A stretch of 39,498 nucleotides of DNA from Candidatus Zixiibacteriota bacterium (GTDB lineage Bacteria > RBG-13-66-14 > B26-G2 > WVWN01), in the NCBI GenBank assembly GCA_030613505.1, contig JAUWLW010000028.1, forward strand, positions 1 through 39,498, in the 5' to 3' direction. Under the pieces are notes generated by a model. It had not been told where the DNA came from and made no database searches. It saw only the letters and a list, made by a program, of their open reading frames with translations. Positions 1 through 39,498 of this stretch are shown in pieces. Every line of letters begins with the position of its first letter. Position 1 is the first letter of the stretch. The translations under genes were made by a program, and so were the position numbers.

Positions 1-214
1 CCGGGCCATGGTACGTCTCGTGGCTCGATCGATTATCTTTGAGGTACGACGACTTGTAGATGTACGGAATGCCCAGCTCGGCGCAAACGCCCGCGGCGTA
101 CCGCGCCGTCTCTATCGCGAGTGCCTCAGTCTCGATGACGCACGGCCCACCGATGAGCGCGAACGAGCCGCCGCCTACGGTCACGTTACCTATTTTTACG
201 GTCTTCGTTTGCAT
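1..214 (-). CDS. kdsA: 3-deoxy-8-phosphooctulonate synthase, N-terminal part (window edge)
   Basis: Condenses phosphoenolpyruvate with arabinose 5-phosphate to give Kdo-8-phosphate, the precursor of the inner-core sugar of lipopolysaccharide; cytosolic. Only the first 71 residues lie in the window, and the gene runs off the left edge. Visible family marks are G-G-P-C-V-I-E-T (residues 22-29) and the substrate-binding K-S-S-Y-x-K-x-N-R-S-S block (about 54-64), followed by a Y-H-G-P. Known of the family: a Cys in the GPCxxE motif marks the metal-dependent class (Aquifex type), whereas the E. coli class has Asn there, so this one should need a divalent metal. The ATG at 214 sits 21 bases after the peptidase stop, suggesting the last gene of the same transcript. 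An Asp replaces the usual Ala in the KANRSS block. Confidence 0.9.
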   Translation of the reverse strand, partial: MQTKTVKIGNVTVGGGSFALIGGPCVIETEALAIETARYAAGVCAELGIPYIYKSSYLKDNRSSHETYHGP

Positions 215-235
215 CGCCCCGGGGGTAAACACACG

Positions 236-1696
236 TTAGAGGTCCAGCCCTACGACCGCTAATTTCTCCTTCCACGTACGCAGGGCGCCGTCGGCGTAAA
301 ACCGGTCCACTAAAAACTCGAAGGCCTTGGGTTCGTCGAGCGGTTCGCCGTACTCACGCTCGAGGTAACCGTGCACGGCGCGTTGGATCACCCTGGCGAG
401 CATATAATTCTTACTGTACATCGGGTAAAGGAGCGGGAAGTACTGCTCCGCCCACATCCCGTCGTCTTTATAGCGGTAGCCGAGGAAACGTTCGGCGTAG
501 TCGTCCAGCGTCGCGGCGAGGTCGCCGCCGGCATTCCTGTAAGCGTCGATTTCGAAACTTTGGGTCATCATAAAACGCCGAACCCGGGCCGCAAACGACT
601 TCTCCTCCGCATCCGCTACGCGCGAGACTTCGTCCTCCGACATCCCCGTAAACTTTCGCAGCCAGGCGGGCCTATTCACCAATAATCCCCAAGTGTCGGC
701 CATCGCTTCCGCGAAGAAGCCGGCGTCGCCGACTTTCAAGGAGAAATCCTCGGCCGCCGTGAATTTACGGTGAACGGCGTGGCCGAATTCGTGATACAGA
801 ACCCGCAAGTCCGACATGCCGTCCTTTAAATTGAGGAGTATGCGGATGTCGTCGGGGACGCGGATGGCGAAGCACAGGCCGCCGTATGGGATGTCGGCGT
901 CGGCGTGTAGGGCGATGCCCAGCGACTCGAGGTCCCGGCCGAACCCCTTGACGACCTCGGCCAACGACGGTAAGCCGATTTCCCCGGGGAAATATTTATC
1001 GTCGGCTGCGCAGAGCCGGTCGGTAACGTAATACGTATCCCAAGGCTCGATTTTATCCAATTGAAAACGGTCGACCCCCTCCGCCAACAGCTCCTCGTAC
1101 GGTTGCCTCGTCACGCTCTCATATTTATTTATTAAATCCTTTAACTCGGCGACCGTAAGGTCCTCTCCTGCCAGCGCCAAAGACGGGTAATCTTCGTAAC
1201 CCAAGGCTTGGGCCGCGTCGTTCCTTAAGCGGTAAAGCCGCCTCGCACGTTTAAATAACTCCCCCCTGAGTTTACCCTCCGATCGGAATGCCCGCCGGCG
1301 TACGTCCCGGTCGGTCTCCTTCAAAAGTATATTCGTCTTTAAATGGCGCGGAATTTCTTCTCCGTCAAGCGTCGGCTTGACGTCTATTACTATTTTCTGA
1401 ATCTCTTCTTTGAGGTCGATGATCTCATCGGTTTCCGCGCGCGCCAACGTTACCCAGTCGGAGACTATCTTGGCTCGCCTATTTAACGACGCGTCGTAAT
1501 CGCCGGCCAGGACCGCCTCGCAGGTCTCCGCAACTTCCGGAGTCAGCAACGCGTCCCGCCGCCTTTTCTCGTGGGCGGCGACGTCAACGTCGGCATGTTC
1601 GTAATAAAGTCTGAAGACGTCTTCGCCCTCGGCCGCTTGCAACGCTTCAAGCTTCTGCTCGATCTCCTTCAAGGTCCGTGCTTTGTCCTTAACCAC
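236..1696 (-). CDS. M3-type zinc metallopeptidase (oligoendopeptidase-like)
   Basis: A 486-residue soluble zinc peptidase. The catalytic H-E-F-G-H is at residues 302-306 and the third ligand Glu at about 330 in the A-E-A-M-A-D segment, the arrangement of clan MA families M3/M2. The protein is all-helical around this core, has no signal peptide or membrane segment, and so should act on short peptides in the cytosol. It is shorter than typical PepF (about 600 residues), missing part of the N-terminal helical region. The start is a GTG at 1696, chosen because GAGGAGG lies about 8 bases upstream. It follows the Cys-rich membrane protein by 12 bases and precedes kdsA by 21, so all three are probably co-transcribed. 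Exact substrate and subfamily are not visible from sequence. Confidence 0.85.
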   Translation of the reverse strand: MVKDKARTLKEIEQKLEALQAAEGEDVFRLYYEHADVDVAAHEKRRRDALLTPEVAETCEAVLAGDYDASLNRRAKIVSDWVTLARAETDEIIDLKEEIQKIVIDVKPTLDGEEIPRHLKTNILLKETDRDVRRRAFRSEGKLRGELFKRARRLYRLRNDAAQALGYEDYPSLALAGEDLTVAELKDLINKYESVTRQPYEELLAEGVDRFQLDKIEPWDTYYVTDRLCAADDKYFPGEIGLPSLAEVVKGFGRDLESLGIALHADADIPYGGLCFAIRVPDDIRILLNLKDGMSDLRVLYHEFGHAVHRKFTAAEDFSLKVGDAGFFAEAMADTWGLLVNRPAWLRKFTGMSEDEVSRVADAEEKSFAARVRRFMMTQSFEIDAYRNAGGDLAATLDDYAERFLGYRYKDDGMWAEQYFPLLYPMYSKNYMLARVIQRAVHGYLEREYGEPLDEPKAFEFLVDRFYADGALRTWKEKLAVVGLDL

Positions 1697-1708
1697 CCGT
1701 TGCCTCCT

Positions 1709-2224
1709 CTACGTCCTTTCCCGAAATGGCGAGCGAAGACAAGTATTCCGGACCAGACAATTAACGCAACAATAATTTCGGGAGACCAAATAGGCCGTAA
1801 GGGCCGCGGCGACGAAGAACGCGGCGAAGATGACCGTAGGCCAGGAAAGGCGGAATATTAAAAGGTATAAAAAACCGCACGTGGGTACGCCGGCGTACCA
1901 GTAACGCCAGAAGAACGCCGCTATCTTCGCCCCCCAGCCTTCGTAGCCGCCGCCGGGCCGGTACAATAACGCTGCGACTTTACCCAACCCCCGAGCGCAT
2001 ACCCCGTCGTAGTAGGCGCAGTTCGCGCAAACCAATTTGGGCTGGACGACGATATACCAAAAAAAACATACGGCCAGATAAGCGCTAGCGAAAACGCCGT
2101 GCGCGATATCAAAAGTCCCCCAAAAGCCGATGACGGGTGGAAGAGCCGTAACAGCGGTTACGAAACAAACCGCCTTGGCAGAGTAGCGTTCGCGGCCGAA
2201 TATATACCGGTTCTCGTCTGTCAC
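1709..2224 (-). CDS. Cys-rich four-helix membrane protein, function unknown
   Basis: I do not recognise this 171-residue protein. It has about four hydrophobic segments (roughly residues 18-36, 42-62, 104-126 and 128-149). After the second and fourth it carries matching cysteine clusters: C-A-N-C-A-Y-Y-D-G-V-C (about 70-80) and C-C-V-N-C-L-V-R-N-T-C (about 152-162). The shared C-x2-C-x6-C pattern after paired helices looks like an internal duplication and could bind a metal or Fe-S cluster on one membrane face. It starts with GTG; the ribosome site is weak. A possible TATAAT lies about 65 bases upstream. The gene is followed after 12 bases by the M3 peptidase. No function is claimed. Confidence 0.7.
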   Translation of the reverse strand: MTDENRYIFGRERYSAKAVCFVTAVTALPPVIGFWGTFDIAHGVFASAYLAVCFFWYIVVQPKLVCANCAYYDGVCARGLGKVAALLYRPGGGYEGWGAKIAAFFWRYWYAGVPTCGFLYLLIFRLSWPTVIFAAFFVAAALTAYLVSRNYCCVNCLVRNTCLRSPFRERT

Positions 2225-2290
2225 GCTCGTCTAACATGGAATCGCGGCCCCGTCGCGGCACGTTGACCGGCCACAATTCGATATTAATCC

Positions 2291-2296
2291 ATTATA
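2291..2296 (-). promoter_or_regulatory. Possible -10 element before the Cys-rich membrane protein
   Basis: A perfect TATAAT reads on the minus strand inside the AT-rich gap 2225-2410, about 65 bases before the GTG at 2224. No good -35 hexamer is found 16-18 bases upstream, so this is weak evidence for a promoter separating this gene from the glycosyltransferase-like gene before it. Confidence 0.3.
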
Positions 2297-2410
2297 ACAT
2301 AAAATTTTACTTCCGTGCCTCGTTAAAGTCCAATACCATACCGTAACCCAATGATTTCTAACCATTTACGTAATACACCTATCACGCTTCCTATCGTCCA
2401 CCCTCCTTTG

Positions 2411-4378
2411 TCACCGTCGTCGTTGTTTCTCTCCTGAGCCGGAATTAACGTACCGAGGTTCACGACGGTAAATTATTATGCGATTTACGTTTAGGTCGCG
2501 GTTCCTTCCCGACTCCGGGTCGTAATAATCGTTACAAAAAGTTACTTTCACCTCGTGAACGCCGGCGCCAAGCTCGCACTCCATCTCGTAAAAACGCCAA
2601 AACGTCGCGTCTACGGTCGTCGTCCCGCGGCGTATGCCGTCCACGGCGACCTCCATAACGGGCCAAACCCCCTCCGCGGGCAGTCCGGAGGCCTGTACGC
2701 ACAATACGTAGCGGCCGGTTTTGGTTATAAAGGTTTTGGCCTTAGCGGCCGCGCCGGTTCGCGCAAGGACCGCACGGTCGGTAGTCTCGCTCGAGCCCTC
2801 GGCTTCGAACACTTGAACGTCGCGGATTACTTCGCCGTATCCGGTGAAGCGGTAAAGGACCCTTTCGCCGCTCGCAAACCTTAAAACGGTTACGGGTTCG
2901 CTCCTCCTGATCATTTTGAAGAAAACGACGCGCAGGTCGCTGACCCCCGCTCGCCCGTACAACGTCGGGTCATCCCATTCGAAATCGGTAAAATACAACA
3001 CGCTGCCGTCCGCCGTATACTCCGGAAAGCCGCGCAACGCCGAGGCCTCGAGTTTTTGCGCTGCGTCGGGGAGAGGTTCGCAGAACGGCTGGGGGCAAGG
3101 CAACGTCCGCGTATGCCGGCTTAAATAGTCGATCCAACAACCTACGTCCACGTGAGACATGAGTACCGCGTCCCCCGGTTTCGTAATCGATACGACAACG
3201 CGCGCCGCTTCCTCCGCGTCATTTTTCCCCGGTAACGTGGCCGGGTATATTACGCGATTGAAGTTCAAGATAGCCAACGAGATTAACGCACCGGCGGCGA
3301 TTGCGTGGAAAATCCCTCGCCGCGGAACGGCCAGGCCAAACAGCAGCCACACCGGCGTCGTCGTCGCTATCCACCACTCCGCGTTTTCGGGTTCCCACCA
3401 GGAAAAGAATATGTGAAAAAAAACGAACCAAGCGGCGGCGGCTACCAACCACCGCCGCTTCTCGCGCCACAAACGTCGCGACGCGGCGGCGACCGTACCC
3501 AGCGCGCCGGCGAATACGAATATTGCAGGAACGTAATTTTGCAGCAGCGACGCCGGCGTTAGCGTTTTACCTGCGTCGAAAGGCGTGGGGCCCGCCGCGA
3601 CAGCGCCCAGCATCGTTAAATAGCCGCGCGCCAGTCGCTCGCGCGTAAGGTACCCCCAATCTCCCCACCAGAAATAATGCGTCACCCACCTGTACCACGC
3701 GCCCCACCCGCAGACGTGGTAATAGAGCAACGGTATCAGTACGTACGGGATAATAACTATGGCGCCGTACGCCGCTAAAAATACGCCGAGCCTCGCTAAA
3801 CGCCTCTTATTTTCCCACCCCACGATGATCGCGCACACCGGGATAAAAAGAATTACGACCTGGTGGCAAAGAGTTCCTACGCCGAGCCACCCCGCCAAAG
3901 TAAGAATAGTCCGGTAGCTTATACGCGCCGCCGTTAAGATGTACAGGGCGCCGGAAAAAAACAACGCCACTAAAGCCAGGACCTCCGCTTCCCCGGCGAA
4001 GTACCACCAGGACGCGGATACGGCCGCCGCGGCGGCCGCGAGGAAGGCGGCGGTTACGGTCGCGCCAAGGCGTCTTAGCGACAAGTAAAATAGCGCTGCG
4101 GCTGCGGCGGCCGAAGCCGCGGAGAACGCCGCTACGGGAGCAAAAACGTCGCCCGCGTAACCGAGCGAACGGGCTCCGCGCACCAATAACCACGTTAGCG
4201 GCGTATAGAAGAGGTGATGCCAATGGAAGAATGGGTACGCGTCTTTAACGTCCGCCGCGAGCGCGTACAGCACTGCGTCGGTAGGATGGTTCTGGGACCT
4301 AAAAAGGAAATAAAAAAACGCGAGGCCCGCCGCTGCCAACGCGGCGAGAAGCCGTTCGCGGCGCGTTACATTTAACAA
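2411..4378 (-). CDS. Polytopic GT-C-like glycosyltransferase with C-terminal CBM60-like domain
   Basis: A 655-residue protein. The first ~400 residues are a run of about ten hydrophobic helices in the style of the PMT/GT-C membrane glycosyltransferases: an early loop with Asp (P-T-D-A-V-L), the F-H-W-H-H-L-F-Y-T-P-L block, and a W-Y-F-A-G-E-A-E-V-L segment. Such enzymes move sugars from polyprenyl-phosphate donors outside the membrane. The soluble tail ends with a beta-rich module (about 520-645) holding G-V-H-E-V-K-V-T-F, then N-D-Y-Y-D-P and R-N-R-D-L-N-V-N. That pattern matches the calcium-dependent xylan-binding CBM60-like modules. The start is TTG at 4378 with no convincing ribosome site, so the N-terminus is uncertain. 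It lies 44 bases after the uracil-DNA glycosylase. Donor and acceptor are unknown; the glycosyltransferase label rests on topology, the CBM label on motif. Confidence 0.65.
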   Translation of the reverse strand: MLNVTRRERLLAALAAAGLAFFYFLFRSQNHPTDAVLYALAADVKDAYPFFHWHHLFYTPLTWLLVRGARSLGYAGDVFAPVAAFSAASAAAAAALFYLSLRRLGATVTAAFLAAAAAAVSASWWYFAGEAEVLALVALFFSGALYILTAARISYRTILTLAGWLGVGTLCHQVVILFIPVCAIIVGWENKRRLARLGVFLAAYGAIVIIPYVLIPLLYYHVCGWGAWYRWVTHYFWWGDWGYLTRERLARGYLTMLGAVAAGPTPFDAGKTLTPASLLQNYVPAIFVFAGALGTVAAASRRLWREKRRWLVAAAAWFVFFHIFFSWWEPENAEWWIATTTPVWLLFGLAVPRRGIFHAIAAGALISLAILNFNRVIYPATLPGKNDAEEAARVVVSITKPGDAVLMSHVDVGCWIDYLSRHTRTLPCPQPFCEPLPDAAQKLEASALRGFPEYTADGSVLYFTDFEWDDPTLYGRAGVSDLRVVFFKMIRRSEPVTVLRFASGERVLYRFTGYGEVIRDVQVFEAEGSSETTDRAVLARTGAAAKAKTFITKTGRYVLCVQASGLPAEGVWPVMEVAVDGIRRGTTTVDATFWRFYEMECELGAGVHEVKVTFCNDYYDPESGRNRDLNVNRIIIYRREPRYVNSGSGEKQRRR

Positions 4379-4422
4379 TTGGTTATTCGTTGTCGCCGTC
4401 GCCGCCGGCGGCGAACGCCGTC

Positions 4423-5115
4423 TTAACCGTACGCCAGATCACGCGCTCGGCAGAGGTCGTCGTATATTTGTTGTTTATACGCGGGGAACCGCAACGCCGC
4501 AGCCGTGTGGTAAGTCGGTATGACGGTCGTGTCGCCGATCTTATGATGGGCGCCGCGCAGCCGCGCCATCGATTCTTTAACGTTTAGTATTGCTTGGGCC
4601 GCATATAAACCCAAACACACTATAATCCGCGGCTTAATGACGGCTATTTGCTTGTCGAGGTAAGGGCGGCAGGCCGTGAGCTCTTCCGGCAAAGGGTCGC
4701 GGTTCTCGGGGGGCCGGCACTTTAACAAGTTGCCAATATAAACCTCCGACCTTTTTAAGCTGACTTGCTCGAGCAAACGATTCAGTAATTGGCCGGCCCT
4801 CCCTACGAAAGGCAGGCCCTGGCGGTCTTCTTCTGCGCCCGGCGCCTCGCCGATGAACATTATCTCGGCGTATTCGTTGCCGTCGCCGTAGACGGCGTGG
4901 GTCCTTTGGGACCCTAAGCCGCACTTCCGACACCTATCCACCGTCTCCTTTTCTCTTCTAATAACCCCTTCCCGCGAAAGGTCTTCTTCTGAAGTAACGT
5001 CAACGGGTCCTTCGGCGCCCAATAACGCCGACGCGGGCGACTCGGCGACGATTTCGCGCACGCCGAGGGCCCGTAGGTTCTCCGCAAGCGCCCTGGCGAT
5101 TCGCTTATCCTTCAT
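4423..5115 (-). CDS. Family-4 uracil-DNA glycosylase (4Fe-4S)
   Basis: Removes uracil arising from cytosine deamination, the first step of base excision repair. The 230-residue protein carries the family-4 motifs: G-E-A-P-G-A-E-E-D at residues 89-97, G-R-A-G-Q-L-L-N at about 105-112 and K-C-R-P-P-E-N-R at 132-139. Four cysteines (62, 65, 133, 149) have the spacing expected for the 4Fe-4S cluster. The C-terminal loop reads Y-H-T-A-A-A-L-R where the family normally has H-P-x-x-x-L-R; the His (203) is kept but Pro is Thr. There is an N-terminal extension of about 55 residues before the first cluster Cys, as in many bacterial members. The ATG at 5115 directly abuts the coaBC stop, so the two are translationally coupled. 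Confidence 0.92.
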
Positions 5116-6300
5116 TTAGGCCTTTCTCCATAAAAGCTCTAGCTCGTCTAGTATTTTTTCCGCGAGGGCGGCCTTCGAAATCTCACCGAGCTCCTCTACC
5201 CCGTCCGCCTTAACGATGGCTGCTTTCGCTTTTTCAAAGCTAAAACCGACGCCGGCCCGACCTATTACGTTAGCAACTATCAAATCGGCACCCTTTTTCA
5301 ATAACTTACCTTTAGCGTTTTCGATTAAATTCTCCGTTTCAGCCGCAAACGCGATTACTAGCCTATCGCCTTTGTTACCAGCCAGTTCCGAAATGATATC
5401 TACAGTCGGAGTTAACGTGAGGCTTACTTTACCTTTGGTTTTTTTGGTTTTATGCTCCCGGGTTTCATCAAATCGGTAATCCGCGACGGCGGCGGCCATC
5501 ACCAGAGCGTCGGCCTTTTCGAACGCCGCCGCGGTCGCCTCGTACATTTCGGCGGCCGATTCAACGCGAACGACCCGCACGGTGCTTCCAAGCGGTGCCG
5601 GGTCATCGCTAACGCCGGAGACCAACGTAACGGCGGCGCCACGGCGCGCCGCGCGCCGCGCGATATCGTACCCCATGAGGCCGCTCGAGGGATTGGTAAG
5701 CATCCGGACCGCGTCGAACCGCTCCCGCGTTGGGCCGGCGGTTACGGCCAACTTTTTACCTTTCAGGCCGGCCTTACGGTGCGCGAGTCGCAGGATATCC
5801 TCGGCTATTACACTTACGTCGGCCAACCTGCCTACGCCGGCGTCGCCGCACGCCGTCCGCCCCTCTTCCGGCGGCACGACAACGTATCCTAGCTCGCGCA
5901 GCGTCGAGACGTTGCGTTGGACTTCTACCTTGGCCCACATCTTGGGGTTCATCGCCGGAGCGACCAGGCGGCCGCAACCGACGGCGAGCGCTACCGTGGT
6001 GAGCGCGTCGTCGGCTACCCCGGCGCTGAGTTTTCCGAGGACGTTGGCGGTTGCGGGCACGACCGCGAAAGCGTTCGCCCCCTCGGCGGTTTCCAAGTGG
6101 GCGAAAGCGTGTTCGCGCCCGAATAAGTCCGTTATGGCGGGCCGGCCGGTTACGGCGTCAAAGAGGCGCGGGTCGACGAGCTTGGTAGCGTTCGGCGTCA
6201 TCGCAACCGTTACCTCGGCCCCCTCGCCGACGAGTAGGCGCGCCAGCTCGGCCGCCTTATAAATGGCCACGCTCGCCGATACACCCAATATTATTTTCAT
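5116..6300 (-). CDS. coaBC: Bifunctional phosphopantothenoylcysteine decarboxylase / phosphopantothenate-cysteine ligase
   Basis: Carries out two consecutive steps of coenzyme A synthesis: CTP-dependent coupling of cysteine to 4'-phosphopantothenate, then FMN-dependent decarboxylation. The CoaC half (about residues 1-175) shows the flavin-binding G-V-S-A-S-V-A-I-Y-K start, the conserved His68 before P-A-T-A-N (82-86), A-M-N-P-K-M-W (116-122) and the catalytic Cys151 in A-C-G-D-A-G-x-G-R. The CoaB half starts with the K-K-L-A-V-T-A-G-P-T-R-E segment (182-193) and N-P-S-S-G-L-M-G (203-210), then the Lys-rich K-T-K-K-T-K-G loop. At 394 residues it is full length. It overlaps gmk upstream by 4 bases, and the uracil-DNA glycosylase follows with no gap. 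Confidence 0.97.
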   Translation of the reverse strand: MKIILGVSASVAIYKAAELARLLVGEGAEVTVAMTPNATKLVDPRLFDAVTGRPAITDLFGREHAFAHLETAEGANAFAVVPATANVLGKLSAGVADDALTTVALAVGCGRLVAPAMNPKMWAKVEVQRNVSTLRELGYVVVPPEEGRTACGDAGVGRLADVSVIAEDILRLAHRKAGLKGKKLAVTAGPTRERFDAVRMLTNPSSGLMGYDIARRAARRGAAVTLVSGVSDDPAPLGSTVRVVRVESAAEMYEATAAAFEKADALVMAAAVADYRFDETREHKTKKTKGKVSLTLTPTVDIISELAGNKGDRLVIAFAAETENLIENAKGKLLKKGADLIVANVIGRAGVGFSFEKAKAAIVKADGVEELGEISKAALAEKILDELELLWRKA

Positions 6301-6920
6301 CGGACGCCGAGCCTCCTACGAAGGTTATGACGTTCGGCCTCGATTATGCATTTCGCCGCGGCAACCGCTTCCTCCAGGCGGTCATTTACGACGAAATAAT
6401 CGAAATCGGCCGCCTCCCGGATCTCGAGCTCCGCCTGGAAAATGCGGCGCTCGATATCGGACGGGTCGTTTTGCCCTCGCGCGACTAAACGGGTACGCAA
6501 TTCGGCCAACGAAGGCGGCAAGATGAAAACCGACGGCGCGGAGGGATAACGGGACCTTAACTGGCTCGCGCCCTGGACGTCTACGTCGAGGAGGACGTCG
6601 CCGTGCCCCAGCTTTGCCTCGAGCTGGTCGCGAGACGTGCCGTACCGATAACCGTGTACCGTGGCGTACTCGACAAAGCGACCATCGCTCAACAGCGATT
6701 CGAAACTCTCTTCAGATACGAAATAGTAATCGCGGCCGTCGACCTCGTCGGGGCGCACCGACCTGGTCGTATGCGAGACGGAGAAACTTATCCCCGAAAG
6801 GTCCTTTAAAACGGCGCGGCAGATGGTCGACTTACCCGCGCCGGACGGCCCCGTGAACACGAATAGGCAACCGGGCCGTTTCTTTTGTATTAACTTGTAA
6901 ATGTCCACGCTGCGTTTCAT
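6297..6920 (-). CDS. gmk: Guanylate kinase
   Basis: Phosphorylates GMP to GDP with ATP, completing the route from the purine genes upstream toward GTP. The P-loop G-P-S-G-A-G-K-S is near residues 24-31, followed by the GMP-binding S-H-T-T-R-x-x-R-P-x-E-x-x-G-x-D-Y-x-F block. A late R-R-x-x-x-A-x-x-E-I segment is also present. About 207 residues, normal for the family. I choose ATG at 6920 over a TTG two codons upstream because it forms a 4-base ATGA overlap with the stop of the TsaC-like gene. The gmk end likewise overlaps the coaBC start by 4 bases. In many bacteria rpoZ sits between gmk and coaBC; here it does not. Confidence 0.97.
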   Translation of the reverse strand: MKRSVDIYKLIQKKRPGCLFVFTGPSGAGKSTICRAVLKDLSGISFSVSHTTRSVRPDEVDGRDYYFVSEESFESLLSDGRFVEYATVHGYRYGTSRDQLEAKLGHGDVLLDVDVQGASQLRSRYPSAPSVFILPPSLAELRTRLVARGQNDPSDIERRIFQAELEIREAADFDYFVVNDRLEEAVAAAKCIIEAERHNLRRRLGVR

Positions 6921-7588
6921 TCCCAAAACTGCAACAACGCTTCCTCAAGCTCCTTTCCGCCCCTCAGCGGCGTGGGCGGGTCGACCGTGAAGTCGACGAT
7001 AAAAGAAGCTCTTTGAAAAGGCGAATACCCGGCATCTAACGCCAAGGTTGCCCGTTTCAGCATCGCCGCCGGCACCTGGTCCAGAAGGTACGGTTCCTCG
7101 CCGCGGGCGTAGTTCGCGCTAACGGAAAAAGCGAACTTACAGAATTTCAGAATAATTTTAATAAGGCCGCCCCTGGGTACGCGAAGCGCGACGCCGCCGC
7201 GAACGTTGGCGAGCGGCGGCCGCCAATCCCATTTGGCGCCTACGACCACCGAGACCGGGTTCGGCACGCGGCGGCAGAATTCCTCAATCCGGTCTAAATT
7301 TTGCCCCGTAAGCATACGGGCGTATCGCCAATCGGGCGCCAGAATTATCGACGGTTGGCGTCCAGGCCTACCTTTGAGAGCATATAGCTTCCCCGCCGGC
7401 TCGCGCCACGGCGGTGCTTCGTGCCCATCCCGTATTTTCTGGACATCTTCGGGCTTGAAAACCGCGGCGGTCAAACCGTAAACGGTATCGGTGGGTAATA
7501 TGACCAGATAACCGGCGTTAATCGCCGCGGCCGCAAACCCTACCGCACCGGCCACGCCCACCTTATCCAATTTAACTATTTCTACCAA
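6917..7588 (-). CDS. tsaC: TsaC/Sua5/YrdC-family threonylcarbamoyl-AMP synthase-like protein
   Basis: The family makes threonylcarbamoyl-AMP from threonine, bicarbonate and ATP for the t6A37 modification of ANN-decoding tRNAs. Motifs seen are L-P-T-D-T-V-Y-G-L (residues 32-40), Y-A-L-K-G-R-P-G-R-Q-P near 70, A-L-R-V-P-R near 135, and S-V-S-A-N-Y-A-R-G near 155. These cover the usual ATP- and threonine-binding positions. The protein is 223 residues with a short divergent tail rather than the Sua5 C-terminal domain. An insertion of about 15 residues (H-E-A-P-P-W-R-E) precedes the KGRP motif, which is unusual, so a side-branch (YciO-like) role cannot be excluded. TTG start; an AGGG lies about 8 bases upstream. 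It follows purE by 5 bases and overlaps gmk. Confidence 0.85.
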   Translation of the reverse strand: MVEIVKLDKVGVAGAVGFAAAAINAGYLVILPTDTVYGLTAAVFKPEDVQKIRDGHEAPPWREPAGKLYALKGRPGRQPSIILAPDWRYARMLTGQNLDRIEEFCRRVPNPVSVVVGAKWDWRPPLANVRGGVALRVPRGGLIKIILKFCKFAFSVSANYARGEEPYLLDQVPAAMLKRATLALDAGYSPFQRASFIVDFTVDPPTPLRGGKELEEALLQFWE

Positions 7589-7593
7589 AGGCT

Positions 7594-8088
7594 TTACCCT
7601 GCGTCGGCTTCCTTCGCCTCGACGGCGGCCGCCATTTTCTCGCGATAATCACGAAGTCGGCTTAAAAGCTTCTCATCTTGCAGCGCGAGGATCCGCGCGG
7701 CCAACAACGCGGCGTTCACCGCCCCCGCTTTTCCTACCGCGACGGTCGCAACCGGGACGCCGGCGGGCATCTGAACCGTCGATAGTAGCGCGTCAAGGCC
7801 GTCGGAGACGCCGCCGGGCATCGGAACGCCGATTACGGGCAGCTCCGTCACCGCCGCTACCGCGCCGCCCAAATGCGCGGCCATTCCGGCCCCGCAAATA
7901 ATGACCTTGACGCCGCGGCCCGCGGCCTCCTCGGCGTACGTCCTTACCCGGGCCGGCGTCCGGTGCGCCGAGGCGACGCTGAGTTCGTAACCGACCCCCA
8001 ATTCCTCGAGCGTCGCCGTAGCGTTTCTCATAACGTCGAGGTCGGAATCGCTTCCCACTAAAATACCAACTGGAGGCGTCTTAGCCAT
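7594..8088 (-). CDS. purE: N5-carboxyaminoimidazole ribonucleotide mutase / AIR carboxylase
   Basis: Rearranges N5-CAIR to CAIR (class I) or carboxylates AIR directly (class II) in purine synthesis. The 164-residue protein shows G-S-D-S-D (13-17), S-A-H-R-T-P (about 39-44, catalytic His) and G-A-G-M-A-A-H-L-G-G (about 66-75), followed by G-V-P and L-L-S-x-V-Q-M-P. No purK is present in the window, so whether the ATP-dependent class I route is used cannot be judged from here. It begins 5 bases after purD, in the same operon, and has an A/K-rich C-terminal tail. Confidence 0.96.
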   Translation of the reverse strand: MAKTPPVGILVGSDSDLDVMRNATATLEELGVGYELSVASAHRTPARVRTYAEEAAGRGVKVIICGAGMAAHLGGAVAAVTELPVIGVPMPGGVSDGLDALLSTVQMPAGVPVATVAVGKAGAVNAALLAARILALQDEKLLSRLRDYREKMAAAVEAKEADAG

Positions 8089-8093
8089 TTTAC

Positions 8094-9401
8094 CTATCCC
8101 CTGCTCCGCGCCACGGCTTTGTAGCCTATGTCGCGACGGTAATACATGCCGGCGAAGCGTACGCGACCCATGGCGTCGTACGCTCTCTTGACAGCGTCGG
8201 CAACGGTAACGCCAAGCGCCGTTACGGCCAACACCCGCCCACCGGCGGTCACTACCTTATCGTCCTCTACGGCGGTACCGGCGTGGAAAACAATTACGTC
8301 CTCCATCGCGGCAACTTCGTCGAGGCCCTTGATTATCCGACCCTTTTCGTATTCGCCCGGATAGCCTTTCGACGCGGCGACGACCGCTACGGCCGCGCCC
8401 GACTGCCACTCGAAACGACCGAACTCGAGATTGCCCGCGGTAGCGCTCGCGCACACCTCGTAAAGATCATCCTGGAGCAAAGGCAGCACCGCCTGCGCTT
8501 CCGGGTCGCCGAAGCGACAGTTGAATTCCAGTAATTTCGGCCCCTCGAAATCCACGATCAAACCGGCGTAGATACAACCTTGATAAGGTATCCCCTCGTC
8601 CGCGAGGGCGGCGATTGTCGGCTCGATTACCGTCTCCGTCACCGTTTTGAGCATCTTCCCGTCGATAACCGGCGCCGGCGCGTACGCGCCCATACCGCCG
8701 GTATTCGGGCCGCCGTCGCCATCCTTTAAACGCTTGTGATCCTGCGACGGAATCATCACCGCTACGCGCTCGCCGTCCGTGACGGCTAAAATGGACGCCT
8801 CTTCGCCGCTTACGTAGTCCTCGATAAGGATTCTATCTCCGGCGGAGCCGAATTTCCTTTCCACCATCGTCGCCTCGACCGCGGCGTACGCCTCCTCCTC
8901 GGTCAAAGCAACCACGACGCCCTTACCCGCGGCCAGGCCGTCGGCTTTTATCACGCACGGCGCGCCGCTTATGTCAATATAACGCCGCGCGGCTTCCGCA
9001 TCGTCGAAGATCTCCGCCGGCGCCGTCGGTATGCCGGCTTTGAGGACGAGTTCCTTCGCGAAGATTTTAGACGACTCGATACGGGCAGCTTGCTTCGTAG
9101 GCCCGAAGATGGGTAGTTTGGCGGCGTGGAAGCGGTCGACTATCCCCTCCGCCAGCGGCGCCTCCGGCCCCACGCCCGTCAGGTCGACTTTCTCGCTCCG
9201 CGCGAACTTCGCGAGCGCCTCTATGTCGCCGGTGCCGACGGCGACGTTCTCGGCGATTTGGGCCGTACCAGCGTTCCCGGGCGCCGCGAATACCCTCCCA
9301 ACTTGGGGGGATTTATGAAACGCCCACGCGAGCGTATGTTCGCGGCCGCCGCCGCCGACGACCAGGACCGATTTCTTTTTCTTCGACGCTTTTGCGACCA
9401 T
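8094..9401 (-). CDS. purD: Phosphoribosylamine-glycine ligase (GAR synthetase)
   Basis: ATP-grasp enzyme joining glycine to phosphoribosylamine, the product of PurF. At 435 residues it is full length. The N-terminal G-G-G-G-R-E-H-T-L-A-W is at about 16-26, followed by P-G-N-A-G-T (about 41-46), and the ATP-grasp core has P-C-V-I-K-A-D-G-L-A-A-G-K-G-V-V near 146-161. D-H-K-R-L-K-D-G-D-x-G-P-N-T-G-G-M-G-A-Y and the metal-binding E-F-N-C-R-F-G-D-P-E follow. A lysine-rich stretch of about eight residues precedes the Rossmann start. It follows purH by 49 bases, the longest gap in this part of the operon, and precedes purE by 5. Confidence 0.97.
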   Translation of the reverse strand: MVAKASKKKKSVLVVGGGGREHTLAWAFHKSPQVGRVFAAPGNAGTAQIAENVAVGTGDIEALAKFARSEKVDLTGVGPEAPLAEGIVDRFHAAKLPIFGPTKQAARIESSKIFAKELVLKAGIPTAPAEIFDDAEAARRYIDISGAPCVIKADGLAAGKGVVVALTEEEAYAAVEATMVERKFGSAGDRILIEDYVSGEEASILAVTDGERVAVMIPSQDHKRLKDGDGGPNTGGMGAYAPAPVIDGKMLKTVTETVIEPTIAALADEGIPYQGCIYAGLIVDFEGPKLLEFNCRFGDPEAQAVLPLLQDDLYEVCASATAGNLEFGRFEWQSGAAVAVVAASKGYPGEYEKGRIIKGLDEVAAMEDVIVFHAGTAVEDDKVVTAGGRVLAVTALGVTVADAVKRAYDAMGRVRFAGMYYRRDIGYKAVARSRG

Positions 9402-9450
9402 AGCACCCTAATCTCTTGAACGGCCTTTGACCACGACTTCCCTTTTATCC

Positions 9451-10980
9451 TCAGTGCCTAAAATGGCGCCCGTCCGCGAAGAACAGCGCGACGCCGTACT
9501 TTTGTGCCAGCTCGACGACGAGCTCGTCGCCTTTGGAACCCGCCGGTTGAACGATGGCCCGAACGCCAGCGCGGCAAAGCGCTTCCGGCGTGTCGGCCTT
9601 GGGAAAAAAACCGTCCGAGGCCGCCACCGCGCCCCGCGCCGCTTCCCCCGCACGACGAACGGCGTCTTCCGCGGGCCACAACCGGTTGACGGACCCGGCG
9701 CCTATAGCCAACGTAACCGAATCCTTAGCTATGACCACCGCGTTGGAGCGCGCGTACTTGGCCACGGCCCACGCGAACCGCAAATCCTCTAATACGCCCG
9801 ACGGTACCTCCGGCCCGGCCACCTGTTTCCACCGGTCGCGGGCCGCGGGCCGCCGGTCCGCCTCCTGGGCTAATAAGCCGCCCAGAACGCTTCGGTACTC
9901 GAGCCTAGGCCGCGCGTACTTCCCCGCGAAAACCCGCAGGCGGTCGGTCCAACGCTTGGCGGTTCGTAAATACTTCACTACGCCCCTTTTAAATGACGGG
10001 GCCGCGCAGATGTGGAAAAAGATCCCTTTGGCCATCATGGCAGCCGCGGCGGCGTCGTCCACGGCCTTATTGAACGCTACTATGCCGCCGTATGCGGAAA
10101 GCGCATCCGCGGCCCAGGCGCGGCGGAAAGCCTCGGCCGGCGCAACCCCCAACGCGACGCCACAGGGGCTATTGTGCTTCACTACGACGCAGGCCGGCTT
10201 TCGGAACTCGTTCGCCAAATCGACGGCCGCGGCCAAGTCGAGAAAATTGTTGTACGACGGCGGCGGGCCGGCGAGTTGTTTCAAGCCGGTATCCCCGTCG
10301 CCGTAAAAGGCGGCGCGTTGGTGAGGGTTTTCGCCGTACGGAGCATCGGTTATCTTGTCGTATTCCAGAAGTAAATGATCCGCGAACCGCCTCCGCCGCG
10401 GCGTCCACCCGCCGAAGTAGTTGGCGACGGCCGCGTCGTAGCGCGCCGTTACGGCGAAGGCCTCGCGCGCTAACTCCCGGCGCCAACCTTTTTCATTTTT
10501 CCCGGCCCGCAACCGCTCGAGCGCTTCGTCGTACTGCGACGGCGACGACAGGACGACGACGCGTTCGAAATTCTTGGCCGCGGCGCGCAGCAACGCAACA
10601 CCGCCAATATCTATTTGTTCTACTGCCTTCCCTTCGGACACGGCCGTGCTTTTCACCGTCTCTTCAAAGGGGTACAGGTTGACGGCGACGACGTCTATGG
10701 GCGCGATGCGTCTTTGAGTGAGCTGTTTGCGGTGGCTCGCTGTGGCCCGGGCGAGGATGCCGCCGAAGATCTTAGGGTGCAACGTCTTAACGCGCCCGCC
10801 CAAAATTTCGGGGAAGGCCGTTACGTCGGCGACTTCGACCGCCTTGACGCCGGCGCGGCGCAGGCGGCGCGCGGTACCGCCCGTACTAATTATTCTATAA
10901 CCGAGCTCGGCCAAGCCCCGCGCTAACTCTACGGCGCCCGTTTTGTCGTATACGGCGATCAGCGCCGCGCTCACCGCCAT
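9451..10980 (-). CDS. purH: Bifunctional AICAR transformylase / IMP cyclohydrolase
   Basis: Performs the last two steps to IMP. The N-terminal MGS-like cyclohydrolase domain shows V-Y-D-K-T-G (9-14), S-T-G-G-T-A-R, G-G-R-V-K-T-L-H-P-K-I-F-G-G and D-I-G-G-V-A-L-L-R-A-A-A-K-N. The C-terminal transformylase domain shows Y-G-E-N-P-H-Q-R-A-A-F-Y near 216-227, N-N-F-L-D-L-A-A-A, and the catalytic V-K-H-N-S-P-C-G; the family normally has K-H-x-N-P-C-G, so the order of N and S differs slightly. The C-terminus keeps A-I-V-Q-P-x-G-S and R-H-F-R-H. 509 residues. GGAGG lies 7 bases before the ATG, inside the end of the dCMP deaminase gene, which it abuts. Confidence 0.97.
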   Translation of the reverse strand: MAVSAALIAVYDKTGAVELARGLAELGYRIISTGGTARRLRRAGVKAVEVADVTAFPEILGGRVKTLHPKIFGGILARATASHRKQLTQRRIAPIDVVAVNLYPFEETVKSTAVSEGKAVEQIDIGGVALLRAAAKNFERVVVLSSPSQYDEALERLRAGKNEKGWRRELAREAFAVTARYDAAVANYFGGWTPRRRRFADHLLLEYDKITDAPYGENPHQRAAFYGDGDTGLKQLAGPPPSYNNFLDLAAAVDLANEFRKPACVVVKHNSPCGVALGVAPAEAFRRAWAADALSAYGGIVAFNKAVDDAAAAAMMAKGIFFHICAAPSFKRGVVKYLRTAKRWTDRLRVFAGKYARPRLEYRSVLGGLLAQEADRRPAARDRWKQVAGPEVPSGVLEDLRFAWAVAKYARSNAVVIAKDSVTLAIGAGSVNRLWPAEDAVRRAGEAARGAVAASDGFFPKADTPEALCRAGVRAIVQPAGSKGDELVVELAQKYGVALFFADGRHFRH

Positions 10981-11499
10981 CTAAGAACCTCCTATAACTT
11001 TAATTTCGATGCCCGCTTCCTCCATAATGGCTAAGCCGAGCTCGTCCGGGTATTTCTCCGTCGCGACGACGCGCCGCACGCCGGCGTTAACCAGCATCTT
11101 CGCGCAAATTACGCAGGGGGTGCCGCCATATACGTATATCGTCGCGCCGTCGCTGGAGACGCCGTTGCGGGCGCATTGTATAAGGCAGTTTTGCTCGGCG
11201 TGCAAGCCGCGGCAGAGCTCGTGCCGTTCGCCCGAAGGGACGCCGCTCAATTTCCGGATACAGAACGGGCAGTGCGGCAGGCCGGCCGGCGCGCCGTTGT
11301 ACCCGGTGGCCAGGATGCGCCGCTCGCGAACCAATACGGCGCCGACGTTTCGGCTCAGGCACGTCGAGCGCTCCGCGACGAGCGTAGCGATGTCTATAAA
11401 GTACTCGTCCCAACTCTTCCGCGTGCGGAGGTGCACCGGCGGCGTCTCCGAGATGCCCAACTCCTCGAGCATTATCGCGATGTCTTTGGGAAGGTCCAT
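10981..11499 (-). CDS. Deoxycytidylate (dCMP) deaminase, ComEB type
   Basis: Zinc enzyme converting dCMP to dUMP for thymidylate synthesis. It carries the C-H-A-E-Q-N-type active site (R-G-L-H-A-E-Q-N, about 99-106) and the second zinc motif G-T-P-C-V-I-C-A-K (about 130-138). The insert with several Cys and His residues (L-P-H-C-P-F-C-I-R-K, H-E-L-C-R-G) is typical of dCMP deaminases that bind an additional zinc. The first 22 residues are an extension before the usual R-x-S-W-D-E-Y-F start. It sits between the polytopic membrane protein (56-base gap) and purH (no gap), so pyrimidine deoxynucleotide supply is tied here to purine synthesis. Confidence 0.93.
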   Translation of the reverse strand: MDLPKDIAIMLEELGISETPPVHLRTRKSWDEYFIDIATLVAERSTCLSRNVGAVLVRERRILATGYNGAPAGLPHCPFCIRKLSGVPSGERHELCRGLHAEQNCLIQCARNGVSSDGATIYVYGGTPCVICAKMLVNAGVRRVVATEKYPDELGLAIMEEAGIEIKVIGGS

Positions 11500-11555
11500 A
11501 TCTTTTAGTTTCTTGTCCGCCGGACGTTACCTGGCCGATCATGGCCCCTGACTAT

Positions 11556-12860
11556 TCAGGGCGAAATCGCAAAGGGGTAATCCCGGTAGACGGCAAATAT
11601 ACCGTATAAAAAATTTACGTTGTGGACTAGCTCTAAAAACAGAAAGCAGGTTAAGGCACCCGTAAGTACGTAAAATGCTTTAGTCCCGGGCCGGTCGTAC
11701 GACCGCAACGCCAGAGCCACCGACGCCAACAGCGGAAACGCGGTGCTTATCGCGTATACGTATAGAGTCGTTCCGTAAAAATAGTAAAAAGCGAGTCCAA
11801 ACGCCAACGTCAACAACAACCCGATTAAAACGGGCGTCCGGTTTTCTTTGTGCTTGATAAAAGAGTACGCAGCCCAAATAATTAGCCCCACCCAAATCGC
11901 CGCGGCAACTAATCCCAACGGGCTTAGTCGGGACAGGTCTACGTCGACGAACGGTTTCAGGGGGAGGCAAAATCGGCCCGCCGAACACCAATTTACGACC
12001 GTCTCGGGTGCGATGAGGTTGTACAGAAATAAAGGGCCCGCTAATTCCCCTAACCTAGCCCACAGGTAACTTAACTCAAGGCCGCCGAAGTATTTTACTA
12101 CAGGCGAATACGCGCCAAGTTCGTTGCGGTATACTTCCGGCAAGAAGAAGAGCACCGAGCGCGGGTATAGAAACTTTTGTACGATACTAAGTGCCGCGAC
12201 GCAACCGGTAATTAAAAAGCCGAAAATTAACGTTTTGACTATTACAACCCTAAAAGAGACGCTTTTATAAACGCTGGCCCCGAACGCAATGACCGCCGGA
12301 ACAAAGTTTGGAGTACACATACCGACCGCGAATATGCCCGCCGGCAAAAACCTCGACGTACTACCGGGCGTAAATACCGCCAGGTTGAAAAGCAATATTA
12401 CGCCGGCCGCGGCGAAGATCCACGTCTCGGGCGTCGAACCGAAAAAAATATGGGTGGAAGATAGACCCAAGATCGCCGCGAAGAGAATCGCAATAAGCTC
12501 ACTTAATCCTGCCCGCCGCAGGAACGCTTTAGTCATAACTACACACAGGGCGCCCGCTACGGAATTCATCAATACGGCCGCGGTTAACTGCGAACCGAAC
12601 GCCTTAGTTAAAAGTACGCCGACGGGATTTAAGAGTAATACGAAAAGCGGATGGACGTCGGTTCGGCCATGATAAGCGTTTACTACAGTTAAATCACCTA
12701 TTACGCGTTCATGGTCCGCGTTAAGTGCGGCGTTTAAATACGAGTAACCGCCGACTTTCCCTATCGCCAGTCCCCAACAGAAATATAACCCCCCAAAAAA
12801 TACGAAGAGAGTTAGATATGTTAAAAGGGGTGTAAACCGTCCGCCGCCGGTGCCTCCCAT
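11556..12860 (-). CDS. Polytopic membrane protein, GT-C-like, function unknown
   Basis: A 434-residue protein with about ten hydrophobic helices and few soluble loops. An acidic luminal-type loop (N-A-D-H-E-R, then G-R-T-D-V-H-P-L-F at about residues 66-74) precedes a long hydrophobic core. The segment L-G-L-S-S-T-H-I-F-F-G-S-T-P-E-T-W near 130-146 resembles the S-x-x-W/H ... P-E motif of GT-C glycosyltransferases such as the one at 2411-4378, so a polyprenyl-sugar transferase is the best guess. The ATG at 12860 lies 24 bases after purM and 56 before the dCMP deaminase, inside the purine operon. Catalytic residues cannot be named with certainty. Confidence 0.6.
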   Translation of the reverse strand: MGGTGGGRFTPLLTYLTLFVFFGGLYFCWGLAIGKVGGYSYLNAALNADHERVIGDLTVVNAYHGRTDVHPLFVLLLNPVGVLLTKAFGSQLTAAVLMNSVAGALCVVMTKAFLRRAGLSELIAILFAAILGLSSTHIFFGSTPETWIFAAAGVILLFNLAVFTPGSTSRFLPAGIFAVGMCTPNFVPAVIAFGASVYKSVSFRVVIVKTLIFGFLITGCVAALSIVQKFLYPRSVLFFLPEVYRNELGAYSPVVKYFGGLELSYLWARLGELAGPLFLYNLIAPETVVNWCSAGRFCLPLKPFVDVDLSRLSPLGLVAAAIWVGLIIWAAYSFIKHKENRTPVLIGLLLTLAFGLAFYYFYGTTLYVYAISTAFPLLASVALALRSYDRPGTKAFYVLTGALTCFLFLELVHNVNFLYGIFAVYRDYPFAISP

Positions 12861-12884
12861 AGTCTTATTCTCACCCTCTTAAAA

Positions 12885-13892
12885 TTACGCCAACGCTACG
12901 CCTTCCTCGCTCGTGCATTCGCCTACGACCATCCCCTCGGCCAAGGCGTCGAGCGCGCGCTCCTCCTCGCCGCCGCCTACGACGACCAGCATCCCCAGCC
13001 CCATGTTGAAGACTGCGTACATTTCTTCTTCCGAAACACCGCCCCACTCAGCTATCTTCGTAAAGAGCTTGGGTACCGGCCAGCGACCTTTCTCGAGCCG
13101 GGCGCCGACCCCGTCCGGCAAAAGGCGGAATAGGTTGCCGGGGATGCCGCCGCCGGTCACGTGGGCGACGGCGCGAACGTCGACGCCGGCCTCGAGCAAC
13201 CGCATTATCTCCGGGACGTAAATCCGCATAGGCGTCAAAAGCTCCTCGCCCAACGTCCGGCCTTCGTCGAAGCGCTCGGCGTATTCCAATCCCTGTTCTT
13301 CGACGATCTTACGTATGAGGGTAAACCCGTTGGAATGGGCGCCCGACGACGCAAGGCCGACGACTACGTCGCCCGGGCGGACCCTCGAGCCGTCGATTAC
13401 TTTCGAACGTTCCACTATCCCGACCGCGAAACCCGCGAGGTCGTAGCGGCCCGGGCGGTAAAACGTAGGCAGCTGCGACGTCTCGCCGCCGAGGAGAGCG
13501 CACCGGGCCTGGCGACACCCCTCGACGATACCTTTAACGATGGCCTCGCCCTGGCCGAGGTCCAACCGGCCCACCGCCATATAATCCAAGAAGAACAGCG
13601 GCCGGGCGCCGCAACAGATAACGTCGTTCACGCTCAAGGCGACGAGGTCGATGCCTACGGTATGGTGATTCCCCAGCGTGAAGGCTACTTCAAGCTTCGA
13701 CCCCACGCCGTCGGTACCGGCCGCCAACACGGGCTCTTTGTACCCGAGGTCGCTTATGTCCATAAGGCCGGAGAACAAACCGATTCCGCCGATCACGCGC
13801 GATTCGTCGAGCACGTGGGAGAGCTTTTTAATCCGGCCTACGAACTGGTCGGCGCCGGCCTGGTCTACCCCGGCTTCTTTGTACGTAACCAC
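12885..13892 (-). CDS. purM: Phosphoribosylformylglycinamidine cyclo-ligase (AIR synthetase)
   Basis: ATP-dependent ring closure of FGAM to AIR, the substrate of the PurE step. The 335-residue protein shows the PurM fold motifs: Y-K-E-A-G-V-D near the start, A-G-T-D-G-V-G-S-K (about 57-65), D-L-V-A-L-S-V-N-D-V-I-C-C-G-A-x-P-L-F-F-L-D-Y (about 81-103), G-G-E-T-S-Q-L-P and G-L-A-S-S-G-A-H-S-N-G. The C-terminus has V-A-H-V-T-G-G-G-I-P-G-N. GTG at 13892 is preceded by GGAGG at about 10 bases. The gene follows the degenerate CPBP-like protein by 24 bases. Confidence 0.97.
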   Translation of the reverse strand: MVTYKEAGVDQAGADQFVGRIKKLSHVLDESRVIGGIGLFSGLMDISDLGYKEPVLAAGTDGVGSKLEVAFTLGNHHTVGIDLVALSVNDVICCGARPLFFLDYMAVGRLDLGQGEAIVKGIVEGCRQARCALLGGETSQLPTFYRPGRYDLAGFAVGIVERSKVIDGSRVRPGDVVVGLASSGAHSNGFTLIRKIVEEQGLEYAERFDEGRTLGEELLTPMRIYVPEIMRLLEAGVDVRAVAHVTGGGIPGNLFRLLPDGVGARLEKGRWPVPKLFTKIAEWGGVSEEEMYAVFNMGLGMLVVVGGGEEERALDALAEGMVVGECTSEEGVALA

Positions 13893-13916
13893 GGCAGCGT
13901 AACCTCCGAGCCACCC

Positions 13917-14687
13917 TTAAAAATGCGTAAACCGTTCCGCGGCGTAGAGACGCCGCTTCGCTGCGACCACGATTAGAAACGCCACGAGTACGGCGAGCGA
14001 ATAATAGAACGGTAAGTCCATGTTCCCCGGCCGGTAATCTCGAGCGAATATCAGGTTCGTCGTGGCCACCAAGTGCTGTAATAACGCCGTTAGGAATATC
14101 GACCGCGACCAGAAATAATATAACGAGTACCCTAGGCCAAATACAATGAGCACTACTAATACTTCGACGCTCAGCGCGCCGGCGAACGAATTGAACCGGG
14201 CGATGTGGCATAAAGAAAAGGCAAGTGCCGCGATAAGGGTAGCCGGAGCTACCGGCATCCGCCTTTTCAACGTCGGCAATAAGACGCCGATCGTCGCCGT
14301 TACCGCCGCCAGGTTGAACGCGGCCGCGCCGAGAAAAGTAACCGCGGCCGGGCCCCAAGGGCGCCCCTCGGCGAATATCGCGACGAGCATCTCGACGCGT
14401 GCGAAAGCGAAAACCACCAACAACACCGCGAAAGCGTTGTCCCCCGTACCCGGCGAAGACCAGATGGGCAGCGCCAACCGCCCCCGCGCCGCGAGCCAAA
14501 GCGGTATGGCCAAACCGACCAACGTAACCGCGCCGACGTACAAAAACGCTTCCGCTAGAACGGCGCGTCCACCGGTTGCGGCGGCGGCCGGCCCGCCGTA
14601 CATGGCGTTAGCCACCGCCACCAAAGCGACGAAAACGACGTATATCGTAAGCGCGTAACCGATCGACTCTTTCCGCTCTGCCACCAT
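13917..14687 (-). CDS. CPBP-like membrane protein with degenerate protease motifs
   Basis: About 256 residues and seven or eight hydrophobic helices. The C-terminal half lines up with the CPBP (Abi/Rce1) intramembrane protease fold: G-V-L-L-P-T-L-K-R-R, then A-L-A-F-S-L-C-H and L-L-Q-H-L-V-A. The glutamates of the catalytic E-E-x-x-x-R motif are absent (A-V-T-A-T-I in that place), and the last H-x-x-x-N motif reads H-L-V-A-T. The F-x-x-x-H motif is kept (F-S-L-C-H). This suggests a fold without peptidase activity; the match itself is from motif memory. I place the start at ATG 14687, just after the purF stop, rather than 96 bases upstream inside purF. Confidence 0.65.
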   Translation of the reverse strand: MVAERKESIGYALTIYVVFVALVAVANAMYGGPAAAATGGRAVLAEAFLYVGAVTLVGLAIPLWLAARGRLALPIWSSPGTGDNAFAVLLVVFAFARVEMLVAIFAEGRPWGPAAVTFLGAAAFNLAAVTATIGVLLPTLKRRMPVAPATLIAALAFSLCHIARFNSFAGALSVEVLVVLIVFGLGYSLYYFWSRSIFLTALLQHLVATTNLIFARDYRPGNMDLPFYYSLAVLVAFLIVVAAKRRLYAAERFTHF

Positions 14688-14692
14688 CGCCC

Positions 14693-16168
14693 TTAGAACA
14701 TCTTGTCGCCGAAGAGCCTCGGCGTCATCATATCCTTCGCGAATTGTTCGTATATCGGCGTCGGGTAGTCGCCGGTGAAGCACGCGGAACAGAAGCGCTC
14801 TGCCACGCCCTCCTCCGTCAATACGTCGCCGCCGACAGCGCGCCGCAAGCCGCCGAGCGAGAGGTATTTTAGCGAGTCGACGCCGATGTAGCGCGCGATC
14901 TCGTCAACTTCCAACCTCGAGCCGATGAGCTCTTCACGAGTAGGAGTATCTATGCCGTAGAAACAAGGCCAACGCCACGGCGGGCAACTTATCCGTAGGT
15001 GAATTTCGCCCGCGCCCGCGTTGCGTACGATGTCTATAATCTTACGCGACGTCGTCCCGCGCACGATCGAGTCATCCACAATGACGAGCGATTTCCCGGC
15101 TATCAAGTCCCGTACCGGGTTGTACTTCAACCGCGTCCCGAAAGCCCGGATGCGCTGCTCGGGCTCGATAAACGTCCGACCTATGTAATGGCTGCGTATG
15201 ATACCCAGCTCAAACGGTATGCCCGATTCCTCGGCGTAGCCGAGGGCCGCGCTGTTAGACGAATCCGGAACCGCGATCACCATATCCGCCGCGAAACCCG
15301 GTTCTTCTTCCCTCGCTAATCCCACACCCAGGGTTTTACGCGCCTCGTGGACGCCGCGGCCAAATATGTACGAATCCGGCCGCGAGAAATATACGAGCTC
15401 AAAGATACACATCGCCGGCTTCACGGCCTCAAACGGCCGAAACGATTTAACGCCACGGGCTGTTATCTCCACGATTTCGCCGGGCTCGATGTCGCGTTCG
15501 TAAGTTGCGCCGACCAGGTCGAAAGCACAGGTCTCGGACGCCACCACGAAGGCGTTGCCCAGCGTACCCAGGCACAATGGCCGCCACCCGTGAGGGTCCC
15601 GCGCCGCCAAGAGCCGGTTTTCCTCCAGAAAGAGCACCGAATACGCCCCCTCCAGATGTTTGAGGGCGTTGGGGATAGCAACCGTTAACTCGTCGTCCTC
15701 GTCGTGGGCGATGAGGTGAATAATAATCTCCGAGTCCGACGTCGTCGTGAATATCGAACCTCGCTGTTCCAATTCCTCGCGCAAGGGGAGCGCGTTCACG
15801 ACGTTGCCGTTGTGGCACACGGCCAGCGAACCCCGCAAGTAATCGACCTTAACCGGTTGTGCGTTCGCGAGCGAGGTGTCGCCCAAGGTCGAGTACCGAA
15901 CGTGCCCTATGGCCGAATTGCCGGTCAGCCTCTTCAGGACGTCCTCGCGGAATATATCGTTCACCAGGCCCAAAGCCCGATGCTGGCGTAATCGTTTACC
16001 GTCCGAGGCAACGATGCCCGCAGACTCCTGGCCGCGGTGTTGCAGCGCGTATATGCCCAGGTACGTCAGCGTTGCGGCCTCGGGATGCCCGAATATGCCG
16101 AAGACGCCGCAAGCTTCTTTGGGGTAGTAACTTTTTTCCATACAGTGAATAGGGGTAACCCCTGCCAT
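14693..16168 (-). CDS. purF: Amidophosphoribosyltransferase
   Basis: Committed step of purine synthesis: glutamine and PRPP give phosphoribosylamine. The sequence K-E-A-C-G-V-F-G-I-F-G shows the N-terminal nucleophile Cys (residue 20 from the ATG at 16168), so a propeptide must be removed as in the Bacillus type. G-L-Q/A-L-Q-H-R-G-Q-E-S-A-G-I and the R-Y-S-T-L-G loop follow. The PRPP-binding V-I-V-D-D-S-I-V-R-G-T-T is near 355. Cysteines expected to bind the 4Fe-4S cluster are visible in C-I-F-E-L-V-Y, P-C-F-Y-G-I-D and F-C-S-A-C-F-T-G. An ATG at 16141 would give a propeptide of only 10 residues and is equally plausible; neither has a clear ribosome site. Confidence 0.96.
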   Translation of the reverse strand: MAGVTPIHCMEKSYYPKEACGVFGIFGHPEAATLTYLGIYALQHRGQESAGIVASDGKRLRQHRALGLVNDIFREDVLKRLTGNSAIGHVRYSTLGDTSLANAQPVKVDYLRGSLAVCHNGNVVNALPLREELEQRGSIFTTTSDSEIIIHLIAHDEDDELTVAIPNALKHLEGAYSVLFLEENRLLAARDPHGWRPLCLGTLGNAFVVASETCAFDLVGATYERDIEPGEIVEITARGVKSFRPFEAVKPAMCIFELVYFSRPDSYIFGRGVHEARKTLGVGLAREEEPGFAADMVIAVPDSSNSAALGYAEESGIPFELGIIRSHYIGRTFIEPEQRIRAFGTRLKYNPVRDLIAGKSLVIVDDSIVRGTTSRKIIDIVRNAGAGEIHLRISCPPWRWPCFYGIDTPTREELIGSRLEVDEIARYIGVDSLKYLSLGGLRRAVGGDVLTEEGVAERFCSACFTGDYPTPIYEQFAKDMMTPRLFGDKMF

Positions 16169-16238
16169 ATATTATCACATCGTATCGCGCACCGTCTTCA
16201 ATTCCGCGGCGTACAGCCGGATTCGGACGGTTGGCGCC

Positions 16239-16748
16239 TTATTGGATCGTCAGCTGCTCGCGCCAGAAATTTTCCATCGCTGAGATGATGTTGTTATATT
16301 TTTTATCCTCCGCGTTTTCGGGGTCGGTTACGGTGAACGTATTTTCCCTTTTCACCTCTTTTACCCTGACGGTATAAGTAGGTTGGTCTTTGGACCCCTC
16401 GGGCGCGCTCGTCAACATAAAGGCGCGGTTTTTATTGAGCTCGAGCCAAATTTTTTCAAAGGACTCGAAGTCTACCTTGCGCTCCGCTACGACGTAGTCG
16501 CGGCTGTGGTAAACGACTATGTACTCGACGTGAACCGTTTTGAATTCGGCTTCTTTTTCGTATACCTTTACGTTGAGTATTTTGACCGGGGACTTGCCGC
16601 CCGTTCGCGTGACGACGATCGCTCGGCGGGCATCCGGCGGTACGCTCGCGTCGCGCGCCTCCACTTCCACCCGCTCGACGGGGTACAACTCCTGGCGAGG
16701 TAGCATAGCCATCGGTAGAAGCAACAACGCGATCAGGACGAGAATCAT
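16239..16748 (-). CDS. Small secreted protein, function unknown
   Basis: I do not recognise this 169-residue protein. Residues 1-16 are a hydrophobic leader (I-L-V-L-I-A-L-L-L-L) with no positive charge before it and no lipobox, consistent with an export signal or a membrane anchor. The rest is hydrophilic, rich in Val, Lys and Glu, with alternating beta-type strands (H-V-E-Y-I-V-V-Y, Y-T-V-R-V-K-E-V) and a helical end. No cysteine is present. A strong GGGAGGG lies 4-5 bases before the ATG, so the start is well supported. It sits between purC (21 bases) and purF (70 bases) and is probably read through from the purC promoter. Confidence 0.7.
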   Translation of the reverse strand: MILVLIALLLLPMAMLPRQELYPVERVEVEARDASVPPDARRAIVVTRTGGKSPVKILNVKVYEKEAEFKTVHVEYIVVYHSRDYVVAERKVDFESFEKIWLELNKNRAFMLTSAPEGSKDQPTYTVRVKEVKRENTFTVTDPENAEDKKYNNIISAMENFWREQLTIQ

Positions 16749-16769
16749 CTTACCCTCCCGCCGCGGGTA

Positions 16770-17474
16770 CTATGCCGTCAGCCGCCGAACCACTTCCTCG
16801 TAGTGGCTCTCTACTTCGCCCAGATCGAAACGGAATCTATCTTTGTCGAAGACTTCGCCGGTGGCGGCGTCCCATATACGGCACGTATCCGGCGAGATCT
16901 CGTCGCCGAGGTATATCTTCCGGCCCCGCTCGCCGAATTCCAATTTGAAGTCCACGAGCTCCAAGCCTCGGTCTTTCATGTAGTTCGTCAATACGCGGTT
17001 CACTTTGGCCGCTTCCGCTTCAACATGGCTCAACGTCCGCTCCGTCATATAGCCCAGGACAAGGACGTGATTGCGGTTCATCATCGGGTCGTGCAGGTCG
17101 TCGTTTTTAAGGTAGTATTCCAACAACGGCTTTTTCAAAACCGTTCCACGCTCGAGGCCGTAACGTTTCGCCAGGCTGCCCGCGACTCTGTTGCGCATTA
17201 CTATTTCGACGGGAAACATCTCGAGTCGTCGCACAAGCAACGTACGTTCGTCGAATTGTTTTTCGAAGTGGGTAGCTACCCCCGCGCGCTCGAGAACGGC
17301 GAATAACTTGGCCGACATCGTCGCGTTATACACACCCTTCTTTTTAATCGTGCCCTTCTTGACGCCGTCGAAAGCGGTGGCGCTGTCTTTGAATTCGGCC
17401 CAAAGTACACCCTCGTCGTCGGTCTCAAAGATCCGCTTAGCCTTACCCTCGTAGAGAAGCTCGCCTTTCTCCAT
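16770..17474 (-). CDS. purC: SAICAR synthetase
   Basis: Couples aspartate to CAIR with ATP. Conserved features are L-L-Y-E-G-K-A-K-R-I-F (about 6-16), F-K-D-S-A-T-A-F-D-G-V-K-K (about 28-40), P-V-E-I-V-M-R-N-R-V-A-G-S (about 88-100) and the late L-V-D-F-K-L-E-F-G, L-G-D-E-I-S-P-D-T-C-R-I-W-D. I choose ATG 17474 because AGGAGA sits just before it; a GTG 21 bases upstream would add seven Arg/Lys-rich residues encoded by the ribosome site itself. 234 residues, normal for the family. It is the first gene behind a strong promoter. Confidence 0.97.
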   Translation of the reverse strand: MEKGELLYEGKAKRIFETDDEGVLWAEFKDSATAFDGVKKGTIKKKGVYNATMSAKLFAVLERAGVATHFEKQFDERTLLVRRLEMFPVEIVMRNRVAGSLAKRYGLERGTVLKKPLLEYYLKNDDLHDPMMNRNHVLVLGYMTERTLSHVEAEAAKVNRVLTNYMKDRGLELVDFKLEFGERGRKIYLGDEISPDTCRIWDAATGEVFDKDRFRFDLGEVESHYEEVVRRLTA

Positions 17475-17513
17475 GGTTCTCCTTCGCGTCTTCACGCACG
17501 GCCTTGATGGGCC

Positions 17514-17542
17514 ATTTTATAGAAATGGCCTGCGGTTGTCAA
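17514..17542 (-). promoter_or_regulatory. Sigma-70-type promoter of the pur operon
   Basis: On the minus strand TTGACA (17537-17542), a 17-base spacer and TAAAAT (17514-17519) lie about 40 bases before the purC ATG. The -35 is perfect and the -10 has one mismatch. It most likely drives purC and the genes downstream. Confidence 0.85.
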
Positions 17543-17568
17543 ACGTTATTTATCGGCCGGTAAATTGT

Positions 17569-17593
17569 AAGGCCCCGGAGCAGCCGGGGCTTT
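17569..17593. terminator. Symmetric GC hairpin between the PAS gene and purC
   Basis: A 10-bp stem (AAGGCCCCGG pairing with CCGGGGCTTT, one G-T pair) with a 5-base loop. It lies downstream of the PAS-domain gene on the minus strand. The T-rich flank is better on the plus strand than on the minus strand, so termination of the minus-strand transcript is plausible but not certain. Confidence 0.5.
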
Positions 17594-17647
17594 TATCCCT
17601 ATTACGATTACGGTCGGCGGCCTTTGCGTAAACGCGGCCTTTCCCTT

Positions 17648-17998
17648 CTACTCGTATTCCGGTATAGCGGCGCCCTCGGTCCGTACTATATTCCCCCGTT
17701 CGTCCAAAATCGGTTTGACGACTGTATACAATCGCGTATAACCGCCGTCGACGAGGCGTAACCGTACGTCAAACTTGACTATTCTCTTTTCGGCCCGCAT
17801 AACGTGGTTGGCAGCCGAAGCTCTAGCGCGGCCGTCGGCGTGGATCAGTTCGAACCACAACGTGGACCTCCCGTAAAACTTTTGCTTGTCGTGGCCTAGT
17901 ACTTTCTCCACCGCCGGATTATCTTCAACCATCCGACGATATCGCTTCGCAAAGAGGTCGTCACGGCACATCTCCGGCTCGTTCGACGTTCCCGCCAT
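17648..17998 (-). CDS. Stand-alone PAS-domain protein
   Basis: About 116 residues made of one PAS-like fold and nothing else: a helical lead with N-P-A-V-E-K-V-L-G, F-Y-G-R-S-T-L-W-F-E-L-I-H-A-D-G-R-A at the middle, then the strand pair F-D-V-R-L-R-L-V-D-G-G-Y-T-R-L and the closing G-N-I-V-R-T-E-G-A-A-I-P. Such domains bind small ligands or mediate signalling contacts; the output domain is missing, so a partner protein would be needed. I take ATG 17998; a TTG three codons upstream is also possible. It follows the DUF6125-like gene by about 50 bases. The PAS call rests on pattern, no cofactor residue can be named. Confidence 0.65.
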   Translation of the reverse strand: MAGTSNEPEMCRDDLFAKRYRRMVEDNPAVEKVLGHDKQKFYGRSTLWFELIHADGRARASAANHVMRAEKRIVKFDVRLRLVDGGYTRLYTVVKPILDERGNIVRTEGAAIPEYE

Positions 17999-18048
17999 CT
18001 CTAGCAATCCCCGCTTTAAGTTAGTATTCGGGTACCTTATAATTTTAT

Positions 18049-18561
18049 TTATTCCGTTCCGTTAATCGTGAACCGCCACGCGCAAAATTCATCTTCGGCG
18101 AGGTCGTCGGGCGGGCATTTAATACACTCCGTTTTGATGCGCTCGTCCACAGCACGGGAGAACTCGCCGAACTCCACCGCCCCGACCGTTTTACAAGGAA
18201 AATCGGGCAAACCTTTGCGCCGCCTCGCCTCTTGGACGCGGCACCCCTTCATCTCGAAAGTTAAAGTATTTTCTGACAACTGTACGTCTTGGTCGTTCAA
18301 CCAATTATACATACGAAACCGTAAAGCTTCAGCCAAAGCTGGCAGGCCCCCGCCGGCGTTGATGCCACGGGCCTCCATGATACGCCGCGCCTCAATCGGG
18401 GCGAACTTACGCCACGCCTCGCGGTCGTACTTGATCGCATCCTCGGTCCCCAAATCTTCCTCCACCGACAAAAACCAACAACCATCGTGCGCAAGCCAGC
18501 ACTTAGCGTATGCCTTAATAAGCGCTATTAGTTCTTCCCCCTTAATATCCTCATTTATCAA
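18049..18561 (-). CDS. DUF6125 / ATC-hydrolase-like Cys-containing protein
   Basis: A 170-residue cytosolic protein. The block M-K-G-C-R-V-Q-E-A-R-R-R-K-G-L-P-D-F-P-C-K-T-V-G (about 104-127), then I-K-T-E-C-I-K-C-P-P-D (about 142-152) and F-C-A-W-R-F near the end, recalls a family often labelled DUF6125, related to L-2-amino-thiazoline-4-carboxylate hydrolases and common in anaerobes. The repeated cysteines could bind metal. An early H-D-G-C-W-F segment is also typical. The biochemical role is unknown. It lies 19 bases after the flavodoxin-like reductase gene, so both probably share its promoter. Confidence 0.65.
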   Translation of the reverse strand: MINEDIKGEELIALIKAYAKCWLAHDGCWFLSVEEDLGTEDAIKYDREAWRKFAPIEARRIMEARGINAGGGLPALAEALRFRMYNWLNDQDVQLSENTLTFEMKGCRVQEARRRKGLPDFPCKTVGAVEFGEFSRAVDERIKTECIKCPPDDLAEDEFCAWRFTINGTE

Positions 18562-18580
18562 GATTTATGCTCCTTGGTTA

Positions 18581-19156
18581 TTAACTGTAGATCTTTTTTA
18601 TGAGCCAAGCGACGTTTCGGCCTAAGTCCTGGATAGTCGCGACGCCCTCGTCGTCCTGGAGCGCTTCACCGGGGCCGCCGCCGAAGGCAATAGGCCAATA
18701 ACGCGCGCCCGGTACAATCATCCCGTTAATTAAAAAGAAGTAATTAAGTTGAGCAACGGTGAAGTTCTGGCCGGCGCGGCGGGCTACTACGATAGGGGCG
18801 CCAACTTTTCGGTTCAAAAGGCCGCCGTTAGCCCGCGAGACGTAGCCGACGCGGTCGACGAAGGCCGTCATTTCCGCGGTCGCGGCGCCGAAATAGACCG
18901 GCGTTGCGAGCAATAAGCCGTCGGCGTCGTATATTGCAGGCAACGCCCGGGTCAAGTCGTCGTCGCGGCCGTGGCACAAGCCGTCCTTCTCTTCCCTACA
19001 CCTCAGGCACGCCGTACAAGGCAATATTTGTTTTCCCGCAAGTAGGATTTTATCGGTTTCGATGCCTTCGGCGCGGACTACGTCCAGCGCTACGTCGAGC
19101 AATTGCTCGCTATTCCCTCGTTTGCGGGGCGAACCGCATACGCCCATCACTTTCAT
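18581..19156 (-). CDS. Flavodoxin-fold NAD(P)H-dependent FMN reductase / iron-sulfur flavoprotein-like
   Basis: 191 residues. The phosphate-binding loop of FMN is G-S-P-R-K-R-G-N-S (8-16). It is followed by C-T-A-C-L-R-C-R (about 47-54) and a later L-C (about 61), which resembles the compact cysteine motif of iron-sulfur flavoproteins (Isf) of anaerobes. A-T-P-V-Y-F-G-A-A-T-A-E-M-T-A-F-V-D-R (about 84-102) is the second flavin-binding segment. The family passes electrons from reduced ferredoxin or NAD(P)H to small acceptors; the substrate here is unknown. AAGGAGG precedes the ATG, and a plausible promoter lies at 19195-19223. It is the first gene of a three-gene group with the DUF6125-like and PAS genes. 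Confidence 0.85.
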   Translation of the reverse strand: MKVMGVCGSPRKRGNSEQLLDVALDVVRAEGIETDKILLAGKQILPCTACLRCREEKDGLCHGRDDDLTRALPAIYDADGLLLATPVYFGAATAEMTAFVDRVGYVSRANGGLLNRKVGAPIVVARRAGQNFTVAQLNYFFLINGMIVPGARYWPIAFGGGPGEALQDDEGVATIQDLGRNVAWLIKKIYS

Positions 19157-19194
19157 AAGACCTCCTTGTAGGTAACGCCGTTTCTAACCGTCTA

Positions 19195-19223
19195 ATTTTA
19201 ATAAACTCTAACGGGCTGTTCAA
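19195..19223 (-). promoter_or_regulatory. Probable promoter of the FMN reductase gene group
   Basis: Minus strand: TTGAAC (19218-19223), 17-base spacer, TAAAAT (19195-19200), about 40 bases before the ATG at 19156. The -35 has four of six consensus bases. Confidence 0.5.
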
Positions 19224-19473
19224 GGTATTTAAAGCCAGCAACACGCCTCTAAATCCGAAATAAAAAGCGGCCTAAGTTACCCGCCCAAAAGCGAACGTCT
19301 GACTGAATACGCCTCGAGTAATAGGTCGCTGCTTTGAGCGGCAGCAGCTACGAGAAGCGTCAACGCTACATATCGCAGCACGGCCCAGCTCATACCACGG
19401 CCCTACCGGCCGACTTACCCCTTATTCACACGGGCCCAGCTCGATCCAAAAGAACAACACGTATTCCGGGTTT

Positions 19474-19497
19474 AGGAGGACTATGTTACATTACTAA
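19474..19497 (+). other. Four-codon leader reading frame with strong ribosome site
   Basis: AGGAGG (19474-19479) is followed after three bases by ATG-TTA-CAT-TAC-TAA (19483-19497), then 10 bases to the ATG of the radical SAM gene. The tiny frame is +1 relative to that gene. It could be a translational-coupling leader, or it could mean the strong ribosome site serves a start lost through a sequence error. Confidence 0.35.
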
Positions 19498-19507
19498 GGG
19501 AAAAACC

Positions 19508-20620
19508 ATGGCTGAATGTAAGGTATGCAACCGCACCTCGCCTACGATAGCCGGCGCGTTATCGGTCTGCCGACCTTGTATCGTTTCCCGGCCTAACCAA
19601 GTAAGAGGTTACATAGAAGAAGCCCATAGGCGTGCGCGAGACCCGTACCAAATCCCCTCGTCGCCGCCCCAAGACGGGTCGCCGTGCCCGCGGTGCGGGA
19701 ATGCCTGCCGCATACCGCCGGGAGAGCGCGGCTATTGCGGAATGGTCGAGAATCGCGAGGGCCACCTACGCGTCTTGGCGACCGCTAAGAAAGGCTATTT
19801 GTCGTGGTATTACGATTGGCTGCCGACGAACTGCGTCGCGTCGTGGGTATGCCCGGCGGAGACCGGCGCGGGTTACCCGGAATACGCCTATCGCGACGGC
19901 CCGGAGTTCGGTTACAAGAACTTGGCGGTCTTCTACCATTCGTGCACGTACGACTGCCTCTTCTGCCAGAACAGCCATTTCCGGGGGCAGTACCTTGAGG
20001 GCGCCACGGCCGCGGCCGAGCTCGCGGCGGCCGTTGACGACAAGACGGCCTGCGTCTGTTACTTCGGCGGCGACCCTGCCTCGCAGCTAGAGCACGCGCT
20101 CGTGACGTCGCGCTTGGCGCGGCGAGAAGCGGATAATACCGGTCGGATATTACGGATTTGCTGGGAGACCAACGGTTCGGCGTCGGCGCGCGGCACCCGC
20201 CAGATGATGGAAATCGCGCTCGCGAGCGGCGGCTGCGTCAAGTTCGACGTCAAGGCCGCGGACGAAAGCCTTCACGTCGCGCTTACGGGCGTATCCAACA
20301 GGCAAACGTGGGAAAACCTGGCGCTCCTCGTGGAATACATCCCCCGGCGGCCCTCTCCCCCTCCCCTCGTGGCGAGCACGCTCCTCGTGCCGGGATACGT
20401 GGACGAGGACGAGGTCGCCGCCATAGCGAGGCGGCTCGCCGATTTGAATGACTACATCCCCTACAGCCTGCTCGCGTTCTACCCCAGCCATCACATGCGC
20501 GATTTGCCGACGACGTCGCGGGCGCACGCGGAGCGTTGTTACCAGGCGGCCCAGGAAGCGGGCCTGAAAAGGGTGCGGCTGGCCAACGTACACCTGCTGG
20601 CCCCCGGCGACTACGCGTAA
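19508..20620 (+). CDS. PflA-like radical SAM protein with zinc-finger-like N-terminus
   Basis: About 370 residues from ATG 19508. The radical SAM motif C-T-Y-D-C-L-F-C (Cys 146, 150, 153) lies in a region related to pyruvate-formate-lyase activating enzyme and the AmmeMemoRadiSam group; these proteins cleave S-adenosylmethionine to start a radical reaction, here with unknown substrate. Before it are two extra Cys clusters: C4-x2-C7 with C21-x2-C24, and C60-x2-C63-x3-C67 with C77. The reading frame is open a further 58 codons upstream, but that stretch has no family resemblance and the C-x2-C start is typical, so I take 19508. It stands alone on the plus strand, convergent with the B12 radical SAM gene. 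Confidence 0.85.
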   Translation: MAECKVCNRTSPTIAGALSVCRPCIVSRPNQVRGYIEEAHRRARDPYQIPSSPPQDGSPCPRCGNACRIPPGERGYCGMVENREGHLRVLATAKKGYLSWYYDWLPTNCVASWVCPAETGAGYPEYAYRDGPEFGYKNLAVFYHSCTYDCLFCQNSHFRGQYLEGATAAAELAAAVDDKTACVCYFGGDPASQLEHALVTSRLARREADNTGRILRICWETNGSASARGTRQMMEIALASGGCVKFDVKAADESLHVALTGVSNRQTWENLALLVEYIPRRPSPPPLVASTLLVPGYVDEDEVAAIARRLADLNDYIPYSLLAFYPSHHMRDLPTTSRAHAERCYQAAQEAGLKRVRLANVHLLAPGDYA

Positions 20621-20663
20621 AATATTCCGCCGTTACGCTCCCCGAACGACAAAGTACAAGCCG

Positions 20664-20697
20664 AATAAAAACCGGCTCCCTAGTTGGAAGCCGGTTT
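20664..20697 (-). terminator. Intrinsic terminator between convergent radical SAM genes
   Basis: A perfect 9-bp stem AAACCGGCT / AGCCGGTTT with an 11-base loop. On the minus strand it ends in a TTTTTATT run, so it suits the gene at 20744-22168. The plus-strand exit is only TTTAA, weaker for the 19508-20620 gene. Confidence 0.8.
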
Positions 20698-20743
20698 AAC
20701 GCTAGCCCTTCCGGCACCGGCGTTCCCGCGGCGCCGCTTATCA

Positions 20744-22168
20744 TTAGGAAATAGCGGATACGCGCCCGCGGGCCAGGCCGGGAGGAGCGCTTTTTGCACG
20801 ATTCAGACTACGGCGTTCCAGTATCTTAAGCAGCTCACCCTTCCGCCGCAGCCATTTCCTCACCAGGCGATGGCCGTAGTACGTCGTAACGGCGGCGAAC
20901 CAGTGAAAACGTCGGACCTCACGTAAAACCCGCCGCAAGGAATAAAATTCGCGCGTGGCCTTAATCAAACCCAATTGTAACTCCAACGGCGTCATGCGCG
21001 CCGGCTCGATAACCACATGATGGCCGTCGTACAGCGCCCAATCGTGGCTGAATACGCGCCCCTCCTGCTCGAGGCGGCTATAGAGACTCGTCCCCGGTAT
21101 GGGCGTCAATGCCAGGAATTGGACGGAATCGATATTATAGTTCTTGGCGAAGGCCACGGTTTTAGCCGCCGCGTCCGGGCCGTCGGCGTCGCCGCCCAGC
21201 ATAAACATGCCGTGGATCCACATGCCGTACTTATGCAGCGTCTCGATGCAGCGGACGATGTCGTCGCGGGTTTGGCGTTTGCGGTACGCGGCCAGGGTCT
21301 CGTCGTTCACGGATTCGAACCCGATCGCTACGCGTTCGCATCCGGCCCGCTTCATCAACCGCACGAGCTCTTCGTCCCGGCCGACGTCTACGCCTGCTTG
21401 CGCCGTACAGCGCGGCGCGCCCTTAAGCCGCGCAAACCCCTCGAGGATTTCGCGCACGTGACGCGGATTCTCCGTGAAGTTATCGTCTACGATGAACATG
21501 TCCCGTTGGCTTACCCGCCGCACTTCCTCGATCACGTCTTCCGGCGCCCGGCGCCTGACTTTATGGCCGAACAGCGGCGTAACGGCGCAGAAATCGCAAT
21601 GGCGCGGGCAGCCGCGGCTCGTCGCGATGGGATACACCTTCATCCGCCGCGCGCCCTTCATTAACGAGAAATCAGGCCAGGGAAGGTCCTCGAGTTTTTG
21701 AACCGGCGGCCGCAGCGGCTCGTGGACCGTTTCTCCGTCCACGCGGTACGATAGATTCCTAATACCTACCGGCGAGGCGCCGGCCTCGAGTGCTTCTACG
21801 AGTTCGACCGCCGCGTCCTCTCCCTCGCCCCGAACGACGTAGTCGCCGTACCGCAACGCCTCGTCGGGGCAATAGGTAGCGTGCGGGCCGCCGATGACCA
21901 CCGGGACCTTGGCCAACCTTAAAGTCCGCGCCAACCTGTAACCGGCGGGCGCCGTAGAGGTCGTTATCGAAATGCCCACCAAATCAGAGCGTAGGATGTC
22001 GTAAAAATCGCGCGCGGAACGCTTTGCGACGCTATCGCAGTAAAACGCGACGTCGTGGCCTCGTCGCGCCAAAATCGTCGCGATTAACGGGAGTCCCAAA
22101 CGCGGTTGAGAGAATTTAGTGTAAATATGGTAATCGGCGGCGTCCGGTTCTACAAAGGATATCTTCAT
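20744..22168 (-). CDS. B12-binding-domain radical SAM protein
   Basis: About 474 residues. The N-terminal third is a cobalamin-binding Rossmann-type domain (P-R-L-G-L-P-L-I-A-T near 25-34, V-I-G-G-P-H-A-T near 91-98, Y-V-V-R-G-E-G-E near 110-117). The radical SAM core begins with S-R-G-C-P-R-H-C-D-F-C (Cys 187, 191, 194) and continues through F-I-V-D-D-N-F-T, the A-I-G-F-E-S segment and L-T-P-I-P-G-T. Family members methylate or rearrange unactivated carbons in lipids, cofactors and natural products; the substrate cannot be read from sequence. The C-terminus is basic and helical. I prefer ATG 22168 over TTG 22174. It lies downstream of tRNA-Gln but behind that tRNA's terminator. Confidence 0.88.
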   Translation of the reverse strand: MKISFVEPDAADYHIYTKFSQPRLGLPLIATILARRGHDVAFYCDSVAKRSARDFYDILRSDLVGISITTSTAPAGYRLARTLRLAKVPVVIGGPHATYCPDEALRYGDYVVRGEGEDAAVELVEALEAGASPVGIRNLSYRVDGETVHEPLRPPVQKLEDLPWPDFSLMKGARRMKVYPIATSRGCPRHCDFCAVTPLFGHKVRRRAPEDVIEEVRRVSQRDMFIVDDNFTENPRHVREILEGFARLKGAPRCTAQAGVDVGRDEELVRLMKRAGCERVAIGFESVNDETLAAYRKRQTRDDIVRCIETLHKYGMWIHGMFMLGGDADGPDAAAKTVAFAKNYNIDSVQFLALTPIPGTSLYSRLEQEGRVFSHDWALYDGHHVVIEPARMTPLELQLGLIKATREFYSLRRVLREVRRFHWFAAVTTYYGHRLVRKWLRRKGELLKILERRSLNRAKSAPPGLARGRVSAIS

Positions 22169-22191
22169 CTGCAACTTCTTTCTTTAGATAT

Positions 22192-22212
22192 AAAAATACG
22201 CCCGCACAGGGC
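22192..22212 (-). terminator. Terminator after tRNA-Gln
   Basis: Minus strand: short hairpin GCCC-TGTGC-GGGC (22200-22212) followed by GTATTTTTA, about 25 bases after the tRNA CCA end. The stem is short, so confidence is moderate. Confidence 0.5.
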
Positions 22213-22237
22213 CCGGCCTAAGCAGGCTTGTGTTTTT

Positions 22238-22311
22238 TGGCTGGGGAGGGAGGATTCGAACCCCCGCATACGGATCCAGAGCCCGCTGTCCTACCCCTAG
22301 ACGACTCCCCA
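22238..22311 (-). tRNA. tRNA-Gln (anticodon CUG)
   Basis: A complete cloverleaf of 74 bases including an encoded CCA. The acceptor stem TGGGGAG pairs with CTCCCCA, followed by discriminator G. The D stem is GTCT/GGAC, the anticodon loop reads C-T-C-T-G-G-A so the anticodon is CTG (decoding CAG), and the T stem GGGGG/CCTCC encloses TTCGAAT. A TTGACA promoter lies just upstream. The next gene upstream on the same strand is gltX, whose product may charge this tRNA. Confidence 0.95.
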
Positions 22312-22323
22312 ATGCTGCGCGTG

Positions 22324-22352
22324 AGGATAAACTATCTAAGGCCGCTTGTCAA
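22324..22352 (-). promoter_or_regulatory. Promoter of tRNA-Gln
   Basis: Minus strand: TTGACA (22347-22352), exactly 17 bases, TATCCT (22324-22329). The predicted start is about 6 bases before the mature tRNA 5' end, as expected for a short 5' leader trimmed by RNase P. Confidence 0.8.
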
Positions 22353-22558
22353 GGTAAAAACCCAATTCCAAAATCCGCGGCGCCGTTCGTTCTCAAAGAT
22401 GGCCGCGGCGAAAGCCGCTACCAGCGAGGCCAAACCCAAACCGAATAAACGCCAAGGATACGCCGACGGCGAAGAAATAGGCCGCGGCCGAATCTGAAAT
22501 TCTTAATCATGTCTCGGGAAACGTTATCCTTCGGGAGGTACCTTTAAAATCGGATTTG

Positions 22559-24025
22559 TTACCTCTTGTAAACCGACGTAGCCTTCATCAATCGCTTAAC
22601 CACCCGTTCCTGCCCCATCAACGCCGCCATCTCGAATAGCGACGGCCCGGTTGTCCTTCCCGACAACGCGGCCCGCATGGCGTGTATAACTTTGCCCGCG
22701 CTCACGCCCCTCTCTTCCGCCAACGCTCGGACGCTCTTCTCCAAAGCCTCCGCCGTGAAATCCGGTAGCGCCGCGCATAGTTCTGCGACGTCGCGCAACA
22801 TATCCACGCCACCCGGGAGTTTTAGCAAGTTTTTAGTAGCGCGGTCGTCGTATTCGATTTCCTCCGTAAAGAAAAATTCGACGAGGTACGGGGCTTCGCC
22901 GAGCGTTTTCACCTTGTCGTGCTCAAGCGCCAGTGCCGCCCGCGCGAGAGCGACCCTCTCGTCGTCCTCCATCCCTACGATACCCGCCGGCTCGAGCCAA
23001 GGCCGTGCCCGTTCAAATAGTTCCTCCGCCGAGAACTTTCTTAAATAGACGCCGTTCATCCACCTGAGTTTATCGACGTCGAACACGGCGCCCTTTTTGG
23101 CTACGCGCTCGAGCGAGAAAACCTTCTTGAGCTCCTTCAACGTAAAGAGCTCACGTTCGTCGTCGTACGACCACCCAAGCAAAGCGAGGAAGTTGACGAA
23201 CGCTTCGGGTAAGTATCCCTCCTCTTTATATTCCAAAACCGCCTTGGCGCCGTGCCGCTTCGACAGCCTGCTCTTGTCGGGCCCCAAGAGAAGGGGTACG
23301 TGAGCGAACGTCGCCGGTTCGAAACCAAGGGCGCGGGAGACGGCGATCTGACGCGGCGTGTTCGAAATATGGTCCTCGCCCCTTATGACGTGGCTTATCG
23401 CCATATTCGCATCGTCTACGGCGCACACGAAGTTGTACGTGGGCGAGCCGTCCGGCCGCGCTATCACAAAATCGTCCAAATCCGCGGCGTCGATTTCGAC
23501 GCGGCCCCGGATTAAGTCGTCAAAAGTTAGATCGGCCTTTGGGTCCAAGCGAAAGCGAAGGCAGGGCTTAAGACCCTGTTGGGCAAGACGTTCCCGCTCC
23601 GCCGGCGGGAGGTCGGCGCACCGGCCGTTGTAGCGAGGCGCCTCGCCCGTGGCCCGCATACGCTCGCGCCGTTCTTCTAGCTCCTCCGGCGTACAGAAAC
23701 ACTCGTACGCGCCGCCGCTTTGCTTAAGCTTATGCAGGTACTCGTCGTAAATAGCGCGGCGTTCGGATTGCCGGTAGGGGCCGTACTTACCCCCCGCTTC
23801 GGGGCCCTCGTCCCACTCCAGCTCCAGCCAAGTTAGCGCATCGATAATGGAGCTGTAATACTCTTCGCTCGAGCGAGCCGGGTCCGTATCCTCGACCCGG
23901 AGTATAAAAACTCCTTTATGGTGGCGGGCGAAGAGATAATTAAACAACGCCGTGCGGGCGCCGCCGACGTGCAGGTGTCCCGTCGGCGCGGGCGCGAAGC
24001 GAACCCGGACGGCCTTCTTAATCAT
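22559..24025 (-). CDS. gltX: Glutamyl-tRNA synthetase
   Basis: Class I synthetase attaching glutamate to tRNA-Glu. From ATG 24025 it has 488 residues. The HIGH-type motif is H-L-H-V-G (17-21) in R-F-A-P-A-P-T-G, and the KMSKS-type motif is S-R-L-S-K-R-H-G (252-259). C-F-C (109-111) plus Y-N-G-R-C (132-136) is the bacterial GluRS cysteine cluster. The helical anticodon-binding domain follows, ending near the stop. The frame is open 17 codons further upstream, but that would overlap the preceding gene and lacks homology. In many bacteria without GlnRS this enzyme is non-discriminating and also loads tRNA-Gln with Glu for later amidation; that cannot be read off here, but its position next to tRNA-Gln is suggestive. 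Confidence 0.97.
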   Translation of the reverse strand: MIKKAVRVRFAPAPTGHLHVGGARTALFNYLFARHHKGVFILRVEDTDPARSSEEYYSSIIDALTWLELEWDEGPEAGGKYGPYRQSERRAIYDEYLHKLKQSGGAYECFCTPEELEERRERMRATGEAPRYNGRCADLPPAERERLAQQGLKPCLRFRLDPKADLTFDDLIRGRVEIDAADLDDFVIARPDGSPTYNFVCAVDDANMAISHVIRGEDHISNTPRQIAVSRALGFEPATFAHVPLLLGPDKSRLSKRHGAKAVLEYKEEGYLPEAFVNFLALLGWSYDDERELFTLKELKKVFSLERVAKKGAVFDVDKLRWMNGVYLRKFSAEELFERARPWLEPAGIVGMEDDERVALARAALALEHDKVKTLGEAPYLVEFFFTEEIEYDDRATKNLLKLPGGVDMLRDVAELCAALPDFTAEALEKSVRALAEERGVSAGKVIHAMRAALSGRTTGPSLFEMAALMGQERVVKRLMKATSVYKR

Positions 24026-24036
24026 AACGCTACTCT

Positions 24037-24333
24037 TTAATGTACCGGCCACGCGTCGCCGTAGAGGTCCGCCCACGCCCGATCCATCAATAGGAGAAAG
24101 GTCAATATGCCCGTCGTAACGGCCTCGACGGTAACCTCCCCCTCTCCTTTGTAGGAACGAGCGATGGCCGCAACGATGCTTCTGAGATCGGGCCGGTGTA
24201 ACTCGACGAAGTCCATAAGCTGGTCGAGGCGGGAGCCCAAATCCTCGAGCCCCTCTACGTACCCGAGCAGGCGTTCGACGTCTTCCGCTTCGAGGGCCGG
24301 CAACATTTTCGCGATGCCCGTGAATTCAGCCAT
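24037..24333 (-). CDS. Small helical protein, function unknown
   Basis: 98 residues from ATG 24333, chosen because AGG lies a few bases before it; an ATG four codons upstream has no ribosome site. The sequence is acidic and almost entirely helix-forming (L-E-A-E-D-V-E-R-L-L-G-Y-V-E-G-L-E-D-L), with a hydrophobic helix near 75-87 (T-G-I-L-T-F-L-L-L-M-D). No cysteines or known motifs. It ends 11 bases before gltX starts and is probably its operon partner. I do not recognise a family. Confidence 0.6.
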   Translation of the reverse strand: MAEFTGIAKMLPALEAEDVERLLGYVEGLEDLGSRLDQLMDFVELHRPDLRSIVAAIARSYKGEGEVTVEAVTTGILTFLLLMDRAWADLYGDAWPVH

Positions 24334-24466
24334 AATACCTCGCATACTTTAACATAAAAAGCTCAAAGGCCGCTTTTTTTCGCGGCACCGGTAAAACGTA
24401 TCGTATAATATTGGAAAGACTACGCGTACCCCCCCCTTCAGACGCGGCGGCGCTATTATATCGTAA

Positions 24467-25054
24467 ATGAACGTTCTTTTGCGCAAAGGTTGGCACCTCT
24501 TAGGGTTGGCTCTTCCAGCCTTATATTACTTCGGCCTTTGCTCGAGGACCACGACGTTAATCGCGGTAGGGACCGCCGCCTCCGTGGCCATAATTTTCGA
24601 GGTACTCCGCTTCAAGAACGAAGCATTCGGGCGCGTGTTCGCCGCCGTCTTCCGACGGTTATTGCGCGAGGAAGAATATCGCGCCCTAAACGCCACCATT
24701 CCCTACCTCGTCGCTACCTTCCTGGTCTTGTTAATTTTCCCTAAGAGTATCGCGTGGGTGGCGCTCGTCTACTTGGCTTTCGGCGACGTAGCCGCGCACG
24801 CAATCGGAACCACTTTGGGCCGCGTCCACCTGAGGGCCGGGAAGACGCTCGAGGGAACGCTCGGCTGTTTGGCGATTTGTTTCGCCGCCGGTTGCTTATT
24901 CGTCGATTGGCGATTGGCGCTGGCCGGCGCCGCCGCGGCCGCGACCGCGGAGCTCTTAAGCCGCGGCTGGGTCGATAATCTTACGATACCCGTCGTGGCC
25001 GGCGCCGTCATGTGGCCTTTGAGCTACTTCACCGGAATAAGTCTCCCTACATAA
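24467..25054 (+). CDS. Dolichol/phytol-kinase-like (SEC59/VTE5-type) membrane protein
   Basis: 195 residues with six or seven transmembrane helices. It starts with the typical L-R-K-G-W-H-L-L-G. The CTP-binding core shows F-G-D-V-A-A-H-A-I-G (about 104-113), then G-R-V-H-L-R-A-G-K-T-L-E-G-T-L-G (about 117-132), and ends with T-A-E-L-L-S-R-G and W-V-D-N-L-T-I-P-V-V-A-G (about 168-179). This is the polyprenol/phytol/diacylglycerol kinase pattern that uses CTP or ATP to phosphorylate a lipid alcohol. Which lipid is unknown. A TATAAT at 24404-24409 lies upstream without a good -35. It ends about 25 bases before the ars promoter and is probably a separate unit. Confidence 0.8.
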   Translation: MNVLLRKGWHLLGLALPALYYFGLCSRTTTLIAVGTAASVAIIFEVLRFKNEAFGRVFAAVFRRLLREEEYRALNATIPYLVATFLVLLIFPKSIAWVALVYLAFGDVAAHAIGTTLGRVHLRAGKTLEGTLGCLAICFAAGCLFVDWRLALAGAAAAATAELLSRGWVDNLTIPVVAGAVMWPLSYFTGISLPT

Positions 25055-25076
25055 ATAACGCTCTCGAAAATATCTC

Positions 25077-25105
25077 TTGACACTCGCAAGGTGTCAGGAT
25101 ATAAT
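25077..25105 (+). promoter_or_regulatory. Consensus promoter of the ars operon
   Basis: TTGACA (25077-25082), 17 bases, TATAAT (25100-25105): a perfect sigma-70 consensus. An inverted repeat TGACAC-7-GTGTCA (25078-25096) covers the -35 and spacer. So strong a promoter normally needs tight repression, which fits the palindrome just downstream. Confidence 0.92.
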
Positions 25106-25107
25106 CG

Positions 25108-25127
25108 ATATGATTATATAATCATAT
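25108..25127. promoter_or_regulatory. Perfect 20-bp palindrome, probable ArsR operator
   Basis: ATATGATTATATAATCATAT is fully self-complementary. It lies immediately after the -10 element, across the expected transcription start, and 17 bases before arsR. AT-rich 12-2-12-like palindromes in this position are typical binding sites of ArsR/SmtB repressors, so metalloid-relieved autorepression is inferred. Confidence 0.8.
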
Positions 25128-25143
25128 AATATTATAAAAGCTT

Positions 25144-25503
25144 ATGGAAAAAACCGCCGAAATATTCAAAGCCCTCGCCGAGCCCAACCGCGTACGCATC
25201 CTGGCGGCGCTCGCGGCGCGGCGGGCTTGCGTGTGCGAGCTGTCGCAAGCGTTGGCGCTCAACCAACCCAACGTCTCCCGCCACCTACGGATCCTCAAAG
25301 ACGCGGGCCTGGTCGAGAGCCGGCGCCGCGGCGCCTGGACCGACTACGTACTGAATCGGAACGCCGAAAACGCGCCCTTTATGCGGCTGGTTAAAAAATT
25401 GGCCGCCTCGGACGACGCGCTTAAAAAGGACGCCGAGGCGCTGGCGAAAGCGGACCGGTTGCAAATCCAAAAGTGTAATAAAAAAATCCCAAGACGCCGA
25501 TAA
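25144..25503 (+). CDS. arsR: ArsR/SmtB-family metalloregulator
   Basis: 119-residue winged-helix repressor. The helix-turn-helix region is about residues 34-58 (L-S-Q-A-L-A-L-N-Q-P-N-V-S-R-H-L-R-I-L), and just before it is A-C-V-C-E-L with Cys29 and Cys31, the arsenite-binding CxC of classical ArsR proteins. A later wing holds R-R-R-G-A-W-T-D-Y. The basic tail contains a further Cys and ends K-K-I-P-R-R-R. The ribosome site before ATG is weak. Being first behind the consensus promoter and operator, it most likely represses its own operon with the thioredoxin and ACR3 genes until arsenite or antimonite binds. Confidence 0.93.
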   Translation: MEKTAEIFKALAEPNRVRILAALAARRACVCELSQALALNQPNVSRHLRILKDAGLVESRRRGAWTDYVLNRNAENAPFMRLVKKLAASDDALKKDAEALAKADRLQIQKCNKKIPRRR

Positions 25504-25592
25504 ACGTACGATATACCCACGGTGCAACTCCGCCGGCAATCGGCCGTAAGTAATCGTACGACCGCCTGCGTCGCTTAACGTTAGGAGGAAAG

Positions 25593-25844
25593 ATGAAAGT
25601 CGAAATTTTCGGGCCCGGGTGCCCCCGTTGCGAGGAGACGTTTCGGACGATAATAAACGCCGCCGCGGAACTCGAAATCCCGGCGGACATCCAACATATC
25701 ACGGACGTAGCGACGATCGCCGAACGCGGCATTATATCTACGCCGGCCGTGGCCGTCAACGGCGAGGTGGTCCTGCACGGGAAAACTCCCACGCGCGCCC
25801 GGGCCAAAGAAATCCTCCGGCAATACTACGCCGCCGAGAAATGA
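25593..25844 (+). CDS. Small thioredoxin-like redox protein (CPRC)
   Basis: 83 residues forming a minimal thioredoxin fold: beta start M-K-V-E-I-F-G-P-G, active site C10-P-R-C13, and the cis-proline segment I-S-T-P-A-V-A-V-N-G near 49-58. It belongs to the redox-active disulfide protein 2 / thioredoxin_3 group found in anaerobes, often next to arsR and permease genes. TAGGAGG lies just before the ATG, a strong ribosome site. The role is inferred: reducing a metalloid species or the regulator's partner in the arsenic cassette. No arsenate reductase gene is seen nearby, so it may take part in arsenate reduction or thiol cycling. Confidence 0.9.
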   Translation: MKVEIFGPGCPRCEETFRTIINAAAELEIPADIQHITDVATIAERGIISTPAVAVNGEVVLHGKTPTRARAKEILRQYYAAEK

Positions 25845-25894
25845 AGACTTCCCCTCCCGGTACGACGTACCGCCTCTCAGGACGGTAACCGCTG

Positions 25895-26953
25895 ATGCCC
25901 TCCCCCCGCGCTAAGTCGCTCAGCTTCTTCGACCGCTTCCTAACGCTGTGGATATTCACGGCGATGGCCGCCGGCGTGAGCGCGGGTTACGTCTTCCCGC
26001 AGCTCGCCGACGTCCTGGGTCGGTTCAGCGTCGGTACGACGTCGATTCCGATCGCCGCCGGCCTCATCCTCATGATGTACCCGCCGCTGGCGAAAGTCCG
26101 CTACGAGGAAATGGGCCGGGTCTTCCGGAACGTTAAAATCCTCGGCCTGTCGCTATTTCAAAACTGGGTTTTGGGGCCGATACTCATGTTCGCCCTCGCC
26201 GTCCTTTTCCTCCGGGGCTACCACGAGTACATGGTAGGCCTGGTTATGATCGGCCTCGCCCGGTGCATCGCGATGGTCATCGTCTGGAACGATCTCGCGG
26301 GCGGGGACGCCGAATACGCCGCGGGGCTCGTCGCGTTGAACTCGGTGTTTCAGGTATTCTTCTATTCGCTTTACGCATACTTCTTCCTCACGATCGTGCC
26401 GCCCTTACTCGGCCTGCACGGTACCGCCGTCGCCGTGACCATCGGCCAAATCGCTAAGAGCGTTTTTATATATTTGGGGGTCCCGTTCCTGGCCGGGGTT
26501 ATCACGCGGTTCGCCTTCCTGCGGTTTAAGGGCCGAGAGTGGTACGAGGCGAAAATCGTACCCCGCCTCGCGCCGATAACGCCGGCGGCGCTACTCTTCA
26601 CGATCGTCGTTATGTTCTCGCTGAAGGGGCAACACATCATCGCGATCCCGCTCGACGTCCTCCGGATCGCGGTCCCGTTGGTCATTTATTTCGTCGTGAT
26701 GTTCCTCCTGTCCTTCGCCATAAGCAAATGGGCCGGCGCCCCCTACGCCCAAGCGACGTCGCTCTCGTTCACCGCGGCCTCCAACAACTTCGAACTAGCC
26801 ATCGCGGTAACCGTCGCCATTTTCGGCTTGAACTCCGGCGCGGCCTTCGCGGCCGTCATCGGACCGTTGGTCGAGGTTCCCGTCCTTATCGGCCTGGTGA
26901 ACGTGGCGCTGTGGTTCAAGCGACGATGGCGTCCCCTCCCGAACGCTGTATAA
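25895..26953 (+). CDS. acr3: ACR3-family arsenite efflux permease
   Basis: Pumps arsenite (and sometimes antimonite) out of the cell by proton exchange. The 352-residue protein has about ten hydrophobic helices. Recognisable blocks are [11 protein letters not shown] (about 58-68), F-Q-N-W-V-L-G-P near 86-93, and [16 protein letters not shown]-x-G-D (about 124-142) containing the essential Cys128. The late block [15 protein letters not shown] is near 290-304, and the A[11 protein letters not shown] element is near the end. The ATG is preceded by AGGA at about 12 bases. It is the last gene of the ars operon, with a bidirectional terminator right after its stop. Confidence 0.95.
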
Positions 26954-26979
26954 AAAAGGCGGCTCGAAGGCCGCCTTTT
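26954..26979 (+). terminator. Bidirectional intrinsic terminator
   Basis: Perfect 10-bp stem AAAAGGCGGC / GCCGCCTTTT with 6-base loop, then TTTTATTTTTATTTTT on the plus strand. The minus-strand exit is TTTTTTATA, so it also serves the convergent gene ending at 27007. Confidence 0.93.
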
Positions 26980-27006
26980 ATTTTTATTTTTAAGGGCGTT
27001 ACGTAT

Positions 27007-27744
27007 TTAGTTAAACAAACCCTTTATGCGGCCGACGGACGAGGGCTCGACGGGCACCTCACTCCACGTCGCCAGCCTGGCCTGGTACACCGCTTTGGTC
27101 CCGTGGTTCTGGACCCACACGACGAAATGAAGGTTGTTCCGCTTCCAGGCGCCGGCCAGTTTGCCGTTTACGGTAACTTGCTTGGTTTCGTTATTATTGA
27201 TGGCGAACGCCGTCCCGGCGGCGCTGGGGTACATTTTACGGAGCACGTAGTGATAGTCGCGGCCGCTGTAACTCAGGTTTTGCTCCGTCACGGCGCAGTG
27301 GAAACGAAGGCCGGAACTCGCCATCGGCCCCTGCCGTTTTATCGTCGCCTTGACCGTAAAATTATCGCCCGAAGTCGTTATCTTCGATTTCATCTCGAGC
27401 GGGCTTGCGACGTTCTTGCGCTGGTTGAATATGGCCGGCCACGTCGTAGGCGGTTGACCGGTTACGACGCCGTCGAAGACGGCCGTGGGCGTAACCCTAA
27501 TCCCATAATACGAACACCGCGCGTCGGCGTTGGCGAAAGGGTCCGAGTCACCCCACGTCGGATGGTACTCTACCACGGCGAACCTGCCCGGGTTGTTCTT
27601 GTATATTTCATGGAACTGCGCTTCCGCAGCCGGGCACGTCGCTCAAAACGTGGAGGTTACAAGCTCCCCCATAACCACCCGCGTGAAGGCCGATGCCGAG
27701 ATCGCGCCAGCGAAACAAAGTATCAATATCGTTAACTTCTTCAT
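27007..27744 (-). CDS. Secreted thioredoxin/Omp28-like selenoprotein with U-A-T-C motif (TGA-encoded Sec)
   Basis: Predicted 245 residues when the in-frame TGA at 27643-27645 is read as selenocysteine (residue 34). Residues 1-19 are a signal peptide (M-K-K-L-T-I-L-I-L...A-S-A). The fold begins V-V-M-G-E-L-V-T-S-T-F, then U34-A-T-C37-P-A-A-E-A, which is the CxxC-P-A-A-E site of Omp28/thioredoxin-like secreted proteins with Cys replaced by Sec. After it come A-V-V-E-Y-H-P, D-P-F-A-N-A-D-A-R and Y-Y-G-I-R-V-T-P-T-A-V-F-D-G (cis-Pro), all normal for the family and in the same frame. A beta-rich tail (F-V-V-W-V-Q-N) ends S-S-V-G-R-I-K-G-L-F-N. AAGGAG precedes the ATG at 27744. A gene caller would start at GTG 27576 and lose the active site. 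Alternatives are a nonsense mutation or sequence error. Confidence 0.85.
27614..27645 (-). promoter_or_regulatory. Candidate bacterial SECIS hairpin following the TGA codon
   Basis: In the mRNA, 13 bases after UGA, CUGCG pairs with CGCAG around a GAAG loop; two more G-U pairs extend the stem to 7 bp. The loop begins with G and lies about 20 bases from UGA, as bacterial SelB-binding elements require. Hairpins are common in GC-rich DNA, so this supports but does not prove recoding. Confidence 0.55.
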
Positions 27745-27865
27745 CGTACCGCTCCTTAGCGCGTAGTTTAGTTACGTGAACAGTATAATAACCGTTTCCG
27801 TCGCGTAATGTAAGAGGAATTCAAGACATCCGCTCAACCGGCGCGTCTCCGTGGGCCGTTTTACC

Positions 27866-27894
27866 TTGATTTGACAAAAGGCGTCGTATATAAT
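27866..27894 (+). promoter_or_regulatory. Promoter of etfBA
   Basis: TTGATT (27866-27871), 17 bases, TATAAT (27889-27894), about 30 bases before the etfB ATG. The -10 contains the upstream ATG (27893) in frame with etfB, which is therefore not the real start. Confidence 0.75.
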
Positions 27895-27922
27895 GGCACG
27901 TTTAGCGCTCAAGGAGGCTCCT

Positions 27923-28714
27923 ATGCACGCCGTTGTATGTATACAACAAGTCCCCGACACCCAAGAGCTCCAGGTGGACTTCAACGCCGGCGCTATAAAA
28001 CGCGGCGGCGTTCCGCTGGTCGTAAACCCCTTCGACGAGTTCGCCATAGAAGAAGCAGTCCGCCTGAAGGAAAAGCACGGCGGCAACGTAACCGCGGTAA
28101 CGCTGGGGCCCCCGTCGGCCGACGAAGCGCTGCGTACGGCGCTGGCCATGGGCTGCGACGGCGCGGTCCATCTACTGGACGAAGCTTTCGACGGCGGCGA
28201 CACGTGGGCGACGGCGGTCGCCCTGGCAAAGGCGGTCGAAAAGGTCGGTGAATACGACGTCCTGTTCTTTGGCAAAGCGACCGTCGACGGCGACACCGGC
28301 CAGGTAGCGCCTCGCGTCGCGGCACTACTCGAGCTCCCCATGCTCAACTTCGTCGCCAAGATCGACGAGATTGACTTCGACGCCAAGGCCGTCAAAGTGG
28401 AGCGGCTGCTGGAGACGGGCCGCGAAGTGGTCCGCGCGCCGCTACCGGCCGCCATTTCCGTCGTCAAAGAAATCAACGAGCCGCGCTACCCGTCGCTTCT
28501 GGGAATAAGGAAGGCCAAGAAAGTCGACGTCCCGACGTGGGACGCCGCGGCGCTGGGCCTCGACGCCGAAAGCGTCGGCTCGGCCGGCTCCTTGTGCAAA
28601 ATGGAACGCCTATACCAACCTCCGGCGCGCGCGGGCGGCGAGATCGTACCCGGCGAGCCCGCCGACGCCGCCAAAGCAGTAGCGGAGAAACTTATCGACC
28701 AAGGGATTATCTAG
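27923..28714 (+). CDS. etfB: Electron transfer flavoprotein, beta subunit
   Basis: Beta subunit of the heterodimeric EtfAB, which carries electrons between dehydrogenases and acceptors. 263 residues from ATG 27923, chosen for the AAGGAGG five bases before it. Family marks are V-V-C-I-Q-Q-V-P-D-T (4-13), the N-P-F-D-E-F-A-I-E-E-A-V-R-L-K-E block (about 38-53), V-T-A-V-T-L-G-P, A-L-A-M-G-C-D-G-A, D-G-D-T-G-Q-V-A-P and R-Y-P-S-L-L-G-I-R-K-A-K-K. The last is the signature near the recognition loop. Whether this pair bifurcates electrons is not decidable from sequence by eye. It is followed by etfA after 14 bases. Confidence 0.95.
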   Translation: MHAVVCIQQVPDTQELQVDFNAGAIKRGGVPLVVNPFDEFAIEEAVRLKEKHGGNVTAVTLGPPSADEALRTALAMGCDGAVHLLDEAFDGGDTWATAVALAKAVEKVGEYDVLFFGKATVDGDTGQVAPRVAALLELPMLNFVAKIDEIDFDAKAVKVERLLETGREVVRAPLPAAISVVKEINEPRYPSLLGIRKAKKVDVPTWDAAALGLDAESVGSAGSLCKMERLYQPPARAGGEIVPGEPADAAKAVAEKLIDQGII

Positions 28715-28728
28715 CCGAGGACGAAGTT

Positions 28729-29727
28729 ATGGCCGACGAATACAAAGGGATTCTAATCTATATCGAACGCCGCCGCGACGGCGCGATTACGCCGGTCGGC
28801 GCCGAGCTACTCGGCAAAGGTCGCGAATTGGCCGACAAACTGGGCGGCGAACTCGCCGCGGCCATATTCGGCCCGGGCGCGGGTGACGCGGCCGCCGAGC
28901 TTTTTCCTATGGGCGCGGACAAGGTCTACGTTGTCGACCACGACATGTTGAAGGAATTCAGGCCGCGCCCCTACGCTAAAGCCCTCGCTCAACTAGCGCA
29001 AGAAGTTGGACCAGCCGTGCTGCTCGCCGGCGCGACGACGCAAGGCCGGGACCTCGCCGGCGCCGCGGCTACGTACTTAAAGACGGGCCTTACCGCGGAT
29101 TGCGTCGGCTTGGAGATAGACGACGCCGGCGTTTTAAAACAGACGCGCGTGAGCTGCGGCGGCCGGGTGATGAGCGAATGGGTGACGGCCGAAGCGCGCC
29201 CCCAGTTCGCTACGGTCCGCCCTAAAATTATGAAACCGCTCGAGCGCGACGCCGGCCGTACCGGCGAAACGGTCGCTTTTAACGTTAACCTAACGGCCGA
29301 CGACGACGTCGGCGAGGTCGTATCATTTCTGGAAGCGACGGAAACGGTAAACCTGGGCGAGGCCGATATAATCGTATCGGGAGGCCGGGGCCTGGGCAAC
29401 CCGGAAGGGTTCGGGGTAATTAAGGAACTCGCCGAATGCCTCGGCGCCGCGGTCGGTGCCTCGCGCGCCGCCGTCGACGCCGGTTGGATCGAGTACGCCT
29501 CCCAGGTTGGCCAAACGGGCCGGACGGTAAGCCCGAAACTATATATCGCGTGCGGCATCTCCGGCGCCGTACAACACCTGGCCGGGATGGGCACCGCCGA
29601 CGTAATAATCGCCATAAACAAGGACGAGGAAGCACCCATCTTCAAGATCGCGACGTACGGCATCGTCGGCGACCTGTACGAAGTCGTACCGGTCCTAATC
29701 GAAGAAATCAAGAATCGACGTAGTTAA
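28729..29727 (+). CDS. etfA: Electron transfer flavoprotein, alpha subunit
   Basis: 332 residues from ATG 28729 (GAGGA 8-9 bases upstream); the frame is open 64 codons further but that region is the end of etfB. The N-terminal domain begins G-I-L-I-Y-I-E-R-R-D-G style, and the C-terminal FAD-binding domain shows V-S-G-G-R-G-L-G (about 213-220), G-A-S-R-A-A-V-D-A-G-W-I (about 243-254), Q-V-G-Q-T-G-R-T-V-S-P-K-L-Y-I-A-C-G-I-S-G (about 261-281) and A-I-N-K-D-E-E-A-P-I-F (about 299-309). No ferredoxin domain is fused to it. The pair forms its own transcript ahead of the B12 radical SAM gene. Confidence 0.96.
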   Translation: MADEYKGILIYIERRRDGAITPVGAELLGKGRELADKLGGELAAAIFGPGAGDAAAELFPMGADKVYVVDHDMLKEFRPRPYAKALAQLAQEVGPAVLLAGATTQGRDLAGAAATYLKTGLTADCVGLEIDDAGVLKQTRVSCGGRVMSEWVTAEARPQFATVRPKIMKPLERDAGRTGETVAFNVNLTADDDVGEVVSFLEATETVNLGEADIIVSGGRGLGNPEGFGVIKELAECLGAAVGASRAAVDAGWIEYASQVGQTGRTVSPKLYIACGISGAVQHLAGMGTADVIIAINKDEEAPIFKIATYGIVGDLYEVVPVLIEEIKNRRS

Positions 29728-29775
29728 CGAATACGAAAGTCGGGAGGGACAGCGTAAACGCCGAACATAAAACTG

Positions 29776-29826
29776 CGGCCGGCGCGGCCGTAACTTAGTT
29801 ATTGGGGGGCATGCGCGCCAGCCCCC
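29776..29826 (+). other. Two consecutive GC hairpins between etfA and the radical SAM gene
   Basis: CGGCC/GGCCG (29776-29790) and GGGGGC/GCCCCC with a 10-base loop (29805-29826), the latter about 10 bases before the AGGAG of the next gene. No T-run follows either, so termination is unlikely; attenuation or a processing site is possible. Confidence 0.35.
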
Positions 29827-29853
29827 GATTACGGTTAGGAGATAAAAACAACT

Positions 29854-31476
29854 TTGGACCTATTCACAGCCGAAACGAAGTGCCTTCTAGTACAACCTAA
29901 ACTCTCTTGCCACAGCTTCTGGAACTATACCGACGTGTGCAAGATCGCAGGGGCAAAATACCCGGGGCCGCCGTTGGGATTCTTGACCGTAGCGGCGCTA
30001 TTACCCGCCTCCTGGAAAATAAAATTGGTCGACGAAAACGTCGAGGGGCTAACCGACGACCACCTCGCCTGGGCCGACATCGTGATGACCGGCGGGATGT
30101 TGCCGCAGCAAGAGGGCGTGTTACGCCTCCTCCAGCGCGCCCACGCCCGGGGCAAACCGGTGGTGGTGGGCGGCCCCGATCCGACCTCCCAACCGGAGGT
30201 CTATCACGAGGCCGACTATCGGGTGCTGGGCGAGGGGGAGGTAACGATCCCGCTTTTCCTAGCCGACTTAAAGCGCGGCGTCGAGCGCCGGGTATACAAA
30301 TCGGACGAGAGGGCCGACATGACCCGCGCCGTAATCCCCCGCTTCGACCTCATCAAATTCTCCCATTACATGCACGTCGGCATCCAGTTCTCGCGGGGGT
30401 GTCCCTATAACTGCGAATTCTGCGACGTTATCGAACTCTTCGGCCGGAAGCCCCGTACGAAACCCGGCGACCAAGTCCTCCGCGAGCTCCAATACCTGTA
30501 TGACTTGGGTTATCGCGGCCACGTCGACTTCGTCGACGACAACCTAATCGGCAACCGCAAAGAGATCGTCGCCTTTTTAAGGGCGATGCGAGATTGGCAG
30601 GAGGAGCGGCGCTACCCCTTCTTTTTCAGCGCCGAAGCCTCGCTCGACCTGGCGAAAGACGAACCGCTCCTTACGCTCATGAGAGACAACGACTTCCGTT
30701 ACGTCTTCATCGGGATCGAGACGCCGGAAGAACACATCCTGGATAAAACCTCTAAACAACTCGCCGTCAACGTTACCGTGGCGGAGGCCATTAAAACCAT
30801 CTCTTCCTACGGGATGATCGTAAACGGCGGTTTCATTATCGGCTTCGACAACGAGGACGAATCCACGGCCCGCAACCTGATCAGCTGTATTCAAGACACC
30901 GGAATATGTGTGGCGATGGTCGGCACCCTCTACGCCTTGCCCAACACGCAACTGACGCGGCGGCTGGAACGGGAAGGCCGGTTATTGTCGAACGGCAGTA
31001 CGCTGTGGGACGCCGGCCGCGACGTCGACGCATCGTCCAGCGGCCTTAACTTCGTTCCCTCCCGCCCCCGTCTCGATATCCTGCGGGACTACGTCCAAGT
31101 GCTGGAGCACATTTATACGCCGAAGAACTACTACGCCCGCGTGGCGCGGACCGGCGCCAACCTCCGCCCCCGTAACAAATACCGCCCCTCCCTCCGCATA
31201 AAATTTAAATTGTTGTGGGGGTTCGTAAAAACAAGCTCGCGGGTTAGCGTCAAACCGAGTGTCGCGTTTTTCTATTGGACCACGTTCTTCCGCTTCCTTT
31301 TCTTTTCGCCGCGGTCACTCGTCGCCGCGGTAAGTTTAACGGCGATGTATATTCACTTCTCAAAACAGTCCCGATTTATAATCAAGGATATAAAAAAACG
31401 GATCGCCGACTTGGTAACGGTCGGCGCTATTCCCCGGGAGCGCGCCGCGTACGAGGCCGACGCGCGTAAGCCCTAA
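29854..31476 (+). CDS. B12-binding radical SAM protein with DUF4070 C-terminus
   Basis: 540 residues. The cobalamin-binding domain (about 1-145) has Y-P-G-P-P-L-G-F-L-T, V-V-V-G-G-P-D-P-T and Y-R-V-L-G-E-G-E. The radical SAM motif is R-G-C-P-Y-N-C-E-F-C (Cys 183, 187, 190), followed by F-V-D-D-N-L-I-G-N and F-I-G-I-E-T-P. The region G-T-L-Y-A-L-P-N-T-Q-L-T-R-R-L-E-R-E-G-R-L and the following tail, Y-x-P-K-N-Y-Y-A-R included, match DUF4070 proteins, often seen with lipid or hopanoid modification. Two hydrophobic stretches near 470-505 suggest membrane association. The start is TTG 29854 with AGGAG 12 bases upstream; no ATG is available nearby. Substrate unknown. It sits between etfBA and the hdr-flx operon. 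Confidence 0.85.
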   Translation: MDLFTAETKCLLVQPKLSCHSFWNYTDVCKIAGAKYPGPPLGFLTVAALLPASWKIKLVDENVEGLTDDHLAWADIVMTGGMLPQQEGVLRLLQRAHARGKPVVVGGPDPTSQPEVYHEADYRVLGEGEVTIPLFLADLKRGVERRVYKSDERADMTRAVIPRFDLIKFSHYMHVGIQFSRGCPYNCEFCDVIELFGRKPRTKPGDQVLRELQYLYDLGYRGHVDFVDDNLIGNRKEIVAFLRAMRDWQEERRYPFFFSAEASLDLAKDEPLLTLMRDNDFRYVFIGIETPEEHILDKTSKQLAVNVTVAEAIKTISSYGMIVNGGFIIGFDNEDESTARNLISCIQDTGICVAMVGTLYALPNTQLTRRLEREGRLLSNGSTLWDAGRDVDASSSGLNFVPSRPRLDILRDYVQVLEHIYTPKNYYARVARTGANLRPRNKYRPSLRIKFKLLWGFVKTSSRVSVKPSVAFFYWTTFFRFLFFSPRSLVAAVSLTAMYIHFSKQSRFIIKDIKKRIADLVTVGAIPRERAAYEADARKP

Positions 31477-31587
31477 TTCCATTTACCGTTATAACCCCAC
31501 CGGACAGGTCGATTACTCTTAATTCCAGTATTCAGCGACGTTATAATTACCGGCCGGTTGAAAGGCTGGCTTCGTATAAGGAATATA

Positions 31588-31603
31588 TGTGAAATGTTTC
31601 ACA
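31588..31603. promoter_or_regulatory. TGTGAAA-TG-TTTCACA palindrome, CRP/FNR- or Rex-type site
   Basis: A 16-base inverted repeat with perfect 7-base arms. It fits both TGTGA-N6-TCACA (CRP family) and the Rex site TGTGAAA-N2-TTTCACA. It is centred about 57 bases before the predicted start of the hdr-flx transcript, which suits class I activation better than blocking by repression. Confidence 0.75.
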
Positions 31604-31616
31604 TTCTATTTCGCCC

Positions 31617-31646
31617 TTTACAACGGCGCCAAGATTTTACTATAAT
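31617..31646 (+). promoter_or_regulatory. Promoter of the hdr-flx operon
   Basis: TTTACA (31617-31622), 18-base spacer, TATAAT (31641-31646), about 20 bases before the hdrC GTG. A good sigma-70 match lying 13 bases after the palindrome. Confidence 0.85.
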
Positions 31647-31666
31647 ACGCGCCAAGAAGGTCCCTT

Positions 31667-32236
31667 GTGATCCGTCTAAACAGAACCCCGAAAAGTAGCG
31701 CCGCTATCGCGCGGATGGAAGAGCACCTCGGCCACCCGCTGAGCCAATGCTACCAGTGCGGCAAGTGTTCCGCGGGTTGCCCCGCGGCGTACACGATGGA
31801 CGAGCCGCCCAACCGTGTTATCCGCTTCCTCCAGCTAGGCCTATACGACCGGGTACTGGAGCAGAACTCTTATTGGGTATGCTCCAGCTGCGAGACTTGT
31901 ACGGCGCGTTGCCCCCGCAACGTCGAAGTCAAAGAGATAATGGAATTGCTCCGCCACGACGCGTACCGCCGGGGCTTAACGTCGGGCGAGCGCGCCGTCT
32001 TCGTCTTCCATAAAACTTTCCTCAAAACGGTAAAGTGGTTCGGCCGCCTTTACGAGCCGGGCCTAATAATGCTCAATAACCTTTTGAGCGGCCACTTCTT
32101 CAAAGACTTCGCCGCCGTGCCGGGCATGTTACTAAAGGGCAAGTTAAAACTCTTCCCCGGCCGCGGCGCGGACAACGCCGCGGTACGCCGTATCTTCAAA
32201 TACAGCCGCGAGGAGGCGCCGCGCGGTGAAGTTTAG
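31667..32236 (+). CDS. hdrC: Heterodisulfide reductase subunit C
   Basis: 189 residues with two full ferredoxin motifs: C28-x2-C31-x2-C34-x3-C38 and C72-x2-C75-x2-C78-x3-C82. These two 4Fe-4S clusters pass electrons from HdrA to the HdrB active site. A helical tail follows, with a hydrophobic part near 120-145. The start is GTG 31667 with AAGAAGG six bases before it. First gene of a seven-gene operon whose members overlap or nearly touch, a sign of a stable complex. It overlaps hdrB by 11 bases. Confidence 0.93.
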   Translation: MIRLNRTPKSSAAIARMEEHLGHPLSQCYQCGKCSAGCPAAYTMDEPPNRVIRFLQLGLYDRVLEQNSYWVCSSCETCTARCPRNVEVKEIMELLRHDAYRRGLTSGERAVFVFHKTFLKTVKWFGRLYEPGLIMLNNLLSGHFFKDFAAVPGMLLKGKLKLFPGRGADNAAVRRIFKYSREEAPRGEV

Positions 32237-33119
32237 CTATTACCCCGGTTGCACCCTCCACTCGACCGCGGTGGAATACGACCTGTCGGCTCGAGCCGTC
32301 TGCAAAACGCTGGGCATCGAGCTGGTCGATATTCCGGGGTGGGCCTGCTGCGGCGCGACGTCCGCCCACTCCGTAAACGAGCTGCTCGCTTACGCCCTAC
32401 CCGCGCACACCATTACCAGCGCGACGGAGAGTGCCATCGCCGCCCCCTGCGCCGCTTGCTACAACCGCCTGCGGTACACCGACGTGAACCTGCGCGAAGA
32501 CGCGCACCTACGTGCGGAGGTTGAAAAAGCCCTCGGGCGCCCTTACCGCGCCGGCGTCGCCGTCCGCCACCTCCTGGACATAATCGCCAACGACGTACCG
32601 GCGGACGAAATCCAGGCCAAACTCGCCGGCACGCTCGGCGGCGTCAAAGTGGTTTGCTATTACGGATGCCTCCTCACGCGGCCCAGGGACGTCGCGGCCT
32701 TCGACGACATGGAAGAGCCGCGCGCGATGGACCGCCTAATGGAGCTGTGCGGCGCCGAGGTGTTGGATTGGCCCCGTCGCGTCGTTTGCTGCGGCGCGGC
32801 GTTCTCGCTCTCCCGAACCGACGTCGTTTACCACATGACGGGCAAGATCCTCGCGTCGGCGCTGAAGGCGGGAGCCGACGCCGTCGTCGTCGCGTGCCCG
32901 ATGTGCCAGTCCAACCTGGATTTGCGCCAACCGGCGATCCTGAAGAAGCTCGACTTGGAAGGTCGCATTCCCGCTGTTTACTTTACCCAACTACTGGGTC
33001 TATGCATGGGGCACTCGAGGAACGAGCTCGGCTTCGGCAAAATCATGGTTGACACGTCGCCTTTAATTCAAAAGATAAATAGCGGCCGCGCCGAAACGGC
33101 GGCCCCGGCCGAGGGATAA
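32226..33119 (+). CDS. hdrB: Heterodisulfide reductase subunit B
   Basis: Catalytic subunit that reduces a disulfide substrate at two unusual [4Fe-4S] clusters. 297 residues with two CCG-domain motifs: C9 ... C41-C42-G ... C75-x2-C78, and a second set with C-Y-Y-G-C ... V-C-C-G-A-A-F ... C-P-M-C-Q-S-N near 206-225. Both motifs look complete, so the reductase activity should be intact. In non-methanogens the disulfide partner is unknown; in sulfate reducers DsrC has been proposed. No dsrC is seen in this window. GTG start within the end of hdrC; the stop overlaps the hdrA ATG by one base. Confidence 0.94.
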   Translation: MKFSYYPGCTLHSTAVEYDLSARAVCKTLGIELVDIPGWACCGATSAHSVNELLAYALPAHTITSATESAIAAPCAACYNRLRYTDVNLREDAHLRAEVEKALGRPYRAGVAVRHLLDIIANDVPADEIQAKLAGTLGGVKVVCYYGCLLTRPRDVAAFDDMEEPRAMDRLMELCGAEVLDWPRRVVCCGAAFSLSRTDVVYHMTGKILASALKAGADAVVVACPMCQSNLDLRQPAILKKLDLEGRIPAVYFTQLLGLCMGHSRNELGFGKIMVDTSPLIQKINSGRAETAAPAEG

Positions 33120-35125
33120 TGGCCCGGGTTGGCGTATTTATCTGTTGGTGCGGCGCTAACATAGCGTCGACGGTCGACATGGAAAAGGTCACCGAGGCGG
33201 CGGCCAAACTACCCCACGTCGTCTACGCCACAAACTACAAGTACATGTGCTCGGACCCTGGCCAGAAGACGATCCTGGACGCCGCGCTCGAGCACAAGTT
33301 GGACGGCATCGTCGTCGCCGCCTGCTCGCCCCGGATGCACGAGCCCACCTTCCGCGCCGTCGCCGCCGAAGCCGGCATAAACCCCTACCGCATGCAGATG
33401 GCCAACATCCGCGAGCAATGCTCGTGGGTGCACGGCGACGTCGACGAAGCGACGGCCAAGGCCGTCGACGCCGTACGCATGATGGTGGCCCGGGTAGCGC
33501 AGAGCCTCGCGCTCGAGCCTATCAAAGTACCCGTTACCAAACGCGCGCTGGTCATCGGCGGCGGCATCGCCGGCATCCAGGCCGCGCTCGACGTCGCCGA
33601 CGGCGGCGTCGAAACCATCTTGGTCGAGCGGACGCCTTCCATCGGCGGCAAGATGGCCGGCCTGGACGAGACCTTCCCCACCCTCGACTGCTCGCAGTGC
33701 ATCCTCACGCCCAAGATGGTGGATGCCTCGCGCAGCGAGTTGATAAAACTCTACACCTACTGCGAGGTGGAGAAGGTCGACGGCGCCGTCGGCAACTTCA
33801 AAGTAACCATCCGCAAGAAGGCCAAGTACGTAAACACCGAGCTCTGCAACGGCTGCGGCGACTGCTGGCACAAGTGCCCCTACAAGAAAATACCGAGCGA
33901 GTTCGACTTCGGCGTCGGCAACCGCACCGCCATCTACGTCCCCTTCCCCCAAGCCGTCCCCAACATACCGGTCATCGACCGCGAGACCTGCGTCTTCTTC
34001 AAGACCGGGAAGTGCCGCGCTTGCGAAAAGTTCTGTTTGCGCGGCGCCATAGACTTCGAGCAAGAGGACGAATTCGAAGAGGTCGAGGTCGGCGCCATAA
34101 TCGTAGCTACCGGCTACGACCTTCTCGACCACACGCAGATGGGCGAATTCCGGTACGGCGCCATCCCGGACGTCATAACCGGCTTGCAGTTCGAACGGAT
34201 GTCGTCGGCCAGCGGCCCGACCGAGGGCAAGATCTTGCGGCCGTCGAACGGCGAAGAGCCGAAAGTTGTCGTCTTCGTCCATTGCGTAGGTTCTCGCGAC
34301 GAAAACTACAAAGAGTATTGCTCGAAGATATGCTGCATGTACAGCGCCAAACACGCCGTCATCCTCAAACACCGCATCCACGACGCCCAAGCATACCTGT
34401 TCTACATAGACGTACGCGCCGGCGGCAAAGGGTACGAAGAATTCTGGAAGCGGGCCTGCGTCGAGGAGGGCGCGGAGTACCTGCGCGGCCGCGTCTCCCG
34501 CGTCTACGACGAAGGCGGAAAGGTAATCGTCGAAGGCCAGGATACGCTCTCGGGCGAACAAGTCGAAGTGGCCGCGGACCTGGTCGTCCTGGCCACGGCC
34601 GTAGTGCCGGCTAAGGGTTCCGAGGAACTGGCCCGAATACTCGGCATCTCGACCGATAAGGACGGCTTCTTCAACGAAGCGCATCCCAAGCTCAGGCCGG
34701 TGGATACGGCGACCGGCGGCATTTTCCTGGCCGGCTGCTGCCAGGCGCCCAAAGACATCCCGGAATCGGTGGCCCAGGGTTCCGCCGCGGCTTCCAAGAC
34801 GTTAGGCCTACTCTCCAAAGAAGACATCACCCGGGAGCCCACGGTCGCGGTCGTGGACCCCCTCATTTGCACAGGCTGCTGGAACTGCGTCAACGTCTGT
34901 CCCTTCGGCGCGCCGGAGAAGTCCGAAATTACGATCACCGTCGACGGAAAGAAAGTGACGCGGGCGGTCTCGAATATAAACGAGGCCAAATGCGAGGGCT
35001 GCGGTTTGTGCGTCGCGACGTGCCCCGGCAACTGCATTGACCAACGCGGCTTCAGCGACGACCAGGTCTACGCCGAAATCGGCGGCTACCTGGAACGTGT
35101 GCGGGCGGCGAAGAATAGTGACTAA
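33119..35125 (+). CDS. hdrA: Heterodisulfide reductase subunit A (FAD, multiple 4Fe-4S)
   Basis: The bifurcating flavoprotein of Hdr complexes. 668 residues. An N-terminal cluster region has C-W-C-G near residues 9-12 and Y-M-C-S-D-P-G-Q at 42-49; the FAD-binding G-G-G-I-A-G is at 147-152 followed by D-C-S-Q-C (190-194). The ferredoxin motif C243-N-G-C-G-D-C-W-H-K-C253 and an A-C-E-K-F-C come next. Two C-terminal 4Fe-4S motifs are at about 584-594 (C-T-G-C-W-N-C-V-N-V-C-P) and 625-635 (C-E-G-C-G-L-C-V-A-T-C-P). All cysteines are present; the Y-M-C position, where some archaeal HdrA use Sec, is Cys here. It overlaps hdrB by one base and flxD by eight. Confidence 0.95.
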   Translation: MARVGVFICWCGANIASTVDMEKVTEAAAKLPHVVYATNYKYMCSDPGQKTILDAALEHKLDGIVVAACSPRMHEPTFRAVAAEAGINPYRMQMANIREQCSWVHGDVDEATAKAVDAVRMMVARVAQSLALEPIKVPVTKRALVIGGGIAGIQAALDVADGGVETILVERTPSIGGKMAGLDETFPTLDCSQCILTPKMVDASRSELIKLYTYCEVEKVDGAVGNFKVTIRKKAKYVNTELCNGCGDCWHKCPYKKIPSEFDFGVGNRTAIYVPFPQAVPNIPVIDRETCVFFKTGKCRACEKFCLRGAIDFEQEDEFEEVEVGAIIVATGYDLLDHTQMGEFRYGAIPDVITGLQFERMSSASGPTEGKILRPSNGEEPKVVVFVHCVGSRDENYKEYCSKICCMYSAKHAVILKHRIHDAQAYLFYIDVRAGGKGYEEFWKRACVEEGAEYLRGRVSRVYDEGGKVIVEGQDTLSGEQVEVAADLVVLATAVVPAKGSEELARILGISTDKDGFFNEAHPKLRPVDTATGGIFLAGCCQAPKDIPESVAQGSAAASKTLGLLSKEDITREPTVAVVDPLICTGCWNCVNVCPFGAPEKSEITITVDGKKVTRAVSNINEAKCEGCGLCVATCPGNCIDQRGFSDDQVYAEIGGYLERVRAAKNSD

Positions 35126-35576
35126 GGCAGAAAAACAAAAGGAACCTGAAAAGGCGCCGCAATGGAAGCCGAATATAGTCGGCTTCCTGTGCAACTGGTG
35201 CTCGTACGCGGGCGCGGATCTGGCAGGGACTAGCCGCATCCCTTATCCGTGCGACGTTCGCATTATTCGGGTGCCCTGTTCCGGGCGCGTCGACCCCCTT
35301 ATGATACTCCGCGCCTTCCGCGAGGGGGCTGACGGCGTACTCGTCTCGGGGTGCCACCCCGGCGACTGCCACTACATCGAGGGCAACTACTACGCCCGAC
35401 GTAAGTTCATCGCGCTGAAAAAACTACTCGACCACGTCGGTATCGACCCGCGTCGCTTCCGCGTCTCCTGGGTATCGGCTTCGGAAGGTCGCAAATGGGC
35501 CAACGTCGTCGAGGCCGTGACGAGGGAACTGCTCGAGGTCGGCCCGTTCCGCTACGAAGAGGATGGCGACGATTAG
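35118..35576 (+). CDS. flxD: MvhD/FlxD-type iron-sulfur electron-transfer subunit
   Basis: Small [2Fe-2S]-type protein that links a hydrogenase (MvhD) or NADH dehydrogenase module (FlxD) to HdrA. 152 residues from GTG 35118; an upstream open stretch only repeats the end of hdrA. The family marks are G-F-L-C-N-W-C-S-Y-A-G-A-D-L-A-G (about 22-37), R-V-P-C-S-G-R-V-D-P (about 52-61) and S-G-C-H-P-G-D-C-H-Y (about 80-89). All are Cys, none replaced by a TGA codon. Since flxC, flxB and flxA follow and no hydrogenase large subunit is present, I assign the Flx role. It overlaps flxC by 14 bases. Confidence 0.92.
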   Translation: MTKAEKQKEPEKAPQWKPNIVGFLCNWCSYAGADLAGTSRIPYPCDVRIIRVPCSGRVDPLMILRAFREGADGVLVSGCHPGDCHYIEGNYYARRKFIALKKLLDHVGIDPRRFRVSWVSASEGRKWANVVEAVTRELLEVGPFRYEEDGDD

Positions 35577-36447
35577 AGAAGAACTTCAGGCCGCGGTCAA
35601 AAAGTTATTCGACGACGACAAGATCGACTACTTCGTCGGCTACGCGGAGGATTACGGCCACACGTTCCCGGCTATCCTGACCAAGGACTCCGACCCGAGC
35701 CGCCTTACCTTCGACCGCAAGTCGTACGACAACCTCGCCAACTTCCTGCCGGAGCTGCGCGGTTCCCGCGTCGGCCTGATATGCAAGCAATGCGAGGTCC
35801 GCACGCTGAACGTCCTGGCCGCGGAGGAGCAGGTCGAACGGGACAAGCTGGTAGTCGTCGGCGTACCCTGTCCGGCGATGCTCGATCCCCGGAAGTTAAC
35901 GGAAGGTGCGGCCGACCTGGACTCGCTGGACGAGTCCTATTGGCAGGAGAAATGCCGGCGCTGCCTCGAGCGCAACACGCCCTTGGCGGACGTCTTCGTC
36001 GGCGAGCGCGTCAGCACACCCACCCCCGCGGAGGGTTGGCCTTTGCTCGAGGAAGTCGAGAAAATGTCGGCGGAGGAGCGCCTCGCGTGGTGGCGCCGCC
36101 AAATGTCGCTCTGCATACGTTGCTACGCTTGCCGCCTGGCCTGCCCGCTGTGTTATTGCCACCAGTGCTTCGTGGAAGACAACAAACCGCAGTGGATCGA
36201 TAAGTCGGTCGCGCCGGAAAACAACCTCCACTACCACATCATCCGTGCCGTACACCTCGCCGGCCGCTGCATCGAGTGCCAGGAGTGCTCGCGGGTGTGC
36301 CCGGTGGGAATCCCGGTCGACGTCTTGAATAACGTCCTCTCGCGCGACTTCGCCGAACGCTTCGGCTACGTCTCCGGCGAAACCGCCGAGACCCAACCGG
36401 CGCTCACCCGTTACGAACGCGACGACAAGGAAGACTTCATACTGTAA
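35563..36447 (+). CDS. flxC: FlxC-type ferredoxin subunit (4Fe-4S dicluster)
   Basis: 294 residues. The N-terminal half has a cysteine-bearing electron-acceptor region (G-L-I-C-K-Q-C-E near 71-78, P-C-P-A-M-L at 102-107, C-R-R-C-L near 131-135) resembling coenzyme F420-hydrogenase/formate-dehydrogenase beta-type proteins. The C-terminal half carries two ferredoxin motifs: C184-x2-C187-x2-C190-x3-C194 (with three further Cys close by, C-Y-C-H-Q-C) and C-I-E-C-Q-E-C-S-R-V-C-P near 245-256. Start ATG lies within flxD. In the known Flx complexes this subunit carries electrons within the NADH module; that role is inferred from order and motifs. Confidence 0.8.
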   Translation: MATIREELQAAVKKLFDDDKIDYFVGYAEDYGHTFPAILTKDSDPSRLTFDRKSYDNLANFLPELRGSRVGLICKQCEVRTLNVLAAEEQVERDKLVVVGVPCPAMLDPRKLTEGAADLDSLDESYWQEKCRRCLERNTPLADVFVGERVSTPTPAEGWPLLEEVEKMSAEERLAWWRRQMSLCIRCYACRLACPLCYCHQCFVEDNKPQWIDKSVAPENNLHYHIIRAVHLAGRCIECQECSRVCPVGIPVDVLNNVLSRDFAERFGYVSGETAETQPALTRYERDDKEDFIL

Positions 36448-36451
36448 GCCG

Positions 36452-37504
36452 ATGGCCGCCGAGTATTACAGATTGAATAAGGACAAGGTCGGCGAGCTCT
36501 TCGAGCGCGCCCGGGCCGACTACGACGTCGTCGCGAAGACGCGCGACGCCAACGGCAACCTCGTTTACGGCCGCCCCGCCACTTTCGACGACGTTGCCTT
36601 CGTCGACGAGCAACCGCCGATGTCGGCCAAGGCGTTCGCGCTTCCGCAGACCGAGACGCTGGTCCGTTACGAACGTGAAGACGAAAAAATACGTGCGGAA
36701 GGGCCCGAGGCGGAGGCGCGCGACGTCCTCCTCTTCGGCGTCAACATTTGCGACGCCGCCGCGTTCGATATCATAGACCACGTCTTCAAGTGGGACTACC
36801 TCGACGACCCGTACTTAGGCCGCCGCGCCGACGCGACCCTATTCGCGCTCGCCTGCGCCGCCGTCCAGCAGGACTGCTTCTGCGACCGGATATCGTACGC
36901 GGAGGACGGCGTCGACACCGTCGCTTACCCGCTCGAGGGTTATTACCTCGTTAAGGTCCAGACCGAGAAAGGCCGCAAATTGGTCGAACGTTACCATGAC
37001 CTCTTCGACGCTGAAGACGGCGACGCGGAAGCCGCGATAAATACTTTCCGGGAAAAAGCCGGAACCGCGAAGAAGGAGCCGCTGCTCGAGAGCGCTCGAG
37101 CCGGGTTAGAGAAAGCGTTCGAGCACGCCGACTGGGAAATCCTGGCAAGTACGTGCATCGGCTGCGGGATCTGTACGTACACCTGCCCCACGTGCCACTG
37201 CTTCGACATCCAAGACGAGGGCAGCGCGATCGCCGGGCGTCGGCTCCGCACGTGGGACCATTGCACCGGCCGGACCTTCACCGCTATGCCGGCGCACCAA
37301 CCCCGCGACCGCCAATACAAACGCTACCGGCAGCGGCTCCTCCACAAATTCTGGTATTACCCGGAGCGGTTCGGGCCGCTCCTCTGCACCGGGTGCGGCC
37401 GGTGTATAACGTACTGCCCGGTAAAAATTAACATCAAGGAGCTCGTCGAATATTTCGGCGGCCTGAAGGACACGCCGCCGGGCGGCGCGCGTCATGGTAA
37501 ATAA
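36452..37504 (+). CDS. flxB: FlxB/AsrA-type iron-sulfur subunit
   Basis: 350 residues, related to anaerobic sulfite reductase subunit A. A long N-terminal region (about 1-225) with F-G-V-N-I-C-D-A-A-A-F-D-I-I-D is followed by two ferredoxin motifs: C-I-G-C-G-I-C-T-Y-T-C-P (about 235-246) with T-C-H-C-F-D after it, and C-T-G-C-G-R-C-I-T-Y-C-P (about 314-325). No NAD(P)H or flavin-binding motif is visible, so it should be an electron wire between FlxA and the rest. It begins four bases after flxC ends and overlaps flxA by 11 bases. Confidence 0.82.
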   Translation: MAAEYYRLNKDKVGELFERARADYDVVAKTRDANGNLVYGRPATFDDVAFVDEQPPMSAKAFALPQTETLVRYEREDEKIRAEGPEAEARDVLLFGVNICDAAAFDIIDHVFKWDYLDDPYLGRRADATLFALACAAVQQDCFCDRISYAEDGVDTVAYPLEGYYLVKVQTEKGRKLVERYHDLFDAEDGDAEAAINTFREKAGTAKKEPLLESARAGLEKAFEHADWEILASTCIGCGICTYTCPTCHCFDIQDEGSAIAGRRLRTWDHCTGRTFTAMPAHQPRDRQYKRYRQRLLHKFWYYPERFGPLLCTGCGRCITYCPVKINIKELVEYFGGLKDTPPGGARHGK

Positions 37505-38339
37505 CCCCGAACACCTATACGTACCGCGGCTCGTCCGCGTCGCCGCCGTCGTCGACGAAACGCCGACGACGAAGACATTCCAACTCGCTTTCGAGGACGG
37601 GCCCCGGCCGGACTTCAAATGCGGCCAGTTCGGCGAGTTCGGCATCTACGGCGTGGGCGAGGCGACCTTCTGCCTGGCGTCGCCGCCGAGCCGCGACGGC
37701 CTGGATATTACGGTCAAAGATGTCGGCAAGGTCACGCGCGCCTTCCACAACCTGAACGAAGGCGACCTCGTGACCTTCCGCGGCCCGTACGGCAACTGGT
37801 TCCCCTACGACGGCTTCAAGGGCAAGAAGTTATTGTTCATCGGCGGCGGCATCGGCCAGGCGCCGCTCCGCGGCCTGCTGTGGGCTTGCCTCGAGAATCG
37901 CAACGACTTCGACGAGGTAGACCTCATATACGCCACGCGCGAGGAGTGCGAGCTCGTCTACGAGCGCGAGCTCGTCGAGTTTGAAGGGCGAGACGACATA
38001 GGCGTAACGCTGGCGCTGGACCCGGTATGCCCGGGCGAACCCATACCCGGGTGGCGCGGACGGACCTCATTCGTCCCGCCCATCCTGGAGGAAGACCGGC
38101 CTTCCCCCGAGAACCGCGTCGTCATCACGTGCGGCCCGCCGATAATGATTAAGCTCGTGGCGAATTCCCTGTTGGAAAAACTGGGTTATGCACCCGGCCA
38201 GATCTGGACGACGCTCGAGATGAGAATGAAATGCGGCCTCGGCAAATGCGGCCGCTGCAACATCGGCTCGACGTACGTCTGCAAGGACGGCCCGGTATTC
38301 AATTACGAACAGATACTATCTTTCCCGCAGGAATTCTAA
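37494..38339 (+). CDS. flxA: FlxA/AsrB-type FAD/NAD(P)H oxidoreductase with [2Fe-2S] cluster
   Basis: The NADH-oxidising module of the complex. 281 residues in the ferredoxin-NADP reductase fold. The FAD-binding segment T-F-C-L-A-S-P-P is near 58-65 and G-G-G-I-G-Q-A-P-L-R-G-L near 118-129 marks the nucleotide domain; the C-G-P-P-I-M-I segment near 214-220 closes it. The C-terminal M-R-M-K-C-G-L-G-K-C-G-R-C-N-I-G ... Y-V-C (about 242-264) is the Cys set for a [2Fe-2S] cluster, as in PyrK/AsrB. It is the last gene of the operon, with a terminator 21 bases after its stop. Confidence 0.88.
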   Translation: MVNNPEHLYVPRLVRVAAVVDETPTTKTFQLAFEDGPRPDFKCGQFGEFGIYGVGEATFCLASPPSRDGLDITVKDVGKVTRAFHNLNEGDLVTFRGPYGNWFPYDGFKGKKLLFIGGGIGQAPLRGLLWACLENRNDFDEVDLIYATREECELVYERELVEFEGRDDIGVTLALDPVCPGEPIPGWRGRTSFVPPILEEDRPSPENRVVITCGPPIMIKLVANSLLEKLGYAPGQIWTTLEMRMKCGLGKCGRCNIGSTYVCKDGPVFNYEQILSFPQEF

Positions 38340-38360
38340 AGGCCAGCCTGCCTTATTCCC

Positions 38361-38383
38361 AAGGCCGCGCCGCGGCCTTTTTT
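38361..38383 (+). terminator. Terminator of the hdr-flx operon
   Basis: AAGGCCGC / GCGGCCTT (8 bp) with a 3-base loop followed by TTTTTTG. Lies 21 bases after the flxA stop. Confidence 0.92.
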
Positions 38384-38418
38384 GTTACAGTTCGCCGCGT
38401 CTTGTTATATAATGGCGC

Positions 38419-39114
38419 GTGCGGGCCAAAGTAGAGTTGCTGGCCTTATTAATCGCGGCCGCGGCGCCGGTTGCCTCCTTCGCGGCCGGCGAAGACGAGG
38501 CCATAGCGATCGTCAAGAGCTGGCGCGGCGAGGCGTACTTTATGAGTGTAGGCCGGGCCGTGGACGGGTTACTTATGGGATTCGAAGCGGAGGGCCACAC
38601 CGTTCAACCCATCGCCTGGGACGCGACGGAGATGCTCCCCGGTCACTACGACGTACGCTACTCGTTTCTGCTCGACGCCGCGAACGCCGAGATGATATTT
38701 TTACTCGATAAAAACGAGGGGCGCGTTTCGCCGGCGAACGATATGGCTCGAGCCGCGGTAACGCTCGCGACCTCGGTCGACATCGGCGAAGCACCGACCG
38801 CCCCGACCAAAGTAAAACCGGGGGGCCGAAGGACCGCGGACGAGATTCAGGCCGAGATCGATATAAAACAGCGGGAACTTGAGCAGATATACGAAAACTA
38901 CCTCAACATATATCCGGACGCGGCCGGCAAGCTCAAAGTCCGGTTCACCATTCTCGCATCGGGAAGCGTCGCCGGCGTAGAGGTCGTTGAATCGACCATG
39001 AATTTAAAAGGGCTCGAAATCGCGCTAACCCGCGCGGTCAACAGGTGGACCTTCACGCCCGCCGCGAACGACGTTACACTCACCTACCCCTTCATCTTCT
39101 ACAGTAGGAAATAA
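38419..39114 (+). CDS. Secreted protein with AgmX/PglI (TonB-like) C-terminal domain
   Basis: 231 residues. A signal peptide (about 1-22, ending S-F-A-A) leads into a region of about 100 residues that I do not recognise (S-W-R-G-E-A-Y-F ... G-H-Y-D-V-R-Y-S-F). The last 85 residues carry K-Q-R-E-L-E-Q-I-Y-E-N-Y-L, G-K-L-K-V-R-F-T-I-L-A-S-G-S-V and W-T-F-T-P-A...Y-P-F-I-F-Y, the pattern of AgmX/PglI C-terminal domains, related to TonB. The GTG start at 38419 is uncertain: a TATAAT at 38408-38413 is too close for a normal leader. A paralogue follows at 39200. Confidence 0.75.
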   Translation: MRAKVELLALLIAAAAPVASFAAGEDEAIAIVKSWRGEAYFMSVGRAVDGLLMGFEAEGHTVQPIAWDATEMLPGHYDVRYSFLLDAANAEMIFLLDKNEGRVSPANDMARAAVTLATSVDIGEAPTAPTKVKPGGRRTADEIQAEIDIKQRELEQIYENYLNIYPDAAGKLKVRFTILASGSVAGVEVVESTMNLKGLEIALTRAVNRWTFTPAANDVTLTYPFIFYSRK

Positions 39115-39199
39115 AACAACCGGCTGCTGGGCCGACACTCAAAAAGATCAAGCCGAACGAACCGGCGACGATTTTTTGAATATCCACCGTCGGATTATA

Positions 39200-39498
39200 A
39201 TGAAAACGTTATACGCTTGCATTATAGCTGCGTTGGCCGTCGGGACCATACCGGCGCGGGGCTTCGCTTTCGCGGACGACGCGAGCCGCGACCCGGCGGA
39301 TATTGCCGCGGTGATCGAACGGCATAAGGCGGAGATAGCCGCGATCTACGACACGTACCTCGACGCCGGCCTCGCCGTCGAAGGGACCGTCGTCGTGAAG
39401 TTCACCGTCGCGAGTACGGGGGCGGTAACGGCTAGCGAGGTCGCCGAAGCGACGACCGATTGCAAGTTGTTCGAAGAGGCCATAGCCGCCGCGGTCGC
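39200..39498 (+). CDS. Second secreted AgmX/PglI-domain protein, N-terminal part (window edge)
   Basis: Starts at ATG 39200 with a short signal peptide (about 1-23, ending F-A-F-A) and runs off the right edge after 99 codons. From residue 30 it shows I-E-R-H-K-A-E-I-A-A-I-Y-D-T-Y-L, G-T-V-V-V-K-F-T-V-A-S-T-G-A-V and E-V-A-E-A-T, clearly related to the tail of the gene at 38419-39114. It lacks the extra 100-residue region of that gene, so the TonB-like domain follows the signal directly. A TATAAT overlaps the start codon (39196-39201) and no ribosome site is visible. The 85 bases between the two genes hold no clear terminator. Confidence 0.75.
   Translation, partial: MKTLYACIIAALAVGTIPARGFAFADDASRDPADIAAVIERHKAEIAAIYDTYLDAGLAVEGTVVVKFTVASTGAVTASEVAEATTDCKLFEEAIAAAV

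Follow-up and report, generated by a model that had tools for sequence, protein, structure and literature searches.

The 39,498-nt window analysed here, contig C55 of a 2.86-Mb, 93% complete genome of a Candidatus Zixiibacteriota bacterium, carries on its minus strand a gene whose single in-frame TGA almost certainly encodes selenocysteine in an exported thioredoxin-like redox protein. We hold with high confidence that the gene as a whole is best explained as coding for an exported selenoprotein with a Sec34/Cys37 thiol-disulfide redox site and a location probably directed by a short C-terminal tag. The larger novelty lies in the company of this gene rather than in the gene itself, the protein being one of a large, apparently undescribed group of exported selenoproteins with this tag in common.

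The frame begins with an ATG at 27744, ends with a TAA at 27009-27007 and is interrupted once, by the TGA at 27645-27643 (residue 34, STFUATCPAAE). The earlier note had described this frame, open except for one TGA, together with the AAGGAG and the signal peptide, and we recovered it exactly as described; the sequence of the signal peptide is MKKLTILILCFAGAISASA, with a putative cleavage site at its end. Naming the product Omp28- or thioredoxin-like was also right, given the PF11551 match, the model and the structural relatives presented below. The description of the gene stands, except that it missed the C-terminal tag, which is common to dozens of exported proteins. Annotation pipelines that stop at TGA would report a selenoprotein gene of this kind as truncated.

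Table 1. Features of the selenoprotein gene and its flanks, in window coordinates.
Feature	Coordinates	Strand	Basis or remark
Selenoprotein gene, Omp28-like thioredoxin-fold protein	27007..27744	(-)	245 aa with Sec34
Ribosome-binding site AAGGAG	27752..27757	(-)	direct sequence reading
N-terminal signal peptide, ~residues 1-20, lipobox Cys absent	27685..27744	(-)	sequence and low pLDDT
In-frame TGA, selenocysteine 34 (almost certainly), UxxC redox site	27643..27645	(-)	codon counts in homologues
Candidate bSECIS hairpin, GAAG loop on a 7-bp stem, 18 nt 3' of UGA	27614..27631	(-)	folding energy, orthologues
Predicted thioredoxin-fold domain, residues 20-112	27409..27687	(-)	model; PDB thioredoxins Z ~10-11
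Predicted Omp28-type beta-sandwich domain, residues 114-231	27052..27405	(-)	PF11551 50.6 bits; 2r2c Z 12.3
C-terminal tag VEPSSVGRIKGLFN	27010..27051	(-)	genome-wide motif recurrence; pLDDT 58-60, disordered in model
Likely intrinsic terminator GGCGGCcttcgaGCCGCC + T run, 3' of gene	26951..26976	(-)	by-eye reading

Relatives of the window protein were found in 23 of the 98 genomes searched. In 41 distinct homologues translated through TGA, the position matching residue 34 is encoded by TGA in 28 and by a Cys codon in 13, with no other codon in any. A close Sec/Cys pair from a single genus of the phylum illustrates this alternation (FTNYTUPSCPSADAA in L033, FTNYTCPSCPSADAA in L027). Only three columns of a 36-row alignment are invariant, namely residue 34 (Sec or Cys), C37 and P86.

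According to its AlphaFold2 model (pLDDT 89.5, pTM 0.84, with low confidence for residues 1-20 and the last ~15 residues), the window protein is a thioredoxin fold followed by an Omp28-type beta domain, and its PF11551 score lies above the gathering threshold of 34.9 bits. As in other thioredoxin-fold proteins, the UxxC site stands at a helix start and P86 at the cis-Pro position, the latter assigned by position and not by geometry. The closest solved structure is that of HBP35 from P. gingivalis (5y1a, Z 24.3 over 224 residues). Further matches are 2axo (Z 19.1 over 192 residues), which we take to be a DUF1223 protein (PF06764), as well as the 2r2c Omp28 domain and solved thioredoxins at the scores given in Table 1.

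HBP35 reduces insulin, and this thioredoxin activity is lost in a double Cys-to-Ser mutant of its active site (PMC2907840), which by analogy makes that of a Sec-for-Cys thiol-disulfide oxidoreductase acting outside the cytoplasm the best-supported role for the window protein. In the cell, SelB and Sec-tRNA(UCA) would insert selenocysteine at UGA34 under the guidance of a hairpin immediately 3' of it, and the signal peptide would export the product. Sec34 and Cys37 (U-A-T-C, facing the cis-Pro position 86) would then form a selenenylsulfide/selenolthiol couple that may form, reduce or rearrange disulfide bonds in proteins of the envelope or surface, like HBP35 with its CxxC, while the beta domain of Omp28 type probably either displays the active site or provides a binding surface for a partner. 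A selenoprotein with another main role, either heme or metal binding, as suggested by the hemin binding also reported for HBP35 (PMC2907840), or arsenic handling, as suggested by the convergent arsR-trx-ACR3 genes of the window, appears unlikely: no residues other than those of the UxxC pair and the cis-Pro position are invariant, which points to redox catalysis, and the ars genes lie on the opposite strand and share no operon with the selenoprotein gene. The arsenic genes themselves span 25144-26953 and consist of arsR, a gene for a small CxxC thioredoxin (25593-25844, GPGCPRC) and a gene for an ACR3-type arsenite transporter; the same arrangement adjoins the selenoprotein gene in L050 and L051. 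An operon link between the two was rejected because of their opposite orientation.

Far less probable is a pseudogene or a sequencing or assembly error, in which the TGA would be a nonsense mutation or a miscall. A lone TGA in an intact frame does have the appearance of a fresh nonsense mutation, and such events may exist in this genome, where an NHL-propeller gene (L087, G000:C11 near 3093) carries a TGA at a position occupied by Trp in the other repeats (GKUGSFG), which is more suggestive of nonsense or misassembly than of Sec. At residue 34 of the window protein, however, TGA recurs at one alignment column among 28 distinct homologues from many separately assembled genomes and alternates only with Cys; its recurrence in separate assemblies makes a base-calling error very unlikely. 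It is kept in orthologues from three further species of the genus, at 80, 76 and 73% identity, and from one species of the order, at 41-42% identity, a conservation far beyond chance. Moreover, the region downstream of the TGA is, as judged from dN/dS (0.16, 0.13 and 0.23 for the same-genus orthologues at 80, 76 and 73% identity, respectively), under purifying selection.

The presence of a Sec machinery in the genome also argues against a pseudogene or error. We found a tRNA-Sec (66.7 bits, over the cut-off; anticodon TCA by ARAGORN), SelA (403 bits), SelB (319 bits) and SelD (344 bits), the last of which has its own TGA at the canonical UxxK site. The earlier note had proposed Sec insertion in an exported disulfide-type protein and had named the residue aligned to position 34 in homologues and the genes selA, selB, selD and tRNA-Sec as checks; with all four genes found and only Sec or Cys at residue 34, its proposal gains support, yet it overlooked that the family already had the status of a selenoprotein (GOS_C / NF045500). 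It had also pointed out that TGA ends other genes here. TGA is indeed the working stop of four of the 33 listed window genes (TAA 23, TAG 6), making a general reassignment unlikely, and reading UGA as another amino acid, through a code change or Trp/Cys readthrough, is the least credible explanation of all, as the aligned residue is only Cys and never Trp and the genome has a dedicated tRNA-Sec with a UCA anticodon besides SelA, SelB and SelD.

The hairpin that would guide Sec insertion has a folding energy of -12.6 kcal/mol (z -2.2 versus synonymous recodings, 0.3% of which are equal or better) and lies within the published bSECIS limits for stem, loop size, G in the first two loop bases, spacing (16-37 nt) and MFE (PMC13188914). 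Its stem is conserved in three of four orthologues, the most distant one (L024) having the hairpin only in a shifted register, and one of the seven stem pairs shows a compensatory change. The strong covariation expected of a SECIS element was not found in the Omp28 set (five orthologues; 93 of 500 shuffles do as well), nor was a general energy excess across the family (mean z -0.29 over 30 TGA rows, two of them duplicates and 28 distinct, versus -0.15 in Cys rows), and for these two reasons we grade the hairpin as a candidate only.

The window protein ends in the PSSVGRIKGLFN tag. A DNA search with the pattern G-R-[V/I/M]-K-[A/G]-L-F returned 65 matches in this genome, 40-72 in three same-genus genomes, three in one genome of the same order and one in one genome of the same class, while a reversed-pattern control returned 0-1 matches. 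All but one of the 65 matches in this genome end one residue before a stop codon, and positions preceding the tag G are conserved as well (P in 62, S in 61, L or V in 60), giving the consensus P-[TAS]-S-[LV]-G-R-V-K-A-L-[FY]-[RK] (for example in L073, L091, L119 and L157). A start and a hydrophobic signal were detected by a crude test in 39 tagged proteins; many of those with no called signal are cut by an in-frame TGA or by the ends of their loci. The variant SWGxIKA[LM] occurs in another family of the phylum. No NCBIfam model matched four such tagged tails, and a literature search for the tag string returned nothing. The tag would function in sorting or anchoring, and probably directs the window protein to the envelope or surface location of the dozens of other tagged proteins.

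The T9SS translocon SprA was detected in five genomes, and eight genomes contain 29-67 canonical T9SS tails each. SprA of the present genome is at G000:C76:36408-40127 (L170, 218 bits), and a tagged protein gene lies nearby at C76:34706. The NCBIfam scan of the window protein gave no match to TIGR04183 (Por_Secre_tail). Six canonical tails were read in these genomes and none has the tag, so the idea that it is simply the tip of the canonical T9SS domain was rejected. Two sites in the same genome, G000:C78:14343 and 17218-17370 (L158, L062), hold fragments resembling another Omp28-like protein, one of them with the same tag.

Reading the tagged genes that had no proper start exposed further in-frame TGAs, which fall into two families. 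Family A ("PFxGCUG" proteins) comprises exported proteins of ~220 aa, with 27 copies in this genome, 22-28 in three same-genus genomes and 1-2 in each of seven more genomes from the phylum (loci include L143, L073 and L216, the tandem array at G000:C56:28018-33242). In the family A alignment, TGA fills one column, PFxG-[C/S/T]-U-[G/D], in 54 of 88 stretches, some of which overlap between loci; Cys never occurs there, the remaining rows showing G, A, S, F, P or a gap. For each of 48 Sec copies examined, the mRNA 3' of the UGA has a better fold than the average synonymous recoding, and 46 of the 48 show a G-initial triloop 21 or 24 nt downstream of that codon; a codon-anchored alignment gives a clear helix, one pair of which varies (AU 16, GC 10, UG 7, UA 4). 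Family B consists of exported beta-helix proteins (PF13229), 12 copies in five genomes (loci L145, L140 and L235; G000:C62:23241, C39:41575-44172), each with exactly one TGA, placed at a conserved CxxU (CPGU) motif in the copies read. GGTAC/GTACC hairpins are visible in family B, with no folding-energy signal beyond synonymous recoding (mean z 0.12). Neither family is listed as selenoproteins in NCBIfam, Pfam or the 2026 selenoprotein catalogue. By eye, 56 of the 58 Sec copies of families A and B end in a variant of the tag.

Targeted searches thus give at least 17 inferred selenoprotein genes in this genome, a lower bound made up of 11 of family A, four of family B, the Omp28 protein and SelD; for comparison, six is the published criterion for a 'selenoprotein-rich' organism, and a 2016 paper cites a set of at least 39 as the largest in bacteria (PMC5029168). 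We consider it probable that this lineage, likely Coatesbacteria, has a large exported selenoproteome, with at least 16 exported selenoproteins in this genome that belong mostly to two undescribed families and share a hitherto unnamed C-terminal tag for sorting or anchoring, different from the T9SS domain that these genomes also employ. Exported selenoproteins of apparently new families would thereby appear in a phylum that is uncultured and has none reported in the literature searched; a search for selenoproteins in connection with Omp28 or Coatesbacteria likewise found none. The short tag marking dozens of exported proteins may be a new sorting signal, and both this possibility and selenium chemistry outside the cytoplasm are directly testable.

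Among known families, the window protein is closest in kind to 'Hypothetical protein GOS_C', a UxxC family listed in the 2026 selenoprotein catalogue that corresponds to NF045500 (PMC13188914), was described by Zhang and Gladyshev in 2008 from 74 Sec sequences of ocean metagenomes and has a Trx-like fold (PMC2398784); NCBIfam names it 'Omp28-related selenoprotein'. Both combine a Trx-like fold with an Omp28-type region, have Sec first in UxxC and have Cys homologues, but the NF045500 model covers 377 positions as against 245 aa in the window protein, which carries the short C-terminal tag. The window protein scores 36.2 bits (E 4.3e-9) against NF045500, far below the curated cut-off of 200 bits, as do its orthologues, and this sequence comparison makes it a divergent variant of an exported selenoprotein family already known, related to curated NF045500 and outside it. 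It shares the C-terminal beta domain with Omp28 lipoproteins (PF11551, NF033782; 2r2c) but has no lipobox, and its NF033782 score is under the cut-off (30.6 of 150 bits). DUF1223 (PF06764) is similar in fold through 2axo, the window protein scoring 28 bits, just below the Pfam gathering threshold of 30.7. The gene adds to the Omp28-type selenoproteins a divergent branch that has a structural relative whose activity is known. This relative, HBP35 (5y1a), is an exported protein with the same two-domain fold and a CxxC thioredoxin site, and its last C-terminal residues are required for transport to the surface. HBP35 differs in having Cys in place of Sec, in sharing 15% identity with the window protein and in its C-terminus, a T9SS-type domain with KVLVP as its last residues, whereas the window protein ends in the short tag.
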